Positions 1 to 64,000 of a stretch of DNA of 64,000 nt are shown piece by piece (positions within the stretch are counted from its first letter, which is position 1; every line of letters begins with the position of its first letter). The notes under the pieces are model-generated. The model was not told the DNA's origin. It saw only the letters and a program-made list of their open reading frames with translations, and did no database searches. The stretch comes from Rubrivirga marina (GTDB lineage Bacteria; Bacteroidota; Rhodothermia; Rhodothermales; Rubricoccaceae), in NCBI RefSeq assembly GCF_002283365.1, contig NZ_MQWD01000001.1, positions 4,348,992 through 4,412,991 on the forward strand. Direction: 5' to 3'. Both the position numbers and the translations under genes were made by a program.

Positions 1-25
1 CCTCTCGGACGCCCAGTAGCCCCGC

Positions 26-45
26 CCGCCTCGGCGCCGAGGCGG
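26..45. repeat. 3'-end palindrome, copy 1
   Basis: Perfect 20-bp inverted repeat, arm CCGCCTCGGC followed directly by its reverse complement. It lies 6 bases after a possible stop codon at 17-19 and upstream of msrA. This is the reference copy of a family found throughout the window, usually just after stop codons. There is no T-tract, so whether it terminates transcription is unproven. Confidence 0.9.
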
Positions 46-159
46 AGACACCCCGGCGTAGGACGGACCCGGACCGACCGGTCACAGACCGGTAACATTC
101 TGTAGAGGAGGGAATACGGAGCGCTCTCGGCACGTCATAGGGGCCCACGCCGCCCCGCC

Positions 160-825
160 ATGCGCCGCCTCCTCTTCGCCCTCGCCCTCCCCGCCGTCGT
201 CCTCGTGACGCTCGCCGCCGGGTGCGGCACGTCCGAGCCCCTCCCCCCCGCCGGCCCCACCGTCGGCACCGCGGCGCCGTCCGCGGCCGACACGGTCGTC
301 TTCGCGGGCGGGTGCTTCTGGTGCATGGAGAAGCCGTTCGAGGAACTCGACGGCGTCTACGCCGTGACCTCGGGCTTCGCCGGCGGAACCGTCCCCAACC
401 CGACCTACGACCAGGTCACGACCAAGACGACGGGCCACTACGAGTCGGTCGAGGTCGTCTTCGACCCGAGCGTCGTCCCGTACGACACGCTCCTCCAGGT
501 CTACTGGCACAACGTCGATCCGCTCGACGACGGCGGCCAGTTCTGCGACCGTGGCAGCCCGTACCGCCCGGCCATCTTCGCGGGCACGCCCGAGGAACGC
601 GCCGCGGCCGAGACGACGAAGGCCGCGCTGGCGGAGCGGTTCGGCGAGACAATCCGGGTCCCCGTCCTCGACGACGCGCCGTTCTACGCGGCCGAGGACT
701 ACCACCAGGACTTCTACCGGACGAACGCCGCCCACTACCAGCGCTACCGCATGGGGTGCCGGCGCGACGCCCGCCTGGAGCAGCTCTGGGGCGACGCCGC
801 CGGCCACCTCGGCCCCGCCCTCTAG
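160..825 (+). CDS. msrA: Peptide-methionine (S)-S-oxide reductase MsrA, lipoprotein
   Basis: Reduces the S epimer of methionine sulfoxide in proteins. The 221-residue product has a lipoprotein signal ending LAAGC (Cys22 region), so it should be anchored in the periplasm or outer membrane rather than cytosolic. The family active site GCFWC is visible at about residues 49-53, followed by the conserved [12 protein letters not shown] segment and the YHQDFY and HYQRYR-type C-terminal motifs. It is the usual length plus a signal peptide. The stop is 4 bases before msrB, and a second msrB follows, so the three form a likely envelope methionine-repair operon. The ATG at 160 is the start because the lipobox follows it; a purine-rich AGGAGG lies at 106-111, too far upstream to serve it. 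Confidence 0.95.
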
Positions 826-829
826 GCCC

Positions 830-1378
830 ATGAAGACGCTCACGCTCTCCCTCCTCGCCGTCGCCGGCCTCGTCCTGGTCGGCGCCGTGTTCCTCCGCCC
901 CGCCGCGGCCCCCGAGGCCGCCCCCGTCGACATGTCCGACGCCGCCCTCAAGGAGCGCCTCACGCGCATGCAGTACTACGTCACGCAGAAGGACGGCACC
1001 GAGCCGCCCTACACGAACGCGTACTGGAACAACACCGAGTCCGGCCTCTACGTCGACGTCGTCGACGGGACGCCGCTCTTCGCCTCGACCACGAAGTACA
1101 AGTCGGGCACGGGCTGGCCCAGCTTCTGGCAGCCGCTCGACGGGGCCCCCATCGAGACGCGGGAGGACAAGTCGCTGTTCATGACGCGGACGGAGGTCCG
1201 CTCGGCGTCCAGCGACTCCCACCTCGGCCACGTGTTCGAGGACGGCCCCGAGCCGACCGGCCTCCGGTACTGCCTCAACTCGGCCGCCCTCCGGTTCGTC
1301 CCGGTCGCGGACCTCGAGGCCGAGGGCTACGGCGAGTACGCCTCGCTGTTCGAGAACGCCAGCGACGAGAACGCCTAG
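830..1378 (+). CDS. msrB: Peptide-methionine (R)-S-oxide reductase MsrB, membrane-anchored or exported
   Basis: Reduces the R epimer of methionine sulfoxide. The 182-residue protein starts at the ATG 4 bases after msrA and has an N-terminal hydrophobic segment (residues 3-22), so it is exported or anchored like MsrA. MsrB family signatures are present: [18 protein letters not shown] and the catalytic Cys in RYCLN. The two CxxC pairs that bind structural zinc in many MsrB proteins are absent; the catalytic Cys is the only cysteine seen. This places it in the zinc-free MsrB class. Confidence 0.93.
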
Positions 1379-1452
1379 CCCGCCCCCGCCCGCCTCGGCG
1401 GCTCCCCGAGCGGAGTCGAAAGGCCGAGGCCGGCCCACCCGATCCAGTGCCC

Positions 1453-1965
1453 ATGATCCGCCGCCTCCCGATCCTCGCCCTCCTGCTCGCCGCGCTCGGC
1501 GCCGCCGCCCAGCCGCCGCCCGCCGACTGGCGGAAGCCGTCGGACGCCGAGCTCCGCCGTCAGCTGACCGACCTCCAGTACCGCGTCACGCAACAGGACG
1601 CGACGGAGCGCGCGGGCACGAGCCCGCTCGACGACGAGCACCGCGACGGGATCTACGTCGACGTCGTCTCCGGCGAGGCGCTGTTCTCGTCGAAGGACAA
1701 GTTCGACTCGGGGACGGGTTGGCCAAGCTTCGTCCGCCCAATCTCGCCGCGCGCCGTGACCGAGCACGTCGACCGGTCGCTGGGCGTCGCCCGGACCGAG
1801 GTCCGCTCGGCCGTGGCCGACTCGCACCTCGGCCACGTCTTCCGCGACGGGCCCCAGCCGACGGGCCTCCGGTACTGCATGAACGGGGCGGCCCTCCGGT
1901 TCGTCCCGGCCGGCCGACTCCGCGCCGAGGGCTACGGCCGCTACGCCGGCATCTTCGGCCGGTAG
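1453..1965 (+). CDS. msrB: Second MsrB, exported
   Basis: A diverged paralog of the preceding msrB (170 residues) with a cleavable-looking signal peptide ending GAAAQ. The motifs [20 protein letters not shown] and catalytic RYCMN are intact, and zinc-binding CxxC pairs are again missing. The ATG at 1453 is preferred over the in-frame GTG at 1447 because the hydrophobic segment begins directly after it. The 74-base gap from msrB 1 contains a degenerate inverted repeat (GCCTCGG near 1392). Tandem MsrA-MsrB-MsrB suggests repair of oxidised envelope proteins. Confidence 0.92.
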
Positions 1966-2056
1966 GCCGCGTCGCCGTCAGGGCGGGCCGGAGAGGGTCC
2001 CGGCCCGAATCCGCGCGAGGACGGGCGGGTTGTCCGAGGGCACCTGCCCTTCGCCC

Positions 2057-3526
2057 ATGACGCCCCTCGAGATCCTCCGCCAGCGGACACGCCGGCTGAC
2101 CGACCACGACGTCGTCGGCGACGCCGACTACGTGCTGTGCTGGCTGATGCAGGCGCTCCGGGCCGAGGACAACCCGGCGATCGACGCGGCGATCGCCCTC
2201 GGCAACCGGTTGGGCAAGCCGGTCGTCGTGCTCCACGCGCTCGAGAACCGCTACCCGTACGCCTCGCACCGGCTCCATCGGTTCATCCTTGAGGCGTCGC
2301 AGGAGCTAGAGACCGGCGTCGAGGAACGCGGGCTCCGGTTCGTCCGGTGGGTCCGGCGCGAGGGCGAGTCCGAGGTGGACCTCGTGGCCCGGCTGGCCGA
2401 GCGCGCCGCGGCCGTCGTCGTGGACGACGTGCCGACGTTCGTCACGCGCGAGTACGCCGACGGGCTGGCGGACCGCCTCGACCGGGCCGTGCTCGCCGTC
2501 GACGCGTGCTGCGCGGTGCCCCAGCGTGCGTTCGACGGCCACCTCGGCTCGACCAAGGCGTTCCGGGCCGCCCACACGCCGCTCCGCGACGAGCACCTCT
2601 CCACCGACCTCCGCCGGGACCCCGACCTCGGGCCTTACGACGGCGACCTCGCGCTCGACTCCGAGGCGATCCGCGACCTCGACGCCGCGGGCCTCGACGC
2701 GCTCATCGCCGGGTGCGGCGTCGACATGAGTGTGCCGCCCCCCGACGGGTGGCACGGCGGCCGGCGCGCCGCGCTCGACCGGCTCGCGCACGCCGTCGAG
2801 CACGTCCTCGACCGCTACACGTGGACCCGCAACAACCCGGCGCTCCCGGACGGATCGACACGGCTCTCACCCTGGATGCACTTCGGCGTGCTCTCGCCCC
2901 GCGAGGTGGCCCGCGCCGCGCTCGACGCCGAGGCCGACGGCGACCTCCACCCCGCCGCCCGCTACAAATTCCTGGACGAGCTCCTGACGTGGCGCGAGTT
3001 CTACCACCACCAGTGCCGGCACGTCGCGGGCTGGTCGCGCTTCGAGGGGCTGCCGACGAAGGCGAAGGCCACCCTCCGCGCCCACGCCGACGACCCGCGC
3101 CCGACGCTCTACTCGCTCGACGAACTGGCACACGGCGAGACCGACGACGAGACGTGGAACGCGGCGCAGAAGGCGTTCACGGTCGACGGGTGGATGAACA
3201 ACAACCTCCGGATGTACTGGGTCGCCCAGCTCCTCCCGTGGCGCCCGACGCCGGAAGACGCCTTCGCCACGGCGTGCTACTTGAACGACCGCTTCAGCCT
3301 CGACGGCCGCGACGCGTCGACGTACGGCGGGATCCGGTCGGGCTTCGGAGAAGCGCGCCCGTGGAACGAACGCCCGATCTACGGGACCGTCGCGGGCAAA
3401 ACGAGCGCCGCGCTCCGGAAACGCGACGGCGTGCCCGCGTGGCTGGCCGCGCAGGCCGCCCGCGACGTCCCGTTCCGCGCCGCCATCGCCGACGACCCGC
3501 CGCCGGCCTTCGACCGCTACCGCTAG
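2057..3526 (+). CDS. Class II CPD photolyase (deoxyribodipyrimidine photo-lyase)
   Basis: Uses light and FAD to split cyclobutane pyrimidine dimers in DNA. The 489-residue protein has class II signatures: the N-terminal DNPAIDAAIALG segment of the antenna domain, then LSPWMHFGVLS, WNAAQKAF, RMYWVAQLLPW and YLNDRFSLDGRDASTYGGI in the FAD-binding half, with ERPIYGTV near the end. Length is normal for class II. The ATG at 2057 is chosen over the in-frame TTG at 2030. It faces the lytic transglycosylase gene and shares a palindrome with it. A LOV-type kinase elsewhere in the window also suggests life in light. Substrate preference (CPD rather than 6-4) is inferred from the class. Confidence 0.9.
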   Translation: MTPLEILRQRTRRLTDHDVVGDADYVLCWLMQALRAEDNPAIDAAIALGNRLGKPVVVLHALENRYPYASHRLHRFILEASQELETGVEERGLRFVRWVRREGESEVDLVARLAERAAAVVVDDVPTFVTREYADGLADRLDRAVLAVDACCAVPQRAFDGHLGSTKAFRAAHTPLRDEHLSTDLRRDPDLGPYDGDLALDSEAIRDLDAAGLDALIAGCGVDMSVPPPDGWHGGRRAALDRLAHAVEHVLDRYTWTRNNPALPDGSTRLSPWMHFGVLSPREVARAALDAEADGDLHPAARYKFLDELLTWREFYHHQCRHVAGWSRFEGLPTKAKATLRAHADDPRPTLYSLDELAHGETDDETWNAAQKAFTVDGWMNNNLRMYWVAQLLPWRPTPEDAFATACYLNDRFSLDGRDASTYGGIRSGFGEARPWNERPIYGTVAGKTSAALRKRDGVPAWLAAQAARDVPFRAAIADDPPPAFDRYR

Positions 3527-3531
3527 CGCCC

Positions 3532-3553
3532 TCCGCCTCGGCGCCGAGGCGGA
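3532..3553. repeat. 3'-end palindrome, copy 2
   Basis: Perfect 22-bp inverted repeat with the 20-bp core at 3533-3552. It lies between two convergent genes, 5 bases after the photolyase stop and 1 base from the transglycosylase stop, so one hairpin could serve both transcripts. Confidence 0.9.
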
Positions 3554-3554
3554 C

Positions 3555-5888
3555 CTAGTCGGCGCCGTAGAGGCCCTCGTAGATCGCCCGGTTGCGCGTG
3601 AGGATCTTGACGTAGTCGCGCGTCTCGCGGAACGGGATCCGCTCGGTGAAGAGGGCGTCGTCGCCAAACTCGGGGAACGTCCGCCACTGGTCGACCTGGT
3701 GCGGCCCGGCGTTGTAGGCGCCGAAGACCGCCGGGAGCGCGCCGTCGTAGGCCGCGACCTGCTGGCCGACGTACCGCGTCCCGAGGTGGACGTTGACCTC
3801 CGGGAGGTAGAGCAGCTCGGGGTCCCACGGTTCGATTCCCTCCTCCGCCGCGAGCGTGCGCGCCGTCGCCGGCATGAGCTGCATGAGCCCCCGCGCGCCG
3901 ACGTACGACGTGGCCCGCTCCGAGAATTGGGATTCCTGCCGGATGAGGGCCGCCGCCACGAACGGGTCGATGCCGCGGGCCGTGGCCTCGGCCGCGATCA
4001 TGCGGCGGAACGGGAACGGGTAGAGGATGCGGAGCCGCCGCGCGTTCGTCCCCCCGCCGAGGCTCTGCCCGATGAGGATCGCCCGACGACCGTACCCACG
4101 CTCGACGAGGGCCTCGGCGAGGGCGTAGCGCGTCGCCGTCCCGCCGCCGGCCCGAGCGATCGCCCGGTCCAGCTCGGCCTCCGCGGCGTCGGGAAAGCCG
4201 GCCTCGCGCAGGAGGTCGACGCCGCGCAACGCATCGGCCACGCGCGCAGCGGCGTCCGGGTCGTCGGGCGGCGAGGCGCTCAGGGGGAGCGGCCAGAACG
4301 GCTCGCCGAGGGCCTCACTGGCGAGGAGGGCGTAGTACGAGTCGCGCTCCTGGCGGAGGACGCCGCGGAACCGCTCGGCGGCGGCCTCGGCGTCGCCCGC
4401 CTCGGCGAGCGCACGGCCCGCCCAGTAGAGGGAGCGGAGAGCGTCGGCGCCGCGGGGCTGGCGCGTCCGGTACCCGTCCCACAGCCGGGCGGCCTCGGCG
4501 TAGTCCTCGTCCAGAAACGCTTGGCCCGCGCGCCGCATCGTCGCGAGGCCGGCCCAGCTCGTCCCGGCGTGCTCCTGCTCGACGCGCTGGTAGAGCGGGA
4601 GCGCGCGGTCGAGGTCGCCGCCCTGGTGGAGCACGTCGGCGGCGAAGTAGAGGTTGGCGACGGGCTTGGCCTCGGCGAGCTCGAGGTACACCGCCGCGGC
4701 CTCGTCGGTGCGGCCCATCCGGCCGAGCGTGCCGGCCCAGAGCGAGCGCGCGTCCGTCCGGTCCCGGATCGGCTGGAGCATGGCCTCGACCTCGTCGTAC
4801 CGCTGGGCGTCGAAGAGCGCGTCGGCGGCCTCGTAGCGGACGTCGGCCTGCTGCTCGGGCGTGCCGGTGTCGGCGTCGAGCCACTGGCGGAAGGCGTCGG
4901 CGGCGTCGCTGTTGAGGCCGAGCGCGCGGTCGGTCCGGGCGAGGGCGAGCCACTCGGCGGCCGTCGGGTCGCCCTCGCGGAGGCGCGCGGCGGCCTCGCG
5001 GGCGGCGGCGCTCGCGGGGTCGATGCCGATGGCCTCACGGTACAGCGCGCGCGCCGCGTCGCCGTCACCCGCCTCGGCGGCGAGCCGACCGGCCGTCACC
5101 GTGAAGCCGGCGCGCGCGGCGTCGTTGCCCGTCTGCCGTCGAGCTTGGTCGGCCAGCCGTCGCGCCGCCTCGAGGTCGCCCGACCGGCGCGCGGCCTCGA
5201 TCCGAGCGGCCCACGCCCGACGCCCGAGCGTGCCGCCCGAGACGCGCCCGACGACCGCCTCCACCCGGTCGACGTCGCCGTCCTGAGCGAGCGCCTCGGC
5301 CTCCAACACGGCCAGCCAGTCGGGCGACACATCGGCCACCTCGGAGAGCGCGCGGTCGCCCGCCTCGGGGTCGGTCCGGGCCAGGACGAGCGCGCGGCGG
5401 AGACGAGCGGCGCCGCGTTCCACACCGAGTTGAGACGAGTCCGACGCGGCCAGAAACGCGTCATAGCCGCTGCGCGCCGCGTCGGCGTCGCCCGCGTCGT
5501 CGGCGGCACGGGCGAGGAGGTAGAGGCCCCGACCACCGTCCAGCGAGTCGAGCCCCGCGGCGCCGTCGAGGAGCGTGCGGACGCGAGGCCAGTCGTCCGA
5601 GCCGGCCTCCGCGCGAGCGGCGAGGAGCCGCGCCTCGGGGGCGAGGCGGGCCGGCTCGTCCGTGTAGGGCCGCAGGAGGCGGACCGCACGCTGGGGGCGG
5701 TCCGTGTCGAGGAACGCCGCGGCCTCCGCCAGGACGTCGGGGCTGAGGGACGTCACGTCAGCGGCGACCGGTCCGGTGCCGTCTGGCTCATCGGCGCCCG
5801 CCCCGTCGGCGCGACACCCGGCGGCGAGGGCCACGAGCAGGCCCAGCGTGAGGCCGAGAGCGAACAAGGAGCGGGGAGAGTCGGTCAT
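3555..5888 (-). CDS. Slt-type soluble lytic transglycosylase with TPR-like region, lipoprotein
   Basis: Cleaves peptidoglycan glycan strands to 1,6-anhydro-muropeptides. The 777-residue protein begins with a lipoprotein signal (lipobox LAAGC). It continues with about 550 residues of Ala-rich helical TPR-like repeats, as in the superhelical part of Slt70, and ends with the catalytic domain (about 630-777). There the catalytic Glu is in RQESQF, followed by GARGLMQLMPATA, the NVHLGTRY segment and AYNAGPHQV. The ATG at 5888 is the only start giving a signal peptide. An AmpG-like transporter and amidases nearby fit a cell-wall recycling theme. The frame stays open far upstream, but that part is the antisense shadow of other genes. 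Confidence 0.93.
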   Translation of the reverse strand: MTDSPRSLFALGLTLGLLVALAAGCRADGAGADEPDGTGPVAADVTSLSPDVLAEAAAFLDTDRPQRAVRLLRPYTDEPARLAPEARLLAARAEAGSDDWPRVRTLLDGAAGLDSLDGGRGLYLLARAADDAGDADAARSGYDAFLAASDSSQLGVERGAARLRRALVLARTDPEAGDRALSEVADVSPDWLAVLEAEALAQDGDVDRVEAVVGRVSGGTLGRRAWAARIEAARRSGDLEAARRLADQARRQTGNDAARAGFTVTAGRLAAEAGDGDAARALYREAIGIDPASAAAREAAARLREGDPTAAEWLALARTDRALGLNSDAADAFRQWLDADTGTPEQQADVRYEAADALFDAQRYDEVEAMLQPIRDRTDARSLWAGTLGRMGRTDEAAAVYLELAEAKPVANLYFAADVLHQGGDLDRALPLYQRVEQEHAGTSWAGLATMRRAGQAFLDEDYAEAARLWDGYRTRQPRGADALRSLYWAGRALAEAGDAEAAAERFRGVLRQERDSYYALLASEALGEPFWPLPLSASPPDDPDAAARVADALRGVDLLREAGFPDAAEAELDRAIARAGGGTATRYALAEALVERGYGRRAILIGQSLGGGTNARRLRILYPFPFRRMIAAEATARGIDPFVAAALIRQESQFSERATSYVGARGLMQLMPATARTLAAEEGIEPWDPELLYLPEVNVHLGTRYVGQQVAAYDGALPAVFGAYNAGPHQVDQWRTFPEFGDDALFTERIPFRETRDYVKILTRNRAIYEGLYGAD

Positions 5889-5970
5889 GGGCTGCCAATG
5901 CCGCCCGCCGCTCGGCGGTTGCACCGGCGAGACTTCGGAGGGCGCCGGTTCAGGGGATCCCGGGACTCCT

Positions 5971-5990
5971 CCGCCTCGGCGCCGAGGCGG
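5971..5990. repeat. 3'-end palindrome, copy 3
   Basis: Exact 20-bp core. It starts 2 bases beyond the TAG of the SRA gene (minus strand) and lies upstream of the transglycosylase gene, so it marks the 3' end of the SRA transcript. Confidence 0.88.
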
Positions 5991-5992
5991 GG

Positions 5993-6460
5993 CTACCCGC
6001 GGTCCCCGATCCACGCGCCGGGCACGGCCACCAGCCGGAAGCGCCAGATCCGGTAGCCGTCGGCGCCCGTGTCCGCGACATAGTCCTCGACCGTGTAGAG
6101 GCCGTCGTAGCGGTAGCCGGCCTCGGGCGGGCGCCACACGCCGCGCCCGACGCCGCGGCTCAGGCGGACCGGGAGGCGCCGCCGGGCGCTCTCCGCCAGC
6201 GCGAGGTTCGACCGCGTCAGCGACTGGTCGCCGATCTGGCGGCCCGTCCGCGGATGCCGCGCGCCGGAGCCCGTGTAGAGGACGGTCGCCCCGCGGTCTT
6301 CGTCGTCGACGAACGCGCAGTTGAGGATGATCGACTCGGCGCCTTCGGTCGCGCGCCCGCAGATGCCGGCCCGGCGCGGCCGGTGGACGCCGGCGACCGA
6401 CAGGGCGATGCGGTCGTCGAACAGGGTGCCGATGGGGACGCCGGGGACGGGGCCGAACAC
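5993..6460 (-). CDS. Stand-alone SRA-YDG domain protein (modified-cytosine reader)
   Basis: SRA-YDG domains flip and bind 5-methylcytosine-type bases. The 155-residue product is nearly all domain: FGPVPGVPIGTLFDDR at the N-terminus, then GVHRPRRAGICG, GAESIILNCAFVDDEDRG, YTGSGA, IGDQSLTRSNLAL, and the name-giving YRYDGLYTVEDY with YRIWRFRLV at the end. Most bacterial SRA proteins carry a fused HNH or other nuclease domain; here none is fused, and neither neighbour is a nuclease or methylase. The GTG at 6460 (within CACGTG) is chosen because the domain begins directly after it; no in-frame ATG exists close by. The gene is divergent from the kinase at 6531 and 70 bases from it, so both may share a control region. 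Confidence 0.88.
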   Translation of the reverse strand: MFGPVPGVPIGTLFDDRIALSVAGVHRPRRAGICGRATEGAESIILNCAFVDDEDRGATVLYTGSGARHPRTGRQIGDQSLTRSNLALAESARRRLPVRLSRGVGRGVWRPPEAGYRYDGLYTVEDYVADTGADGYRIWRFRLVAVPGAWIGDRG

Positions 6461-6530
6461 GTGTGTGGGGAGCCTGAGGGGGGGCGACGCCGTACGGGGT
6501 GAGTTCCGACTGGGCTCCCCGCCCCACCCC

Positions 6531-9101
6531 ATGCCCACGTTCCCGTCCGTCGAGGTCGCGCTCGACGCGCTCCAGACGCGCGCCGACGACCTCGAGCGCC
6601 AGCTCGCCGAGGCTCGCCGAGGCGGCGACGTCGAGTCGGCGCTGGACCGGGTCTGGACGCGGGCGCTCGCGCTCGACCACAGCGACGAGACGCTCGGCGT
6701 GGCCGTCGCCGTGTTCGACGCGCTCCGCGAGCTCGGGCTGCCGGTCCTCCAGATCGGCCTGAGCGGCCAGCCCGACGGCGGCGAGGCCCCCGTATGGACC
6801 GCCGGTGTCGACGCCGATGACGCGCCACGAGCGTCGCACCACGTGACGGCCACGACGGGGCACCCCGTCCTCGCCGCCGCGTTCGCCGCCGACCGCGCCG
6901 ACGGGCCCGTCGTCGAGCCGCTCGGGCGGACCGCCTTCGAGACCTACCTGCGCGCGTCGCTCGCACCCTACCCCGCGACCTACGCCGACCGCGTCGTCGC
7001 CCGCTCGCCGCGCGCCGCGACAGTCTACGTCGTCGCCATCCCGGCCGGGGCCCGGCAGAGCGGCCCGCTCCTCGCCCTGTTTTGGGAGCGGCCCACCGAC
7101 GACGCGCTCCGCGTCCTGGAACGGTTCGCCGTCCTGTTCGGCCTGGCCTACGCCCGCCACCAGGACCTCCAGCGCGCCGAGGCCGAGGCCCGGACCTCCC
7201 GCATCGACGCCGCCGCCGAGCGCGTGCGCGCGCAGGCCCTCGCGATGCGCCGGAGCGACGACCTCGACGGGGCCGCCGCGGCCGTGTTCGACGGGCTCGC
7301 CGCGCTCGGCGTCCCCGCCCGCCGCGCCACCCTCGCCGTCGTCGACGCCGAGAGCCGGGAGACGACCTACTGGTCCTCCGCCGCCCCGGACGCCCCGACG
7401 ACGGCCCACGTCACGACCATCGAGGGCCACCCGTTCTACGACGCCCTCTGGGTGGCGTGGCGCCGCCAGCGGAGCCTGTCGTACATCCTCGAGGGCGACG
7501 AGCTCGAGGCCTACCGGGCCCGCCTCGGTGAGATCCGGGCCGACCTCCTCGACGCCCATCCCGAGCGCGAGCGGGAGTACGTCCACGCCGTTGCCGCCCC
7601 GAGCGGCGTCCTCGTGGCGTTCTCCTCGCGGCCGTTCTCCGAGGACACCGTCGAGGTGATGGAGCGGCTGGTCGGCGCGTTCCAGGTCGCCATCGAGCGG
7701 GCGGAGGGGCTCCGCGAGGCGGAGGCGCGGGCCCGCGAAGCCGAGATCGGCGCGTCCGTCGACCGCGTCCGCGCCGAGATCGCCTCGATGCGGACGACCG
7801 ACGACCTCGACCGCGTGACGCCGCTCGTGTGGCAGGAGCTGACGGCCCTCGGCGTCCGGTTCTTCCGCTGCGCCGTGCTCATCGTCGACGCCGAAGCCGA
7901 GGTGCTCCGCGTTTACCTCGCCACGCCCGACGGCGAGCCGCTGGCCGCGATCGACCTCCCGTTCGGTGGGCACCCGTTCGTCGAGACCATCGTGGCCCAC
8001 TGGCGGGACGAGCGCGTGCTCTCCGGGGCCTGGGCGCCCGACGAGGTCGAGAGCTGGGTCGCGTTCCTGGAGTCGAACGGGCTCGACGCCGAGACGGCCC
8101 GGTCCTTCGCCGACCCCTCGGAGTCGCTCGCCCTCCACTTCGCCCCGTTCGCCCAGGGCCTCCTGTTCGTCGGCGGCGCCGCGGCGCTCCCACCCGACGA
8201 CGGCGCCGCCGTGCAGGCCCTCGCCGACGCGCTCGAGGTGGCCTACGCCCGCTACGACGACTTCCAGCGGCTCGACGCCCGGACGCGCGAGGTCGAGGCG
8301 GCCCTCGCCGACCTCCGTGCGGCCCAAGAACGGCTCGTCCAGTCCGAGAAGCTGGCGTCGCTGGGCCAGCTCACGGCCGGGATCGCCCACGAGATCAAGA
8401 ACCCGCTCAACTTCGTCAACAACTTCGCCTCGCTCTCGCGCGACCTCGCGACCGAGTTGGCGGCCGAGCTCGACGCCGAGGCGCCCGACGCCGACCTCGT
8501 CGCCGAGATCCTCGACGACCTCCGCCAGAACGCCCAGCGGATCGAGCAGCACGGCCGTCGCGCCGACGCCATCGTCCGCGGGATGATGCAGCACGCGCGC
8601 GCCGGCCAGGGCGAGCGCGCGCCGGCCGACCTCAACGCGCTCGTCGGCGAACACGCGAACCTGGCCTACCACGGCCGCCGCGCCCAGACCTCCGACTTCG
8701 ACGCGGCCCTCCAGATTGACCTCGGCGACGACGTGGGCCAGGTCGACGTCGTCGCCCAAGACCTCGGCCGGGTCGTCCTCAACCTCGTCACGAACGCGTT
8801 CGACGCCGTCACGGCCCGCGCCCAGGCCGAGGCCCCGGGGTACCAGCCGACCGTCCGCGTCACGACGCGACGGGCCGGCGCGACCGTCGAGATCACCGTC
8901 GAGGACAACGGGACGGGCATCCCCGAGGACGTCCGGCGGCGCGTGTTCGAGCCGTTCTACACGACGAAGCCGGCCGGCAAGGGCACCGGCCTCGGCCTCT
9001 CGATGAGCCACGACATCGTGGAGCAGGGCCACGGTGGCTCGCTCGACGTTGAGAGCACCGAGGGCGAGGGGACGGCGTTCGTCATCACGCTCCCCGCCTG
9101 A
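6531..9101 (+). CDS. Cytosolic sensor histidine kinase with three internal GAF-like repeats
   Basis: The 856-residue protein has no signal peptide or membrane segment. It contains three similar units of about 190-200 residues. Units two and three each open with a coiled coil of the form EAxxxRIDAAxERVRAxxxxMRxxDDLD, then a GAF-like fold (ALGVPARRATLAVVDAES, ALGVRFFRCAVLIVDAEA); unit one is the most diverged. The kinase core follows: HisKA with phospho-acceptor His620 in GIAHEIKNPLNFVNN, then HATPase N box NLVTNAFDAV (about 752), G1 DNGTGIPED and G2 GKGTGLGLSMS. The ligand is unknown. No response regulator is adjacent; the next gene is a convergent hybrid kinase. The ATG at 6531 follows a CCCC leader typical of the window. 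Confidence 0.88.
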   Translation: MPTFPSVEVALDALQTRADDLERQLAEARRGGDVESALDRVWTRALALDHSDETLGVAVAVFDALRELGLPVLQIGLSGQPDGGEAPVWTAGVDADDAPRASHHVTATTGHPVLAAAFAADRADGPVVEPLGRTAFETYLRASLAPYPATYADRVVARSPRAATVYVVAIPAGARQSGPLLALFWERPTDDALRVLERFAVLFGLAYARHQDLQRAEAEARTSRIDAAAERVRAQALAMRRSDDLDGAAAAVFDGLAALGVPARRATLAVVDAESRETTYWSSAAPDAPTTAHVTTIEGHPFYDALWVAWRRQRSLSYILEGDELEAYRARLGEIRADLLDAHPEREREYVHAVAAPSGVLVAFSSRPFSEDTVEVMERLVGAFQVAIERAEGLREAEARAREAEIGASVDRVRAEIASMRTTDDLDRVTPLVWQELTALGVRFFRCAVLIVDAEAEVLRVYLATPDGEPLAAIDLPFGGHPFVETIVAHWRDERVLSGAWAPDEVESWVAFLESNGLDAETARSFADPSESLALHFAPFAQGLLFVGGAAALPPDDGAAVQALADALEVAYARYDDFQRLDARTREVEAALADLRAAQERLVQSEKLASLGQLTAGIAHEIKNPLNFVNNFASLSRDLATELAAELDAEAPDADLVAEILDDLRQNAQRIEQHGRRADAIVRGMMQHARAGQGERAPADLNALVGEHANLAYHGRRAQTSDFDAALQIDLGDDVGQVDVVAQDLGRVVLNLVTNAFDAVTARAQAEAPGYQPTVRVTTRRAGATVEITVEDNGTGIPEDVRRRVFEPFYTTKPAGKGTGLGLSMSHDIVEQGHGGSLDVESTEGEGTAFVITLPA

Positions 9102-9103
9102 GC

Positions 9104-9159
9104 CTGCCCGCCTGAGCCTGCCCGCCTCGGCGCCGAGGCGGGCAGGCTCAGGCGGGCAG
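9104..9159. repeat. Extended 56-bp perfect palindrome (copy 4)
   Basis: The 20-bp core at 9122-9141 is extended to 28-bp perfect arms with no loop. The left arm contains a direct duplication of CCTGCCCGCCT (9103-9113 and 9117-9127). It begins 2 bases after the kinase TGA and ends 15 bases before the stop of the convergent hybrid kinase. It is the longest perfect inverted repeat in the window. Confidence 0.93.
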
Positions 9160-9174
9160 AGCCGGAGGCGGCGG

Positions 9175-14448
<5,274 letters not shown>

Positions 14449-14661
14449 GCGGGGAAGGGAAGGCCAGGGGTACCCCGCCATCTCATCGCCGGCGGGGCGG
14501 CCTCCCTACTCCCGAACCGGGCATATGTGCCCCAGAGGTGTTCAAGTGCCCCGCGAGTCCACCACCGCCCCCGTTCCGTGTGGCCGGCACGCACATCCCC
14601 ACCCAACGGGTCAACTCATCCGACCCGGTCCGCCTCGGCGTCGAGGCGGGCGGAGCGAGCC
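14449..14661. other. Intergenic region upstream of the poly-HAMP kinase
   Basis: 213 bases between the EcsC-like gene and the hybrid kinase start (both minus strand). It holds a 10-bp palindrome GGGGTACCCC at 14467-14476, a dyad GGGCA-tatg-TGCCC at 14519-14532, and a repeated GTGCCCC (about 14527 and 14547). It also contains the 3'-end palindrome at 14630-14649. The dyads are candidate regulatory sites for the kinase; no recognisable promoter is claimed. Confidence 0.5.
14630..14649. repeat. 3'-end palindrome, copy 5 (one G-T pair)
   Basis: Same 20-base element with one change (C to T in the right arm next to the centre), which leaves a G-T wobble. It lies 12 bases downstream of the EcsC-like gene stop on the minus strand. 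Confidence 0.82.
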
Positions 14662-15486
14662 CTACAGCCGCTCTTTCCGCTCCAGGTAGAGCGCGCGGCT
14701 GAGCATCACCGCCGCCTGGGCCGTCTGGTCCGTGAACCAGTAGTTGACGCCCGCCCCGACGGCCGCCCCCGCGATCGGGATCGACTGGGCCAGCTTCTGC
14801 GCCCCGAGGTTCTTGGCGATCTCGCGCGGGACGTGCCCGAGCTGCTCGCGGAGCGTCCCCTGCGCCTTCCGCCCGCGGTAGCCGCCGCCGTCGATGGCCG
14901 CCGCGGCGACCGCCAGTTCACGGAGCGCGTCCGACTTGGCCTCGCGGCTACCCGAGGCGGCCACGTTGAAGATGTTGACCACGAGCGGCGTGTAGCCGGG
15001 CCCCTTGAGCGGGAAGCCGTAGGCCGCCGCGATCTGCTGGATCAGCCGGAAGTTGATCGTGAACAGGACCGGGATGTCGGCCGCCAGCAGGAGGGCACCG
15101 CCCAGCCCCGCCCCGCCACCCGAGAGCGCCGCCAGCACCGAGTTCTGCGAGGCGTACTGCTTGGCGAGCGCGTCGAGCTGGTCGAGCGGCTGGTCGCGGA
15201 GCGCGGCGACCGTCTCGACGTCGATGCCCACCTCGGCCGCCTTCCCGAGGACGTCGTCCTCGTCGTAGGTCCACGCCGAGGCGTCGTTGAGCGACGAGAG
15301 CGCCTGCGTGAGCGCGTCGGTCAGCTTGTCGGTGACCGACTCGGGGACGAACTGCTCGAACGCCCAGTCGACCGGGCGCATGGCGAAGCCGAGGGCCTGC
15401 TGGAAGAGGGTCTCGCCCCGCTCCCAGCGGTCGATCTCGCGTTGGGCGGTCCGTTCGTACTCGGTGAGGCGCATCGTTGAAGGCAT
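14662..15486 (-). CDS. EcsC family protein
   Basis: The 274-residue product matches the EcsC family, whose founding member sits in a Bacillus ABC-transporter operon but whose biochemical role is unknown. Family-like features are the N-terminal amphipathic region (ERTAQREIDRWE), the Gly/Ala-rich hydrophobic stretch SGGGAGLGGALLLAADIPVLF (about 140-160) and the C-terminal AQSIPIAGAAVGAGVNYWF segment before a basic tail. The hydrophobic stretches suggest membrane association. It follows the sigma-54 activator gene by 44 bases on the same strand and may be co-transcribed. The ATG at 15486 is used; an ATG 12 bases downstream is also possible. Confidence 0.78.
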   Translation of the reverse strand: MPSTMRLTEYERTAQREIDRWERGETLFQQALGFAMRPVDWAFEQFVPESVTDKLTDALTQALSSLNDASAWTYDEDDVLGKAAEVGIDVETVAALRDQPLDQLDALAKQYASQNSVLAALSGGGAGLGGALLLAADIPVLFTINFRLIQQIAAAYGFPLKGPGYTPLVVNIFNVAASGSREAKSDALRELAVAAAAIDGGGYRGRKAQGTLREQLGHVPREIAKNLGAQKLAQSIPIAGAAVGAGVNYWFTDQTAQAAVMLSRALYLERKERL

Positions 15487-15530
15487 GGTGCGTGGGGCGT
15501 AGGCGGTGACCACGCTCCACGCGCCACGTC

Positions 15531-17192
15531 CTACTCGGTGCTAATGTCGTACTTCTTGAGGAGCCGGTACATCGTCGCCCGGCCGATGCCGAGGTCGGAG
15601 GCCGCGCGCTCGACGTTCCCCTCGCGGAGCTCGAAGGCCCGCTCGACGGCGCGGCGCTTGAGCTCCTCCAGGGGGACGATGGCGTCCTCGGGGTCGAGGT
15701 CGGCGATACCCCCGCCGGCCGTGCCATGTTGCGCGGGCCGCGCGCCCGTCGCCACGCCCGAGGCGGCCGGAGCCGTGCCGGACACGGGCAGCGGCGGGAT
15801 GTCGTCCCACGACGTCGGCCGCGCGGCCGGGGCCGCCGAACCGGTCGACACGGGGGCCCCCGCCTCGGGCGCCGACTCGGCGACGGTGGGGACGGGCTCG
15901 GGCTCGACAGCCGCCCCGTCACCGGACGAGACGCTGGAGCCGTCGCCCGAGGCGCCGTCGCCGGACGCCCCCAGGCGTTCGGCCCACGGCCGGATGGCCT
16001 GCGGCCCGTCCAGCAGGAGGTCGCTCTCCTCGATCTCCTCGCCGTCCGAGATCAGGATGGCCCGCTCGACCGTCGACTTCAGCTCGCGGACGTTGCCCGG
16101 CCACCCGTAGTCGAGGAGCGCGCGGACGGCGTCGGTCGAGAGCCGCTTGCCCTTGAACTGGGAGTGCGACGCGAGGTAGTCCTCGAGGAAGCCCTGCGCC
16201 AGCAGGAGCACGTCGTTGCCGCGCTCGCGGAGCGGCGGGAGCGCGACCGGGAACTGGAACAGCCGGTAGTAGAGGTCCTCCCGGAACGTCCCGGCCTTGA
16301 CCATGTCGAGCACGTTCTTGTTCGTGGCCGAGATCACGCGGCACTCGAACTTGATGGTGCCGCTCCCGCCGACGCGCGTGATCTCGCGGTTCTGGAGCGC
16401 GCGGAGAAGCTTGGCCTGGAGCCCGAGGTCGAGCTCGCCGACCTCGTCGAGGAACAGCGTCCCGCCGTCGGCCTGCTCGAACTTGCCGATGTGGCGCGCG
16501 TGGGCGCCCGTGAACGACCCCTTCTCGTGGCCGAAGAACTCGCTCTCCATGAGCTCCTTCGGGATCGCCGCGCAGTTGACGACGACGAACGGGCCGACCT
16601 CGGGCTCGCCCGGAGGCGGGTCGGAGTTGAAGTGGATGGCCCGCGCCACGAGCTCCTTGCCCGTGCCACTCTCGCCCTCGATCGCGACCGTGAGGTTGCC
16701 CCGGAGCGTCTTCTGGATGAGCTGGTACACCCGCTCCATCGCCGGGCTGTCGCCGACGATCTCCTCCATCCCATACTTCTTGGCCACCTCGGCCCGGAGC
16801 TGCTCGACCTCGCGGGCCAGCTTGACGCGGCCCTTCAGCCGCTCGACCACGACGTCGAGCTTGACGAGGTCATCCTGGCCCTTCGTGATGTAGTCGGTCG
16901 CGCCGCCCTTCATGGCCTCGACGGCCACCTCGGCCGTGCCCTGCGCCGAGATCATCACCACGGGCAGGTCGGGCGCGAAGAGCTGGAGCCGCCGGAGCGT
17001 CTCCATCCCGCCGATCCCCGGCATCATGATGTCGAGGAAGACGAGGTCGGGCTTGAGACGGTCGAGCGCGTCGAGCGCGTCCTCGCCCGAGTGGAAGACG
17101 TGGACCTCGTGGTCCTTGGGCTTGTCGAGCCGGTACGAGAGAAGCCGGGCGTAGTGCTTGTCGTCGTCGACGACGAAGATGCGCGTGGTCAC
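15531..17192 (-). CDS. NtrC-type sigma-54-dependent response regulator
   Basis: The 553-residue activator has three parts. The N-terminal receiver domain has its acidic pocket in VDDD and acceptor Asp in VFLDIMMPG (about residue 54). The AAA+ sigma-54 interaction domain has Walker A GESGTGKE (about 174), a loop reading GSFTGA in place of GAFTGA, Walker B GGTLFLDEVGEL, and the LPPLRERGNDV motif. The C-terminal Fis-type helix-turn-helix ends RAASDLGIGRATMYRLLKKY. About 110 residues of low-complexity Pro/Ala/Ser linker separate the AAA+ and DNA-binding domains, longer than usual. It should remodel RNA polymerase-sigma-54 at enhancer-dependent promoters. No cognate kinase is adjacent. Start is GTG at 17192, directly before TTRIFVVDDD. 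Confidence 0.92.
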   Translation of the reverse strand: MTTRIFVVDDDKHYARLLSYRLDKPKDHEVHVFHSGEDALDALDRLKPDLVFLDIMMPGIGGMETLRRLQLFAPDLPVVMISAQGTAEVAVEAMKGGATDYITKGQDDLVKLDVVVERLKGRVKLAREVEQLRAEVAKKYGMEEIVGDSPAMERVYQLIQKTLRGNLTVAIEGESGTGKELVARAIHFNSDPPPGEPEVGPFVVVNCAAIPKELMESEFFGHEKGSFTGAHARHIGKFEQADGGTLFLDEVGELDLGLQAKLLRALQNREITRVGGSGTIKFECRVISATNKNVLDMVKAGTFREDLYYRLFQFPVALPPLRERGNDVLLLAQGFLEDYLASHSQFKGKRLSTDAVRALLDYGWPGNVRELKSTVERAILISDGEEIEESDLLLDGPQAIRPWAERLGASGDGASGDGSSVSSGDGAAVEPEPVPTVAESAPEAGAPVSTGSAAPAARPTSWDDIPPLPVSGTAPAASGVATGARPAQHGTAGGGIADLDPEDAIVPLEELKRRAVERAFELREGNVERAASDLGIGRATMYRLLKKYDISTE

Positions 17193-17295
17193 AGGGAGAT
17201 CGGTCGGTGTGGGCGTGGGGTATCGCACATCGCCTGCCGCCCTTGACCACGCCCGGTTCACGCCCGACGCGGGACGCGGACCGGCTCCGTTTCCG

Positions 17296-17322
17296 CCCGT
17301 TGTATTCTCAGAATGAGACGGG
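17296..17322. promoter_or_regulatory. 27-bp symmetric dyad, possible operator
   Basis: In the 259-base divergent region between the sigma-54 activator and the GHL10 lipoprotein gene. Inner dyad ATTCT-C-AGAAT (17304-17314) and outer dyad CCCGT/ACGGG (17296-17300 and 17318-17322) share the same centre at 17309. It is AT-rich against a G+C-rich background, as expected for a protein-binding site. Function is inferred. A degenerate copy of the 3'-end palindrome lies at 17362-17377. Confidence 0.4.
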
Positions 17323-17451
17323 ATCCCGGGGAACGCCCCAGCCCCAGCACCTGGCTCCGCCCGCCTCAGGCGAGGCGCCGAGGCCGGGGAGGGCGGAGCG
17401 CCGGGGCCGACCGCGCGTAGACTCCGCGCCCCTCCGATCGCGCCCCTCCCC

Positions 17452-19059
17452 GTGTTGCCCCGTCTCGCCCCCGCCCTCCTCGTCGCCCTCCTGGCGATCG
17501 TCGCCTGCTCCGGTCCGGAGCCGGCCGTCGAGCCCCCTCCCCCCCCTGCCCCGCCGGTCGTCCAAGTCCCGCCCGCCCCGCCGCCACGGCCCGTCGTGGT
17601 CGAACCGGTCGACCCGATGCGCGGCGGCGAGGTCGTCGACGCGGCGACGCTGCCGGGGCCGGACCGCGAGTTCCGAGCGGCCTGGATCGCGACCGTCGCC
17701 AACATCGACTGGCCGAGCGACCGGAGCCTCTCGACGGCCGAGCAGAAAGCGGAGCTGACCCAGTTGCTCGACCGGGCCAAAGCGTTGGGGCTCAATGCCG
17801 TCGTGTTCCAGGTCCGCCCCGCTGCCGACGCCCTCTACTTCTCGGCGAAGGAGCCGTGGTCGGAGTACCTCACGGGCCGGCAGGGGCGCGCGCCGGAGCC
17901 GTGGTACGACCCGCTCCAGCTCGCCATCGACGAGGCGCACGCCCGCGGGCTCGAGCTCCACGCGTGGTTCAACCCGTACCGCGCTGGCCACCCCGCCGGC
18001 GACGGCCCGCGCGACATGACGCACATCTCGCGCCAGCGGCCCGACCTCGTCCGCGAGTACGGCGACTACCTCTGGCTCGACCCCGGCGAGCCCGAGGCCG
18101 CCGACCACTCGCTGAGCGTGATCCTCGACGTCGTCCGCCGCTACGACGTCGACGGCGTCCACCTCGACGACTACTTCTACCCGTACCCCGTCAACCGGAA
18201 CGGCCGTCGCGTCCAGTTCCCCGACGCCGGCTCGTACGCCCGGGCGCAGGCCGCCGGCGAGACGCTCGGCCGGGACGACTGGCGGCGCCAGAACGTCGAC
18301 ACGTTCATCCAGCGGCTGTACGACGAGGTCAAGACCGAGAAGCCGCACGTCCTGGTGGGCATCAGCCCGTTCGGGATCTGGCGCCCGGGGAATCCGGCGT
18401 CGGTCACGGGCTTCGACCAGTACGCCGAGATCTACGCCGACGCCCGGAAGTGGTGGCGCGAGGGCTGGCTCGACTACCTCGCCCCGCAGCTCTACTGGTC
18501 CATCGACAGCCGCGGGCAGAGCTTCCCGGCCCTCCTCGACTGGTGGGGCGAGCAGAACGTCCGGGGCCGTCACCTCTGGCCGGGTCTCTACGACAGCCGC
18601 GTGCTGCCGGACGTGGGCGGGTACCGGCCCCAGGAGATCGTGAACCAGGTCGAGCTCGTCCGCCGCGACCCCGAGGCGACCGGCACCATCCACTTCTCGA
18701 TGAAGGCGCTCCTCGACCGCTACTCGTCGCTCGGCGGCCAGCTGGCGGCCGGCCCGTACGCCGAGCCCGCGCTCGTGCCGGCGTCGCCGTGGCTCGACGC
18801 GACGGCGCCCGCGGCCCCGCGTCTCTCCCTCACCCGCCGCGGCGACGCCGCCGACGTGATCATGCTACCGGGCGACGGCGAGACGGTCCGCCAGTGGGTC
18901 GTCCGCGCGCGGCGCGGCGGCCGCTGGTCGTGGGAGCTCGTGCCGACCGGCGCCGGGACCTACGTGATCCCGGGCGACCGGGGCCGCGTCGAGGCCGTCG
19001 CGGTCTCGGCCGTGGGTCTCACGGGAGCCGAGGGGCCGGCGCGCGTGGTCGAGCTGTAG
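17452..19059 (+). CDS. GHL10 (DUF187) family glycoside-hydrolase-like lipoprotein
   Basis: The 535-residue protein has a lipobox (AIVAC) and a Pro-rich spacer, then the GHL10 TIM-barrel domain (about 60-420). Motifs include EFRAAWIATVANIDWPS, NAVVFQVRPAADALY, ARGLELHAWFNPYR, YDVDGVHLDDYFYPYP and ISPFGIWRPGNP. Members are thought to act on glycans, possibly peptidoglycan-related, but the substrate here is unknown. The C-terminal 100 residues look like an Ig-like or fn3-like module. A paralog with a T9SS tail lies at 37173. Start is GTG at 17452, placing the signal peptide at the N-terminus. An AmpG-like transporter gene follows, separated by a perfect 28-bp palindrome. Confidence 0.85.
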   Translation: MLPRLAPALLVALLAIVACSGPEPAVEPPPPPAPPVVQVPPAPPPRPVVVEPVDPMRGGEVVDAATLPGPDREFRAAWIATVANIDWPSDRSLSTAEQKAELTQLLDRAKALGLNAVVFQVRPAADALYFSAKEPWSEYLTGRQGRAPEPWYDPLQLAIDEAHARGLELHAWFNPYRAGHPAGDGPRDMTHISRQRPDLVREYGDYLWLDPGEPEAADHSLSVILDVVRRYDVDGVHLDDYFYPYPVNRNGRRVQFPDAGSYARAQAAGETLGRDDWRRQNVDTFIQRLYDEVKTEKPHVLVGISPFGIWRPGNPASVTGFDQYAEIYADARKWWREGWLDYLAPQLYWSIDSRGQSFPALLDWWGEQNVRGRHLWPGLYDSRVLPDVGGYRPQEIVNQVELVRRDPEATGTIHFSMKALLDRYSSLGGQLAAGPYAEPALVPASPWLDATAPAAPRLSLTRRGDAADVIMLPGDGETVRQWVVRARRGGRWSWELVPTGAGTYVIPGDRGRVEAVAVSAVGLTGAEGPARVVEL

Positions 19060-19066
19060 GCCCGCG

Positions 19067-19094
19067 CCCTCCGCCTCGGCGCCGAGGCGGAGGG
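19067..19094. repeat. 3'-end palindrome, copy 6 (28 bp)
   Basis: Perfect 28-bp inverted repeat without a loop, containing the exact 20-bp core at 19071-19090. It starts 7 bases after the GHL10 stop codon. Confidence 0.92.
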
Positions 19095-19173
19095 AGTCGG
19101 GAGCCGGACGGCGCGTGACGGAGCCCCCGGGACGCGCGGCCGTATCCTGCGCCCCCCTCTCCCACCGCCCCTC

Positions 19174-21330
19174 ATGGCCGACGACGCCCCGCCCCCCGAC
19201 GCCGAAGTAGCCACGACCGTCACCGACGGCGACGTCCGCGTGGGCGAGACGCCCGGCGGGCCCGACCGGAAGAGCCCCTGGCGCTGGGTCCCGACGCTCT
19301 ACTTCGCGGAGGCCCTGCCCTACATGGCCGTCATGTCGCTGGCGGTGATCCTGTACAAGCGGCTGGGGATGTCGAACACCGACATCGCGCTCTACACGAG
19401 CTGGCTCTACCTACCGTGGGTGATCAAGCCGTTCTGGAGCCCACTCGTCGACGTGCTCAAGACGAAGCGGTGGTGGATCCTCGTCACCCAGACGCTGATC
19501 GGCGGCGGCCTCGCGGGCGTCGCGCTCACGATCCCGGCCGACGCGTTCGTCCAGTGGACGCTGATCTTCTTCTGGCTCCTCGCCTTCTCGTCGGCCACGC
19601 ACGACATCGCCGCCGACGGGTTCTACATGCTCGCGCTCGACGAGCACGACCAGGCGTGGTACGTCGGCATCCGGAGCACCTTCTACCGGATCGCCATCAT
19701 CGCCGTCTCGGGCGCCGTCCCGTTCCTCGCGGGCACGCTGGAGAGCTCGACCGGGCTGGGGACCGTCCCGGTCGAGGTCCGCGCCGTGCCGACCTCGTCG
19801 GAGGCGTCACTCGCCACGCCCGCCGACCTCCCGTCCGGCGCCACGGACCGGACGGCCGCCGCCGGGACCGAGCGCGGCGACCTCACCCTCTCCGCCTCGG
19901 TCGACGCCGTCGACGTCCCGATCGTCGCGCGCGAGCCCGCCGAGGTCGCGGCGCTCCTCGACTCCGCGCGGGCGATGAACCGCGCGGCCGGGTTCTATCC
20001 CGAGGAGGCCGAGGCCGCCGCCGAGGACCCGTCGTGGTGGTCGCGGACCGTCTCGGGCCCGCTCGGTGACGCCCTCCGGACGCTGTTCGGGGACGAGCGC
20101 GAGGTGTCGGCGACGGCCGGCAACGTGGGCATCGTGGCGTTCCGCCTCAGCGGGCCGCCGCCGCCGGGCGAGGAGGTCGCGGTCAACTTCGAGCTGGACG
20201 ACGGCGACGAGGCGATCAAGCTGGCCGAGGGCGGCAACCGGTTCACGTTCACCGAGGCCAACTGGGACCGCCCGTTCACGGCCGTCGTCCAGCTCGACGC
20301 CAACCTCGACGCGCCGACCGCGGCCACCTTCCAGGCCACGAGCGGCAACATCCCGCTCTCATGGTCGATCTCGTTCTTCGTCCTCGCCGGGGTGTTCCTC
20401 CTGCTCATGGGCTGGCACGCGTTCGCCCTCCCGCGCCCGCCGAGCGACGCGCCCGCCCTGGACGGGGGCAGCGGCGCCGGCATCCTCCAGTACCTCGCCT
20501 TCCTCGTCGCGTTCATCCCGACGCTGACCGTCCTCCTGCTGCCGATGGCGCTCGCGGGCATCGTCGCGCCGCGGACGACCGGGCCGTGGGGCCGGATCTT
20601 CCACGCCCTACCGTTCTCGGGGACGCCGTTCGCGCAGACCATCGTCTCGTTCTTCCAGAAGCCCGAGATCGGCATCGCCGTCGCGTTCGTGCTGTTCTAC
20701 CGGTTCGCCGAGGGGCAGGTGGTCAAGCTCGTGGCGCCCTTCCTCGTCGACGCGCCCGGGGCCGGCGGCCTCGCGCTCACGACGAGCGAGTACGGCCTCG
20801 TCTACGGCACGATCGGCGCGCTCGCGCTGACGGTCGGCGGCATCCTCGGCGGCATCGTCGCCGCGCGCGACGGCCTCGGCAAGTGGCTCTGGCCGATGGT
20901 CATCGCCATCAACGTGCCGAACGCGATGTACCTGCTCCTCGCCATCTTCCGCCCGGAGAGCCTGTGGCTCGTGAGCGGCGCGGTCGCCATCGAGCAGTTC
21001 GGCTACGGGTTCGGGTTCGCGGCCTTCCTCCTGGTCCTGATCTACATCGCCGAGGGCGAGTCGAAGACGGCGCACTACGCCATCGGGACGGGCCTCATGG
21101 CGCTCGGTATGATGATCCCGGGCATGTTCTCGGGCTGGCTCGAGGACATCCTCGGCTACCAGAACTTCTTCTGGTGGGTCCTCATCGCGACGATCCCCAG
21201 CTTCCTCGTCACCGCCCGCATCCGGATCGACCCCGAGTTCGGCAAGAAGAAGGACGAGCCGGCCCAGACCGCCGAGCCCGACGCGCCGAACGCCGCGACC
21301 GGCGACGCCGACGACGCCTTCCACGGCTGA
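19174..21330 (+). CDS. AmpG/PAT-family MFS transporter with a large periplasmic insert
   Basis: Likely inner-membrane importer of cell-wall breakdown products such as anhydro-muropeptides. The N-terminal half shows AmpG-like signatures: PTLYFAEALPYMAV, SWLYLPWVIKPFWSPLVD, SATHDIAADGFYMLAL and GIRSTFYRIAII. The C-terminal half has further helices (about 390-690) including KLVAPFLVDAPGAGG. At 718 residues it exceeds the roughly 420-500 usual in AmpG. The excess is about 200 soluble residues between helices (about 190-385), including a Calx-beta-like strand pattern (VAVNFELDDGDEAIKLAEGG). The insert should face the periplasm. Nearby lytic transglycosylase and amidase genes fit muropeptide recycling, but the substrate is not proven. 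Confidence 0.8.
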   Translation: MADDAPPPDAEVATTVTDGDVRVGETPGGPDRKSPWRWVPTLYFAEALPYMAVMSLAVILYKRLGMSNTDIALYTSWLYLPWVIKPFWSPLVDVLKTKRWWILVTQTLIGGGLAGVALTIPADAFVQWTLIFFWLLAFSSATHDIAADGFYMLALDEHDQAWYVGIRSTFYRIAIIAVSGAVPFLAGTLESSTGLGTVPVEVRAVPTSSEASLATPADLPSGATDRTAAAGTERGDLTLSASVDAVDVPIVAREPAEVAALLDSARAMNRAAGFYPEEAEAAAEDPSWWSRTVSGPLGDALRTLFGDEREVSATAGNVGIVAFRLSGPPPPGEEVAVNFELDDGDEAIKLAEGGNRFTFTEANWDRPFTAVVQLDANLDAPTAATFQATSGNIPLSWSISFFVLAGVFLLLMGWHAFALPRPPSDAPALDGGSGAGILQYLAFLVAFIPTLTVLLLPMALAGIVAPRTTGPWGRIFHALPFSGTPFAQTIVSFFQKPEIGIAVAFVLFYRFAEGQVVKLVAPFLVDAPGAGGLALTTSEYGLVYGTIGALALTVGGILGGIVAARDGLGKWLWPMVIAINVPNAMYLLLAIFRPESLWLVSGAVAIEQFGYGFGFAAFLLVLIYIAEGESKTAHYAIGTGLMALGMMIPGMFSGWLEDILGYQNFFWWVLIATIPSFLVTARIRIDPEFGKKKDEPAQTAEPDAPNAATGDADDAFHG

Positions 21331-21344
21331 GTCCGTTCCGTCCA

Positions 21345-21378
21345 GCCCCGCCCACCTCAACGCCGAGGCGGGCGGGGC
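21345..21378. repeat. Diverged 3'-end palindrome, copy 7 (34 bp, three mismatches)
   Basis: 34-bp inverted repeat 14 bases after the transporter stop. The right arm has the exact core sequence; the left arm carries three G-to-A changes (reading CCACCTCAAC). Confidence 0.78.
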
Positions 21379-21460
21379 CAACGGACGGGCGAGCCGCTCG
21401 CGCGTGCCGTCCGGACCGGAACGGCGCAGCCAAGGACCCCCGACGAGCACGGCGCACAGG

Positions 21461-22399
21461 ATGACACGAAGAGAGGCACCAAGCGACGTGACCCTCCGCC
21501 CCCTTCGACCCGCCGACCTCGGCGCGGCGCACGCGCTGTGGCAGCGGAGCGCGGCGCTCGACCCGATCCCGCCGGCCGTCCTCGCCGAGAAGCTGTGGGG
21601 CGATCCGGCCGGCCCCGCGCTGGCGGCTGAGATCGGGGGGGACCTCGCCGGGGTCGGAAGCGGAGCGATCTGGTACGTGCCGGGCGAACCGACAGGTCGG
21701 CGCAGCCAGCGGCGCGGGAGCGTCCGCCTGCTGGCCGTCGCCCCGGAGCGGAGGCGGCGGGGCGTCGGGTCGGCACTGCTCCGTGCGCTCGCCGAGGCCC
21801 TCCGCCAGCGCGGTGCCACGTCGCTCCGCATCGGCGAGGCCGCGCCGAACTACCTCACGCCCGGCGTCGACGTCCGGTACGACGCGGCGCCGGCGTTCTT
21901 CGCCGCCCACGGCCTCCGCGAGACGGGCGAGGCCGTGAACCTGGGCGTGGACCTGATGGAAGAGGACTGGGCGACGACCGGCGACGAGGCGCGTCTCGAC
22001 GCGGCCGGCGTCTCCGTCCGCCGCGCGACCGAGGCGGACCGGGCCGCGCTGGCGGCGCTCCTCGACGCCCACTGGCCCGCGTGGCAGCCCGAGGCCGACG
22101 GCGCCCTCGCTCGCCGTCCGCCGGCGGTTCACCTCGCCCTCCGCGACGGGGGCGCGCTCGGGTTCGCCGCGCACTCGGCCACGAACGCCCCGCTCGGCTG
22201 GTTCGGCCCGATGGGGACGGCGCCCGAGGCGCGCGGCCTCGGCGTCGGCGCCGTCCTCCTCCGCCGCTGCCTCGCCGACCTCAAGGCGGAGGGCCACGAG
22301 CGGGCGACGATCGCCTGGGCCGCCGCGCTCCCTTTCTACGAGCGCGCGTGCGGCGCCACGGTCGAGCGCCGGTTCCGCCGGTTCGAGCGGGCGCTCTAG
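21461..22399 (+). CDS. Tandem-GNAT acetyltransferase
   Basis: The 312-residue protein has two GNAT folds, likely transferring acetyl groups from acetyl-CoA to an unknown amine. Domain 1 (about 10-150) has VTLRPLRPADLGAAHALW and the CoA-binding LAVAPERRRRGVGSALL. Domain 2 (about 170-312) has VSVRRATEADRAALAALL and MGTAPEARGLGVGAVLL. Both CoA loops (R/G-x-x-G-x-G/A) look intact. The ATG at 21461 is used; a GTG at 21488 just before the first beta strand is an alternative. Its TAG overlaps the stop codon of the convergent lipoprotein gene (shared CTAG), so no terminator lies between them. Confidence 0.82.
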   Translation: MTRREAPSDVTLRPLRPADLGAAHALWQRSAALDPIPPAVLAEKLWGDPAGPALAAEIGGDLAGVGSGAIWYVPGEPTGRRSQRRGSVRLLAVAPERRRRGVGSALLRALAEALRQRGATSLRIGEAAPNYLTPGVDVRYDAAPAFFAAHGLRETGEAVNLGVDLMEEDWATTGDEARLDAAGVSVRRATEADRAALAALLDAHWPAWQPEADGALARRPPAVHLALRDGGALGFAAHSATNAPLGWFGPMGTAPEARGLGVGAVLLRRCLADLKAEGHERATIAWAAALPFYERACGATVERRFRRFERAL

Positions 22400-25344
22400 C
22401 TCCCCGCCACCCGGCGGATCGCGTCTGCGAGGAGAACCTGACGCTGGGAGTCGTCGGGGAACGCCTCCAGCGGGACGCCGAGGCTGACGGTCCGCCCGAA
22501 GGCGACCGCCGCCGCGGGCCCGTTGCCGAGGTACCGGTGGATCACGGCGGCGTCGGGGTTCGAGGCCCGGAGCGCGTCGGGGGCGCGGACGGCGTACCGG
22601 TCCGGCCCGTACTCCGTGGCGAACGGGAGCGCGGCGCCGTCCGCCGCGAGCGCCGCCGCGCCCTCGGCGACCCCGCCCGCCTCGACGCCGAGGTGGACGC
22701 GGAGCCACGCCGCCGACGCGGGGTCGGACGACGCGTCGCTCACCCAGTGGGCGCCGGAGACGACGAGCGCGCCCCCATCGTCGAGGTAGGCCGCCAGCCG
22801 ATCCCGGAGCGACGAGGGGAGCGCCTCGAACGCCGGCGCCCGCGGATCCTCGAGACGTGGCCACGGCGTCCGCTTTTCGAGGCCAAGCACGAGGTCGACC
22901 ACCTCGAAGTCGCCGAGGTCGACGGTGCCATCCCAGACGGCCTCGTCGGAGGCCGACATGAAGGAGCGGGCGAGCGGGAGGATGGCGCGGCCGTGCGCCG
23001 CGACGTGGTCGTGGTCGTTCCCCATCACGACGAGCCCTTCCAGCTCGGCGCCGCTCGCTCCCCACCCCGGCGCCGCGTCCGAGTCGTAATCGTCGGTCGG
23101 GTCGAAGTTGCGCTGCGCGCCGACCGTGATCACCCCGAGCCCATCGGGCACGCCGACCGGGTCGACGAACCCGACGCGTCCGGGCCGGTCGACGGTTTCG
23201 GGCGCCGCGACGCGGTCGAACCCGTCGACCACGAGGACCGGCGCGAGCTCCGCCCGCGACGCCGAGATCCCGACGGCGAGGGCCTCGGATGGGCGGCTCT
23301 CCCCGCCCGCGTTCGTCGCCGCCACGCGGTAGCTCCGCACGACGCCCGGCGACGGGAGCGGCAGACGGACGGCGGTCGCGTCGGTCCGCGCGGCCTCGGC
23401 CCAGCCCCGTTCGCCGTCCCGCGCGTAGACGACGTATCCGGTGGGTGCGGCGTCCGGCTCGATGGGGTCGGCCTGCGCCCGCCAGCTCAGCGCGACCTCC
23501 CCCCGCTCCAGAAGGGCCGCGACATGGGTCGGGCGAAGCGGCTGTGGGACGAACGCCTGCCCCCGCTGCTCCGCGAGATTCCGCCCGAGCGCCTTGTACA
23601 CGGCCCGGGCGGCGTCGAACCGGAATCGCGGGTCCAGCGCGTGTCGCATGTCGCGGTAGTTCTGGTGCGAGAGGAGCTCCAGCAGAACCGACGGGACGTT
23701 GGGCCGCGTGGCTTCGGAATACGCCCGGTCCCACAGCGGCCGGCGCGGCCAGTCGGGCGTGTAGAGCGTGCGGACATCCTCGACGACGGACGTCTGGACG
23801 GCGTCGGCGAGGTCGCGGTTGGCGAGGCGCGAGACGCCGTTCGGGAAGACCCGCGTCGAGTCCATGCCCGGCACGTTGTAGATGGCGAGCGTCCCGACCA
23901 GCCGGTCCCGGTTGACGCCAGCGTCGGTATGCCAGGCGAGGACGGCGTCGACGGGGACGCCGAGGCCGGGGAGGTCGGGCTGATCGGTCGGGCCGAAGGG
24001 GGCGCCACGCAGCCAGTTGGCCCACTCGGCGCGGCTCCGGTAGTCGTCGGTGTAGTCGTCGGTGTCGGACCCCGTAATGTTGTAGACCGACGGCGGAGCG
24101 CCGGCGAACTGCTCGTAGTAGCGGGCGGCCTCGAGCCAGCGCGGGCGCCCGCTCGTCGCCGCCTCCCGCCGGATGACGCCCCGCCCACCGCCGAAGCGGA
24201 CGGCGTCGGCCGAGACCGTCCCGTCAGGCCCGGCCGTGAGCGTGACCGAGCCCGCCTGCCCGGCCTCGAACTCGAACGTGCCGAGGTAGACCCACGTCCC
24301 CGCCCCCATCGTCTGGTTGACGAGGATCTCGGTGGTCCCGCCCGCGTGTCGGACGGTGTACCGCGCCGCGTCGCTTCGGTCCGCCCCACCCGCGTAGCTC
24401 ACGTGGACGGCGTAGGCGCCCGCCTGCGGGAGATCGGGCGTCCACGTCGCGGACCGCAGGTCGCGCGTGCCGCCGGGCGCCTCGCGCGTGCCCCCGAGGC
24501 GGAAGGGGTTGACGCCCTCGCCGTAGGCGTCGCGCAGGGCGAAGCCGGCGGGGCCGTCGCTCCACCCTCCCGCTTCGGCGTAGCCCGGCCCACCGTCGTC
24601 GACGATCACCTCGGCCGGCTGGGGATCGCGCTCGCGCGGGAGGAGCGTGACGGCGCCGGCCCGCTCCAGCATCGGCGCGAGCTCACGCGTGACGAAGCCG
24701 ACCGTCAAGAGGTCCTCGACGGACGTGAAGAGGCGCGGGCGCTGCCAGCCCCAGGCGTTCGCGTCGGCGTTGTACGTCCAGCCGTGGCTGGGCCAGAGCG
24801 CGAGGTGCCGCCCGGCGAGGCCCGCCGTCGGCCGGCGCGCGGGGTCGGTGGGGCGGACGAGCCCGGGGCCCTCGCCCGACGGCGCGAACACGCGGGCCGG
24901 GTCGCGGTCCGCCGGGTCGCGCTCGGCGTTGGGCACGAGCGCTCGCAGCACGTCGCCCCGCGTCTCGACGCGGACGGGCGCCCCCGGATACACGGCGTCC
25001 ACCACGCGCGCGACCTCGCGCTCGAAGGCCGCGGCGCTGGCGGGCCGGACCGGCACGTCGCCGAGGTCGCGCGAGAACCGGGCGACGACCACGCCGCCTT
25101 CCACCGTGACCTCCTCCACCTCGACGCCGTTGCTGACCGGGAGCCCGCAGTCGGCCGTCCGACAGCGGGAGAGCAGCGCCGCCAGCGCTGTCTGGGCCTG
25201 CGCGTTCTTCGCCACCGTCCCCACGACGACCACCCGCGGCGGCGGCTCGGGCGGAACGACCGGCGGCCCGGCGGCCGGGCCGGAGGTGCCGCAGCCGGCG
25301 ACCGCCGAGGCGAGGAAGACGAGAGCGACGAGTCGGGCGGGCAT
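22396..25344 (-). CDS. Large lipoprotein: split amidase-like fold with golvesin-type insert, fn3 and C-terminal domain
   Basis: The 982-residue protein begins with a lipobox (AVAGC). An N-acetylmuramoyl-L-alanine amidase-like fold seems split: LALWPSHGW (about 185) and LAWHTDAGV (about 465) and VPSVLLELLSHQN (about 540) resemble the zinc and catalytic motifs of Amidase_3. Between them is a golvesin C-terminal-like beta domain (about 250-390; VIVDDGGPGY to SADAVRFGGG). An fn3 module (about 600-690) and a Rossmann-like C-terminal domain (VLVVDGFDR to the end) follow. Similar Bacteroidota proteins are labelled xanthan lyase or golvesin-domain proteins. Amidase activity is inferred from motifs, and WHTDA is not a perfect match to the usual HSNA. 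Divergent from nagB-PIG-L. Confidence 0.72.
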   Translation of the reverse strand: MPARLVALVFLASAVAGCGTSGPAAGPPVVPPEPPPRVVVVGTVAKNAQAQTALAALLSRCRTADCGLPVSNGVEVEEVTVEGGVVVARFSRDLGDVPVRPASAAAFEREVARVVDAVYPGAPVRVETRGDVLRALVPNAERDPADRDPARVFAPSGEGPGLVRPTDPARRPTAGLAGRHLALWPSHGWTYNADANAWGWQRPRLFTSVEDLLTVGFVTRELAPMLERAGAVTLLPRERDPQPAEVIVDDGGPGYAEAGGWSDGPAGFALRDAYGEGVNPFRLGGTREAPGGTRDLRSATWTPDLPQAGAYAVHVSYAGGADRSDAARYTVRHAGGTTEILVNQTMGAGTWVYLGTFEFEAGQAGSVTLTAGPDGTVSADAVRFGGGRGVIRREAATSGRPRWLEAARYYEQFAGAPPSVYNITGSDTDDYTDDYRSRAEWANWLRGAPFGPTDQPDLPGLGVPVDAVLAWHTDAGVNRDRLVGTLAIYNVPGMDSTRVFPNGVSRLANRDLADAVQTSVVEDVRTLYTPDWPRRPLWDRAYSEATRPNVPSVLLELLSHQNYRDMRHALDPRFRFDAARAVYKALGRNLAEQRGQAFVPQPLRPTHVAALLERGEVALSWRAQADPIEPDAAPTGYVVYARDGERGWAEAARTDATAVRLPLPSPGVVRSYRVAATNAGGESRPSEALAVGISASRAELAPVLVVDGFDRVAAPETVDRPGRVGFVDPVGVPDGLGVITVGAQRNFDPTDDYDSDAAPGWGASGAELEGLVVMGNDHDHVAAHGRAILPLARSFMSASDEAVWDGTVDLGDFEVVDLVLGLEKRTPWPRLEDPRAPAFEALPSSLRDRLAAYLDDGGALVVSGAHWVSDASSDPASAAWLRVHLGVEAGGVAEGAAALAADGAALPFATEYGPDRYAVRAPDALRASNPDAAVIHRYLGNGPAAAVAFGRTVSLGVPLEAFPDDSQRQVLLADAIRRVAGS

Positions 25345-25604
25345 CAGCGCGGCGGGGGGATCGGCCCGGTACGCCGCGACCGGTCGGGACGTTCGCGGGT
25401 CTCTCTGACCGATCAGAGCGCGAGAGCCCCGTTGGCGTGGGGGGAAGCGCTAACGCTTAGAAAGTCGCACGGCGGCACGCTGAGGGCGGTAGACTACCAG
25501 CTCCGTTCTCCAAGAGCCGCCGCACCGCGCGCTCCTCGGGATGGGGCCCCAGGTCCGTCCGGGACTGTGGCGGGCGGCAGGCCACACCCTGCCTCTCTCA
25601 GGCC
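25345..25604. promoter_or_regulatory. Divergent control region with two dyads
   Basis: 260 bases between the golvesin/amidase lipoprotein (minus) and the deaminase fusion gene (plus). Two short inverted repeats are visible: CTCTGA-ccga-TCAGAG at 25403-25418 and AAGCG-ctaa-CGCTT at 25445-25458, 26 bases apart. They are candidate operators or promoter-proximal sites for the divergent pair. No promoter consensus is claimed. Confidence 0.4.
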
Positions 25605-27614
25605 ATGCCCACGTTCGCCGGCCTCGCCACCAGGCCGCACCCCGCCACCGAGCCCCAGTTCACCCGGCAGCCCTGGCGCGCCCACGGCGTCGAGCGAGTC
25701 CCGGTCCTCATCTTCGACGACCCCGGCGGCCTCGCCAAGCAGGCCGCCCGCCAGGTCCGCACGCTCATCGAGGCCAAGCAGGCCGCCGGCGACATCGCCG
25801 TGCTCGGCCTCCCGACCGGCTCCACGCCCATCGGCGTCTACCAGGAGCTCATCCGGATGCACCGGGAGGAGGGCCTCGACTTCTCGAGCGTCGTCACGTT
25901 CAACCTGGACGAGTACGTCCCGATGGCGCCGGACAGCCTCCAGAGCTACCACCGGTTCATGCGGGAGAACTTCTTCGACCACGTCAACGTGCCGGAGGAG
26001 AACATCCACATCCCGCGCGGCGACCTGCCCGAGCGCGAGATCGAGACGCACGCCGCCGAGTACGAGCGGCTCATCCAGCGCGCCGGCGGCATCGACCTGA
26101 TGCTCCTCGGCATCGGCCGGAGCGGCCACATCGGGTTCAACGAGCCCGGCTCGACGCCCGACGACCGGACGCGGCTCATCGTCCTCGACGAGATCACGCG
26201 GAAGGACGCGGCCTCGGACTTCTTCGAGGAGAAGTACGTCCCCCGGGAGGCCATCACGATGGGCGTCGGGACGATCCTCGACGCCCGCGAGGTCATCCTC
26301 ATCGCGACCGGCGAGCACAAGGCGCCGATCGTGCGCCAGGCCGTCGAGGAGGAGCCCAACGCCCAGGTCTCGGCGACCTACCTCCAACTCCACAACAACG
26401 CGACGTTCTACGTCGACCGCGCCGCGGCCTCGGAGCTCACACGCGAGAAGACGCCCTGGCTCGTCAAGCGTGTCGAGTGGACCGAGGACGCGGCCAAGCG
26501 GGCCGTCATCTGGCTGTCGAAGGAGACCGGCAAGGCCATCCTCCGCCTCGACGCCAGCGACTTCCACCGGCACCACCTCCACGACCTCGTCCACACCCAC
26601 GGCGTCGACCCCCTCTGCCAGCGCGTCTTCGAGGACCTCCGCCGGCGCGTCGTCTACCGCGACAAGCTGCCGAAGAAGGAGAAGGTCGTCGTGTTCAGCC
26701 CGCACCCCGACGACGACGTGATCTCGATGGGCGGGATGCTCCACGCCCTCGTCCAGAACGGGAACGACGTGACCGTCGCCTACATGACGAACGGGTCCGT
26801 CGCCGTGTTCGACCAGGACGTCAGGCGGCACCTCCAGTTCGTCGAGATGTCGTGGGACGTCCTCGAGCCCGGCGGCGAGAGCAAGGTCAAGGACCGGATC
26901 GCGAAGATCCTCCGCGACCTCGACAAAAAGAAGCCGGCGCAGGTCGACACGGAGGCCGTCCAAAAGATCAAGGCCTTCATCCGCTACACCGAGGCCATCG
27001 CGGCGATCGAGGTCATGGGGCTCGGCGCCGAGCACGCCCGGTTCCTCGACATGCCGTTCTACAAGACCGGCCGCGTCCGGAAGGACCCCATCGGCGAGGC
27101 CGACGTCCAGATCGTGCTCGACCTCTTGAAGGACACGGGCGCGACGCACCTGTTCGTGGCCGGCGACCTCTCGGACCCCCACGGGACGCACCGGATGTGC
27201 TACCAGGCCATCGACCGGGCCGTCCGGCGCTACGGCGACAGCCTCGGCGGCACTCCCGAGGCGGACGCGGGCGGCGACGGGGCCCCGGCCAAGGCCTCCC
27301 GCCGCAAGAAGAAGGCGGCCGACGACCCCCGCCCGCTCGTGTGGCTCTACCGCGGGGCCTGGCAGGAGTGGGAGATCGACAAGGCCGACGTGTTCCTCCC
27401 CCTTTCGAAGGCCGACCTCGAGCTCAAGATCGAGGCCATCTACAAGCACGAGTCGCAGAAGGACCGGGCCCTCTTCCCCGGCGCCTACGACGACCGCGAG
27501 TTCTGGGAGCGCGCCCGCGACCGGAACACCGAGACGGCCCGGTCGCTCGACGCGCTCGGCCTGCCGGAGTGCTTCGCGGCCGAGGCCTTCGTGACCGTGA
27601 GAGAGATGCCCTAA
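25605..27614 (+). CDS. nagB: Glucosamine-6-phosphate deaminase fused to a PIG-L deacetylase domain
   Basis: The N-terminal half (about 30-300) is NagB, converting glucosamine-6-phosphate to fructose-6-phosphate and ammonia. Visible motifs are VLGLPTGSTPIGVY, FNLDEYV (catalytic Asp/Glu), IGRSGHIGFNEPGS and KAPIVRQAVE. The C-terminal half (about 350-560) is a PIG-L/LmbE-type zinc deacetylase with VVFSPHPDDDVISMGG, a plausible HPDD zinc site. A Lys-rich segment RRKKKAADD interrupts the last third. The 669-residue length matches the NagB-PIG-L fusions known from Bacteroidota. The fusion suggests deacetylation and deamination of amino sugars in one protein, fitting the cell-wall turnover genes nearby. 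ATG at 25605 follows a CTCAGGCC leader. Confidence 0.92.
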   Translation: MPTFAGLATRPHPATEPQFTRQPWRAHGVERVPVLIFDDPGGLAKQAARQVRTLIEAKQAAGDIAVLGLPTGSTPIGVYQELIRMHREEGLDFSSVVTFNLDEYVPMAPDSLQSYHRFMRENFFDHVNVPEENIHIPRGDLPEREIETHAAEYERLIQRAGGIDLMLLGIGRSGHIGFNEPGSTPDDRTRLIVLDEITRKDAASDFFEEKYVPREAITMGVGTILDAREVILIATGEHKAPIVRQAVEEEPNAQVSATYLQLHNNATFYVDRAAASELTREKTPWLVKRVEWTEDAAKRAVIWLSKETGKAILRLDASDFHRHHLHDLVHTHGVDPLCQRVFEDLRRRVVYRDKLPKKEKVVVFSPHPDDDVISMGGMLHALVQNGNDVTVAYMTNGSVAVFDQDVRRHLQFVEMSWDVLEPGGESKVKDRIAKILRDLDKKKPAQVDTEAVQKIKAFIRYTEAIAAIEVMGLGAEHARFLDMPFYKTGRVRKDPIGEADVQIVLDLLKDTGATHLFVAGDLSDPHGTHRMCYQAIDRAVRRYGDSLGGTPEADAGGDGAPAKASRRKKKAADDPRPLVWLYRGAWQEWEIDKADVFLPLSKADLELKIEAIYKHESQKDRALFPGAYDDREFWERARDRNTETARSLDALGLPECFAAEAFVTVREMP

Positions 27615-27648
27615 CGAGTGCGTACACAGCGCTATCCGCGCTCCTGAG

Positions 27649-27697
27649 TCGGGGGCGGCGAACGATTGACCTTGCGGTGGTCCTCCGCCGCCCCCGA
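27649..27697 (+). promoter_or_regulatory. 12-bp stem-loop upstream of the TonB receptor
   Basis: A perfect 12-bp stem (27649-27660 pairing with 27686-27697; arm TCGGGGGCGGCG) encloses a 25-base loop. The loop holds a nested GACC/GGTC pair (27668-27671 and 27679-27682). It lies 35 bases after the deaminase stop and 88 bases before the receptor start, followed by an AT-rich TATTTCT. It may terminate the upstream transcript, or be a leader structure controlling the receptor. Confidence 0.5.
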
Positions 27698-27784
27698 TAT
27701 TTCTCCTCCGTAACGAAACGCTCTCCGCCCAGACAGGGCTGGAAAAAGCGCTTCCGGATCCCCCCGCCCGCGACCGGCCAGCCG

Positions 27785-30700
27785 ATGTCCCTTGCCACCG
27801 CGCACCGCGCGCTCCGCGTCCCCCTCCTCGTCCTCCTCGCCGTCTGGCTCGGGTCCCCGCTCGCGGCGGCCCAGGCGGCCGGCAAGATCTCTGGCCGCGT
27901 CGTCGACGGCGACGGCCAGCCCGTCCCCGGCGCCTCGGTCCTCGTGCTCGAGACCACGCGCGGCGCGACGACCGACGTCGACGGGTACTACACGATCCTC
28001 AACGTCCAGGCCGGGACCTACACGGTCCAGTTCAGCTTCATCGGGTTCGCCACGCAGCGGACCGAGGGCGTCGACGTGAACATCGACCAGACGACGACGG
28101 TCGATGCCACGCTCCAGCCCGAGACGGCCGAGATCGACGAGGTCGTCGTGCGGGCGGTCCGCCCGCCCGTCGAGGTCGACGTGTCGAACAGCCGGGCCAA
28201 CATCGGGTCCGAGGAGATCGAGTCGCTCCCGGTCGCGTCCGTCGAGAGCGCCGTCGAGCTCCAGGCCGGCGTCCAAGACGGTCTCGCGATTCGCGGCTCC
28301 GGGGCCGACGAGGTCGCCTTCCAGGTCAACGGGCTCACGCTCCGCGACGGCCGCAACAACGCGCCGTTCACCAACATCAGCCTCTCGTCGATCGAGGAGG
28401 TCCAGATCCAGACCGGCGGGTTCAACGCCGAGTACGGGAACGTCCGCTCGGGCGTCGTGAACGTCGTCACCAAGGAGGGCGACCCGCGTCGCTACGAGGT
28501 CGACGCCCGGACCCGGATCAGCCCGCCGGCGCAGAAGAACTTCGGGATGGCGGCCAACGACCCGATGGCCTACTGGGTCCGGCCGTTCACCGACCCCGAC
28601 GTGGCCTTCGTGGGCACCGAGGCGGGCGACTGGGACGCGGCGACGCGCTCGCAGTACCCCACGTTCGAGGGCTGGAACTCGGTCTCGGCCGGCCTCCTCT
28701 CGGACGCGAACCCGGCCAACGACATGACCCCGCAGGCGCTCCAGGACGCGTTCCTGTGGCAGCACCGGAAGTCGTTCGAGATCACGGAGCCCGACTACGA
28801 GGTCGACCTCGGCTTCGGCGGCCCGGTCCCGGGCGGCCAGCGGCTGGGCAACCTCCGCTTCTATGGGTCCTTCCGCCGGGAGGAGGACATGTACCTCTTC
28901 CCGCTCCACACCGACCGCTACGCCGAGCAGTCGGGCCACCTCAAGCTGACGAGCGACGTCGCGCCCGGCATGAAGCTGAGCGTCGAGGGCCGGATTGGGA
29001 CGCAGGACGGGACGGCCTCGACGCGCACGGGCGCCGTCGCGACCGGGTACTCCAGCATCTTCCGCTCGCCCGAGGGCATCGCCTCGAACCTCACGGCCGT
29101 CAGCTACATCGACAGCCGGACCTTCTCGGGCGACTACTGGGGCCCGACGCAGACGACCTACGACCAAGTCGGCTTCAACTTCTCGCACGCGCTCTCGGCC
29201 ACGTCGGTCTACCAGGTCCGGTTCAACCGGTTCGAGAGCCGCTACGACACGAACCCAGGCGCGCTCCGCGACTCGACGATCCTCGTCGAGTTCGGCGGCG
29301 TCGGGTTCACGGAGGCCCCGTTCGGCTGGCAGCCGTTCCCCTCGGAGGGCGTCGACGGGATGCGGATGGGCGTCGGGATGTCGAACGCCCGCGACTCCTC
29401 GCGCGTGACGGTCTACAACGTCCAGGCCGACTACACGAACCAGCTCACGCGGTTCGCCGAGGTCAAGACGGGGCTCGAGTACAACCTGACGCGGAGCCGC
29501 GTCAACTACGCCTCGGTCGACCTCTACCTCCCGAGCTCGAACGCGCGGACGCTGTGGGACGAGACCCCGATCCGCGCGGCCGGCTACGCCCAGACGAAGC
29601 TCGAGCTCGACGGGATGATCGCCAACCTCGGCCTCCGGCTCGACTACTTCACGGCCGGCGGCAACTGGTACGACTACAACCTCTTCGACCCCGTCCTGGC
29701 CGGCGTGCCGCTCAGTGAGGACGGGACGCCCGACGCCGCGCTCGACACGCTCCTCGCGACGTCACCCGCGCGGAGCATCGTGACGCTGAGCCCCCGTCTC
29801 GGCGTGTCGTTCCCGGTCACGCGCCTGAGCAAGCTGTACTTCAACTACGGCCACTTCCGGTCGCTCCCCGACTCGGACCGGCTCTACGTCATCCGGGCGT
29901 TCTCCGTCGGCGGCCAGATCTCGCAGCTGGCCGACCCGAACAACCCGCTCCCGCGGACGATCGCGTACGAGCTCGGCTACGAGCAGTCGTTCGGCGGGTC
30001 GTACTCCGCCCGAATCGCGGGCTACTACAAGGACGTCGCGCTCGAGCCCCGGCTCGTGGAGTACCACAGCCGCGACGGCACGGTCAACTACAACCGGTCG
30101 GAGCCGAACAGCTACGCGGACATCCGTGGCGTCGAGGTCACGCTCCAGAAGACGCGCGGCCAGTTCGTCCGTGGGTTCGTCAACTACACCTACGACGTCC
30201 GCCAGACGGGCTACTTCGGGTTCCTCGACATCTACGAGAACTCGACAACGCAGCGGGAGCAGGAGGAGAGCGACGCGCTCCGCCGGTCCGCCTCGTCGCG
30301 GCCGGTCCCGCGGCCGTTCGCCCGGGCCAACCTCGACCTCTTCACGCCGGACGACTTCGGCCCCAGCGTCGGCGGGCTGTTCCCGCTCGGCGGCTGGCGG
30401 ACGTCGCTGCTCGCGCGCTGGCAAGACGGCGGGCGGTACACCTGGGGCGACAACGGCGTCGCCGCGCCGGGCGTCGCCAACAACGTCGCCATCCGCGACC
30501 GGTGGTCGTTCGATCTCCGGTTCCAGCGGGCGTTCCAGGTCGCCGGCCGCGAGGTCTCGTTCTTCGCCGACGTCTACAACGCGCTGAACCGCCGCGAGAT
30601 GGCCCTCTTCTACGGGTCCGTCGACGGGAACGACCGGAACGCCTACCTCGCCAGCCTCCACTTCCCGGAGAGCCCGGACTACTCGAACATCCCGGGCGAT

Positions 30701-30979
30701 GACGTGGTCGGCACCTACCGGCCCGACGACGTGGCCTACCAGCCGATGGTCCCGGTCCAGACGCGCGGTTCGCTGTCGAGCCCGGACCCCGGGACGATCT
30801 ACTACGAGCGGGACACCCAGAGCTACCTCGTCTACCGCGACGGGGCCTGGGGCCCGGCCGACGCCGCTCGCGTCGATGAGGTGCTCGAGACGAAGGCGTA
30901 CATCGACATGCCGAACCAGAGCTACCTCAACTTCCTCAACCCGCGCGACATCTTCTTCGGCATCCGCGTGAGCCTCTAA
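27785..30979 (+). CDS. TonB-dependent receptor with CarboxypepD_reg domain
   Basis: Outer-membrane gated porin for TonB-energised uptake. The 1064-residue protein has a signal peptide ending AAAQA and a carboxypeptidase-regulatory-like domain (about 33-120; GRVVDGDGQPVPGASVLVLET). A plug (about 135-235; INSFGSADE-like region, IEEVQIQTGGFNAEYGNVRSGVVNVVTK) and a large beta barrel rich in aromatic/Tyr strands follow to a C-terminal FFGIRVSL. No SusD-like partner follows; the next genes encode a secreted protein and a PorV-like protein, so it is not a classical SusCD pair. The ligand is unknown. ATG at 27785 is chosen for the signal peptide. Spacings of 84, 43 and 44 bases to the next genes suggest an operon. 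Confidence 0.88.
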   Translation: MSLATAHRALRVPLLVLLAVWLGSPLAAAQAAGKISGRVVDGDGQPVPGASVLVLETTRGATTDVDGYYTILNVQAGTYTVQFSFIGFATQRTEGVDVNIDQTTTVDATLQPETAEIDEVVVRAVRPPVEVDVSNSRANIGSEEIESLPVASVESAVELQAGVQDGLAIRGSGADEVAFQVNGLTLRDGRNNAPFTNISLSSIEEVQIQTGGFNAEYGNVRSGVVNVVTKEGDPRRYEVDARTRISPPAQKNFGMAANDPMAYWVRPFTDPDVAFVGTEAGDWDAATRSQYPTFEGWNSVSAGLLSDANPANDMTPQALQDAFLWQHRKSFEITEPDYEVDLGFGGPVPGGQRLGNLRFYGSFRREEDMYLFPLHTDRYAEQSGHLKLTSDVAPGMKLSVEGRIGTQDGTASTRTGAVATGYSSIFRSPEGIASNLTAVSYIDSRTFSGDYWGPTQTTYDQVGFNFSHALSATSVYQVRFNRFESRYDTNPGALRDSTILVEFGGVGFTEAPFGWQPFPSEGVDGMRMGVGMSNARDSSRVTVYNVQADYTNQLTRFAEVKTGLEYNLTRSRVNYASVDLYLPSSNARTLWDETPIRAAGYAQTKLELDGMIANLGLRLDYFTAGGNWYDYNLFDPVLAGVPLSEDGTPDAALDTLLATSPARSIVTLSPRLGVSFPVTRLSKLYFNYGHFRSLPDSDRLYVIRAFSVGGQISQLADPNNPLPRTIAYELGYEQSFGGSYSARIAGYYKDVALEPRLVEYHSRDGTVNYNRSEPNSYADIRGVEVTLQKTRGQFVRGFVNYTYDVRQTGYFGFLDIYENSTTQREQEESDALRRSASSRPVPRPFARANLDLFTPDDFGPSVGGLFPLGGWRTSLLARWQDGGRYTWGDNGVAAPGVANNVAIRDRWSFDLRFQRAFQVAGREVSFFADVYNALNRREMALFYGSVDGNDRNAYLASLHFPESPDYSNIPGDDVVGTYRPDDVAYQPMVPVQTRGSLSSPDPGTIYYERDTQSYLVYRDGAWGPADAARVDEVLETKAYIDMPNQSYLNFLNPRDIFFGIRVSL

Positions 30980-31063
30980 GGCCGCAGCCTCTCCGGCCGC
31001 CGGCCCGCCCCGCCTCGGTGCGTCGGTGGGCCCCGGCGCCCCCCGACGGACGACCCCCTCCCC

Positions 31064-33235
31064 ATGCCCCTTGCCCCGACCGCGCGGCGTGCCGCGCGCC
31101 TCACCGGCCTCCTCCTGTTCGCCCTCGCCCTCTCGGCGCCGGCGGCCCACGCCCAGTTCCAGACCAAGTGGGTCGCGGGCGGCTCGTTTCACAACTGGTA
31201 CGCCTCGTCCGGCAGCGAGATCGAGGTCGGCCTCGTCAACGAGCAGCAGTACGGTTGGCGGTGGCCCGGCGTCTACGACTTCACCGACATGCAGGCCGCC
31301 AAGGGCCTCTGGATCGGGGCCCGCAACGTGACCGACGAGTTCGGCGTGAGCTACCCCGTCCGCGTGGCCCACGTCGGCCCGCGCGTGCCCGGGACCGGCG
31401 AGGTGTTCCCGACCGAGTTCGAGCTCGTCAGCAAGTACCCGCTCACGGTCGTCACCGTCGACGGCGACCAGTCCTTCGCCTCGGCCTCGATGGTCGTCGA
31501 CCGCGTGGACCCGGACATGGCCCCGGACTTCATGCTGATCAACCGGTTCAACACGATCCTCGGGCTGACGGTCGAGCGTCGGGTGATGCAGTTCAGCCAG
31601 GAGTTCCACGACAACTACCACGTTATCGAGTACGTCCTCACGAACACCGGCAACGTCGACGGCGACGCCGAGGTCGAGCTCCCCAACCAGACGCTCGAGG
31701 ACGTCATCGCGTACTTCCAGTACCGGATGGCCATCTCGGCCCAGACGCGCTACGTCATGGGCAACCCGACGGGCTGGGGCAAGAACACGATGAACGACGC
31801 CCGCGGCGACGGGACGCGCGTCGACCCCGAGGACGAGCAGTTCCGCGCCCAGTTCGCGTGGCACGGGTTCTTCCCCGGCCGGTCCGTCTCGTATGACAAC
31901 ATCGGCGGGTCGATCCAGCAGGAGGCCATCAACGTCGCCCCGGCCGACACCGTCGGCCGCCTCGGCGCCCACGCCTTCGCCGGGGTCGTGACGCTCCACG
32001 CCGACGCCTCGGCGAGCGACGACTCCGACGACCCCGGCCAACCGGCGACGACCAACTGGATCGGCTCGGACGACCCCTACCTCTCGAACAACGACGCGTT
32101 CAGCATCGGGCGGATGACGACCGAGTACGCCGTGATGTCGCAGGGGCACAAGTCGCCACGTCACGCCCTCGCCGTCGAACCGTCGGGGCTCCCCGGCTTC
32201 CTCAACCCGTCGCGGGACCCGTCGGCGGCGGAGGGCCAGGCCAACTCGGGCGGGTACTCGTTCGCCAACGGGTACGGCCCGTACACGCTCGGGCCGGGCG
32301 AGAGCGTCCGGTTCGTCGTCGCCGAGGGCGCGGACGGGCTGAGTCGCGAGGCGGCCACCGCCATCGGCCGCCAGTTCAAGGAGTCGGGGAACAGCTCCTC
32401 GGCCCCGCTGACCTACGCGGGCGAGACGATGACGAAGAACGAGTGGGTGTTCACCAGCCGCGACTCGCTCTTCCAGACGTTCCGCCGGGCGATCGCCAAC
32501 TATCAGGCCGGCTACGACATCCCGACGCCGCCGGCCCCGCCGCGGACCTTCGACGTCGCCGGGGGCGGCGACCGGATCACGCTGGCCTGGGAGCCCAACG
32601 CAGACGGGCCGTCCCCCGACCGCTGGGAGGTCTACCGGACCCAGGCGCGCCGCGACAGCGCGTACACGCTGATCGCCACGCTTGACCCCGGCGTGACGTC
32701 CTACGACGACACGACGCCCGTCCGCGGCGTGAACTACTTCTACTACCTCCAGGCCGTCCGCGACGGGGCGGCCAACGACGGGTCGGGCATGACGCCGGCC
32801 GGGCGCGACCTCCGGAGCTCGCGCTACGCGACACAGACCTACGACGGCGCGACGCTGAAGCGCCAGCAGGGCGAGGCGCTCGAGGACATCCGCGTCGTCC
32901 CGAACCCGTACTACATCGGGGCCAGCCGTGGGGCCGGTGGCGACCCGGCCCTCCGCTTCCCGGACCGCAACGACAAGCTGGCCTTCTTCAACATCCCGGG
33001 CGTCTGCCGGATCGACATCTACACCGAGCTCGGCGAGCTCGTCGACACGATCGAGCACACCGACGGGAGCGGCGACGAGTTCTGGGACCACACGACGTCG
33101 TCGCGGCAGGTCGTCGCGAGCGGGCTCTACATCGCCGTCATCACCGTGACCGAGGACGTCCTGGACCTCGCGACGGGCGAGGTGCTCTTCGAGGCCGGCG
33201 AGCAGGCCGTCCGGAAGTTCGTCATCATCCGCTAG
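31064..33235 (+). CDS. Secreted fn3-containing protein with T9SS-like C-terminal domain
   Basis: The 723-residue protein has a signal peptide (ending AAHAQ), a long N-terminal domain of unknown function (about 25-480), and a fibronectin type III-like module (about 490-600; ITLAWEPNADGPSPDRWEVYR). The C-terminal part has a PNPYY motif (about 625) and a Gly/Tyr/Val strand pattern ending QVVASGLYIAVITV and VRKFVIIR, resembling T9SS type-A sorting domains. It probably reaches the cell surface through T9SS. Gene order receptor - this protein - PorV-like recurs in related organisms from memory, but its role is not known. Confidence 0.75.
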   Translation: MPLAPTARRAARLTGLLLFALALSAPAAHAQFQTKWVAGGSFHNWYASSGSEIEVGLVNEQQYGWRWPGVYDFTDMQAAKGLWIGARNVTDEFGVSYPVRVAHVGPRVPGTGEVFPTEFELVSKYPLTVVTVDGDQSFASASMVVDRVDPDMAPDFMLINRFNTILGLTVERRVMQFSQEFHDNYHVIEYVLTNTGNVDGDAEVELPNQTLEDVIAYFQYRMAISAQTRYVMGNPTGWGKNTMNDARGDGTRVDPEDEQFRAQFAWHGFFPGRSVSYDNIGGSIQQEAINVAPADTVGRLGAHAFAGVVTLHADASASDDSDDPGQPATTNWIGSDDPYLSNNDAFSIGRMTTEYAVMSQGHKSPRHALAVEPSGLPGFLNPSRDPSAAEGQANSGGYSFANGYGPYTLGPGESVRFVVAEGADGLSREAATAIGRQFKESGNSSSAPLTYAGETMTKNEWVFTSRDSLFQTFRRAIANYQAGYDIPTPPAPPRTFDVAGGGDRITLAWEPNADGPSPDRWEVYRTQARRDSAYTLIATLDPGVTSYDDTTPVRGVNYFYYLQAVRDGAANDGSGMTPAGRDLRSSRYATQTYDGATLKRQQGEALEDIRVVPNPYYIGASRGAGGDPALRFPDRNDKLAFFNIPGVCRIDIYTELGELVDTIEHTDGSGDEFWDHTTSSRQVVASGLYIAVITVTEDVLDLATGEVLFEAGEQAVRKFVIIR

Positions 33236-33278
33236 CGGCCCGCCGACCGCGCCCCGGTCGGCCCCTCCCCCTCCCCCC

Positions 33279-34334
33279 ATGCCGACGCCCCCCATGCCGC
33301 TCGCCCGCCTCGCCGCGCTTGCCGTCCTCCTCGTCCCGCTGATCGGGCTCCCCGCCCGCGCCCAACAGGTCGAGGAGCGGGACAAGCTCGCCCAGTCGGG
33401 GATGAAGTTCCTCAGCGTCAGCGCCGACCCGCGGATGGCCGCGCTCGGCGGCGCCGCGACGGCGCTCGGGACGGGCCCCGGCGCCCTGTTCTACAACCCG
33501 GCCGGGCTCGCCCGCGTCGAGGGCGGCGTCGGCGCGTTCTTGGGCCAGACGACGTGGATCGCAGACATCGACTACAACCACGGGGCCGTGTCGCTGGCTC
33601 CGGCCGGGGGCCGGTTCGGCGTGGTCGGGGTGTCGGTGATGGCCGTTGACTACGGCGAGCTTCAGGAGACGGTGTTCGACGCCTCGACCGAGGCGGGCTA
33701 CCGCGACCTCGGCACGTTCAAGCCGACGGCCTACGCCATCGGCCTCGGCTACGGGCGGACCGTGACCGACCGGTTCTCGGTCGGCGGCCAGGTCAAGGTC
33801 GTCGGGCAGAACTTCGGGAGCGTCGCGACGGCGTTCACGCCCGCCGAGGGGGGCGACGGGACGTACACCCGCGAGGACGTCTCGGAGTCCGTGTTCGCCT
33901 ACGACTTCGGCGTGATGTACGACACGCCGTTCCCCGGCCTCGCCTTCGCCGTGAGCGCCCGCAACTTCTCGCAGCAGGCGGCCTTCGGCGACGGCGAGAG
34001 CTTCCAGCTCCCGCTCACGCTCCAGATTGGGGCCTCGCTCGACACCCAAGGCCTGACCGGGTTCGACCCCGACGTCCACCGCCTCGTCCTCGCCGTCGAC
34101 GCCGAGGACCCCTACGACTACGCCGGCCAGATCGAGGTCGGAGGCGAGTACACCTTCGCCAAGACGCTCTCGCTCCGGGCCGGCGGCGTGTTCCCCTCCG
34201 ACGTCCAGGGCGTCAGCTTCGGCGCCGGGCTCAAGCAGCGCCTCGGCGGCGTCGGCTTCGGGGCCGACTACTCGTACAGCTCCTTCGAGGTGTTCGACGC
34301 CGTCCACCGCGTCGCCGTCCGGTTCGACCTCTGA
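33279..34334 (+). CDS. PorV/PorQ-family outer-membrane beta-barrel protein
   Basis: The 351-residue protein has a signal peptide ending ARAQ and the conserved N-terminal region of the PorV/PorQ (UPF0164) family: GMKFLSVSADPRMAALGGAATA and GPGALFYNPAGLA. Alternating hydrophobic strands continue to a C-terminal phenylalanine-type VAVRFDL, typical of outer-membrane insertion. PorV is the T9SS shuttle that carries cargo to the attachment complex; several paralogs occur in one genome, so this may be a dedicated shuttle for neighbouring secreted proteins. An in-frame ATG 15 bases downstream is an alternative start. Confidence 0.85.
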   Translation: MPTPPMPLARLAALAVLLVPLIGLPARAQQVEERDKLAQSGMKFLSVSADPRMAALGGAATALGTGPGALFYNPAGLARVEGGVGAFLGQTTWIADIDYNHGAVSLAPAGGRFGVVGVSVMAVDYGELQETVFDASTEAGYRDLGTFKPTAYAIGLGYGRTVTDRFSVGGQVKVVGQNFGSVATAFTPAEGGDGTYTREDVSESVFAYDFGVMYDTPFPGLAFAVSARNFSQQAAFGDGESFQLPLTLQIGASLDTQGLTGFDPDVHRLVLAVDAEDPYDYAGQIEVGGEYTFAKTLSLRAGGVFPSDVQGVSFGAGLKQRLGGVGFGADYSYSSFEVFDAVHRVAVRFDL

Positions 34335-34378
34335 GCGAGGCCGGCCCCGTCGCCCCGCCCGTCCTCATTCGCCCGTCC

Positions 34379-35569
34379 ATGCTGACTCCGTCGACCTCCT
34401 GGCTCCGCCTCGCTCCCCTCGCGGGACTCGTCTTGCTCCTCGCCGCCTGCGACTCAGGCGACGGCTCGAGCCTCTACGACCCCGACGCCGGGACCAATCC
34501 GGCCCCGGTCATCTCGTCCGTCAGCCCTGATGGCGTCGTCCTCGCGGGCGTCGACGTCGTCGTGATCGAGGGCCAGAACTTCTCGGACGACCCAGCCCTC
34601 AACACCGTCGTGTTCGACGATGCCAACGGGAGCGCCGCCCCCGGCGAGGTCCTCTCCGCGACCCCCACTCGCCTGGAGGTCCGCGTCCCGAACCTTCCCA
34701 ACCCCGCGCTCCGCGTGCGGGTGGCCGTCATCGGCGCCCAGGACTACAGCAACGCCGTCGCGCTTCCCCTCACGCCGGCCTTCGTGTCGTTCGGCGAGAT
34801 CTCGCGGACCGAGGTCCCCTATGGGATCGCCGCCGACGCCGATGGGACGCTCTACCTCTCGCTCGAGAACGAGGGCGCGTCGGTCGGCGTGATCGAGATC
34901 GGCCCCGACGGCACGCGGTCCCCGTACTTCGCCTCGACGTTCCCATGGGCCGCCCTGGCCCGAGGCGGCGACCAGTTGTTCGGCGTCCGGCGCGTCCGGG
35001 CCGTGTTCGAGCTCCCCGAGGGGGGGAGCCAGACCGTGCTGGCCGCCTTCCAGCCGACCTCGCTCCTCCTCGCCGCCGTCGCCGCCACCCCGGACGGGGC
35101 CGTCTACGCCGGGGGCAACGCGCCCACGCTGTACCGTGTGAGCGCCGACGGGACGGCCTCCGACACGGCCTTCCCCGCCAACATCCGAGCCCTCGCTGTC
35201 GTCGACGGCACGCTCTACGCCGTCGGTGCGGGCGGGACCGGCGCCCCCGACCAGCTCTACACCGTGCCGCTCGCCGCCGACGGAACGCCCGGCACGCCGC
35301 AGGCGCTCGCCGCCCTCCCGGCCGTCGGAACGGCCCTCGCCGTCGCCGCCGACGGGACCGTCTACGTCGGCCTCGACCGGACCACGGACCCCATCGTGAC
35401 GGTCGCTCCCAACGGTCAGGTCGAAGTGCTCTACCCTGGCGTGCTGAGCGGTCCCATCAATTCGCTGGCCTACGGGGCCGGCACCCAACTCTACGCGGTT
35501 CGTGAGGCCGCCGACGGCGAGCCCGCCGACGTCCTCCGCGTCGAGACCCGCCGTGAGGGGGCCCGGTAG
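34379..35569 (+). CDS. Lipoprotein with IPT/TIG domain and beta-propeller-like repeats
   Basis: The 396-residue protein has a lipobox (LLAAC, Cys about 24) followed by a DSGDGS spacer. An IPT/TIG immunoglobulin-like domain (about 40-130) opens with PVISSVSPDGVVLAGVDVVVIEGQNFSDDP. The rest is a run of short repeats with VPYGIAADADGTLYLS, VAATPDGAVYAGG and LAVAADGTVYVG, typical of NHL/SMP-30-like propellers. A surface-exposed binding lipoprotein in the receptor/PorV locus; the ligand is unknown. Confidence 0.75.
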   Translation: MLTPSTSWLRLAPLAGLVLLLAACDSGDGSSLYDPDAGTNPAPVISSVSPDGVVLAGVDVVVIEGQNFSDDPALNTVVFDDANGSAAPGEVLSATPTRLEVRVPNLPNPALRVRVAVIGAQDYSNAVALPLTPAFVSFGEISRTEVPYGIAADADGTLYLSLENEGASVGVIEIGPDGTRSPYFASTFPWAALARGGDQLFGVRRVRAVFELPEGGSQTVLAAFQPTSLLLAAVAATPDGAVYAGGNAPTLYRVSADGTASDTAFPANIRALAVVDGTLYAVGAGGTGAPDQLYTVPLAADGTPGTPQALAALPAVGTALAVAADGTVYVGLDRTTDPIVTVAPNGQVEVLYPGVLSGPINSLAYGAGTQLYAVREAADGEPADVLRVETRREGAR

Positions 35570-35659
35570 GTTCGACAGCGTCGGATCAATCGAGCCCCGT
35601 TACGGTTCGTTCATCCTCCATACGGGCTCCTGCCCCCTCCCCCCACCTCTCCCTATCCC

Positions 35660-37075
35660 ATGCGGAAACTGCTACTCCTGGCCCTCGCGGCCGCCTTCCC
35701 GCTGACGGCCTCGGCCCAGTGGACGTTCGACACCGTCTTCCCACAGGACACCCTCTTCACCAACGGCAACGGCCTCCAGGGCGTCGCCGTGGATGACGAC
35801 GGGACCGTCTTCCTCCAGACGTTCAACACGGCCGCCGACAGCATCGACATCGGTGGGACGCTGACCGGCGTCATCGGCCTGCGCATCTTCAACCCGGACG
35901 GCACGGAGGTCGACGCTTCCCCCTACATCTACATCGACTACGCCGACGGTGTGACCCCGCGCGACACGCTTGGCTTCTTCTCGTTCCTCGATGGGACGGG
36001 CGCCGTGGCGACGGACACCCGGACGGGCCGCGGCATGCGCTACTGCGCGGCCGAGGACGCCGTCTACGTCTCCCAGTTCGACACCATCTTCAAGATCGAC
36101 GCGGACTCCTACGAGGGGCTCGCCAAGGTCACGCCCTTCGCGGGCGCCTCGCTCGGTGCCGTGGGCGTTGACGAGAACTGCAACGTGACGGTCCAGACGG
36201 TCGTCGCCGGCGGCCGCTCGATCACGCAGTACGACCCGGACCTCCAGGCCGTGACCGGCACGGTTGGGGTCGCCAGCAACTTCACGCGGACGGTCTTCGC
36301 CTCGCCGGACGGCAACACCGTCCTCGAGACGGCCTTCGAGAACCCGTACACGGTCGTCTACCAGCGGCCCGACGAGTTCAGCCCGTACGACTCGCTCGGC
36401 ATCACGCTGGCCGGTCTCCGCGTCGAGGCCAACGCCGTCAACCCCTCCACGGGCTACTGGTGGTTCAGCTCCGGCAACCCGCTGAACGGCATCAACAACT
36501 TCAACGACATCGACCCGGCCACGGGCGACACGCTCCGGACGTACTACACGACGCAGGCCTTCTACGCCTTCGACCCGGCCGACCTGTTCGACGAGAACGG
36601 CGACCCGGTGCTGAACCCGACGCCGGTCGACAGCCTCCTCTACAACGATCCGGGCTCGGCCCCGGGCGGTGGCGATGGCGTCGAGGTCGGCCGCCCGCGT
36701 GGGATTTCGTTCACCGCGGACGGCAACACGGCCTACGTCGTGCTCTATAACCGCAGCGGCGCCGTCCAGCGGTTCGTCCGCGGCGGCACGGCCACGGAGC
36801 CGGGCACGTTCGCGAGCGGCCGCCTCGAGCAGAACCGGCCGAACCCGTTCTCGGGCTCGACGAACATCGAGTTCGAGCTCGACCGCGCCTCGACCGTGAC
36901 GCTCCGCGTGTTCGACGCGATGGGTCGCCAGGTCGGCACGCTGGCCGACGGCCCGCTCTCGGCCGGCCCGCACTCGTTCCGGTTCGACGCGGGCTCGCTG
37001 GCCGCCGGCGTCTACGTCTACACCCTCAACGTCGAGGGTGAGGTGTCCAGCCGCCGGATGATGGTCGTTCGCTAG
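35660..37075 (+). CDS. T9SS-secreted protein of unknown function (type A sorting domain)
   Basis: The 471-residue protein has a signal peptide ending TASAQ. Its body consists of Asp/Thr-rich repeats (DDDGTVFLQTFNTAADS, FTADGNTAYVVLYN) suggesting a propeller. The C-terminal 85 residues are a clear T9SS type-A domain: QNRPNPFSGSTNIEFELD, VTLRVFDAMGRQV, AGVYVYTLNVEGEVSSRRMMVVR. It should be exported through T9SS and kept on or released from the surface. It is the last gene of the surface locus; a strong terminator follows. Confidence 0.85.
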   Translation: MRKLLLLALAAAFPLTASAQWTFDTVFPQDTLFTNGNGLQGVAVDDDGTVFLQTFNTAADSIDIGGTLTGVIGLRIFNPDGTEVDASPYIYIDYADGVTPRDTLGFFSFLDGTGAVATDTRTGRGMRYCAAEDAVYVSQFDTIFKIDADSYEGLAKVTPFAGASLGAVGVDENCNVTVQTVVAGGRSITQYDPDLQAVTGTVGVASNFTRTVFASPDGNTVLETAFENPYTVVYQRPDEFSPYDSLGITLAGLRVEANAVNPSTGYWWFSSGNPLNGINNFNDIDPATGDTLRTYYTTQAFYAFDPADLFDENGDPVLNPTPVDSLLYNDPGSAPGGGDGVEVGRPRGISFTADGNTAYVVLYNRSGAVQRFVRGGTATEPGTFASGRLEQNRPNPFSGSTNIEFELDRASTVTLRVFDAMGRQVGTLADGPLSAGPHSFRFDAGSLAAGVYVYTLNVEGEVSSRRMMVVR

Positions 37076-37098
37076 TTCCGTTCGACATCGGCCGCCCT

Positions 37099-37117
37099 CC
37101 GAGGCGGCTCGCCTCGG
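37099..37117. repeat. Looped variant of the 3'-end palindrome
   Basis: CCGAGGCG-gct-CGCCTCGG: the same arm sequence as the palindrome family but with the arms in swapped order and a 3-base loop. It lies 23 bases after the T9SS gene stop and overlaps the following terminator stem by 2 bases. Confidence 0.7.
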
Positions 37118-37150
37118 GGCGCCGGGCTTCGGTCCGGCGCCCCCTTTTTT
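37116..37150 (+). terminator. Rho-independent terminator
   Basis: A perfect 10-bp stem GGGGCGCCGG (37116-37125) pairing with 37134-37143, an 8-base loop containing TTCG, and a run of six T at 37145-37150. This is the only canonical T-tract terminator found in the window, and it ends the receptor/T9SS locus. Confidence 0.92.
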
Positions 37151-37172
37151 GGTCCCACCACTTCCCCCTTCG

Positions 37173-38954
37173 ATGCACCGTCTCTTCGCCCTCCTGCTGC
37201 TCCTCGGGTTCGGGAGCGCCGCCGCCCAGACCGAGAGCCCGCCCAAGTACGAGTTCCGCGGCGCCTGGGTCGCGACCGTCCTCGGCCTCGACTGGCCGTG
37301 CCGCACCTGCGACGCCGCGAGCCAGCAAACGCACTTGGTCGCGATCCTCGACAGCCTCCAGGGCGCCGGCATCAACGCCGTGCTGTTCCAAGTCCGCGTC
37401 GAGGCCGACGCGTTCTACGACTCGCCCTACGAGCCGTGGTCGTACTGGATGACGAACGAACAGGGACGAGACCCCGGCTACGACCCGCTGGCCTTCGCGA
37501 TCGAAGAGGCGCACGCGCGCGGGATGGAGCTCCACGCCTGGTTCAACCCGTACCGCGCCAACCGAGGCTCCGGCTACGACCTCGACCCGTCTCACGTCAT
37601 GGTCCAGCACCCCGAGTGGATCCTCGACTTCGGGGCCATCCAGATCCTCGACCCCGGCCTCCCCGAGGTCCGCGACTACGTGGCGACGATCATCGCCGAC
37701 GTGGTCCGCCGCTACGACGTTGACGGGGTCCACTTCGACGACTACTTCTACCCCTACCCGCCCAACCTCATCACGGACGAAGACGCGGCGACGTACGCCG
37801 AGTACGGCGGGAGCTTCTCCCTCGACAACTGGCGACGGTTCAACGTCTTCCGTTTCGTCCGTCAGGTCCGCGACAGCGTGGCAGCCGTCCGGCCCGAGGC
37901 GGTGTTCGGGATCAGCCCCTTCGGGATCCACCGCCCGGGGGAGCCCGCTGGGATCACCGGCCTCAGCGGCGCCGATGACCTCTATGCCGACGCCGTGGCG
38001 TGGCTCGAGAACGACCTCATCGACTACCTCACCCCCCAGCTCTACTGGCCGTTCGGCGGTGGGCAGGACTACGGGCTCCTCGCGCCGTGGTGGGAGAGCC
38101 AGCGGAACGACCGGCACCTCTACCCTGGACTCGGTCTGTATCGGTCGGACCCGGCCACGTTCAGCGGCACGCTCTACGCCTCTACCGAGGTCCCGCGACA
38201 GGTCCGGCTGAACCGCAACACGGAGGGGATCCAGGGCAGCGTGTTCTTCCGCGCGAGCAACATCGCGTTCCTCGGCTCGAAGGGCTTCGCCGACACACTC
38301 AAGACCGACCTCTTCCGCTACCCGGCGCTCCCGCCCCCGATGGCGTGGCGGAGCCAGGCCGCGCCCGGCACGCCGACCGACCTCGACGTCACGGCGGATC
38401 CTGACGGCGACTACGAGTTCACCCTCTCGTGGACGGCGCCCGCGAGTGGCGACGCCGAGGCTCGGTTCTACGCCGTCTACCGGATTCCGGCCGGCGAGGA
38501 GGTCGACCTCGACGCGGCGATGGAGAAGGCGGAAAACCTCGCCGGCGTCACCGGTGAGACCATGTTCACAGACGCCCCACCCGAAAACTCCTACACCTAC
38601 GTCGTGACGGCCGTCAGCGCCAACTCGATCGAAAGCGCACCGAGCAACGAGTGGGTGGTCATCCCGGGCTCGCTGAGCGCCGAGGACGGCCTGACGTTGA
38701 CGCTCCGCCTCGACGCGCCGCGGCCGAACCCGGCCGCCGGGCCGGTCACGGTCCCGTTCACGCTCACCGAGGCCGCCGACGTCACGCTCCGCGTGGTCGA
38801 CGTGCTCGGCCGCGAGGTCGCCGTTCTCACGGACGGGCCGCTCCCGGCGGGCGCCCACACGGTGACGTGGCAACCGACGGCGTCCGGGACCTACCTCGTC
38901 GTCCTCGACGACGGGCGCCAGCGGGCCACGCGTCGCGTGGCAGTCATCCGCTAG
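37173..38954 (+). CDS. GHL10 (DUF187) family protein with T9SS sorting domain
   Basis: The 593-residue protein is a paralog of the lipoprotein at 17452 but is exported by a normal signal peptide (ending AAAQ). The GHL10 barrel spans about 25-390 with EFRGAWVATVLGLDWP, NAVLFQVRVEADAFY, ELHAWFNPYR and YDVDGVHFDDYFYPYP. An fn3-like module (about 395-490) and a T9SS type-A domain (PRPNPAAGPVTVPF to RVAVIR) follow. So the same catalytic-type domain is delivered by two routes: lipoprotein anchoring and T9SS. Glycan substrate unknown. The ATG at 37173 is used, as the upstream in-frame start (37149) lies just beyond the terminator. Confidence 0.85.
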   Translation: MHRLFALLLLLGFGSAAAQTESPPKYEFRGAWVATVLGLDWPCRTCDAASQQTHLVAILDSLQGAGINAVLFQVRVEADAFYDSPYEPWSYWMTNEQGRDPGYDPLAFAIEEAHARGMELHAWFNPYRANRGSGYDLDPSHVMVQHPEWILDFGAIQILDPGLPEVRDYVATIIADVVRRYDVDGVHFDDYFYPYPPNLITDEDAATYAEYGGSFSLDNWRRFNVFRFVRQVRDSVAAVRPEAVFGISPFGIHRPGEPAGITGLSGADDLYADAVAWLENDLIDYLTPQLYWPFGGGQDYGLLAPWWESQRNDRHLYPGLGLYRSDPATFSGTLYASTEVPRQVRLNRNTEGIQGSVFFRASNIAFLGSKGFADTLKTDLFRYPALPPPMAWRSQAAPGTPTDLDVTADPDGDYEFTLSWTAPASGDAEARFYAVYRIPAGEEVDLDAAMEKAENLAGVTGETMFTDAPPENSYTYVVTAVSANSIESAPSNEWVVIPGSLSAEDGLTLTLRLDAPRPNPAAGPVTVPFTLTEAADVTLRVVDVLGREVAVLTDGPLPAGAHTVTWQPTASGTYLVVLDDGRQRATRRVAVIR

Positions 38955-38968
38955 CCTCCCCCCTGACT

Positions 38969-38990
38969 GCCTCGGTGACCTGACCGAGGC
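38969..38990. repeat. Looped variant of the 3'-end palindrome
   Basis: GCCTCGGT-gacctg-ACCGAGGC, 14 bases after the GHL10 stop. It shares the GCCTCGG arm of the palindrome family but has a 6-base loop. Confidence 0.65.
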
Positions 38991-39003
38991 GGCCGAACAC
39001 GCG

Positions 39004-39036
39004 ACGGGGCGCACCGGTCTGGCCGGTGCGCCCCGT
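39004..39036. terminator. Bidirectional stem-loop terminator between convergent genes
   Basis: A 14-bp perfect stem (39004-39017 with 39023-39036; arm ACGGGGCGCACCGG) and a 5-base loop, between the GHL10 gene (plus) and the amidase gene (minus, stop at 39066). T-richness on either side is weak (TTCTCGTT on the plus strand). Confidence 0.75.
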
Positions 39037-39065
39037 TCTCGTTGACGCGGTCGCGAGTTGAGCGG

Positions 39066-41597
39066 CTAGCGCGCGACGACGAACGTCACCGCCGCCTGCT
39101 CCCCGTCGGCGCGGACGCGGACGACGTAGACGCCGGCCGCGAGGTCGCCCGCCGCGATGCCGAGGTCGTGGGACCCGGCCCCGAACGCGTCGCCGTCGGC
39201 GAGGACGGCGACGCGCTGGCCGATGGCGTTGAACACCTCGGCCGTGACGGACGCCGCCGCGCCGAGCGACACGCGGACCTGCGCCGACGCGCGCGCCGGG
39301 TTCGGCCAGACGGCATCGACGCGGAGCGGGGCGCCGGCGTCCGGGCCGCCGTCGGCGGCGACGCCGGGCGCGCGGAGGTAGGCGAGGTCGTCGACGAGGA
39401 TGGCGCCGAAGCGCGGGCCCTCGCCGTCGTAGCCGAGTTGGAGCGACTCCATCCGGAGCGACGAGGGGCTGTCCCACGCGCCGTTGCCGATCCACGTGCC
39501 GAACCCGTCGGCGTCGAGGTCCCACGTCACCGTCTTCCAGCCGTACCAGTCGACGGCCGTCCACGGGCTGACCTCGATCCCGCTCGTCCCGTCGTCGACG
39601 GCGAAGCGGAACAGGACGCCGGTCCCGTCGCCGTAGACGCGGGCGCGGAGCGTGGCCTCCTCGGTGAAGGAGTGGCCCGGCGAGCAGCCGCCGAAGCACT
39701 CGCGGATGAGCTTGGCGTCGCCACCCTCGGCCCAGCCGAAGTCGATCCGCATGGACGTCTCGCCGCCGAGCGGGTACGCCAGCGGACTGGCCGAGACCGA
39801 CGTCGAGTCGGTCACGATGCCGCTCGTCGACCCGCTCTGCTGCGGGACCCACCAGTCGTCGGCGATGGACGTGCCCTCGAAGTCGTCCAGGAGCACGTCC
39901 ACGAGGGCGCCGTCGCCCGTCCCGAACGTGAAGGCGTAGCGGGCGGCCGAGGCGTTGCCGAACCGGTCCTCGACGCCGGGCTCGATGGCGAACCGGTAGC
40001 TCGTCCCGGGCGCGAGGTCGGCGTCGGGCACGAAGCTGACCGTCGTCCGCGGGCTCGGCGTCTCGCCGACGACGCCGGCCAGCGAGACGATCGCCTCGCC
40101 TGGGACGGCCTCCCCGCCGAGCGTCTCCAGCGTGACGCGGCCGTCGAGCGTCTCGGGGACCACGACCTCGTCGAAGGCGACCGTCACGACCGGCCGGATC
40201 TCGGCGTCGCGCGCGTTCGGCGCGGGGTCGCCGCTGACGAGCCGCGGCGCGGCCACGTCCGGGAAGCTGGAGATGAACGTCAGCACGAAGTCGTCGCCGC
40301 CGGTGCCGTCGCCGTCGCCGTCGAGCGGGCTCCCGTTCTGGGTCGTCGCCGAGGCGGAGAGGGTCAGGGTGTAGTCGGTCCGCGGCTCCAGCGCGGCGTC
40401 GGGCGTGAACACGAGCTCGAAGCCGTTCCGCTCGAACGTGACCTCGCCCGCGACCGGGTCGCCGCCGGCCGTCGGCACGAGCGAGAACGCGGGGCCGGCC
40501 GTCGCGGGGTCGAGCGGGCGGCTGAGCGTGAGGCGGATCGGGTCCGTGATCGGGAAGCCGTCCTCGCCCGCCTCGGGCCGAGCGTCGACCACCACGGGCG
40601 GGACGGTCGAGACGAGCGCGACGTCGGCGAAGGTGAACGTCGTGTCGCGCATCGTGACCTCGGCCGTGGCCGTGGCGTAGCCCTCGGCCTCGACGGTCAC
40701 GGTGTGCGTGCCGGCCGAGACGTCCTCGAGGTAGTAGAACCCATTGGCCAGCTCGTCGGGGTCGTCCGAGTACCGGTAGAAGAGCGACTCGTAGGTGTCG
40801 GTCGTGTACGTCTGCCCGTCGACCGTGACCGTCGCGCCGTTGATCGGCCGGCCGCTCTCGGCGTCGGTGACGATCCCCGTCGCGATCCGGTGCGTCGAGC
40901 GCGGGACGCCATGCCAGTCAAGGATGCCCCAGTAGAACGACTGGGCCTCGAGCCGCTTCCAGTCGGCGTTCATGTTGAGCGTGTTCTGCCGCGGGTTCGT
41001 GTGGAACCCGGACTCGCTCAGGACCGACGCCATCGCCGACGTCCGGTTGACGAAGAGGTACGGGAACTGGTTGTCGTGGTTGTCCGGGAAGCCCTGGTAG
41101 AACGTCCGGTCGGCGTAGTTGCCGATCGTCGGGAGGCGCATGGCCTCGACTTGGGCGTCGACGTACTCGTCGCCCATCCGAGCGCCGCCCTCCGGCGTCT
41201 TCTCGACGGTCTGCCCGTTCTGCCGCCAGCCACCGTAGAGCATGAGCACGTTGTTCGTGCCCGGCGCGCCGGCGTTGGAGTGGATCGAGTGGAAGAAGTC
41301 GGCCCCGAGCGCGTTGGCGCGGTCGGTCCGCTGGCTGAGGCTGACCGACTGGGTGTCGCTGGTCCGCGACGTGTAGACCGTGTCGATGTCGGTCCGGTCG
41401 AGGAGCATGTCGCGGAGCGCGAGGCTCACGCGGAGGACCTTCTCGGCCTCGGAGTAGCCGTAGATGCCCTGGTTCTCGGTCTGGCTGTGGCCGGGGTCGA
41501 GGAAGAGCTCCCAGCCGTCGAGGCCGGTGACCTGCTGGGCGTGGGTGGTGGGAAGGAAGAGGAGGGCGAGGAGCCCGAGAGTCAAAGCGCGGGTCAT
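39066..41597 (-). CDS. Secreted N-acetylmuramoyl-L-alanine amidase-type protein with Ig-like domains and T9SS tail
   Basis: The 843-residue protein has a signal peptide (ending THAQ), then an Amidase_3-like catalytic domain (about 28-235): LFLDPGHSQ (zinc His), SEAEKVL (zinc Glu), HSIHSNAG (zinc His) and SESGFHTN (catalytic Glu). Next is a carboxypeptidase-regulatory-like domain (TGIVTDAESGRPINGATVTVDG), two Big_5-like Ig domains (about 330-560), a jelly-roll-like region (about 560-740), and a T9SS type-A domain ending AAVTFVVAR. It would cut the amide between muramic acid and the stem peptide outside the cell. It starts 6 bases after the TolB-like gene, an apparent two-gene operon. Confidence 0.86.
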   Translation of the reverse strand: MTRALTLGLLALLFLPTTHAQQVTGLDGWELFLDPGHSQTENQGIYGYSEAEKVLRVSLALRDMLLDRTDIDTVYTSRTSDTQSVSLSQRTDRANALGADFFHSIHSNAGAPGTNNVLMLYGGWRQNGQTVEKTPEGGARMGDEYVDAQVEAMRLPTIGNYADRTFYQGFPDNHDNQFPYLFVNRTSAMASVLSESGFHTNPRQNTLNMNADWKRLEAQSFYWGILDWHGVPRSTHRIATGIVTDAESGRPINGATVTVDGQTYTTDTYESLFYRYSDDPDELANGFYYLEDVSAGTHTVTVEAEGYATATAEVTMRDTTFTFADVALVSTVPPVVVDARPEAGEDGFPITDPIRLTLSRPLDPATAGPAFSLVPTAGGDPVAGEVTFERNGFELVFTPDAALEPRTDYTLTLSASATTQNGSPLDGDGDGTGGDDFVLTFISSFPDVAAPRLVSGDPAPNARDAEIRPVVTVAFDEVVVPETLDGRVTLETLGGEAVPGEAIVSLAGVVGETPSPRTTVSFVPDADLAPGTSYRFAIEPGVEDRFGNASAARYAFTFGTGDGALVDVLLDDFEGTSIADDWWVPQQSGSTSGIVTDSTSVSASPLAYPLGGETSMRIDFGWAEGGDAKLIRECFGGCSPGHSFTEEATLRARVYGDGTGVLFRFAVDDGTSGIEVSPWTAVDWYGWKTVTWDLDADGFGTWIGNGAWDSPSSLRMESLQLGYDGEGPRFGAILVDDLAYLRAPGVAADGGPDAGAPLRVDAVWPNPARASAQVRVSLGAAASVTAEVFNAIGQRVAVLADGDAFGAGSHDLGIAAGDLAAGVYVVRVRADGEQAAVTFVVAR

Positions 41598-41602
41598 CGG
41601 GG

Positions 41603-42529
41603 CTACTCGGCGATCGGGAGGAGGAAGAGGGCGTCGCCGTCGTCGAAGGCGATGCGGGCGCCGTCGGGCGACCACGAGGGGTTCATCTCGAGGCGGTCGG
41701 GCGTAGCCGTGAGCGGCACGCGCGCCGAGCCGTCGGCGTGGACGGCGACGATCTCGGAGGCCGTGAAGGCGTGGCCGTCGTCCTCGGACACCATGACGGC
41801 GAGCCAGCGCCCGTCGGGCGACCACGACGGCCGCGACCCGGCGCCGAGGTCGATGAGGTTGCTCCCGTCGGCGTCCATGACGTAGAGGCCGCCGCCGTAG
41901 GCCTCGAAGGCCACGCGCGAGCCGTCGGGCGACGGCGTGACGTTGAGGAGTTGGGCGTCGCCGAGCGGCGCGAGCGTCCGGACCTCGCCCGAGGCGGGCG
42001 TGGCGAGGGCGAGCCCGCCGTCGAGGAGCCCGAGCACGACGGGCCCCGAGGGCGCGGGCACGCGCGCCTCGGCGTCGGCCGCGAGCACGTCGAGGCCGCC
42101 CTCCCCGAGCGCGACCACGTGGGCGGCGCCCGCCCAGCGCGGGAGCCCCGGCGGCGTCGTCCGCCAGTCGGTGAGCGTCTCGACGGAGCCGTCGAGGCCG
42201 ACGAGCTCGATCGCGTCGAGCCGCCGGGGGCCGTCGACCTGCGCGGCACGCACGGCGATAGCGGCCCCGTCGGGCGACCACGCGAAGCCGAACCCGGCCG
42301 CCGGCGCGTCGGTGAGCTGCCGGGTGCCCTGGCCGTCGGCGCCGACGACCCAGAGGCCGGCGTAGCGGGCGCGCGTGAACGCGAGCGTCTGGCCGTCGGG
42401 CGACCACGAGGGGTGGAGGGCGGGCGCGCCGTCGGCCACGAGGCGGACGGGCGGGCCGCTGGCCCGGAGGCTCTGCGCGCCGACCGGGACGGCGAGGCAG
42501 ACGAGGAGGGCGACGAGAGAACTGCGCAT
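41603..42529 (-). CDS. TolB-like PD40 beta-propeller, exported
   Basis: The 308-residue protein has a signal peptide ending VGAQ and five PD40-type repeats (SWSPDGQTLAFT, AWSPDGAAIAVR, TPSPDGSRVAFE, SWSPDGRWLAVM, SWSPDGARIAFD), the pattern of TolB-type propellers. It lacks the N-terminal TolB domain and is shorter than TolB, so a stand-alone binding propeller is likelier than the Tol-Pal component. It is translated just upstream of the amidase gene and could be its partner. Confidence 0.78.
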   Translation of the reverse strand: MRSSLVALLVCLAVPVGAQSLRASGPPVRLVADGAPALHPSWSPDGQTLAFTRARYAGLWVVGADGQGTRQLTDAPAAGFGFAWSPDGAAIAVRAAQVDGPRRLDAIELVGLDGSVETLTDWRTTPPGLPRWAGAAHVVALGEGGLDVLAADAEARVPAPSGPVVLGLLDGGLALATPASGEVRTLAPLGDAQLLNVTPSPDGSRVAFEAYGGGLYVMDADGSNLIDLGAGSRPSWSPDGRWLAVMVSEDDGHAFTASEIVAVHADGSARVPLTATPDRLEMNPSWSPDGARIAFDDGDALFLLPIAE

Positions 42530-42600
42530 GGTGGGATCGGGGGGGCCCGAAAGGTAGGCCCGCGCCTAACCCGCGGATGCCCGATCCACACGTCGGCCAC

Positions 42601-42638
42601 CGAGTCTCCCCGCCTCAACGCCGAGGCGGACCGACTCG
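42601..42638. repeat. Composite hairpin around a diverged palindrome copy
   Basis: The palindrome core (42610-42629; left arm CCGCCTCAAC with two G-to-A changes) sits inside an outer CGAGTC/GACTCG stem (42601-42606 with 42633-42638). It lies between the propeller gene and the downstream end of the ABC transporter gene. Two further hairpins follow: GGGCA-tg-TGCCC at 42655-42666 and GCCCC-tt-GGGGC at 42677-42688. Confidence 0.72.
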
Positions 42639-42704
42639 TGTCCAAATCCGCCGAGGGCATGTGCCCGACCGTCTCCGCCCCTTGGGGCACAAACGCAGGG
42701 CGCC

Positions 42705-44507
42705 CTACGCCCCTTCGAGCTCCGCTTCCAGCTGCTGCTTGCGGACGAGCGTCGCGTACGCTCCGCCGGCCGCGACCAGCTCGGCGTGCGACCCGCGCTC
42801 GGCGACGCGGCCCTCGTCGAGCACGAGGATCTGGTCGGCGTCCTGGACCGCCGAGACGCGGTGGCTCACCACGACGACCGTCCGCTGGCCGAACTGGGCG
42901 CGGAGGTTCTCCAGAATGGTCGCTTCTGTTCGCGTGTCGACCGCACTGAGGGCGTCGTCAAAAAGAAGGATCGGGGCGCGACGGATGAGGGCGCGGGCGA
43001 TGGCCGTCCGCTGCTTCTGGCCGCCCGAGAGCGTGATGCCGCGCTCGCCGACGCGCGTCTCGAACCCCTTGGGGAAGTCCTCGACGTTGGCGAGGAGGTC
43101 GGCCTCGCGGGCCGCCTCCGTGATCTCGGCCGCCTCGGAGTCCGGCACGCCGAAGGCGATGTTGTTGCCGACGGTGTCGGAGAACAGGAAGACCTCCTGC
43201 GGGACGTAGCCGATGGCCGCGCGGAGCGTGTGGAGCGGGATCTCTCGGAGGTCGCGGCCGTCGACGCGGACCGTCCCCTCGGTCGGGTCCATGAGCCGCG
43301 GGATGAGTTCGACGAGCGTCGACTTGCCCGAGCCCGTCCGCCCCACGATGCCCACGGAGGTGCCGGCGGGGACGTCGAACGAGACGGCGTCGAGCACAGC
43401 CGGGCCGCCCGGCGTGTAGCGGTACGTCACGTCGTCGAACGTGAGCCGCCCGGCGACGTCGTCCACCTCGGCGATGCGCTGGGCGTCGTCGGCGACGCCG
43501 GGCTCGGTGTCGAGGATCTCCGCGATCCGCGCCATCGACGCCGAGGCCTGCTGGATCATCGACACGACGTAGCCGAACGACGCCACCGGCCACGTCAGGT
43601 TGGCGACGTAGATGATGAACTCGGCGATGTTGCCGAGGGAGAGCTCGCCCGCGATCACGAGCCGCCCGCCCACGCCCACCACGAGGACCGTGCTCAGCCC
43701 GATGAGGATCATCAGGACCGGCCGGAACGCGGCGTCCACCTTCGCGAGGTCGAGCGCCTTGTCCTGGTAGTCTTCGCTCGCGTCGTCGATCCGCCGGCCC
43801 CACGTCTCCTCCTGCGTGTACGCCTTGACCACGCGGATGCCGGAGAGCGCCTCCTGCACGCGGCTCGTGAGCCCCGAGTACGACGTCTGCTGGCGGTCCG
43901 TCCGCACGTGGACCAGCTTGCTCACGAAGAACACCGACACGGCGAGGACGGGCATCGGGAGGACGGCCCAGAACGTGAGCGTCGGCGAGATGGCGAGCAT
44001 GAACGCGAGCGCCATCACGATCGCGGCGACGGCCCGCGAGAGGTACATCAACGCCGGGCCGACGTAGCGGCGGACCTTTTCGATGTCGCTCGTGGCTCGC
44101 GTCATCACGTCGCCCGTCGCGAACCGGTGGTAGAAGCTGCCCGAGAGCGTCTGGAGGTGGGCGTAGAGCCGGTTCCGGAGGTCGTACTCGATGTTCCGGC
44201 TGGCCACGACGACGAGCCGCCGCATGAGGAACATGAACAGGCCCGAGAGGAGCGCCAGCCCGAGGATCATCAGCCCGAGGAGCACGAGCGCCCAGCGGAA
44301 CTCGGCGCCCAGCGCGGCGCCGGCCGCGGTACCGGCGGCGTAGCCCTGGACGGCCACCATCCGCGGGATCGCGTCGATGGCCTCGCGGACGAGCCCCGGG
44401 ATGAACAGCGTGAACAGCGCCGAGGCGAGGGCGCAGAGGAGCCCCGGGCCGAGGGTCCAGCGGTAGCGCCAGAGGTCGGCGTCGAGGCGGCGGAGCGGGG
44501 AGGCCAT
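42705..44507 (-). CDS. ABC exporter, fused membrane and ATPase domains (MsbA/LmrA-like)
   Basis: The 600-residue half-transporter has six predicted helices (about 20-310) and a nucleotide-binding domain (about 355-590). That domain has Walker A GRTGSGKST, Q-loop VPQEVFLFSD, signature LSGGQKQR, Walker B ILLFDDAL and switch VSHRV. It works as a homodimer, or with another subunit, to export lipids, drugs or peptides; no partner half-transporter is adjacent. Walker B reads DDALS rather than DEATS: the catalytic Glu position after Walker B holds Asp. That is common in some heterodimeric exporters, so activity may depend on a partner. Start at the ATG 44507. Confidence 0.88.
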   Translation of the reverse strand: MASPLRRLDADLWRYRWTLGPGLLCALASALFTLFIPGLVREAIDAIPRMVAVQGYAAGTAAGAALGAEFRWALVLLGLMILGLALLSGLFMFLMRRLVVVASRNIEYDLRNRLYAHLQTLSGSFYHRFATGDVMTRATSDIEKVRRYVGPALMYLSRAVAAIVMALAFMLAISPTLTFWAVLPMPVLAVSVFFVSKLVHVRTDRQQTSYSGLTSRVQEALSGIRVVKAYTQEETWGRRIDDASEDYQDKALDLAKVDAAFRPVLMILIGLSTVLVVGVGGRLVIAGELSLGNIAEFIIYVANLTWPVASFGYVVSMIQQASASMARIAEILDTEPGVADDAQRIAEVDDVAGRLTFDDVTYRYTPGGPAVLDAVSFDVPAGTSVGIVGRTGSGKSTLVELIPRLMDPTEGTVRVDGRDLREIPLHTLRAAIGYVPQEVFLFSDTVGNNIAFGVPDSEAAEITEAAREADLLANVEDFPKGFETRVGERGITLSGGQKQRTAIARALIRRAPILLFDDALSAVDTRTEATILENLRAQFGQRTVVVVSHRVSAVQDADQILVLDEGRVAERGSHAELVAAGGAYATLVRKQQLEAELEGA

Positions 44508-44630
44508 GCGGTCGGGGGAGCGGCGCGCGGGCGGGCGCACGGGACCTACGCTACGCCCCGAACAGGGGTCCCCGCCAGGGCGGTCTGGGACGGCCCACCG
44601 GCGTCCCGAGGCGGCCGGGGCACGCCGGGC

Positions 44631-45335
44631 CTACGCCTCGGCGCGGGCGGCGAACTGGGCCAGCGCCTGTTCGGTCTCGGCGACGGCGGCCGTGAGCGAA
44701 CCGTCGAGCGCGGACGCCTCGCCGCGACGGGCTCCGGTCTCGACGACGTCCCAGGCGTCCGTCAGCGACTCCAGCCCGACGTTCGCGGCGCTCCCCTTCA
44801 GCGCGTGCGCCGACGCCGCGATGCTGTCGACGTCGCCGGTCTCGCGGGCGGCCGACACCGTCGCGAGCGCCTGCCGGGCCGACCCGTCAAACGCCTCGAC
44901 CAGCTCGGCCACGAAGTCCTCGTCGTCCTCGCCGAGGAGGCCGCGGACGTGGGCACGGACGGCGTCGACGAGACCGACCGCCACGGGCACGCAGACGACC
45001 TCCTCGAGGGCGGCCACCGACAGAGGCTTGTGGATGGCGTCGTCGAAGCCATCCGCACGGAGCCGCTCCGTCATGCCGGAATCCGCCCGTTCCGTGACGG
45101 CGACGACGCGGAGGCCACCGGATCGCCGGACACGGATCGCATCGCGGATCTCCGCCCCGCCCACTCGCTCGCTGAGGAAGACCACGTCGTAGTCCCGTGC
45201 CGACACGCGCTCGACGGCCGCCCGACCGTCCTCCGCGACGTCCGCCTCGATGCCGAGGTGCCGGAACATCGAGAGCGCGATGAGTTGCTGAGTCGGATCG
45301 GCCTCGACGAGGAGGACGGCCGGGGGCGGGGACAT
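44631..45335 (-). CDS. Pseudo-receiver domain fused to a histidine phosphotransfer (Hpt) domain
   Basis: The 234-residue protein has an N-terminal receiver-like fold (about 5-118) and a C-terminal Hpt four-helix domain (about 125-230). The Hpt acceptor is His177 in AHALKGSAANVG. In the receiver the phospho-acceptor Asp is replaced by Ser55 (VVFLSERVGG), and the metal-binding acidic pair at the N-terminus is reduced to EAD. The Lys of the pocket remains (IHKP). The receiver is therefore probably a non-phosphorylatable scaffold, while the Hpt can still relay phosphate, plausibly for the hybrid kinases elsewhere. No kinase gene is adjacent. Confidence 0.82.
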   Translation of the reverse strand: MSPPPAVLLVEADPTQQLIALSMFRHLGIEADVAEDGRAAVERVSARDYDVVFLSERVGGAEIRDAIRVRRSGGLRVVAVTERADSGMTERLRADGFDDAIHKPLSVAALEEVVCVPVAVGLVDAVRAHVRGLLGEDDEDFVAELVEAFDGSARQALATVSAARETGDVDSIAASAHALKGSAANVGLESLTDAWDVVETGARRGEASALDGSLTAAVAETEQALAQFAARAEA

Positions 45336-45452
45336 GAGCCCGGGGGGTGAGCCTGAGATACGCGGGCGGGGTGGGTCCAGGCCGGTATCGGCGGCGCCCT
45401 CCTGGGGTTTAAACCGCTGGCCTACAGCCGGGTGACCCTGCCCGTCGTCGTC

Positions 45453-46820
45453 CTACACCTCCAGGAGGCGGACCTCGGTCTGGACCTCCGACTTCGGGAT
45501 CAACGCGGGCCAATACGCCACGACTTCGCTCGGTCGGGGCCGCCCGCCGGCGAACCCGGTGACCGCGCTGGGCCCGGTCAGGATGAGCGGGGCGATCTCG
45601 CGGCCGAACTGCTCGACGGCCGCTTTGTCCTGGCCGCGCACTGACACGCGGAGTTGAACCTCGTCGAGGTCCGCCTCTCGCGTCGGGTCGGCCTCGGCGA
45701 CCTCGGAGAGCGCGTTGAGCCCGACGATCTCGGCGCGGTACTCCTCGAACTCGAGGCCGAGCGCGTCGAGCCGGTCCTTCAGGATGCGCGCCGCGGCGCG
45801 GGCCTTGGCAGCGGCCTCGGGCCAGGCGTAGACGAGCGTCGAGGTCGCCTTCCAGCCATCCGAGTACGCGGCCGAGACCTTGAGGAACTCGGTGTCTTCG
45901 GAACCGCGGATGCCGCTCACGCGGACGCGGTCGCCGCCCTCGTCCTCCAACTGGATGGACGTAAAGTCGGCCACGACGTCGGGCGTGATGTAGTCGGTCG
46001 GGTCGCCGATCTCGTAGAGGAGCTGCTCGGCGACGGTCCCGCGGCTGACGAGCCCGCCCGTCCCCTCGTGCTTCGTGACCACGAACGAGCCGTCGGCCGA
46101 GACCTCGGCGATGGGGAACCCGATGGAGGCCATGTCCGGCACGTCCCGCCAGTCGGTGAAGTTGCCGCCCGACGACTGTGCGCCGCACTCGAGGATGTGC
46201 CCCGCGACGGTGCCGGCCGCCATCTTGTCCCAGTCGGCCCAGTCCCACCCGAAGCGGTCGACGAGCGGGGCGAGCGTGAGCCCGGTGTCGGTCGTCCGGC
46301 CCGTCACGACGACGTCGGCGCCGAGGGCCAGCGCCTCGGCGATGGGCTGGGCGCCGAGGTAGGCGTTCGCGCTCACGACGCGGTCGCGGACGGTCGAGAG
46401 CGGCTCGCCGGTCTCCATGTGCTTCAGTTCGACGCCCCGGTCCAGGAGGTCGTCGAGACGGTCCAGGAGGTCGTCGCCGGTGACGACGGCGACCTTGAGG
46501 CCGGTCGCTCCGCGCGCACGGGCGCCGGCGACGATGGCCTCGGCGCAGGCGACGGGGTTCACGCCGCCCGCGTTCGAGATGATCTTGAACCCCTTCTCCT
46601 TGACGTCCGGCGCCAGCTCCGTCACGACCTCGACGAAGTCGCGGGCGTAGCCCATGGAGGGGTCGCGGAGCTTCTGCTTCTGGAGGATCGACATGGTCAC
46701 CTCGGCGAGGTAGTCCATGACCAGGACGTCGATGGGGCCGCGGCGGGCCTGGTCGATGGGGGCGCGCTGGAGGTCGCCCCAGAAGCCCTGGCCGGAGGCG
46801 ATGCGAAGCGTGTCGGGCAT
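45453..46820 (-). CDS. AtuA family (DUF1446) protein
   Basis: The 455-residue protein matches the AtuA family, named for a citronellol/geraniol (acyclic terpene) utilisation operon. Visible features are RIASGQGFWGD at the N-terminus, VLVMDYLAEVTM, ISNAGGVNPVACAEA, VVVTGRTTDTGLTLAPL and GHILECGAQSSGGNF. The other atu genes (atuB-H) are absent, so a role in terpene catabolism cannot be assumed. The C-terminal 110 residues are an extra domain. It is monocistronic as far as seen, divergent from the propeller gene at 47020. Confidence 0.82.
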   Translation of the reverse strand: MPDTLRIASGQGFWGDLQRAPIDQARRGPIDVLVMDYLAEVTMSILQKQKLRDPSMGYARDFVEVVTELAPDVKEKGFKIISNAGGVNPVACAEAIVAGARARGATGLKVAVVTGDDLLDRLDDLLDRGVELKHMETGEPLSTVRDRVVSANAYLGAQPIAEALALGADVVVTGRTTDTGLTLAPLVDRFGWDWADWDKMAAGTVAGHILECGAQSSGGNFTDWRDVPDMASIGFPIAEVSADGSFVVTKHEGTGGLVSRGTVAEQLLYEIGDPTDYITPDVVADFTSIQLEDEGGDRVRVSGIRGSEDTEFLKVSAAYSDGWKATSTLVYAWPEAAAKARAAARILKDRLDALGLEFEEYRAEIVGLNALSEVAEADPTREADLDEVQLRVSVRGQDKAAVEQFGREIAPLILTGPSAVTGFAGGRPRPSEVVAYWPALIPKSEVQTEVRLLEV

Positions 46821-47019
46821 GGGTCGTCGGTCGGGGGGCGGTGGAAGGGCTTCCGTCAAGCTAGGCCCGATCGCGGGGCCCGCCAGTGGAGCACGCGTGC
46901 AGCCGGCGCGCCGTTCGGCGGCCACCGTGAAATTTGCAGACGACGACACGAGCAGGTCCAATCCGGAACCCAGCGCCGTTTCTTCGCGCGCTTCGCTACC
47001 CTGGGGCTCGGCCCCACCC

Positions 47020-49737
47020 ATGACCCCTCCCCTCCGCCGGGCCTCCTGGTCCGGCCTCGGCCGCTTTGTCGCGGTCCTCGTCGCGTTCGCGACCGCCGCC
47101 GGCGCGCAGCCGGCCCCCGCCGGGACTTGGTCCGACGTGTTCGCGTACCCGGGCGTCCGCCTCTCTGCCGACCTCGCGCCTTACAACGGCGGGGACGCCG
47201 TCGTCGAGGCCGTCGAGCCGGATGGGCACGGCGGCGTCTACGTGGCCGGCCGCTTCGACACCGTCGACGGGCAGGCCGTCACGAGCATCGCCCACTGGGA
47301 CGGGCAGGCGTGGCGCCCGCTCGGCCGCGGCCTCACCAACAACGACACGTACTCGGGCGGGCTCCCGCTCGTGAACGACCTGCTCCTCGCCAGCGACGGG
47401 TCGCTGTACGTCGCCGGCCAGTTCACGGGTGCCCTCCAGCCGAACGGCCGGGCGGTCCTCGCCCGGTCCGTCATCCGGTGGACCGGGACGGCGTGGGAGC
47501 CGCTCGGCGGCGGCCTCCTCAACGGCGACCCGTTCTACTATTCGGCCACGGCCGGCGCGCTGGCGGAGGGCCCCGACGGCGCCCTCTACGTCGGCGGCAT
47601 CTTCGACTCGGCCGTCGGCGCCGACGGCCAGCCGGTCGGCGCGAGGGGCGTCGCCGTGTGGGCCGACGGCACATGGGCCGACCTTCCCGGCCTCGGCACG
47701 TCGACCGCTGGCGTCGACGCGGTCGCGGTGCGCGACGACGGCGTGATCGCACTCGGCGGAGCGTTCGAGGGAGACGGGTACTACTCACCGGGCGTCCTGC
47801 TCTACCGGCCGGATGGGACGACCGAGCGGGTGCTCAGCGGGACCACCTCCGTCTTCGCGCTCGCCTGGATCGACGACGCGCTCTACGTCGGCGGCTCGTT
47901 CAACGTGTGGACGGCGGACGTCGGCGGCGTCGCCGTCCGCAACGTGGCGCGGTGGACGGACGGCCAGTGGGACGCGCTCCAGGGCGGGACCGACGGCCCG
48001 GTCCACGGGATCGAGCCCGACGGGACGGGCGGGTTCTACGCCGTGGGGACGTTCGCGTGGGCGGGGACTGACGACGTCGGGGCGTACCCCGAGCCGGGCG
48101 GCCCCCCGAGCGACATCTCGGTCGCGGCCCGTGGCGTTGCCCGGTGGGACGGCGCCGCGTGGAGCGGCGAGGGCGCCGTGATGCCGTTCCCCACCTGGTA
48201 CTGGTACGGGTACGGGAGTGAGGTCGGACCGCGGGCGGTCGCTGTTGTCGGCGACGACCTCGTGATCGGCGGCCAGTTCGACGGCGTGGAGGGGCCGGGC
48301 GGCGCGAGCCGGAACACCTCCAATGTCGCCGTCCGCCGCGGGGGCGCGTGGGGCCCGTTGAGCACGTTCGGGGGCGGGGCCGCCCTCGGCCGCCGCCAGT
48401 CGAGCCAGTACGCTCAGCCGTCGGCGGTCCGGGCGACCGCCCCGAACCCGTGTGGCGCCGGCGTCCTGGTCGCGGGTAAGATCGAGACCGTCGGAGCGGC
48501 CGACTCCGTGAGCGTGGCGCTGTGGGACGGAGGGGCGTGGCGCGCGGTCCCCGGCAGGCTCAGCTATCACGGTTCCGCTGGGACCGCCGCGGCCTTGGCT
48601 CCGGCCGGGTGCGCGGGGGGCCAGCCCCGGTTCTTTGTCGCGGGCTCGTTCACGTCGGTCATCCTGGAGGACGGGACGGCGCTCGACGCGCCGGGCGTGG
48701 CATACTGGGACGGCACGGCGTGGTCCGCGCTCGGCGGGACGCCGCCCGAGGGCGAGATCCGAGCGCTCGCCTACGACGGCCGGGCGCTCGTGGCCGGGGG
48801 CTACCTCACCCGCAGCGGGGTTCCGGCCGTGTTCTCCTGGGCGCCGGGCGCGGGGTGGCAGATGCTGGGCCGCGTCGACGGGACCGTCTACGCCCTCGCC
48901 TACGGCCCCGACGGAGCGCTCTACGTCGGCGGCGCCTTCTCCACGGTCCAGCAGCCGAGCGGGCTCACGCTCCAACTCCAGGGACTCGTCCGGTGGCCCG
49001 GCGCCGAGTGGCAGTGGATCGGGAGCCCGACCTACGGCGAGGTCCGCGCCCTCGCGTTCGGGCCCGACGGGACGCTCTACGCGGGGGGCGCGTTCGACCA
49101 GTTCGAGCAGCCGTCCCGCCCGGCCACGCCGGCCCGACGCATCGCGGCCTGGGACGGGACCTCCTGGACCGATGCGGGCGACCCCTCCGCCACCGTCTCA
49201 GCCCTCGCGGTCGGCGCAGATGGGCGGATCTACGCGGGGCAGGACCCGGCCGGGAGCGGGTACTACTACACCTCCGGCGCCGACCGGCTGTTCGCGTTCG
49301 GCGACGGCGGCTGGGAAGGGCTCGGCGTCCGCGACGGCGGCGTCGCCACGCTCACGCTCGTCGGCGAGGACCTCTACGTGGGCGGGACGTTCCGGTCGGC
49401 GGGCGGGACGCCGTCGGCCTACCTCGGCCTCTACGTCGACCCGCTGGCGACACCGACGGCCGGCCGGCCGACCGGCCCGGCGCTGGCCCTGTCGGCGGCC
49501 CCGAACCCGACGCGCGGACGGACGACGCTCACCGTCAGCGTCTCGGAGGCCGGCCCGGTGCGGGTGGCCGTCTACGACGCGCTCGGGCGCCAGGTGGCCC
49601 TGCTCGCCGACGGGCCGCGGCCCGCCGGACCGCTCACGCTCGACCTCGACGCGACCCGGCTCCCGGCCGGCGTCTACGTCGCCCGCGCCACCCTCGGCGC
49701 CGAGACGACCGCGCGGACGTTTACCGTCGCCCGCTAG
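47020..49737 (+). CDS. T9SS-secreted repeat protein (multi-blade propeller)
   Basis: The 905-residue protein has a signal peptide ending AAGAQ and about a dozen related repeats of roughly 55-70 residues. The repeats have the pattern LYVGGxF plus WDGxxWxxLG (e.g. VYVAGRFDTVDG, HWDGQAWRPLGRG, LYVGGSFNVW, VARWTDGQWDALQGG), as in bacterial secreted propellers. The C-terminal 85 residues are a T9SS type-A domain: APNPTRGRTTLTVSVS, VRVAVYDALGRQVALLADG, AGVYVARATLGAETTARTFTVAR. Surface adhesion or binding is inferred from architecture. Divergent from the AtuA gene. Confidence 0.82.
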   Translation: MTPPLRRASWSGLGRFVAVLVAFATAAGAQPAPAGTWSDVFAYPGVRLSADLAPYNGGDAVVEAVEPDGHGGVYVAGRFDTVDGQAVTSIAHWDGQAWRPLGRGLTNNDTYSGGLPLVNDLLLASDGSLYVAGQFTGALQPNGRAVLARSVIRWTGTAWEPLGGGLLNGDPFYYSATAGALAEGPDGALYVGGIFDSAVGADGQPVGARGVAVWADGTWADLPGLGTSTAGVDAVAVRDDGVIALGGAFEGDGYYSPGVLLYRPDGTTERVLSGTTSVFALAWIDDALYVGGSFNVWTADVGGVAVRNVARWTDGQWDALQGGTDGPVHGIEPDGTGGFYAVGTFAWAGTDDVGAYPEPGGPPSDISVAARGVARWDGAAWSGEGAVMPFPTWYWYGYGSEVGPRAVAVVGDDLVIGGQFDGVEGPGGASRNTSNVAVRRGGAWGPLSTFGGGAALGRRQSSQYAQPSAVRATAPNPCGAGVLVAGKIETVGAADSVSVALWDGGAWRAVPGRLSYHGSAGTAAALAPAGCAGGQPRFFVAGSFTSVILEDGTALDAPGVAYWDGTAWSALGGTPPEGEIRALAYDGRALVAGGYLTRSGVPAVFSWAPGAGWQMLGRVDGTVYALAYGPDGALYVGGAFSTVQQPSGLTLQLQGLVRWPGAEWQWIGSPTYGEVRALAFGPDGTLYAGGAFDQFEQPSRPATPARRIAAWDGTSWTDAGDPSATVSALAVGADGRIYAGQDPAGSGYYYTSGADRLFAFGDGGWEGLGVRDGGVATLTLVGEDLYVGGTFRSAGGTPSAYLGLYVDPLATPTAGRPTGPALALSAAPNPTRGRTTLTVSVSEAGPVRVAVYDALGRQVALLADGPRPAGPLTLDLDATRLPAGVYVARATLGAETTARTFTVAR

Positions 49738-49744
49738 CGCTCGG

Positions 49745-49776
49745 CCCCGCCCGCCTCGGCGCCGAGGCGGGCGGGG
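49745..49776. repeat. 3'-end palindrome, copy 9 (32 bp)
   Basis: Perfect 32-bp inverted repeat, core at 49751-49770, exactly filling the space between two convergent genes: 7 bases after one stop and directly against the stop codon of the other. Confidence 0.93.
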
Positions 49777-52017
49777 TCAGACCGCCACGGCCGGCTCGAA
49801 CGTGACCGACACGATGGTTCCCCCACCCGGCCGCGGCCGAACCTCGAACTCGCCCCCCACCCGGTCGGCGCGGTAGCGCATGGTCCGGAGGCCCAGTCCC
49901 TCGCCACCGGCGAGCGCCGTGTCGGAGATGCCCACGCCGTCGTCCCGGATGGTGAGGACGGCCTCGTCGTCGGCCATCGTGAGCGTGAGGGCGATGGCCC
50001 GCGCGCGGCCGTGCCGGGCCGCGTTGGCGAGGGCCTCCTGGGCGATCCGGTAGAGGTGGCCGGCGTGCTCGCGCGAGGGGCACACGACGTCCTCGCCCTC
50101 GAACGTGCAGTCGATGTCGAACGCCTGGGCGCCGTCGGCGGCGAGCCGGGCGAGCGCGTCGGCCAGCCCGTCCGGTTCGACGTTGACCGGGAAGAGGCCG
50201 CGGGCGATGGCGCGGGCCTGCCCGAGCGCGGCCTCGACGAGCTCGCGCGAGCGGAGCGCGTCGGCGGCGAGCTCGTCTTCGCCCATCCGCTCGAGCGCGT
50301 GGAACAGGGCCTGGAGGCGGAACGCGGCGCCCGTCAGGACCTGCCCGAGCCCGTCGTGGAGGTCCTGCGCCATCTTCTCCTGCTCCCGCGCCGCGACCTC
50401 GAGGATCTCGCGCTCGAGCTGGCGCCGCTCCGTCACGTCGCGCTGCGTCCCCACCCAGTTGACGAGCGTCCCGTTCTCGTCGCGGACGGGCGCGATCTCC
50501 CACTGGAGCACGAACTCGGACCCGTCCTTCCGGTAGTTCACGGTCTCGGCCTGGACCGGCTCGCCGGCCTTCAGGCGGTCGCGGACCCGGTCGAGCACGG
50601 CCCGGTCCGACTTCGGCCCCTGGAAGACCCGCGGGCTCCGGCCGAGGAGCTCGTCGGCGGTGTAGCCGAAGACCCGCGTGTGCGCCGCGTTCGCGTAGAG
50701 GATCCGCGGCCCGGGCTCGTCGACCTCGGTGCCCGTCACGACGATGGGCTCGGCGGCCTGCTCGACGGCGGCGGCCAGGAGCCGGCGCTCGCGGTCGGTC
50801 CGGCGGCGCTCGGTCACGTCCTCGGCCACGTACGAGAAGAGCGGGCCGGCCCCCTCGGTCGTGTTCACGACGACGTCGAGGTGGCGGGCCTCGGGCGCGT
50901 CGGGCTCGACGCCCCACGGGAAGACCGTCCGGAAGTGGACCGGCTCGCCGGTCGACGCGCACGCCTCGACGTGGCGCCGCCAGGTGTCGGCCTCGGCCGG
51001 GGTGAACCCGAGGTCGGCGAGGGTCGCGCCCTCGACCTCCCCGATCGCCGCCCCGCTCGACCCGAACAGGTCGAGCGCGGCCTCGTTGGCCGTCTGGTGG
51101 CGGACGAGCGCGCCGTCGTACTCCACGACGCCCATCAGGAACGGGGCGCTGTCGAAAAAGGCCCGGAGCAGGCGCCGCTGGCGATCGGCCCGGTCGCGCT
51201 GCTCGATCTCCTCCGTCACGTCGTTCTGGACGCCGACGAAGTGGGTCACCTCACCGGCCGTGCTCCGGATGGGCGTGAGGAAGAGCCGGTTGTAGAAGAG
51301 CGTCCCGTCCTTGCGGTAGTTGCGGAGGAGGACGTCGGTCGCGGTCCCGGTCCGGACGGCCTCGCGGATCTGGGCGAGCGCCTCGGCCTGCCCATTGCCC
51401 TCGTCGTCGCGCGTCCCGTTCGGACGGACCTGGAGGAACCGGCAGTTCCTCCCGATGATCTCCTCACGCGGGTAGCCCGTCGTGTCGACGAAGTTCTGGT
51501 TCACCACCACGAGAGGGTTATCCGGCAGCCGGACGTCGGTCACGACGACGAGGTTGTTGACGGCGTCGAACGCCCGGTGGATCAGGTCGTCGGCGGCGCG
51601 GACGGGCGCGCTCCCGCGGCGGTCGCGGACGAGGAGGAGCGCGCGGTCGCCGAGCACGCGGTCGAGCGCCGCCGGCCGCTGGCCCTCCCGGTCCGTCGCC
51701 GGCGACAGCGCGCGGACCCAGACCCACCGCCCGCCGGGGGTCCGGACCCGGAACTCACGCTCGAACGGGAGCGCCGCGGACCAGAACTCGCCGGCCTCGC
51801 CTCGCACCATGTCGTCGGGGTGGACGAGGTCGAGGAACGGGCGGCCCTCGATGGCCTCCGCCTCGATCCCGAGGACGCCCCCAAGCGCGGGGTCGGCGAA
51901 GGCGACGGTCCCGTCGGGGTCCAGGATGACGACGGCGTCGGCGAGGGACGCGGAGAGGACGTCGTAGGCGTCCTGCCCCTCGAACGAGAACGCGGGCGGA
52001 TCGGAGCGGTCAGACAT
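49777..52017 (-). CDS. LOV-domain (blue-light) sensor histidine kinase, HisKA_3 type
   Basis: The 746-residue soluble kinase has four PAS-like domains and a NarX/DesK-type kinase core. PAS2 (about 145-265) is a LOV domain: NPLVVVNQNF, then GRNCRFLQ with photoactive Cys192, then NYRKDGTLFYNRLFLTPI and THFVGVQNDVT, the flavin-binding pattern. PAS4 (about 415-535) is LOV-like but has GRSPRVFQGP, lacking the Cys. The core has LHDGLGQVL (acceptor His in QDLHDG), a dimerisation helix and an HATPase with DDGVGI and GLGLRTMRYRA. It would autophosphorylate in response to blue light or redox state. The partner response regulator is not in the window. A class II photolyase is also encoded nearby. Confidence 0.88.
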   Translation of the reverse strand: MSDRSDPPAFSFEGQDAYDVLSASLADAVVILDPDGTVAFADPALGGVLGIEAEAIEGRPFLDLVHPDDMVRGEAGEFWSAALPFEREFRVRTPGGRWVWVRALSPATDREGQRPAALDRVLGDRALLLVRDRRGSAPVRAADDLIHRAFDAVNNLVVVTDVRLPDNPLVVVNQNFVDTTGYPREEIIGRNCRFLQVRPNGTRDDEGNGQAEALAQIREAVRTGTATDVLLRNYRKDGTLFYNRLFLTPIRSTAGEVTHFVGVQNDVTEEIEQRDRADRQRRLLRAFFDSAPFLMGVVEYDGALVRHQTANEAALDLFGSSGAAIGEVEGATLADLGFTPAEADTWRRHVEACASTGEPVHFRTVFPWGVEPDAPEARHLDVVVNTTEGAGPLFSYVAEDVTERRRTDRERRLLAAAVEQAAEPIVVTGTEVDEPGPRILYANAAHTRVFGYTADELLGRSPRVFQGPKSDRAVLDRVRDRLKAGEPVQAETVNYRKDGSEFVLQWEIAPVRDENGTLVNWVGTQRDVTERRQLEREILEVAAREQEKMAQDLHDGLGQVLTGAAFRLQALFHALERMGEDELAADALRSRELVEAALGQARAIARGLFPVNVEPDGLADALARLAADGAQAFDIDCTFEGEDVVCPSREHAGHLYRIAQEALANAARHGRARAIALTLTMADDEAVLTIRDDGVGISDTALAGGEGLGLRTMRYRADRVGGEFEVRPRPGGGTIVSVTFEPAVAV

Positions 52018-52125
52018 GCGAGCGGCCAGAGGGGGGCCGCCGCCATGGGCCGAGGGGCGTCGCGGCGACGGGACACAAGGTACGCACACGCCCGATCTAG
52101 GAGCCCTACCTAACGGGGCCTGTGC

Positions 52126-52890
52126 CTAGCGTTCCACGCGGACCGAGTCGAGCACAACGGTCGACACTTCGAACGTCCGCCCGGCGTCGTAGGCGTCGCC
52201 GAAGGCGCGGAGGGCGCCGAGCGAGTCGGCCGAGAGGTTCCGCCAGTCCTGGAACACGACGCCGCCCTCGCGCCACGTCCGGATCGGGACGCGGAAGCGG
52301 GTGCCGGTCGCCGCCCGCGCCGTGTCGCCCGGCGTGACCTCATAGGTGTAGGCGTAGTGGCCGATCTGTCCGTCCGACTGGCGGAGCCAGTAGACGTAGC
52401 GGTCCTGGTAGTCGGCCCCGCCGCCGTTCTGGGCGAACGTGACCTCGACCCGGTCGTAGTCCTCCCCGCCGACGCGGTCGGGCGTGAGGAGCCGGGCGCG
52501 GACGGCCGGGTCGGCGAGCGGCGCCGGGAGGAGGGCGAAGTAGACGACCGAGTTCACGCCCGTCGTGAGCGCCGCCGCCCCGTCGGCCGTCAGCGGAGCC
52601 TCGACGCCGTCGACAAACCGGTGCGCCCCGTCGTTGTCGACGACCTCCTCGATCACGCGCCCCCGCTCGTCCGTGAGCGTCCGGCTGTAGCGGAACCGGC
52701 CGCCGTCGCGCTCGGCGACGAACGGCGTGCCGCGGAAGGCGAACCGGACGGTCGCGTCGTCGAGGAGGGCCGAGCCGTGGTGCGCTCGGGCCCGGTCGAG
52801 GAGGGCGAGGGCCTCGGGGTCGCCCTGCGGCGCTGGCCGCTCGCAGGCGGCGAGCAGCGTGAGAAGGGCGACGGCGGCGAGACGGGACAC
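52126..52890 (-). CDS. DUF6503-like lipoprotein
   Basis: The 254-residue protein has a lipobox (LLAAC) and resembles the DUF6503 family of Bacteroidota lipoproteins: an N-terminal helix (LALLDRARAHHG), then a beta-sandwich-like region with DYDRVEVTF and YVYWLRQSDGQIGHYAYTYE, and a C-terminal DWRNLSAD. Function unknown. Start is a GTG at 52890, the only one that gives a signal peptide. It follows acetate kinase by 50 bases on the same strand. Confidence 0.7.
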   Translation of the reverse strand: MSRLAAVALLTLLAACERPAPQGDPEALALLDRARAHHGSALLDDATVRFAFRGTPFVAERDGGRFRYSRTLTDERGRVIEEVVDNDGAHRFVDGVEAPLTADGAAALTTGVNSVVYFALLPAPLADPAVRARLLTPDRVGGEDYDRVEVTFAQNGGGADYQDRYVYWLRQSDGQIGHYAYTYEVTPGDTARAATGTRFRVPIRTWREGGVVFQDWRNLSADSLGALRAFGDAYDAGRTFEVSTVVLDSVRVER

Positions 52891-52940
52891 GGGCGACGGG
52901 GGTCGTGGAGGATACGGAGACGCCCCGCGGCAACTCGCCC

Positions 52941-54158
52941 TTACACGAACGGCGACTGGCGGGCGGCGAGCGCCAGCTTCTGCGTGTCCTGCGCGATCAC
53001 GAGCTCCTCGTTGGTCGGGACGACCCACACCGGCACGGCGCTGTCGGGCGTGGTGATGACCGCCTCGGTGCCGTTGGCGGCCTCGTTCGCCCCAGCGTCG
53101 AGCGTCATCCCGAGGCCGGCCAACCCGTAGAGGATCTGCGCGCGGACCGGCGCCGCGAACGTCCCGATGCCGGCCGTGAACGCGACCGCGTCGAGCCCGC
53201 CCAGGACCGCGAGGTACCGGCCCAAGTACGACTTGACGCGGTAACAGAACACGTCGATGGCCTGCTGGCAGCGGACGTCGCCGTCGGCCGCCTCGGCGAG
53301 GAGGTCGCGCATGTCGGCCGCGTAGCCGCTCAGCCCGAGGAGCCCCGAGTACCGGTTGAGGAGCGTGTGGACCTCGGCGAGCGGCATGTCCTCCTTCTCC
53401 ATCACCTCGAACACGATGGACGGGTCGAGGTCGCCCGAGCGCGTGCCCATCACGAGGCCCTCCAGCGGCGTCATCCCCATCGACGTGTCGACGGACTTGC
53501 CGTCGCGGATGGCAGCCATCGAGCACCCGTTGCCGAGGTGGATCGTGACGACCCGGCTGTTCTGCTGGTCGAGCCCTGCCAACTCGTAGAGCCGCCGCGA
53601 GACGTAGTAGTGGCTCGTCCCGTGGAACCCGTACCGACGGATCTTGTGGCGCCGGTAGAGCCGGTTCGGGAGCGCGTAGAGGTAGGCCTCGGCCGGGATC
53701 GTCTGGTGGAACGCCGTGTCGAAGACGGCGACCTGCGGGACGTCCGGGAACGCCTTCTGGGCCGCACGGATGCCCTGGAGGTTGGCCGGGTTGTGGAGCG
53801 GGGCGAGGTCAAACGCGTCGCGGATGGCGTCGACCACCTCGCCGTCGATGAGGGCGGACTCCGCGAACCGCTCGCCGCCGTGGACCACGCGGTGCCCGAC
53901 GGCCTCGACGTCGGGGAGCCGGTCCTCCTCCCCGTCCGCCTCGCGCATCGTCTCGAGGAGGTGGGACAACGCGGCGGCGTGGTCGGGCGCCTTGAGCGAG
54001 ATCCGCTCCGGCTTGGCGTCGCCGACGCGGAACGAGGCGAGCGACGAGACGGCGCCGATCCGCTCGACCTGCCCGGCCGCGAGCGTCTGCCCGGCCGCGG
54101 CGTCGATCAGGTCGACCTTGAGCGAGGAGGACCCGGCGTTGAGGACGAGGACGGTCAC
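52941..54158 (-). CDS. ackA: Acetate kinase
   Basis: Interconverts acetate + ATP and acetyl phosphate + ADP. The 405-residue length and motifs are those of AckA: VLNAGSSSLK at the N-terminus, GHRVVHGGE, FDTAFHQT, YGFHGTSH, HLGNGCSMAAI, TPLEGLVMGTRSGDLDP and FTAGIG near the end. Start is GTG at 54158. No phosphotransacetylase gene is adjacent, unlike in many genomes. A 100-base inverted repeat begins 2 bases upstream of the start. Confidence 0.97.
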   Translation of the reverse strand: MTVLVLNAGSSSLKVDLIDAAAGQTLAAGQVERIGAVSSLASFRVGDAKPERISLKAPDHAAALSHLLETMREADGEEDRLPDVEAVGHRVVHGGERFAESALIDGEVVDAIRDAFDLAPLHNPANLQGIRAAQKAFPDVPQVAVFDTAFHQTIPAEAYLYALPNRLYRRHKIRRYGFHGTSHYYVSRRLYELAGLDQQNSRVVTIHLGNGCSMAAIRDGKSVDTSMGMTPLEGLVMGTRSGDLDPSIVFEVMEKEDMPLAEVHTLLNRYSGLLGLSGYAADMRDLLAEAADGDVRCQQAIDVFCYRVKSYLGRYLAVLGGLDAVAFTAGIGTFAAPVRAQILYGLAGLGMTLDAGANEAANGTEAVITTPDSAVPVWVVPTNEELVIAQDTQKLALAARQSPFV

Positions 54159-54159
54159 G

Positions 54160-54259
54160 GGGAACTGGGGATGGGAAGAGGAATCCGGCAGACGTCGGGG
54201 CCACCGCCGAGCGCTCTGGCTCGCTCCGCCTCATTCCCGTTTCCCCGTTCCCAGTTCCC
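54160..54259. repeat. Large inverted repeat in the leader of ackA
   Basis: A 10-bp perfect outer stem (GGGAACTGGG at 54160-54169 with 54250-54259) continues with partial pairing of GGGAA/TTCCC (54173-54177 and 54241-54245). About 63 bases lie between the arms, including a GAGCG/CGCTC pair near 54210. It begins 2 bases upstream of the ackA GTG on the minus strand. It may be a 5' leader structure or a small palindromic insertion. Confidence 0.55.
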
Positions 54260-54295
54260 GCGAGAGGAGCGAACGGGAGGTCGGCGCAGCCTGCC

Positions 54296-55525
54296 CTACG
54301 CCTCGACCACCCGGGTGCGCTTCTGGTCGTAGGCGTCGTGGAGCGCGCGGGCCGCCGCGTTGCGGACGTCGGTCGGGTCGCCGTCGGCGGGGGCGACGGC
54401 GCCGATGAAGAGCGGCGGGTCGCCGGAGGCGAGCCGGTCGCACCACGCGGCGGCGCCCGCCGGGGCGAGGGCGAGGAAGACGCCGAAGAGGAGGTCGCCG
54501 AACGGCTCGATGCGGCGGACGTCGGGGGCCGTCTCGAGGCGCTCGCGGAGCTCGGCCTCGGCGCGGGCGACAGCCTCGGGGGCGTGGCCCGTGAGCCGCT
54601 CCTCCGCGTCGGCGAGCGTGACGAGGGCGAAGGCCAGCGGGCGCTCGGCGTCGCGGGCCTCGGCCTGCTCCTCGGCGATGATGGTCGCGCGCGGGACCGG
54701 AGCGGCCTCGGCCGCCTCCTCGTCCCCCAGGTCGAAGTCGTCCATCTCGTCGACGTCGTCGACCTCGGGCGCGCGCTCGGGCGCCTCGGCCGACGCACGG
54801 GCCGAGGCGGGCCGGGACGGCTCCAGCGCGCTCTCCGGGAGGACGAGCTCCAGCAGGTCGAAGTACGGGTCCGCGGCGTCGGCGTCGCCGCCGATCAGGA
54901 GGACCGCGTCGCCGACCGGGATGGCGCGGGCCCGGGCGCCGACGGCCCCGGCGAGCCCGCCGAGCGCGTCGGAGGCGAGCCACGTGTCGCCGTCGAGGTC
55001 GAACCTCCGCCCGTCCACGGGCACGAGCGAGCCGCCGTCGGTCCGGGCCTCAACGAGGTGCTGCCGCCCGTCGTGACGGACGATCGCGACGCCGCCGCCG
55101 ACGTGGCCGGCCAGCGAGGCGAGCAGGTGGGCGACGGCAGGGTCGGCCCAGGGCGTCCCGGACCTCGTCGCCGGACCGGGGTGCGTGGCGGCCTTCGGGC
55201 GGGCCGGCTCGTCGCCGCGGGGGACCGTCGGGAGCGTGACCGGCCGGGCGCCGGCCGACGGTGCCGGCGACGCGGGCTCGGCGGGGCGCGGGCTCACCGG
55301 GCGGGCCGCCGAGACGGACTCCGGCCGCCGGGCCTCCTCCTCAGGGCGCGCCGCCCGGGGGCCGGCCGGGCGGACCTCCGAGAGCCCCAGGCTCCCGAGG
55401 TCGTCGGAGCCCTCGGACACGCGCGGGACCGTCGGGCCGGGCAGCTTCGGGCGGCGGCGCGACGCGGCGTACGCCCCCGCGAAGGCCAGGACGACGAGGA
55501 GCAGGAGCCAGCCGACGAGCGTCAC
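54296..55525 (-). CDS. Membrane-anchored protein with GAF-like and degenerate GGDEF-like domains
   Basis: The 409-residue protein has one N-terminal transmembrane helix (about 2-22), a Pro/Ala-rich linker (about 30-130), and a GAF-like module (about 135-240; GGGVAIVRHDGRQHLVEA, ASDALGGLAGAVGAR). After an acidic linker (VDDVDEMDDFDLGDEE), the C-terminal part (about 300-409) follows the order of a GGDEF fold: FALVTLADAEERLTGH, IEPFGDLLFGVFLALAP at the GGDEF position, and FIGAVAP then ARALHDAYDQKRTRVVEA at the end. The GGDEF signature is lost, so no diguanylate cyclase activity is expected. This assignment is an inference from pattern, not a firm family match. Start GTG at 55525. Confidence 0.5.
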   Translation of the reverse strand: MTLVGWLLLLVVLAFAGAYAASRRRPKLPGPTVPRVSEGSDDLGSLGLSEVRPAGPRAARPEEEARRPESVSAARPVSPRPAEPASPAPSAGARPVTLPTVPRGDEPARPKAATHPGPATRSGTPWADPAVAHLLASLAGHVGGGVAIVRHDGRQHLVEARTDGGSLVPVDGRRFDLDGDTWLASDALGGLAGAVGARARAIPVGDAVLLIGGDADAADPYFDLLELVLPESALEPSRPASARASAEAPERAPEVDDVDEMDDFDLGDEEAAEAAPVPRATIIAEEQAEARDAERPLAFALVTLADAEERLTGHAPEAVARAEAELRERLETAPDVRRIEPFGDLLFGVFLALAPAGAAAWCDRLASGDPPLFIGAVAPADGDPTDVRNAAARALHDAYDQKRTRVVEA

Positions 55526-55688
55526 GGGGGTGCGGCGAGCCGCGAAAACGGGGGGGGACACGAATTCGGTAAGGTATCCGTCCGACGGACACTCCACAAG
55601 CCGCCGCCCCATCTCCGCGCAGGCTTGAGCCCGCTGTCGCGGCGCCCCTAGCTTCGCCTCCCCTCTCCCCCCTGCCTCTTATACCCCC

Positions 55689-56012
55689 TACTACAAGCCG
55701 GAGCACCTCCCCCGATTCCCCGAGATTGGCGAGGGCTCGAAGCCGCTCGCCGACGCCTTCTTCAGCTACTACGGCAAGGTGTTCGAAGACGGCGCGCTGA
55801 CGGCCCGCGAGAAGGCCCTCATCGCCCTCGCCGTGGCCCACACGGTCCAGTGCCCCTACTGCATCGACGCCTACACGCAGGACTCGCTGGCGAAGGGCGC
55901 CGACCTGGAGCAGATGACCGAGGCGGTCCACGTCGCGACGGCGATCCGAGGCGGGGCCTCGCTCGTCCACGGCCTCCAGATGCTCGACGGGGCCAAGGCC
56001 CAGATGATGTAA
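55689..56012 (+). CDS. Arsenosugar-associated AhpD/CMD-like protein, start codon missing in this sequence
   Basis: The frame encodes YYKPEHLPRFPEIGEG followed by VFEDGALTAREKALIALAVAHTVQCPYCIDAYT, the AhpD/carboxymuconolactone decarboxylase-like family that accompanies arsenosugar biosynthesis gene arsS. The Cys pair CPYC and a downstream His (AVHVA) are conserved, as in peroxidase-like members. No ATG, GTG or TTG exists in frame between the upstream TGA (55626) and 55689. The bases just before it read AT-ACC-CCC-TAC-TAC, which would be ATG-ACC-CCC-TAC-TAC (MTPYY) if one G were restored. It may be a sequencing error, a mutation or a non-canonical start. The only in-frame canonical start is GTG at 55779, which would cut off 30 conserved residues. 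Confidence 0.7.
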   Translation, partial: YYKPEHLPRFPEIGEGSKPLADAFFSYYGKVFEDGALTAREKALIALAVAHTVQCPYCIDAYTQDSLAKGADLEQMTEAVHVATAIRGGASLVHGLQMLDGAKAQMM

Positions 56013-56085
56013 GGCCCGGCGCGGGGCCTGGCGACCGTGGGCCCCGCGCTTCCGATGTAGGACGATCCCCCACCCTCCTGTCAGC

Positions 56086-57246
56086 ATGGACTCCGGCGAC
56101 GGCTCTCCCCTCTCCCTCCCCGTCCTCTCGGCCGAGTTGATGGCCGACGTGATGGACGGGCCGAAGCGGACGACGAGCCTCTACGGCCGGCGGACGCCGC
56201 TGGCTCGACCCGCGGCCCAGATCGAAGCGCTCGACGCGGTCGACCTCGCCGCCGGCCCGACCGGGACGGGGAGCTTCCACCGGGACCTCGTCGCGAGCGG
56301 GTGGGAGCGCGGGCTCACGCCGGCCCCCCTCGAGATCGTCCAGATCAACATCGGCAAGCTGTGCAACATGACGTGCCGGCACTGCCACGTCGACTCGGGG
56401 CCGGACCGGACGGAGGAGAACATGGACCGCGCGGCCGTCGACGCCTGCCTCGCGGCCATCGACCACATCCAGGCCCACCCGGACGGCGGGAGCCTCCACA
56501 CGGTCGACCTGACGGGCGGGGCGCCGGAGCTTAACCCGCACTTCGAGTACCTCGTCGACGAGTGCGTGGCGCGCGGGCTCCACGTCATCGACCGGTGCAA
56601 CCTGACGATCCTGCTGGTCCGCCGCTACCGGCACCTGCCCCAGTGGCTGGCCGAGCGCGGCGTCGAGGTGGCCTGCTCGCTCCCCCACTACCGGAAGCTC
56701 GGCACCGACGCCCAGCGCGGTGACGGGACCTACGACAAGTCGATCCGCGCGCTCGCCGCGCTCAACGAGGCCGGCTACGGCCAGGGCGACCCGGACAAGG
56801 TCCTCACGCTGGTGACGAACCCGGTCGGGAGCTTCCTCGCCGGCAGCCAGGCGTCGCTCGAGGCCGAGTGGAAGGCGGCGCTCCAACGGTACCACAGCGT
56901 CTCGTTCGACCGCCTCTTCGCGCTCAACAACATGCCGATGAGCCGCTACCTCGAATGGCTGCTGGAGAAGGGCCAGCTCGACGCCTATATGGACCGTCTG
57001 CTGGGCGCGTTCAACCCCGCCGCCATCGACGGGCTGATGTGCCGGAACACGATCTCGGTCGGCTGGGACGGGAAGATCTACGACTGCGACTTCAACCAGC
57101 AGCTGGAGATGGACGCGGCCGTCCCGTTCGGGCACGTCGCCGACTTCGACCTCGACGCATGGCAGGCGCGGACGGTGCGGACGGAGCGGCACTGCTACGG
57201 GTGCACGGCCGGCGCAGGCTCGTCGTGCGGCGGCGCGACGGCCTAG
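56086..57246 (+). CDS. arsS: Arsenosugar biosynthesis radical SAM protein ArsS
   Basis: Radical SAM enzyme thought to attach the 5'-deoxyadenosyl group in arsenosugar synthesis. The 386-residue protein has the CxxxCxxC cluster motif CNMTCRHC (Cys93, Cys97, Cys100), LTGGAPEL as the SAM-binding GGE-like motif, GWDGKIYDCDFNQQLEM and the C-terminal HCYGCTAGAGSSCGGATA, the hallmark of the family. Some family members are selenoproteins; here cysteines stand at all visible positions and no internal UGA is seen. The methyltransferase ArsM, its usual partner, is not in the window. It follows the AhpD-like gene by 73 bases. Confidence 0.93.
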   Translation: MDSGDGSPLSLPVLSAELMADVMDGPKRTTSLYGRRTPLARPAAQIEALDAVDLAAGPTGTGSFHRDLVASGWERGLTPAPLEIVQINIGKLCNMTCRHCHVDSGPDRTEENMDRAAVDACLAAIDHIQAHPDGGSLHTVDLTGGAPELNPHFEYLVDECVARGLHVIDRCNLTILLVRRYRHLPQWLAERGVEVACSLPHYRKLGTDAQRGDGTYDKSIRALAALNEAGYGQGDPDKVLTLVTNPVGSFLAGSQASLEAEWKAALQRYHSVSFDRLFALNNMPMSRYLEWLLEKGQLDAYMDRLLGAFNPAAIDGLMCRNTISVGWDGKIYDCDFNQQLEMDAAVPFGHVADFDLDAWQARTVRTERHCYGCTAGAGSSCGGATA

Positions 57247-57264
57247 GAGGCCGCGGCGCGACGC

Positions 57265-57290
57265 CGCCCGCCTCGGCGCCGAGGCGGGCG
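57265..57290. repeat. 3'-end palindrome, copy 10 (26 bp)
   Basis: Perfect 26-bp inverted repeat, core at 57268-57287, 18 bases after the arsS stop codon. Confidence 0.9.
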
Positions 57291-57373
57291 CGGCTGGGGA
57301 CTTCCCGGAGGTCTAGGCGGCGGCGACCCCTGGCGCGGGTGGGCCGTACCACCCGAAACCGACTCCACTCCCC

Positions 57374-57646
57374 ATGCTCACCCACAAGCAACGCTGGATC
57401 GCCGTCTCCGGCCTTTCGGCCATGGCCGCCGCCTTCGCGACCCGCTCGCTGCTCCGCCGCTCGTGGCACGCCGCCACTGGCGAAGACCCGCCCATGAACC
57501 CGGCTGACTCGGACACGGCCTGGACCGAGGCCGCCGTCTGGACGATCGCGGCCAGCGTCGTCGCCGGCCTCTCGCGACTGACAGCCCGCCGCGCGGCCGC
57601 GCACGTCCTCGACGGCTCCGTCCCCGACGACAAGTTCGGCGGCTAA
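57374..57646 (+). CDS. DUF4235-like small membrane protein
   Basis: A 90-residue protein with two hydrophobic segments (about 8-24 and 52-70), resembling the DUF4235 family of small membrane proteins: RSLLRRSWHAATGEDPP and AVWTIAASVVAGLSRLTARRAAAH fit that pattern. Function unknown. It ends 4 bases before the convergent KamA-like gene. Confidence 0.6.
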   Translation: MLTHKQRWIAVSGLSAMAAAFATRSLLRRSWHAATGEDPPMNPADSDTAWTEAAVWTIAASVVAGLSRLTARRAAAHVLDGSVPDDKFGG

Positions 57647-57650
57647 CGGC

Positions 57651-58856
57651 TCACGCCGCCTCGCCCTCGGCGTAGACGAACCGGGGCGCGCCGGTCGGGA
57701 CGGTCTTCGCCCCCTGTGGCATGTCGATCTCGGGGAGCCGGATCGGCGGGGCGTAGCCCTCCGGCAGCGGGTTCGGCTCGGCCCAGAGCGTCCCGCGCGT
57801 CGTCTCCATCACGACGTGGTCGCCGGCCCGGCCGAGGACGTAGTCGCGCGTGAGCGGGACCTTCCCGTCGGGCGTGTCGAGGACGTAGGTCGGTACGGCG
57901 AAGCCGGAGGTGTGTCCGCGCATCTCCCGCATGATGGCCATGCCCGCCTCGATGGGCGTCCGGAGGTGGGCCGTCCCGCCGATGAGCTGCGCCTGGTAGA
58001 CGTAGTACGGCCGGACGCGCATCGAGACGAGCCCGTTGCAGAGCGCCATCATGGTCTCCGCGTCGTCGTTAATGCCCCGCAGCAGAACGGTCTGGTTGCC
58101 GACGGGCACGCCCGCCTCGGCGAGCCGTTCGCAGGCCCCTCGCGCCTCGGGCGTAAGCTCCTTCGGGTGGTTGAAGTGGGTGTTCAGCCAGACCGGGTGG
58201 TGCGCCTTGAGGATCTCGCACAGCTCGAGCGTGATCCGCATCGGGTTGACGACGGGCAGCCGGCTGCCGAGGCGGACGACCTCGACGTGCGGGATCGACC
58301 GGAGCTCGCCGAGGAGCCAGTCGATGTTGGCGTCGGAAAAGACGAGCGGGTCGCCGCCGGTGAGGAGGACGTCGCGGATCTCGGGGTGCTCCCGCAGATA
58401 CGCCAGCCCCTCGCGGAGCTCGTCCTTCCGCATCATGAAGTCGGCGTCGCCGACCATCCGCTTGCGAAGGCAGTAGCGGCAGTAGACGGCGCACTCGGAG
58501 GTCACGCAGAAGGCGACCTTGTCCGGGTAGTTGTGGACGAGGTTCTTGACCGGGCTGTGGCCGACCTCGTCGAGCGGGTCGACGACGCCGACGATGTCGG
58601 GCGCCGTCTCCTCGGCCTGCGGCACGACGTGCTGGCGGACCGGGCAGCCGGGGTCGACGGGGTCCATCAGGCTCGCGTAGTACGGCGTGATGGTCCACCG
58701 GAACACGTCGGCGGTGGCCTCGATGGCCGCGCGCTCGGCGTCCGTCGGGCGGACGTACCGCTCCAGCGTAGCGACGTCGCTCACGCGGTGGCGCATCTGC
58801 CACCGCCAGTCGTTCCACTCCGCGGCGGAGGCGTTGTGCTGAGGCCAGGTGGTCAC
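57651..58856 (-). CDS. KamA-like radical SAM aminomutase
   Basis: The 401-residue protein belongs to the lysine 2,3-aminomutase family (PLP- and SAM-dependent). Cys122, Cys126 and Cys129 (CAVYCRYC) bind the [4Fe-4S] cluster, and LTGGDPLV is the SAM-binding motif. Lys332 (DTPDGKVPL) matches the PLP lysine, although the usual glycine-rich loop PGGGGK is shortened to PDGK. Asp327 corresponds to lysine-contacting Asp330 of the clostridial enzyme, but its partner Asp293 is replaced by Gln290 (YQAQL), so the substrate may not be lysine. Start GTG at 58856 overlaps the upstream TGA by 4 bases (GTGA), indicating translational coupling to the zinc-ribbon gene. Confidence 0.87.
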   Translation of the reverse strand: MTTWPQHNASAAEWNDWRWQMRHRVSDVATLERYVRPTDAERAAIEATADVFRWTITPYYASLMDPVDPGCPVRQHVVPQAEETAPDIVGVVDPLDEVGHSPVKNLVHNYPDKVAFCVTSECAVYCRYCLRKRMVGDADFMMRKDELREGLAYLREHPEIRDVLLTGGDPLVFSDANIDWLLGELRSIPHVEVVRLGSRLPVVNPMRITLELCEILKAHHPVWLNTHFNHPKELTPEARGACERLAEAGVPVGNQTVLLRGINDDAETMMALCNGLVSMRVRPYYVYQAQLIGGTAHLRTPIEAGMAIMREMRGHTSGFAVPTYVLDTPDGKVPLTRDYVLGRAGDHVVMETTRGTLWAEPNPLPEGYAPPIRLPEIDMPQGAKTVPTGAPRFVYAEGEAA

Positions 58857-59089
58857 GTGTCCTCGGGCTTGCGGACGTACGGGTAGCGCCGGTACTGGTC
58901 CAGCACCACCGGGTCGGTCGTGTCCTCGAACGTCTCGCCACAGACGGCGCACGAGAACCGGATCCGCTTGGGCGTGCTCGACAGCCCGTTGAAGAGCGCG
59001 AGCCAGCCGCCCGTCCCGTGCGTGAGGTCGGCGCGGGCCGAGTGGTGGTAGCGGTCGTGGCCGCAGGAGCAGGTCGGGCGCGGGTCCAT
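58853..59089 (-). CDS. Small zinc-ribbon-like protein
   Basis: A 78-residue protein with two Cys pairs: CSCGHDRYHH near the N-terminus and CAVCGETFE (about 47-52), which could form one zinc ribbon. There is no membrane segment or signal peptide. It sits between the paralog operon and the kamA-like gene, with a translation-coupled overlap with the latter. It may be an accessory factor of the aminomutase or an RNA/protein-binding element; no family name recognised. Confidence 0.6.
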   Translation of the reverse strand: MDPRPTCSCGHDRYHHSARADLTHGTGGWLALFNGLSSTPKRIRFSCAVCGETFEDTTDPVVLDQYRRYPYVRKPEDT

Positions 59090-59145
59090 GGCGAAGCCTA
59101 CTCCCCCGACACCCCGGCGTTCACGGATCGCCTGCGGATTCGAGG

Positions 59146-60006
59146 TCAGGACCGGTCTCGGCGGCGTAGGTGTGCCGGGAGCGTGCCGGCCACCGAGTCG
59201 TCTTCCGGCGAAGCATCGAGGAGGGACGGGTCGATCTGGGGCTCAGCCGCGGCCTCGACCGCTGGGGACTCTGTCGCCGGGGCCTCTGGAGACCGTCCGA
59301 GTTCGAACGACCGCGCGAGTTCGTCGGCCAGACGCTCGGCCTCGGCGGCCTGGCGGGCCCGGCGCCGTTCCGTCGAGCGCATCAGCAGCGGGGTCCCGAT
59401 GGCGGTCACGACGGCGAGCGTGAGGAGGAGCGCGGCCACGCCCGCGAAGTCTCCCCACCCCAGCCCCTCGGCGACGCCCGCCCCCGCGAGCATGCCGAGG
59501 GTCAGGCCCACGACCCCCGCGAGCACGGCCGACTGCCAGCGCGGGTCGGCCGACCCACCATCCACGGTCACGACGCGCACGCGCGTGCGGCCCCCGCGCG
59601 GGCTCGCGGTCACGGTCGTCCGGCTGCCGGAGAGCGTCGTGTGGGTCCATTCCTGGCTGGCCCCCTCGTGCGCACGCGCCAGGGTGTCCGCCGATCCCGG
59701 CCCGTGGCGGACCTGGAGTGCCGCGACGGCGTCCTCCCACACGGCGAGACGGAGCGGGGCGTCGACCCACCGCTCGACGACCGTCGTCCCCGGCCGGTCC
59801 ACGTCGAGCGCGAGGAGGCCAGCGTCGAGGTCGGCCGCGGCTCGTCGGACGAGGGACGGATCGAGGCCGGCCTCGGTCCCGGCCCGCTCGATCTCGGACA
59901 GCGTGAGGCCCGGGGCGTCCTCCCCATCGAGCCCGCGGCGCTGGCCCTCAGCGGCGCGGGCGAGGATCGCCGCGATCTCGCGTTCGGAGTAGGTGCGGTC
60001 GGACAT
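59146..60006 (-). CDS. Unnamed helical/two-helix membrane protein, paralog A
   Basis: The 286-residue protein is one of five paralogs in this operon. Order: N-terminal helical module (RTYSEREIAAILARAAEGQ, then GLTLSEIERAGTEAGLDPSLVRRAAADL; about 3-60); a beta-rich middle (about 70-150; VVERWVDAPLRLAVWEDAVAAL, TRVRVVTVDG); two membrane helices (about 160-205); a basic loop RSTERRRARQA; and a tail with PQIDPSLLDASPEDD (about 260). No known family is recognised from sequence alone; the N-terminal repeat resembles a helix-hairpin-type module. Function unknown. Starts 47 bases after the ligase-like gene stop. Confidence 0.65.
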   Translation of the reverse strand: MSDRTYSEREIAAILARAAEGQRRGLDGEDAPGLTLSEIERAGTEAGLDPSLVRRAAADLDAGLLALDVDRPGTTVVERWVDAPLRLAVWEDAVAALQVRHGPGSADTLARAHEGASQEWTHTTLSGSRTTVTASPRGGRTRVRVVTVDGGSADPRWQSAVLAGVVGLTLGMLAGAGVAEGLGWGDFAGVAALLLTLAVVTAIGTPLLMRSTERRRARQAAEAERLADELARSFELGRSPEAPATESPAVEAAAEPQIDPSLLDASPEDDSVAGTLPAHLRRRDRS

Positions 60007-60053
60007 GAGGGGCAGGACGGGGGACCTGTGCTACCGCCGGCCCGCGGCGGCGT

Positions 60054-61118
60054 TCACCGATCGTTTGCGGGTGGGCCGCCCCCCCCTGCCTCGGCGCCGA
60101 GGCGGGCGGAGTCGGCAAGCGCCCGATCGAGCGCGGCGCCCAGCACGTCGGCGAGGAAGGCGTCGTAGGGCTGGCCGTCGAGCTCGGCGAGGATAGCGAA
60201 CGTCCCGTCGGGCGCGAACGTCGGGAGCGGGTTGATCTCGATGAACACGGGCACACCGTCGGCGGCGACGCGGAAGTCCGACCTCGAAAAGTCCCGGCAC
60301 TCGAGCGCGCGGTGGGCGGCGAGCGCGGCGTCCCCCAGTCGCTCCTCCAACTCCGGCGTGAGCGCCCCTCCAATCACGTAGTCCGGATCGCCGGGGAGGG
60401 CGTGGACGCCGATGCCGGAGCGGGGCTCGACGGCCCGCTGGAGCGCCGGCAGCGCCCGCGCCCCGTCGCCCGTGCCGACCACGCCGACCGTCCACTCGGC
60501 GCCGTCGACGAACGCCTCGACCACGACGTCCTGCCCGTAAAGCGCGTGCTGTCGAGCGACCTCGGCGACGAGGCCGTCCGAGGTCTCGCACCGGCTCGAC
60601 GGCGTGATGCCCTTGGCCGTGCCCTCGTAGCGCGGCTTGGCCATAAGTGGGAACGCGAGGCCGGCCGCTTCGACGAGCGCGCCGGCGTCCGCACCAAGCG
60701 GGACGACGCCGCCGGGCGGGACCCCCACGCCGGCCGCCGCGACGACGGTCTTCGTGAGGTGCTTGTCGAGCGACACCGACAACGAAAGAGCGTCGCTTCC
60801 CACGCACGGCACGCCGGCCAGCTCCAGCAGCACCGGCACGTGGGCCTCCCGATTCCGGCTCCCGTAGCTCTCGGCGATGTTGACGGCGGCATCGACCCCG
60901 AGGTCGGGCATCCGGGCGAGGACGGCCGCGGCGTTGCCGAGGCGGACGGGCTCGTGACCGAGCCGCCGGAGCGCGGCCTCGAGCGCGGCGACGGTCTCCT
61001 CCGGCTCGTACTCGGCGTCCCAGTCGGGCGGGGCGCCGGGCGGGCGGGGCGCGTCGCCGAACCGGTCGTAGCAGAGGCCGACGCGGAGCGGTCCGTTTCG
61101 GGACTCAGCCACGGACAC
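60054..61118 (-). CDS. D-alanine-D-alanine ligase-like ATP-grasp enzyme
   Basis: The 354-residue protein resembles D-Ala-D-Ala ligases: N-terminal VGLCYDRFGDAP, AVNIAESYGSRNREAHVPVLLELAGVPCVGSD, SLDKHLTKTVVAAAGV, the ATP-binding MAKPRYEGTAKGI and EINPLPTFAPDGTFA near the C-terminus (EvNtlPG in classical Ddl). The EINPLPTF variant differs from classical Ddl, so the dipeptide product may differ. A 3'-end palindrome (60085-60106) forms the last codons, encoding ARLGAEAGGG. The GTG start at 61118 overlaps the end of paralog B by 14 bases. Confidence 0.8.
   Translation of the reverse strand: MSVAESRNGPLRVGLCYDRFGDAPRPPGAPPDWDAEYEPEETVAALEAALRRLGHEPVRLGNAAAVLARMPDLGVDAAVNIAESYGSRNREAHVPVLLELAGVPCVGSDALSLSVSLDKHLTKTVVAAAGVGVPPGGVVPLGADAGALVEAAGLAFPLMAKPRYEGTAKGITPSSRCETSDGLVAEVARQHALYGQDVVVEAFVDGAEWTVGVVGTGDGARALPALQRAVEPRSGIGVHALPGDPDYVIGGALTPELEERLGDAALAAHRALECRDFSRSDFRVAADGVPVFIEINPLPTFAPDGTFAILAELDGQPYDAFLADVLGAALDRALADSARLGAEAGGGGPPANDR
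60085..60106. repeat. 3'-end palindrome, copy 11, inside the ligase-like gene
   Basis: 22-bp inverted repeat with one T-G pair and one substitution from the exact 20-bp core. It lies inside the coding sequence, covering codons about 10-17 from the stop of the ATP-grasp gene, so the hairpin is translated. Confidence 0.82.
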
Positions 61119-61992
61119 GGCCCCGGCTCGCGTCGCGCCCGTCCGCCTCGGGCGCGTCCGGGAGCGCGTCGAGATCGAGACGACCCAAGGCCGCCCCGTC
61201 CGCCTCGGGCACCCCGTCGGCGTCTTCGGGGAGGCGCTCGGGCTCCGACTCGGCGTCTTGATCGGCCGGGACGCGAAGAACGGGGACGAGGTCGTCGGCC
61301 AGGTCGCCGAGCTCGCGGAGCTTGCGGGCCCGCCAGCGGCGGTCGGCGGCGGCGACGAGCGGGGCGGCGGCCACCCACGACAGCAGGAACGAGAGGGCCC
61401 CGACGACGGCCGCGAGGCCGGCCGACCCGCTGAGGGCGCCGGTCGTCACGACGGCGGCGACGGCCAGGACCGCCGCGATGATGCCGCCGTAGGCGACGCC
61501 CTCGACCGTCGAGCTCGCCATCCCGACAAGCTGCGTGACGCGGAGCCGCGTCTGGTCGCCGCGCGGGCTGGCCGTCACACGCGTCCGGACGCCGAGCGGG
61601 CTCGTGTGCGACCACTCGAACGACTGGCCGACCTGCTGAACCGTCTCGCCGGTCGTGCTCCCGAAGGCCGACCCGATCGTGGCGCCGAACCGCGTCCGCA
61701 GCTCCGACACGGCGTCCTCCCAGCCGGCGGCCGTAAACGGGGCGTCGATCCAGCGCTCGACGTAGACCTGCGTCTGGCTCTGGCCCGACTGGCGGGCGAG
61801 CGTCCGACCGGCCTCGTCGATCTCGGCGGCGGCCGCGCGGAGGTGGGCCGGGTCGATGCCCGACTCGCGGCCGATCCGCTCGATTTCGTCGAGGGTCAGG
61901 CCGGCGTCGCCGCCGCCCTCCTCGGCCGCCTGCTGTCGCTCGACGGCCCGCTCGATGATGGCCGAGACCTCGCGTTCGGAGTAGGTGCGCAT
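61105..61992 (-). CDS. Unnamed helical/two-helix membrane protein, paralog B
   Basis: The 295-residue paralog has the same layout: RTYSEREVSAIIERAVERQ and GLTLDEIERIGRESGIDPAHLRAAAAEI (about 3-60), a middle with YVERWIDAPFTAAGWEDAVSELRTRFG and TRVTASPRGDQTRLRVTQ, two hydrophobic helices (about 160-215), an RRWRARKLRELGDL loop, and a C-terminal LGRLDLDALPDAPEADG motif. It is closest to paralog A. The stop codon overlaps the start of the ligase-like gene, and the next upstream gene (paralog C) ends 9 bases before its start. Confidence 0.65.
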   Translation of the reverse strand: MRTYSEREVSAIIERAVERQQAAEEGGGDAGLTLDEIERIGRESGIDPAHLRAAAAEIDEAGRTLARQSGQSQTQVYVERWIDAPFTAAGWEDAVSELRTRFGATIGSAFGSTTGETVQQVGQSFEWSHTSPLGVRTRVTASPRGDQTRLRVTQLVGMASSTVEGVAYGGIIAAVLAVAAVVTTGALSGSAGLAAVVGALSFLLSWVAAAPLVAAADRRWRARKLRELGDLADDLVPVLRVPADQDAESEPERLPEDADGVPEADGAALGRLDLDALPDAPEADGRDASRGRVRG

Positions 61993-62001
61993 GGCGGCAG
62001 G

Positions 62002-62811
62002 CTACGAGCGAGTGCGAGTCCGAAGCGAGCCCAGGGGCTCTGCGTCGTCGCCGGCCTCCGCCAGCCCGTCGAGACCGAGCCGCGGGACCGCGGTCCCCCT
62101 CCCCGTCCCACCCGACGCCCCGAGGCGGTCCGCCTCGCCGGTCTCCGACCGGACGAGCAGGTCGACCTGGTCCGCCAGCCCTTCGAACTCTCTCTGCCGC
62201 CTGTCGGACCACCGCTTGAGCGACGCGCGCACCGAGAAGTAGATGGCCGCGCCCATCCCGAGCGTCAGCACTGGGATGACCCAGACCATCGGCTCGAAGT
62301 CGCCGAACCCGAAGAGGAGCGACAGCAGGAGCGCGAACCCGGCCGAGATCGGGACGAGACCGCGGAGACCGCCCGCGTCGTGCGCTTTCGACGTCGAGAA
62401 CGTGAGACGCGTGCCGCCCTCGGCCGGCTCGGCGACAACGCGGAGGTTCGACTGCTCGCCGCTCGTCCACTCGCGGACGCGGCCGATCTCGGTCGGGATG
62501 CCCTGCGCGCCGAACGTCCTCCGGAAGCGGGCGATGGCCTGCGCCCAGACGTCGTCCGTCAGCTCGCCCGGCACGACGCGGACGACGCGCGGCGTGAGGT
62601 CGACGCCGGCCGCGACGACGGGCTCCGTCGGCGGGCCGTCGCGGAGCTCGGCGACGGCCGCCGCCACGTGCGCCGGGTCGAGCCCGGCCTCCGCGCCGAT
62701 GGCCTGGAGTTCCTCGAGCGACAGCTCCTCGCCGCGGGCCTCGACGGCGTGCTGGCGCTCGGCCGCCCGGGCGAAGATCTGCCGGGCCTCGTCTTCTGTG
62801 AACCCTTTCAT
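62002..62811 (-). CDS. Unnamed helical/two-helix membrane protein, paralog C
   Basis: The 269-residue paralog begins MKGFTEDEARQIFARAAERQ, then LSLEELQAIGAEAGLDPAHVAAAVAEL. The beta region (VVRVVPGELTDDVWAQAIARFRRTFG, GTRLTFSTSKAHD) leads to two helices (about 150-200) and an RQREFEGLADQVDLLV stretch. The tail is PRLGLDGLAEAGDDAE. Its start and the stop of paralog D share ATGA (62808-62811), so translation is coupled. Paralogs C, D and E form a subgroup distinct from A and B. Confidence 0.65.
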   Translation of the reverse strand: MKGFTEDEARQIFARAAERQHAVEARGEELSLEELQAIGAEAGLDPAHVAAAVAELRDGPPTEPVVAAGVDLTPRVVRVVPGELTDDVWAQAIARFRRTFGAQGIPTEIGRVREWTSGEQSNLRVVAEPAEGGTRLTFSTSKAHDAGGLRGLVPISAGFALLLSLLFGFGDFEPMVWVIPVLTLGMGAAIYFSVRASLKRWSDRRQREFEGLADQVDLLVRSETGEADRLGASGGTGRGTAVPRLGLDGLAEAGDDAEPLGSLRTRTRS

Positions 62812-63590
62812 CGCGACCGGCGGCGATCGGCGGGTCGGTCCGCCTCGGGGCCGAGGCCGGCGGGGTCGTCGGCCAGGAGCGACGGGTCGATCCGCCCCGC
62901 AGCGTTGGGAGAGGCGACGGGTGGTGCGGCCTCGCCCGCCTCGGCGGCGCGCTGGATGACCCCGTCCATCTGGCGCCCGCGCTCGTCGGCCCAGCGGCGC
63001 TGCCCGATGCCGAGGGCGAGCGCGCCGAGGGCCCCGCCGACGATCAGCATCAGACTCGTTGGGATGGCCTCGGGGTCGAACCCGGCGTTGATCGTCGAGA
63101 GGAACAGCGTGACGAGACCGGCCAGCGCGGCGACGGCGGCCATGACCGTCCCCTGGACACGGTCCTCGCGGCGGGTCTGGAGGTGGAGCCGGCTCCCCCC
63201 CCGCGCGGGCTCCAGCGACACGCGGAGGTTCCCGTTCCGCCACTCCCGCACGCCCCCACCGCCCGACACTTTGCCCTGCGCCGAGAACGTCCGCCGGGCG
63301 TCGCCGAGAACCTGCTCCCAGAGCGCGTCGGAGGGCGCGTCCGGGAGGAAGACGGTTCGGGAGACGCCGCGCGGGATCGGGCCGAACGACGGGCGCGCGG
63401 TCTCGGGCTCCCCGAGGGCGACCGAGCGGGCCGCGGCCTCGACGAACTCGGGGTCGAGCCCGGCCTCGGCCCCGATCGCACGGAGCTCGTCGAGCGACAG
63501 GCCGTCGGCGCGCGCGCCGACGGCGTGCTGGCGCTCGGCGGCGCGGGCGAACACCTCGCGCGCTTCCTCTTCGGTGAACTGGCGGTCCAT
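62808..63590 (-). CDS. Unnamed helical/two-helix membrane protein, paralog D
   Basis: The 260-residue paralog begins MDRQFTEEEAREVFARAAERQ, then LSLDELRAIGAEAGLDPEFVEAAARSV. The middle has VSRTVFLPDAPSDALWEQVLGDARRTF and GSRLHLQTRREDRVQG, followed by two helices (about 140-190). The tail has AGRIDPSLLADDPAG and then a stretch encoded by a degenerate palindrome copy (about 62841-62857; LGPEADRPAD). Start ATG at 63590 overlaps the stop of paralog E by one base (TGATG). Confidence 0.65.
   Translation of the reverse strand: MDRQFTEEEAREVFARAAERQHAVGARADGLSLDELRAIGAEAGLDPEFVEAAARSVALGEPETARPSFGPIPRGVSRTVFLPDAPSDALWEQVLGDARRTFSAQGKVSGGGGVREWRNGNLRVSLEPARGGSRLHLQTRREDRVQGTVMAAVAALAGLVTLFLSTINAGFDPEAIPTSLMLIVGGALGALALGIGQRRWADERGRQMDGVIQRAAEAGEAAPPVASPNAAGRIDPSLLADDPAGLGPEADRPADRRRSR
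62841..62857. repeat. Degenerate 3'-end palindrome inside paralog D
   Basis: GCCTCGG-gg-CCGAGGC-type inverted repeat with a 2-base centre (CCTCGG at 62843-62848, CCGAGG at 62851-62856), flanked by CG-rich sequence like the other copies. It falls within the last codons of paralog D, as does the copy in the ligase-like gene. Confidence 0.55.
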
Positions 63591-64000
63591 CAGGTTCGGG
63601 TGCGGGTGCGACCGGCCGCGCGCTCTTCGTCCGGGGCCTCGCCGAGAGTGTCGAGCGAGAGGCGGGGCGCCGGGGCGGCCGACCGGGCCGCCGGGACGGG
63701 CGGGACCGCCTCGGCCACGGGCTCGGCGTCACGGGCCACGAGCTCCAAGCGGTCGAGGAGCGCCTCGAACCGCCCGGCCTCGTGGCGCTGCCAGCCTCGC
63801 GAGCCGATCTGGACACCCGCGCCGAAGAGGATCCCCAGCCCCGCCATGATCCCGGCCGCGATCCACAGTTCGGGGTCGACGCCCGCCACGGCCAGGACGG
63901 TGAACAGCACGGCCATGGCCGACTGAATCGCCGCGGCGATGGAGAGGCCAAAGACGACCTCGCGAATCGACCGTGTCAGCGTGAGGCGCGTGCCGTCGGG
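63590..64000 (-). CDS. Unnamed helical/two-helix membrane protein, paralog E (5' end cut off by the window)
   Basis: 136 residues of the C-terminal part are visible. The sequence from the window edge reads PDGTRLTLTRSIREVV, matching the DGTRLT/GSRLHL segment of paralogs C and D, followed by two membrane helices (about 20-65 of the visible part), a GRFEALLDRLELVARDAEP helix and a tail PRLSLDTLGEAPDEERA. The N-terminal helical module and start lie outside the window. It is the most upstream visible gene of the operon, and its stop overlaps the start of paralog D. Confidence 0.62.
   Translation of the reverse strand, partial: PDGTRLTLTRSIREVVFGLSIAAAIQSAMAVLFTVLAVAGVDPELWIAAGIMAGLGILFGAGVQIGSRGWQRHEAGRFEALLDRLELVARDAEPVAEAVPPVPAARSAAPAPRLSLDTLGEAPDEERAAGRTRTRT

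Follow-up and report, generated by a model that had tools for sequence, protein, structure and literature searches.

An old nuclease-free SRA lineage in Rubrivirga marina and its relatives, a candidate reader without scissors at a restriction slot

Rubrivirga marina encodes a solitary SRA protein that belongs to a nuclease-free lineage common to two genera, a lineage that is old relative to the SRA-HNH enzymes of its own family and under purifying selection. The gene lies in the window, by which we mean the whole 64,000-nucleotide stretch of DNA analysed here. The explanation we favour, at a probability of roughly 0.4, is that its product reads modified cytosines and works by occupying them, thereby tempering or replacing SRA-HNH (type IV) restriction at the same locus.

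The SRA gene (5993..6460, minus strand) runs from a GTG start at 6460 down to 5993, and 155 residues plus the stop codon fill the frame, which contains the motifs YTGSGA, YRYDGLYTVEDY and YRIWRFRLV. Residues 2-148 match Pfam SAD_SRA (PF02182) at 143.5 bits (E 5e-42) against a cut-off of 30.7 bits, covering profile positions 2-147 of 148. Pfam detected no second family in the protein at E 0.01 and no HNH domain on the chain. No other gene in the R. marina genome (4.98 Mb, 97% complete) matches PF02182. AlphaFold was run on 22 sequences from the window and the loci of relatives, and its model of the window protein has a mean pLDDT of 95.7 and a pTM of 0.89. Among the 50 structure matches listed by VIA-align 2, the best was TagI (6ghs; Z 23.6, 1.8 Å over 149 residues, 40% identity) and the second UHRF1 (3clz; Z 23.3, 155 residues), which together with the confident model identifies an SRA fold. 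The window gene encodes a single SRA domain and nothing more, and its reading as a nuclease-free SRA is well supported. The initial annotation, which gave no strand, had described a complete 155-residue SRA with these motifs and no HNH, and the frame, the Pfam match and the fold model bear it out.

Alignment places a flipped-base pocket of two aromatics and a carboxylate at Phe50, Tyr62 and Asp53. Window residues Ile33, Asp53, Tyr62 and Thr63 are identical to TagI Ile38, Asp58, Tyr67 and Thr68 (TagI pocket residues and numbering from PMC6212794), and Phe50 aligns with Tyr55, the first stacking tyrosine of TagI, a conservative change. The pocket edge is different. The codons for Asn47-Cys48-Ala49-Phe50 (6311..6322, minus strand, counted from 6460) correspond to TagI Asn52-Gly53-Gly54-Tyr55, such that the Gly-Gly pair found before the first pocket tyrosine in both TagI and UHRF1 is Cys-Ala in the window protein and also in that of G180, another species of the genus. 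TagI Gln35 is likewise replaced, by arginine.

The SRA gene occupies a chromosomal slot with conserved borders. One border, common to G180 and a further relative, G178, is a lytic transglycosylase (SLT) gene with TPR repeats (3555..5888, minus strand). The other is an EcsC-family gene (PF12787; 14662..15513, minus strand), which adjoins a sigma-54-dependent response regulator that is also a conserved neighbour of the slot (15531..17192, minus strand, start estimated from sequence). A photolyase-family gene (2030..3526, plus strand) marks the flank, and one msrA and two consecutive msrB genes (160-1965) are conserved beside the slot in several relatives. The gene order in G178 and G180 is msrA, msrB, msrB, photolyase, SLT, SRA, EcsC and response regulator, and this identical slot holds an SRA-HNH in G178 and a solitary SRA in G180. 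The locus of G176 retains the EcsC side. SRA lies directly downstream of EcsC in G178, G180 and G176, and just 3' of EcsC in G163 as well; in G179 and G177 it stands at a contig end, where adjacency cannot be judged. In three relatives, G173, G174 and G175, EcsC is present but SRA gave no match. EcsC adjoins msrB in G175, and in G174 it is directly followed, where relatives carry SRA, by a C5-cytosine methylase and a DUF4928 protein (L195 2168-4244), the latter a type II restriction enzyme by PADLOC (142.7 bits). The place beside EcsC is thus a restriction hotspot: its occupant can be an SRA-HNH, a type II restriction-modification pair or a solitary SRA, or the place may have none of the three.

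Two kinases separate SRA from EcsC in the window. The first is a sensor histidine kinase (6531..9101, plus strand) that diverges from SRA, its ATG at 6531 lying 70 bases from the SRA start, just as the initial annotation had reported. The second, between EcsC and the first, is a multi-HAMP hybrid kinase with receiver domains (9175..14481, minus strand), and a hybrid kinase also follows EcsC in G179. We observed that a 276-bp tandem repeat (5.9 copies) underlies several HAMP domains of the window's hybrid kinase, and that the protein has three receiver matches. The divergent spacing could suggest that the SRA protein partners the sensor kinase as a signalling output that reads DNA marks. We regard this idea as scarcely credible, since a search of ten loci belonging to eight relatives found no counterpart of the kinase at E 1e-10, and in G178, G180 and G176 SRA follows EcsC; the conserved SRA-kinase pair for which the initial annotation had suggested a check does not appear.

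A 20-bp perfect palindrome is scattered through the same region. Exact copies lie at window positions 26, 3533, 5971, 9122, 19071, 49751 and 57268, several of them immediately after stop codons (SRA, photolyase/SLT, kinase, EcsC), and 16 sites with up to three mismatches compare with 0.34 expected. There are 141 exact copies genome-wide in R. marina, 40 in G179 and 28 in G178, with none in G180, G176 or G177 and 0 in the control. The palindrome is a lineage-specific terminator-like or mobile intergenic repeat.

An SRA is present in 9 of 244 genomes of the class. The nuclease-free form is found in R. marina, G180 and G176, and SRA-HNH in G178, G179, G177, G207 and G219, seen in part in G179 (an 81% complete genome) and G177. 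The SRA match of G163 is weak (31.5 bits), and by eye its frame also includes another HNH. A contig scan for SRA returned six loci: four SRA-HNH loci from Actinomycetota and two that lie on the contigs of G180 and G177. The closest relative of the window SRA is the nuclease-free protein of G180, at 85% identity. Between these two species, dN/dS is 0.29 for SRA, near the values of 0.25 for EcsC and 0.38 for SLT (Nei-Gojobori estimates on GC-rich genes with saturating synonymous sites).

Trees place both forms deep in the family. A tree of EcsC and the response regulator has the topology ((window,G179),(G178,G180)),(G176,G177), with the genera starred and support of 89/88 and 84/86 for the two inner pairs. 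All three pairs of sister species are divided, one species having a solitary SRA and the other an SRA-HNH. In the SRA tree, the solitary forms group as (window,G180),G176 at 99/90 and the fused forms as (G178,G179),G177 at 88/79, each form repeating the order of the genera. The window SRA groups with the family's SRA-HNH (99/87; 77 domains) and its slot is that of G178, which together indicate common descent and a shared locus. The split pairs would most simply be read as an ancestral pair with reciprocal loss or as repeated exchange in place. The loss of HNH is old, because G176, which shares a supported clade with the window SRA, belongs to another genus. Recent truncation of an SRA-HNH gene can be rejected: the closest relative is also nuclease-free, dN/dS is low, each form repeats the genus order, and a six-frame comparison with the HNH segment of G178 revealed no HNH remnant in the ~105 bp from the SRA stop to SLT. 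The initial annotation had named homologues that are always fused, with a truncation here, as the case against it; the closest homologue is nuclease-free, and sister species do carry the fused form.

The same two forms recur on a larger scale in f40, a family that we take to resemble Hymenobacteraceae, as its genus g124 presumably resembles Hymenobacter. SRA matches occur in 9 of 395 genomes in a sample of the phylum and in 122 of 200 f40 genomes. Of the latter, 81 have the solitary form only, 18 SRA-HNH only and 23 both, a tally in which G681 (among the 81) and one partner in G729 (among the 23) are partial. The stand-alone reader proposed initially is a real solitary SRA with the pocket aromatics and acid in place. 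Such proteins are not exceptional, since in this other family of the phylum most SRA-bearing genomes have the solitary form alone. Wherever both forms are present they are adjacent on one strand (23/23, one partner being cut by a contig end), with SRA-HNH first in 16 and the solitary gene first in 7. Within the flanks retrieved, 106 of the 122 loci have both an M16 peptidase and an O-methyltransferase and 10 have one of the two; the six loci with neither are all SRA-HNH of genus g223. The f40 slot is nearly always the same whatever the form.

The nuclease-free SRAs do not form one clade. An AU test on 76 domains with the trait columns removed rejected a single nuclease-free clade (p-AU 0.0019), ruling out one origin for all of them, and starred branches force at least four changes. 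Median dN/dS is 0.50 among nuclease-free rows (1111 pairs) versus 0.20 in the SRA part of fused rows (64 pairs), values computed by the same Nei-Gojobori method from pairs that are not independent; the higher figure would also be expected from relaxed selection.

We then compared residues across 163 SRA domains. Rows with fewer than 110 aligned positions (the L062 partner, both L180 frames, L008 of G179, L017 of G177, L178, L046 and L181) and 15 duplicate loci were excluded, the SRA of G163 was missed by the profile and a Janthinobacterium gene was not included; the L103-L178 domains enter these counts and not the trees. Gly-Gly is present at the pocket edge in 46/53 fused SRAs, 0/22 paired solitary SRAs and 1/88 other solitary SRAs (including L182, a contig-end copy whose genome also has an SRA-HNH). 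The sole exception among all 110 nuclease-free domains is G176. The seven fused SRAs that lack the pair have DK (3), GA (2), EK (1) or GS (1) instead, making Gly-Gly a usual but not strictly defining mark of SRA-HNH, and one that the window protein does not bear. The four f40 enzymes with Asp-Lys or Glu-Lys at this edge are those of L118, L124, L137 and L146, two of which are paired with a solitary SRA. Position 35 is arginine in 107/110 nuclease-free versus 1/53 fused domains. The pocket itself is kept in the nuclease-free rows, with Asp58 in 109/110, Tyr67 in 110/110 and Tyr or Phe at position 55 in 110/110. Hidden extra domains on solitary SRAs were considered and rejected: tails extend at most 25 residues past the SRA domain in all 110, and the ten frames whose stop-to-stop reading adds a long N-terminal extension match SAD_SRA only.

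With relatedness removed, four supported independent pairs remained, a number with which neither contrast can reach significance. Across them, the Gly-Gly contrast ran the same way in a mean of 3.3, the opposite way in 0 and showed no difference in 0.7, and that of Arg35 ran the same way in 2.9 and the opposite way in 1.0. It is suggestive, not significant, that the pocket contrasts would follow architecture after this correction. Work on PvuRts1I attributes an induced fit around 5mC to two glycines at one end of the UHRF1 and SUVH5 pocket and notes that this 5hmC-preferring enzyme has other residues in their place (PMC4157451); judged by spacing, they are probably the same pair as the Gly-Gly of TagI. 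The changed edge suggests that the base preferred by the window protein may differ from that of the nuclease-bearing form.

These data bear on two other explanations. A functionless, truncated and decaying restriction enzyme would fit the full SRA-HNH in sister species and the raised dN/dS of nuclease-free rows, but we consider it very improbable because conservation already contradicts it: two species keep the gene at 85% identity with dN/dS close to that of its neighbours, the pocket aromatics and acid are retained, the clade with G176 implies an old loss, and 81 genomes of another family retain solitary forms. The main rival, which we hold to be rather unlikely, is a reader that recognises a different base and acts apart from restriction, through an effector function of its own in transcription, DNA repair or the organisation of the chromosome. 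The frequency of the solitary form without SRA-HNH (81/122 in f40), the differences from SRA-HNH at Gly-Gly and position 35, the replaced glycines of PvuRts1I, if they are the same pair, and the nearby photolyase and Msr genes all point this way. Against it, SRA stays in slots where SRA-HNH alternates and is paired with SRA-HNH in 23 genomes, a type II restriction-modification pair occupies the same place in G174, and the photolyase and Msr repair genes have no match in the 18-kb locus of G176.

A cytosine methylase, for which the initial annotation had recommended a search, does exist. The sole C5-cytosine methylase match in R. marina is on contig C10 (32382-33569, two pieces of one frame), a separate contig of 94.5 kb that is possibly a plasmid. 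A C5 methylase is also present in G180 and in the fused G178, G179 and G177, and none was found in the solitary G176. In g124, it occurs in 28/74 solitary-only, 4/11 fused-only and 10/23 genomes with both forms (Fisher p 1.0 for solitary-only versus fused-only, 0.83 versus any fused). Methylase presence does not track SRA architecture; self-methylation was rejected on these counts as the driver of HNH loss, and they lend no support to solitary SRAs shielding host methylation.

Another possibility is a split or recruited restriction system in which the window SRA finds modified DNA and the cutting is left to a nuclease encoded elsewhere, for example a phosphorothioate-dependent SBD-HNH enzyme. 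R. marina has an HNH gene (L053 5123-6022; C1 ~1203100-1204000) that shares 40% identity across 74 residues with the HNH of the G178 SRA-HNH and scores 290 bits as a phosphorothioated-DNA restriction endonuclease, and ScoMcrA unites SBD, SRA and HNH in one chain (PMC7461809). However, the SBD-HNH gene lies 3.15 Mb from SRA along contig C1, and published work describes SBD-HNH proteins that lack SRA as endonucleases by themselves (PMC7461809). No HNH gene was found at the SRA locus, where the flanking genes are the lytic transglycosylase and the kinase, and the HNH profile detected no separate TagI-type frame in the flanks (mostly 1.5-2.5 kb) of nuclease-free SRAs; outside SRA-bearing frames, its single match in the loci was R. 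marina's own distant gene. The split system, which the initial annotation had also raised, is unsupported in this genome, and we judge it quite improbable. We additionally looked for a mobile origin. Phages gave no match to the window SRA or that of G298, viral contigs gave none to the window SRA in a search that reaches close relatives only, and plasmids gave one, an annotated YDG/SRA gene of 1254 bp from Janthinobacterium; a phage or plasmid origin was rejected on these results.

How might an SRA without HNH act on restriction? In the occupancy reading that we favour, a modified cytosine would be flipped from DNA into the Phe50/Tyr62/Asp53 pocket. HNH domains mediate the TagI dimer (PMC6212794), and because HNH is absent, the window protein is probably monomeric and unable to cut. 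With the pocket kept and both the blade and the HNH dimer surface missing, it would act by binding only, alone or via a partner. By covering modified cytosines, it could temper, narrow or replace restriction by SRA-HNH enzymes that are encoded alongside it in other species or able to arrive at the same slot. There is a precedent in DpnI, whose reader domain alone binds, competes with the whole enzyme and lowers cleavage (PMC3874153). The relation to restriction is drawn from the adjacent pairs and the restriction hotspot. The large number of solitary-only genomes suggests that the solitary SRA also functions, or at least survives, where SRA-HNH is absent. Its role cannot be limited to antagonising a resident enzyme, because no SRA-HNH was found in 81 of 122 f40 genomes or in R. 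marina itself. A more specific proposal, which we offer as speculative and on balance unlikely, is that nuclease-free SRA and SRA-HNH are, at fixed slots, either the two parts of one module or the two forms of a long-lived polymorphism. The solitary reader would be an antidote or governor that covers modified cytosines, its pocket retuned to a different modified base, and the window protein a lone governor conferring standing immunity to a type IV enzyme able to enter the slot.

The SRA domain and SRA-HNH enzymes are already known. A literature search found no paper on a stand-alone bacterial SRA, which does not show that none exists, and no account of a nuclease-free lineage that recurs, that alternates or pairs with SRA-HNH at fixed slots and that shares a pocket change; its f40-specific part was weak, relying on the presumed name of the group. 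TagI shares the window's SRA domain and most of its pocket, and SRA-HNH shares its slot, but without HNH the window protein has neither catalysis nor an HNH-mediated dimer. The SRA domains of UHRF1/UHRF2 and SUVH proteins share the fold (Z 16.8 to 23.3) and separate reader from nuclease, but belong to eukaryotic multidomain proteins, and UHRF1 has the Gly-Gly pair. PvuRts1I resembles the window protein in its replaced pocket-edge glycines (PMC4157451) but is fused to a nuclease, has Trp for the stacking Tyr and is absent among the structure matches listed. The SRA domain of ScoMcrA also has this fold (Z 12.1), but at 24% identity and in a chain with three recognised domains. Standalone EVE proteins are PUA-like base readers that stand as separate proteins beside restriction and toxin-antitoxin systems, but EVE is not SRA and their partners are type I or helicase-nuclease systems (PMC7641849).

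Adjacent SRA/SRA-HNH pairs make antagonism directly testable. Type IV enzymes cut modified DNA, methylated self DNA included. One reported way out of this conflict is for the methylase to repress the enzyme gene (PMC8989522). If solitary SRAs govern or replace SRA-HNH, they would represent a different solution to self-cutting, a reader without scissors. With their shifted pockets, the roughly one hundred nuclease-free readers found in nature would also be useful for asking which residues decide between 5mC and 5hmC, and they might serve as binding reagents.
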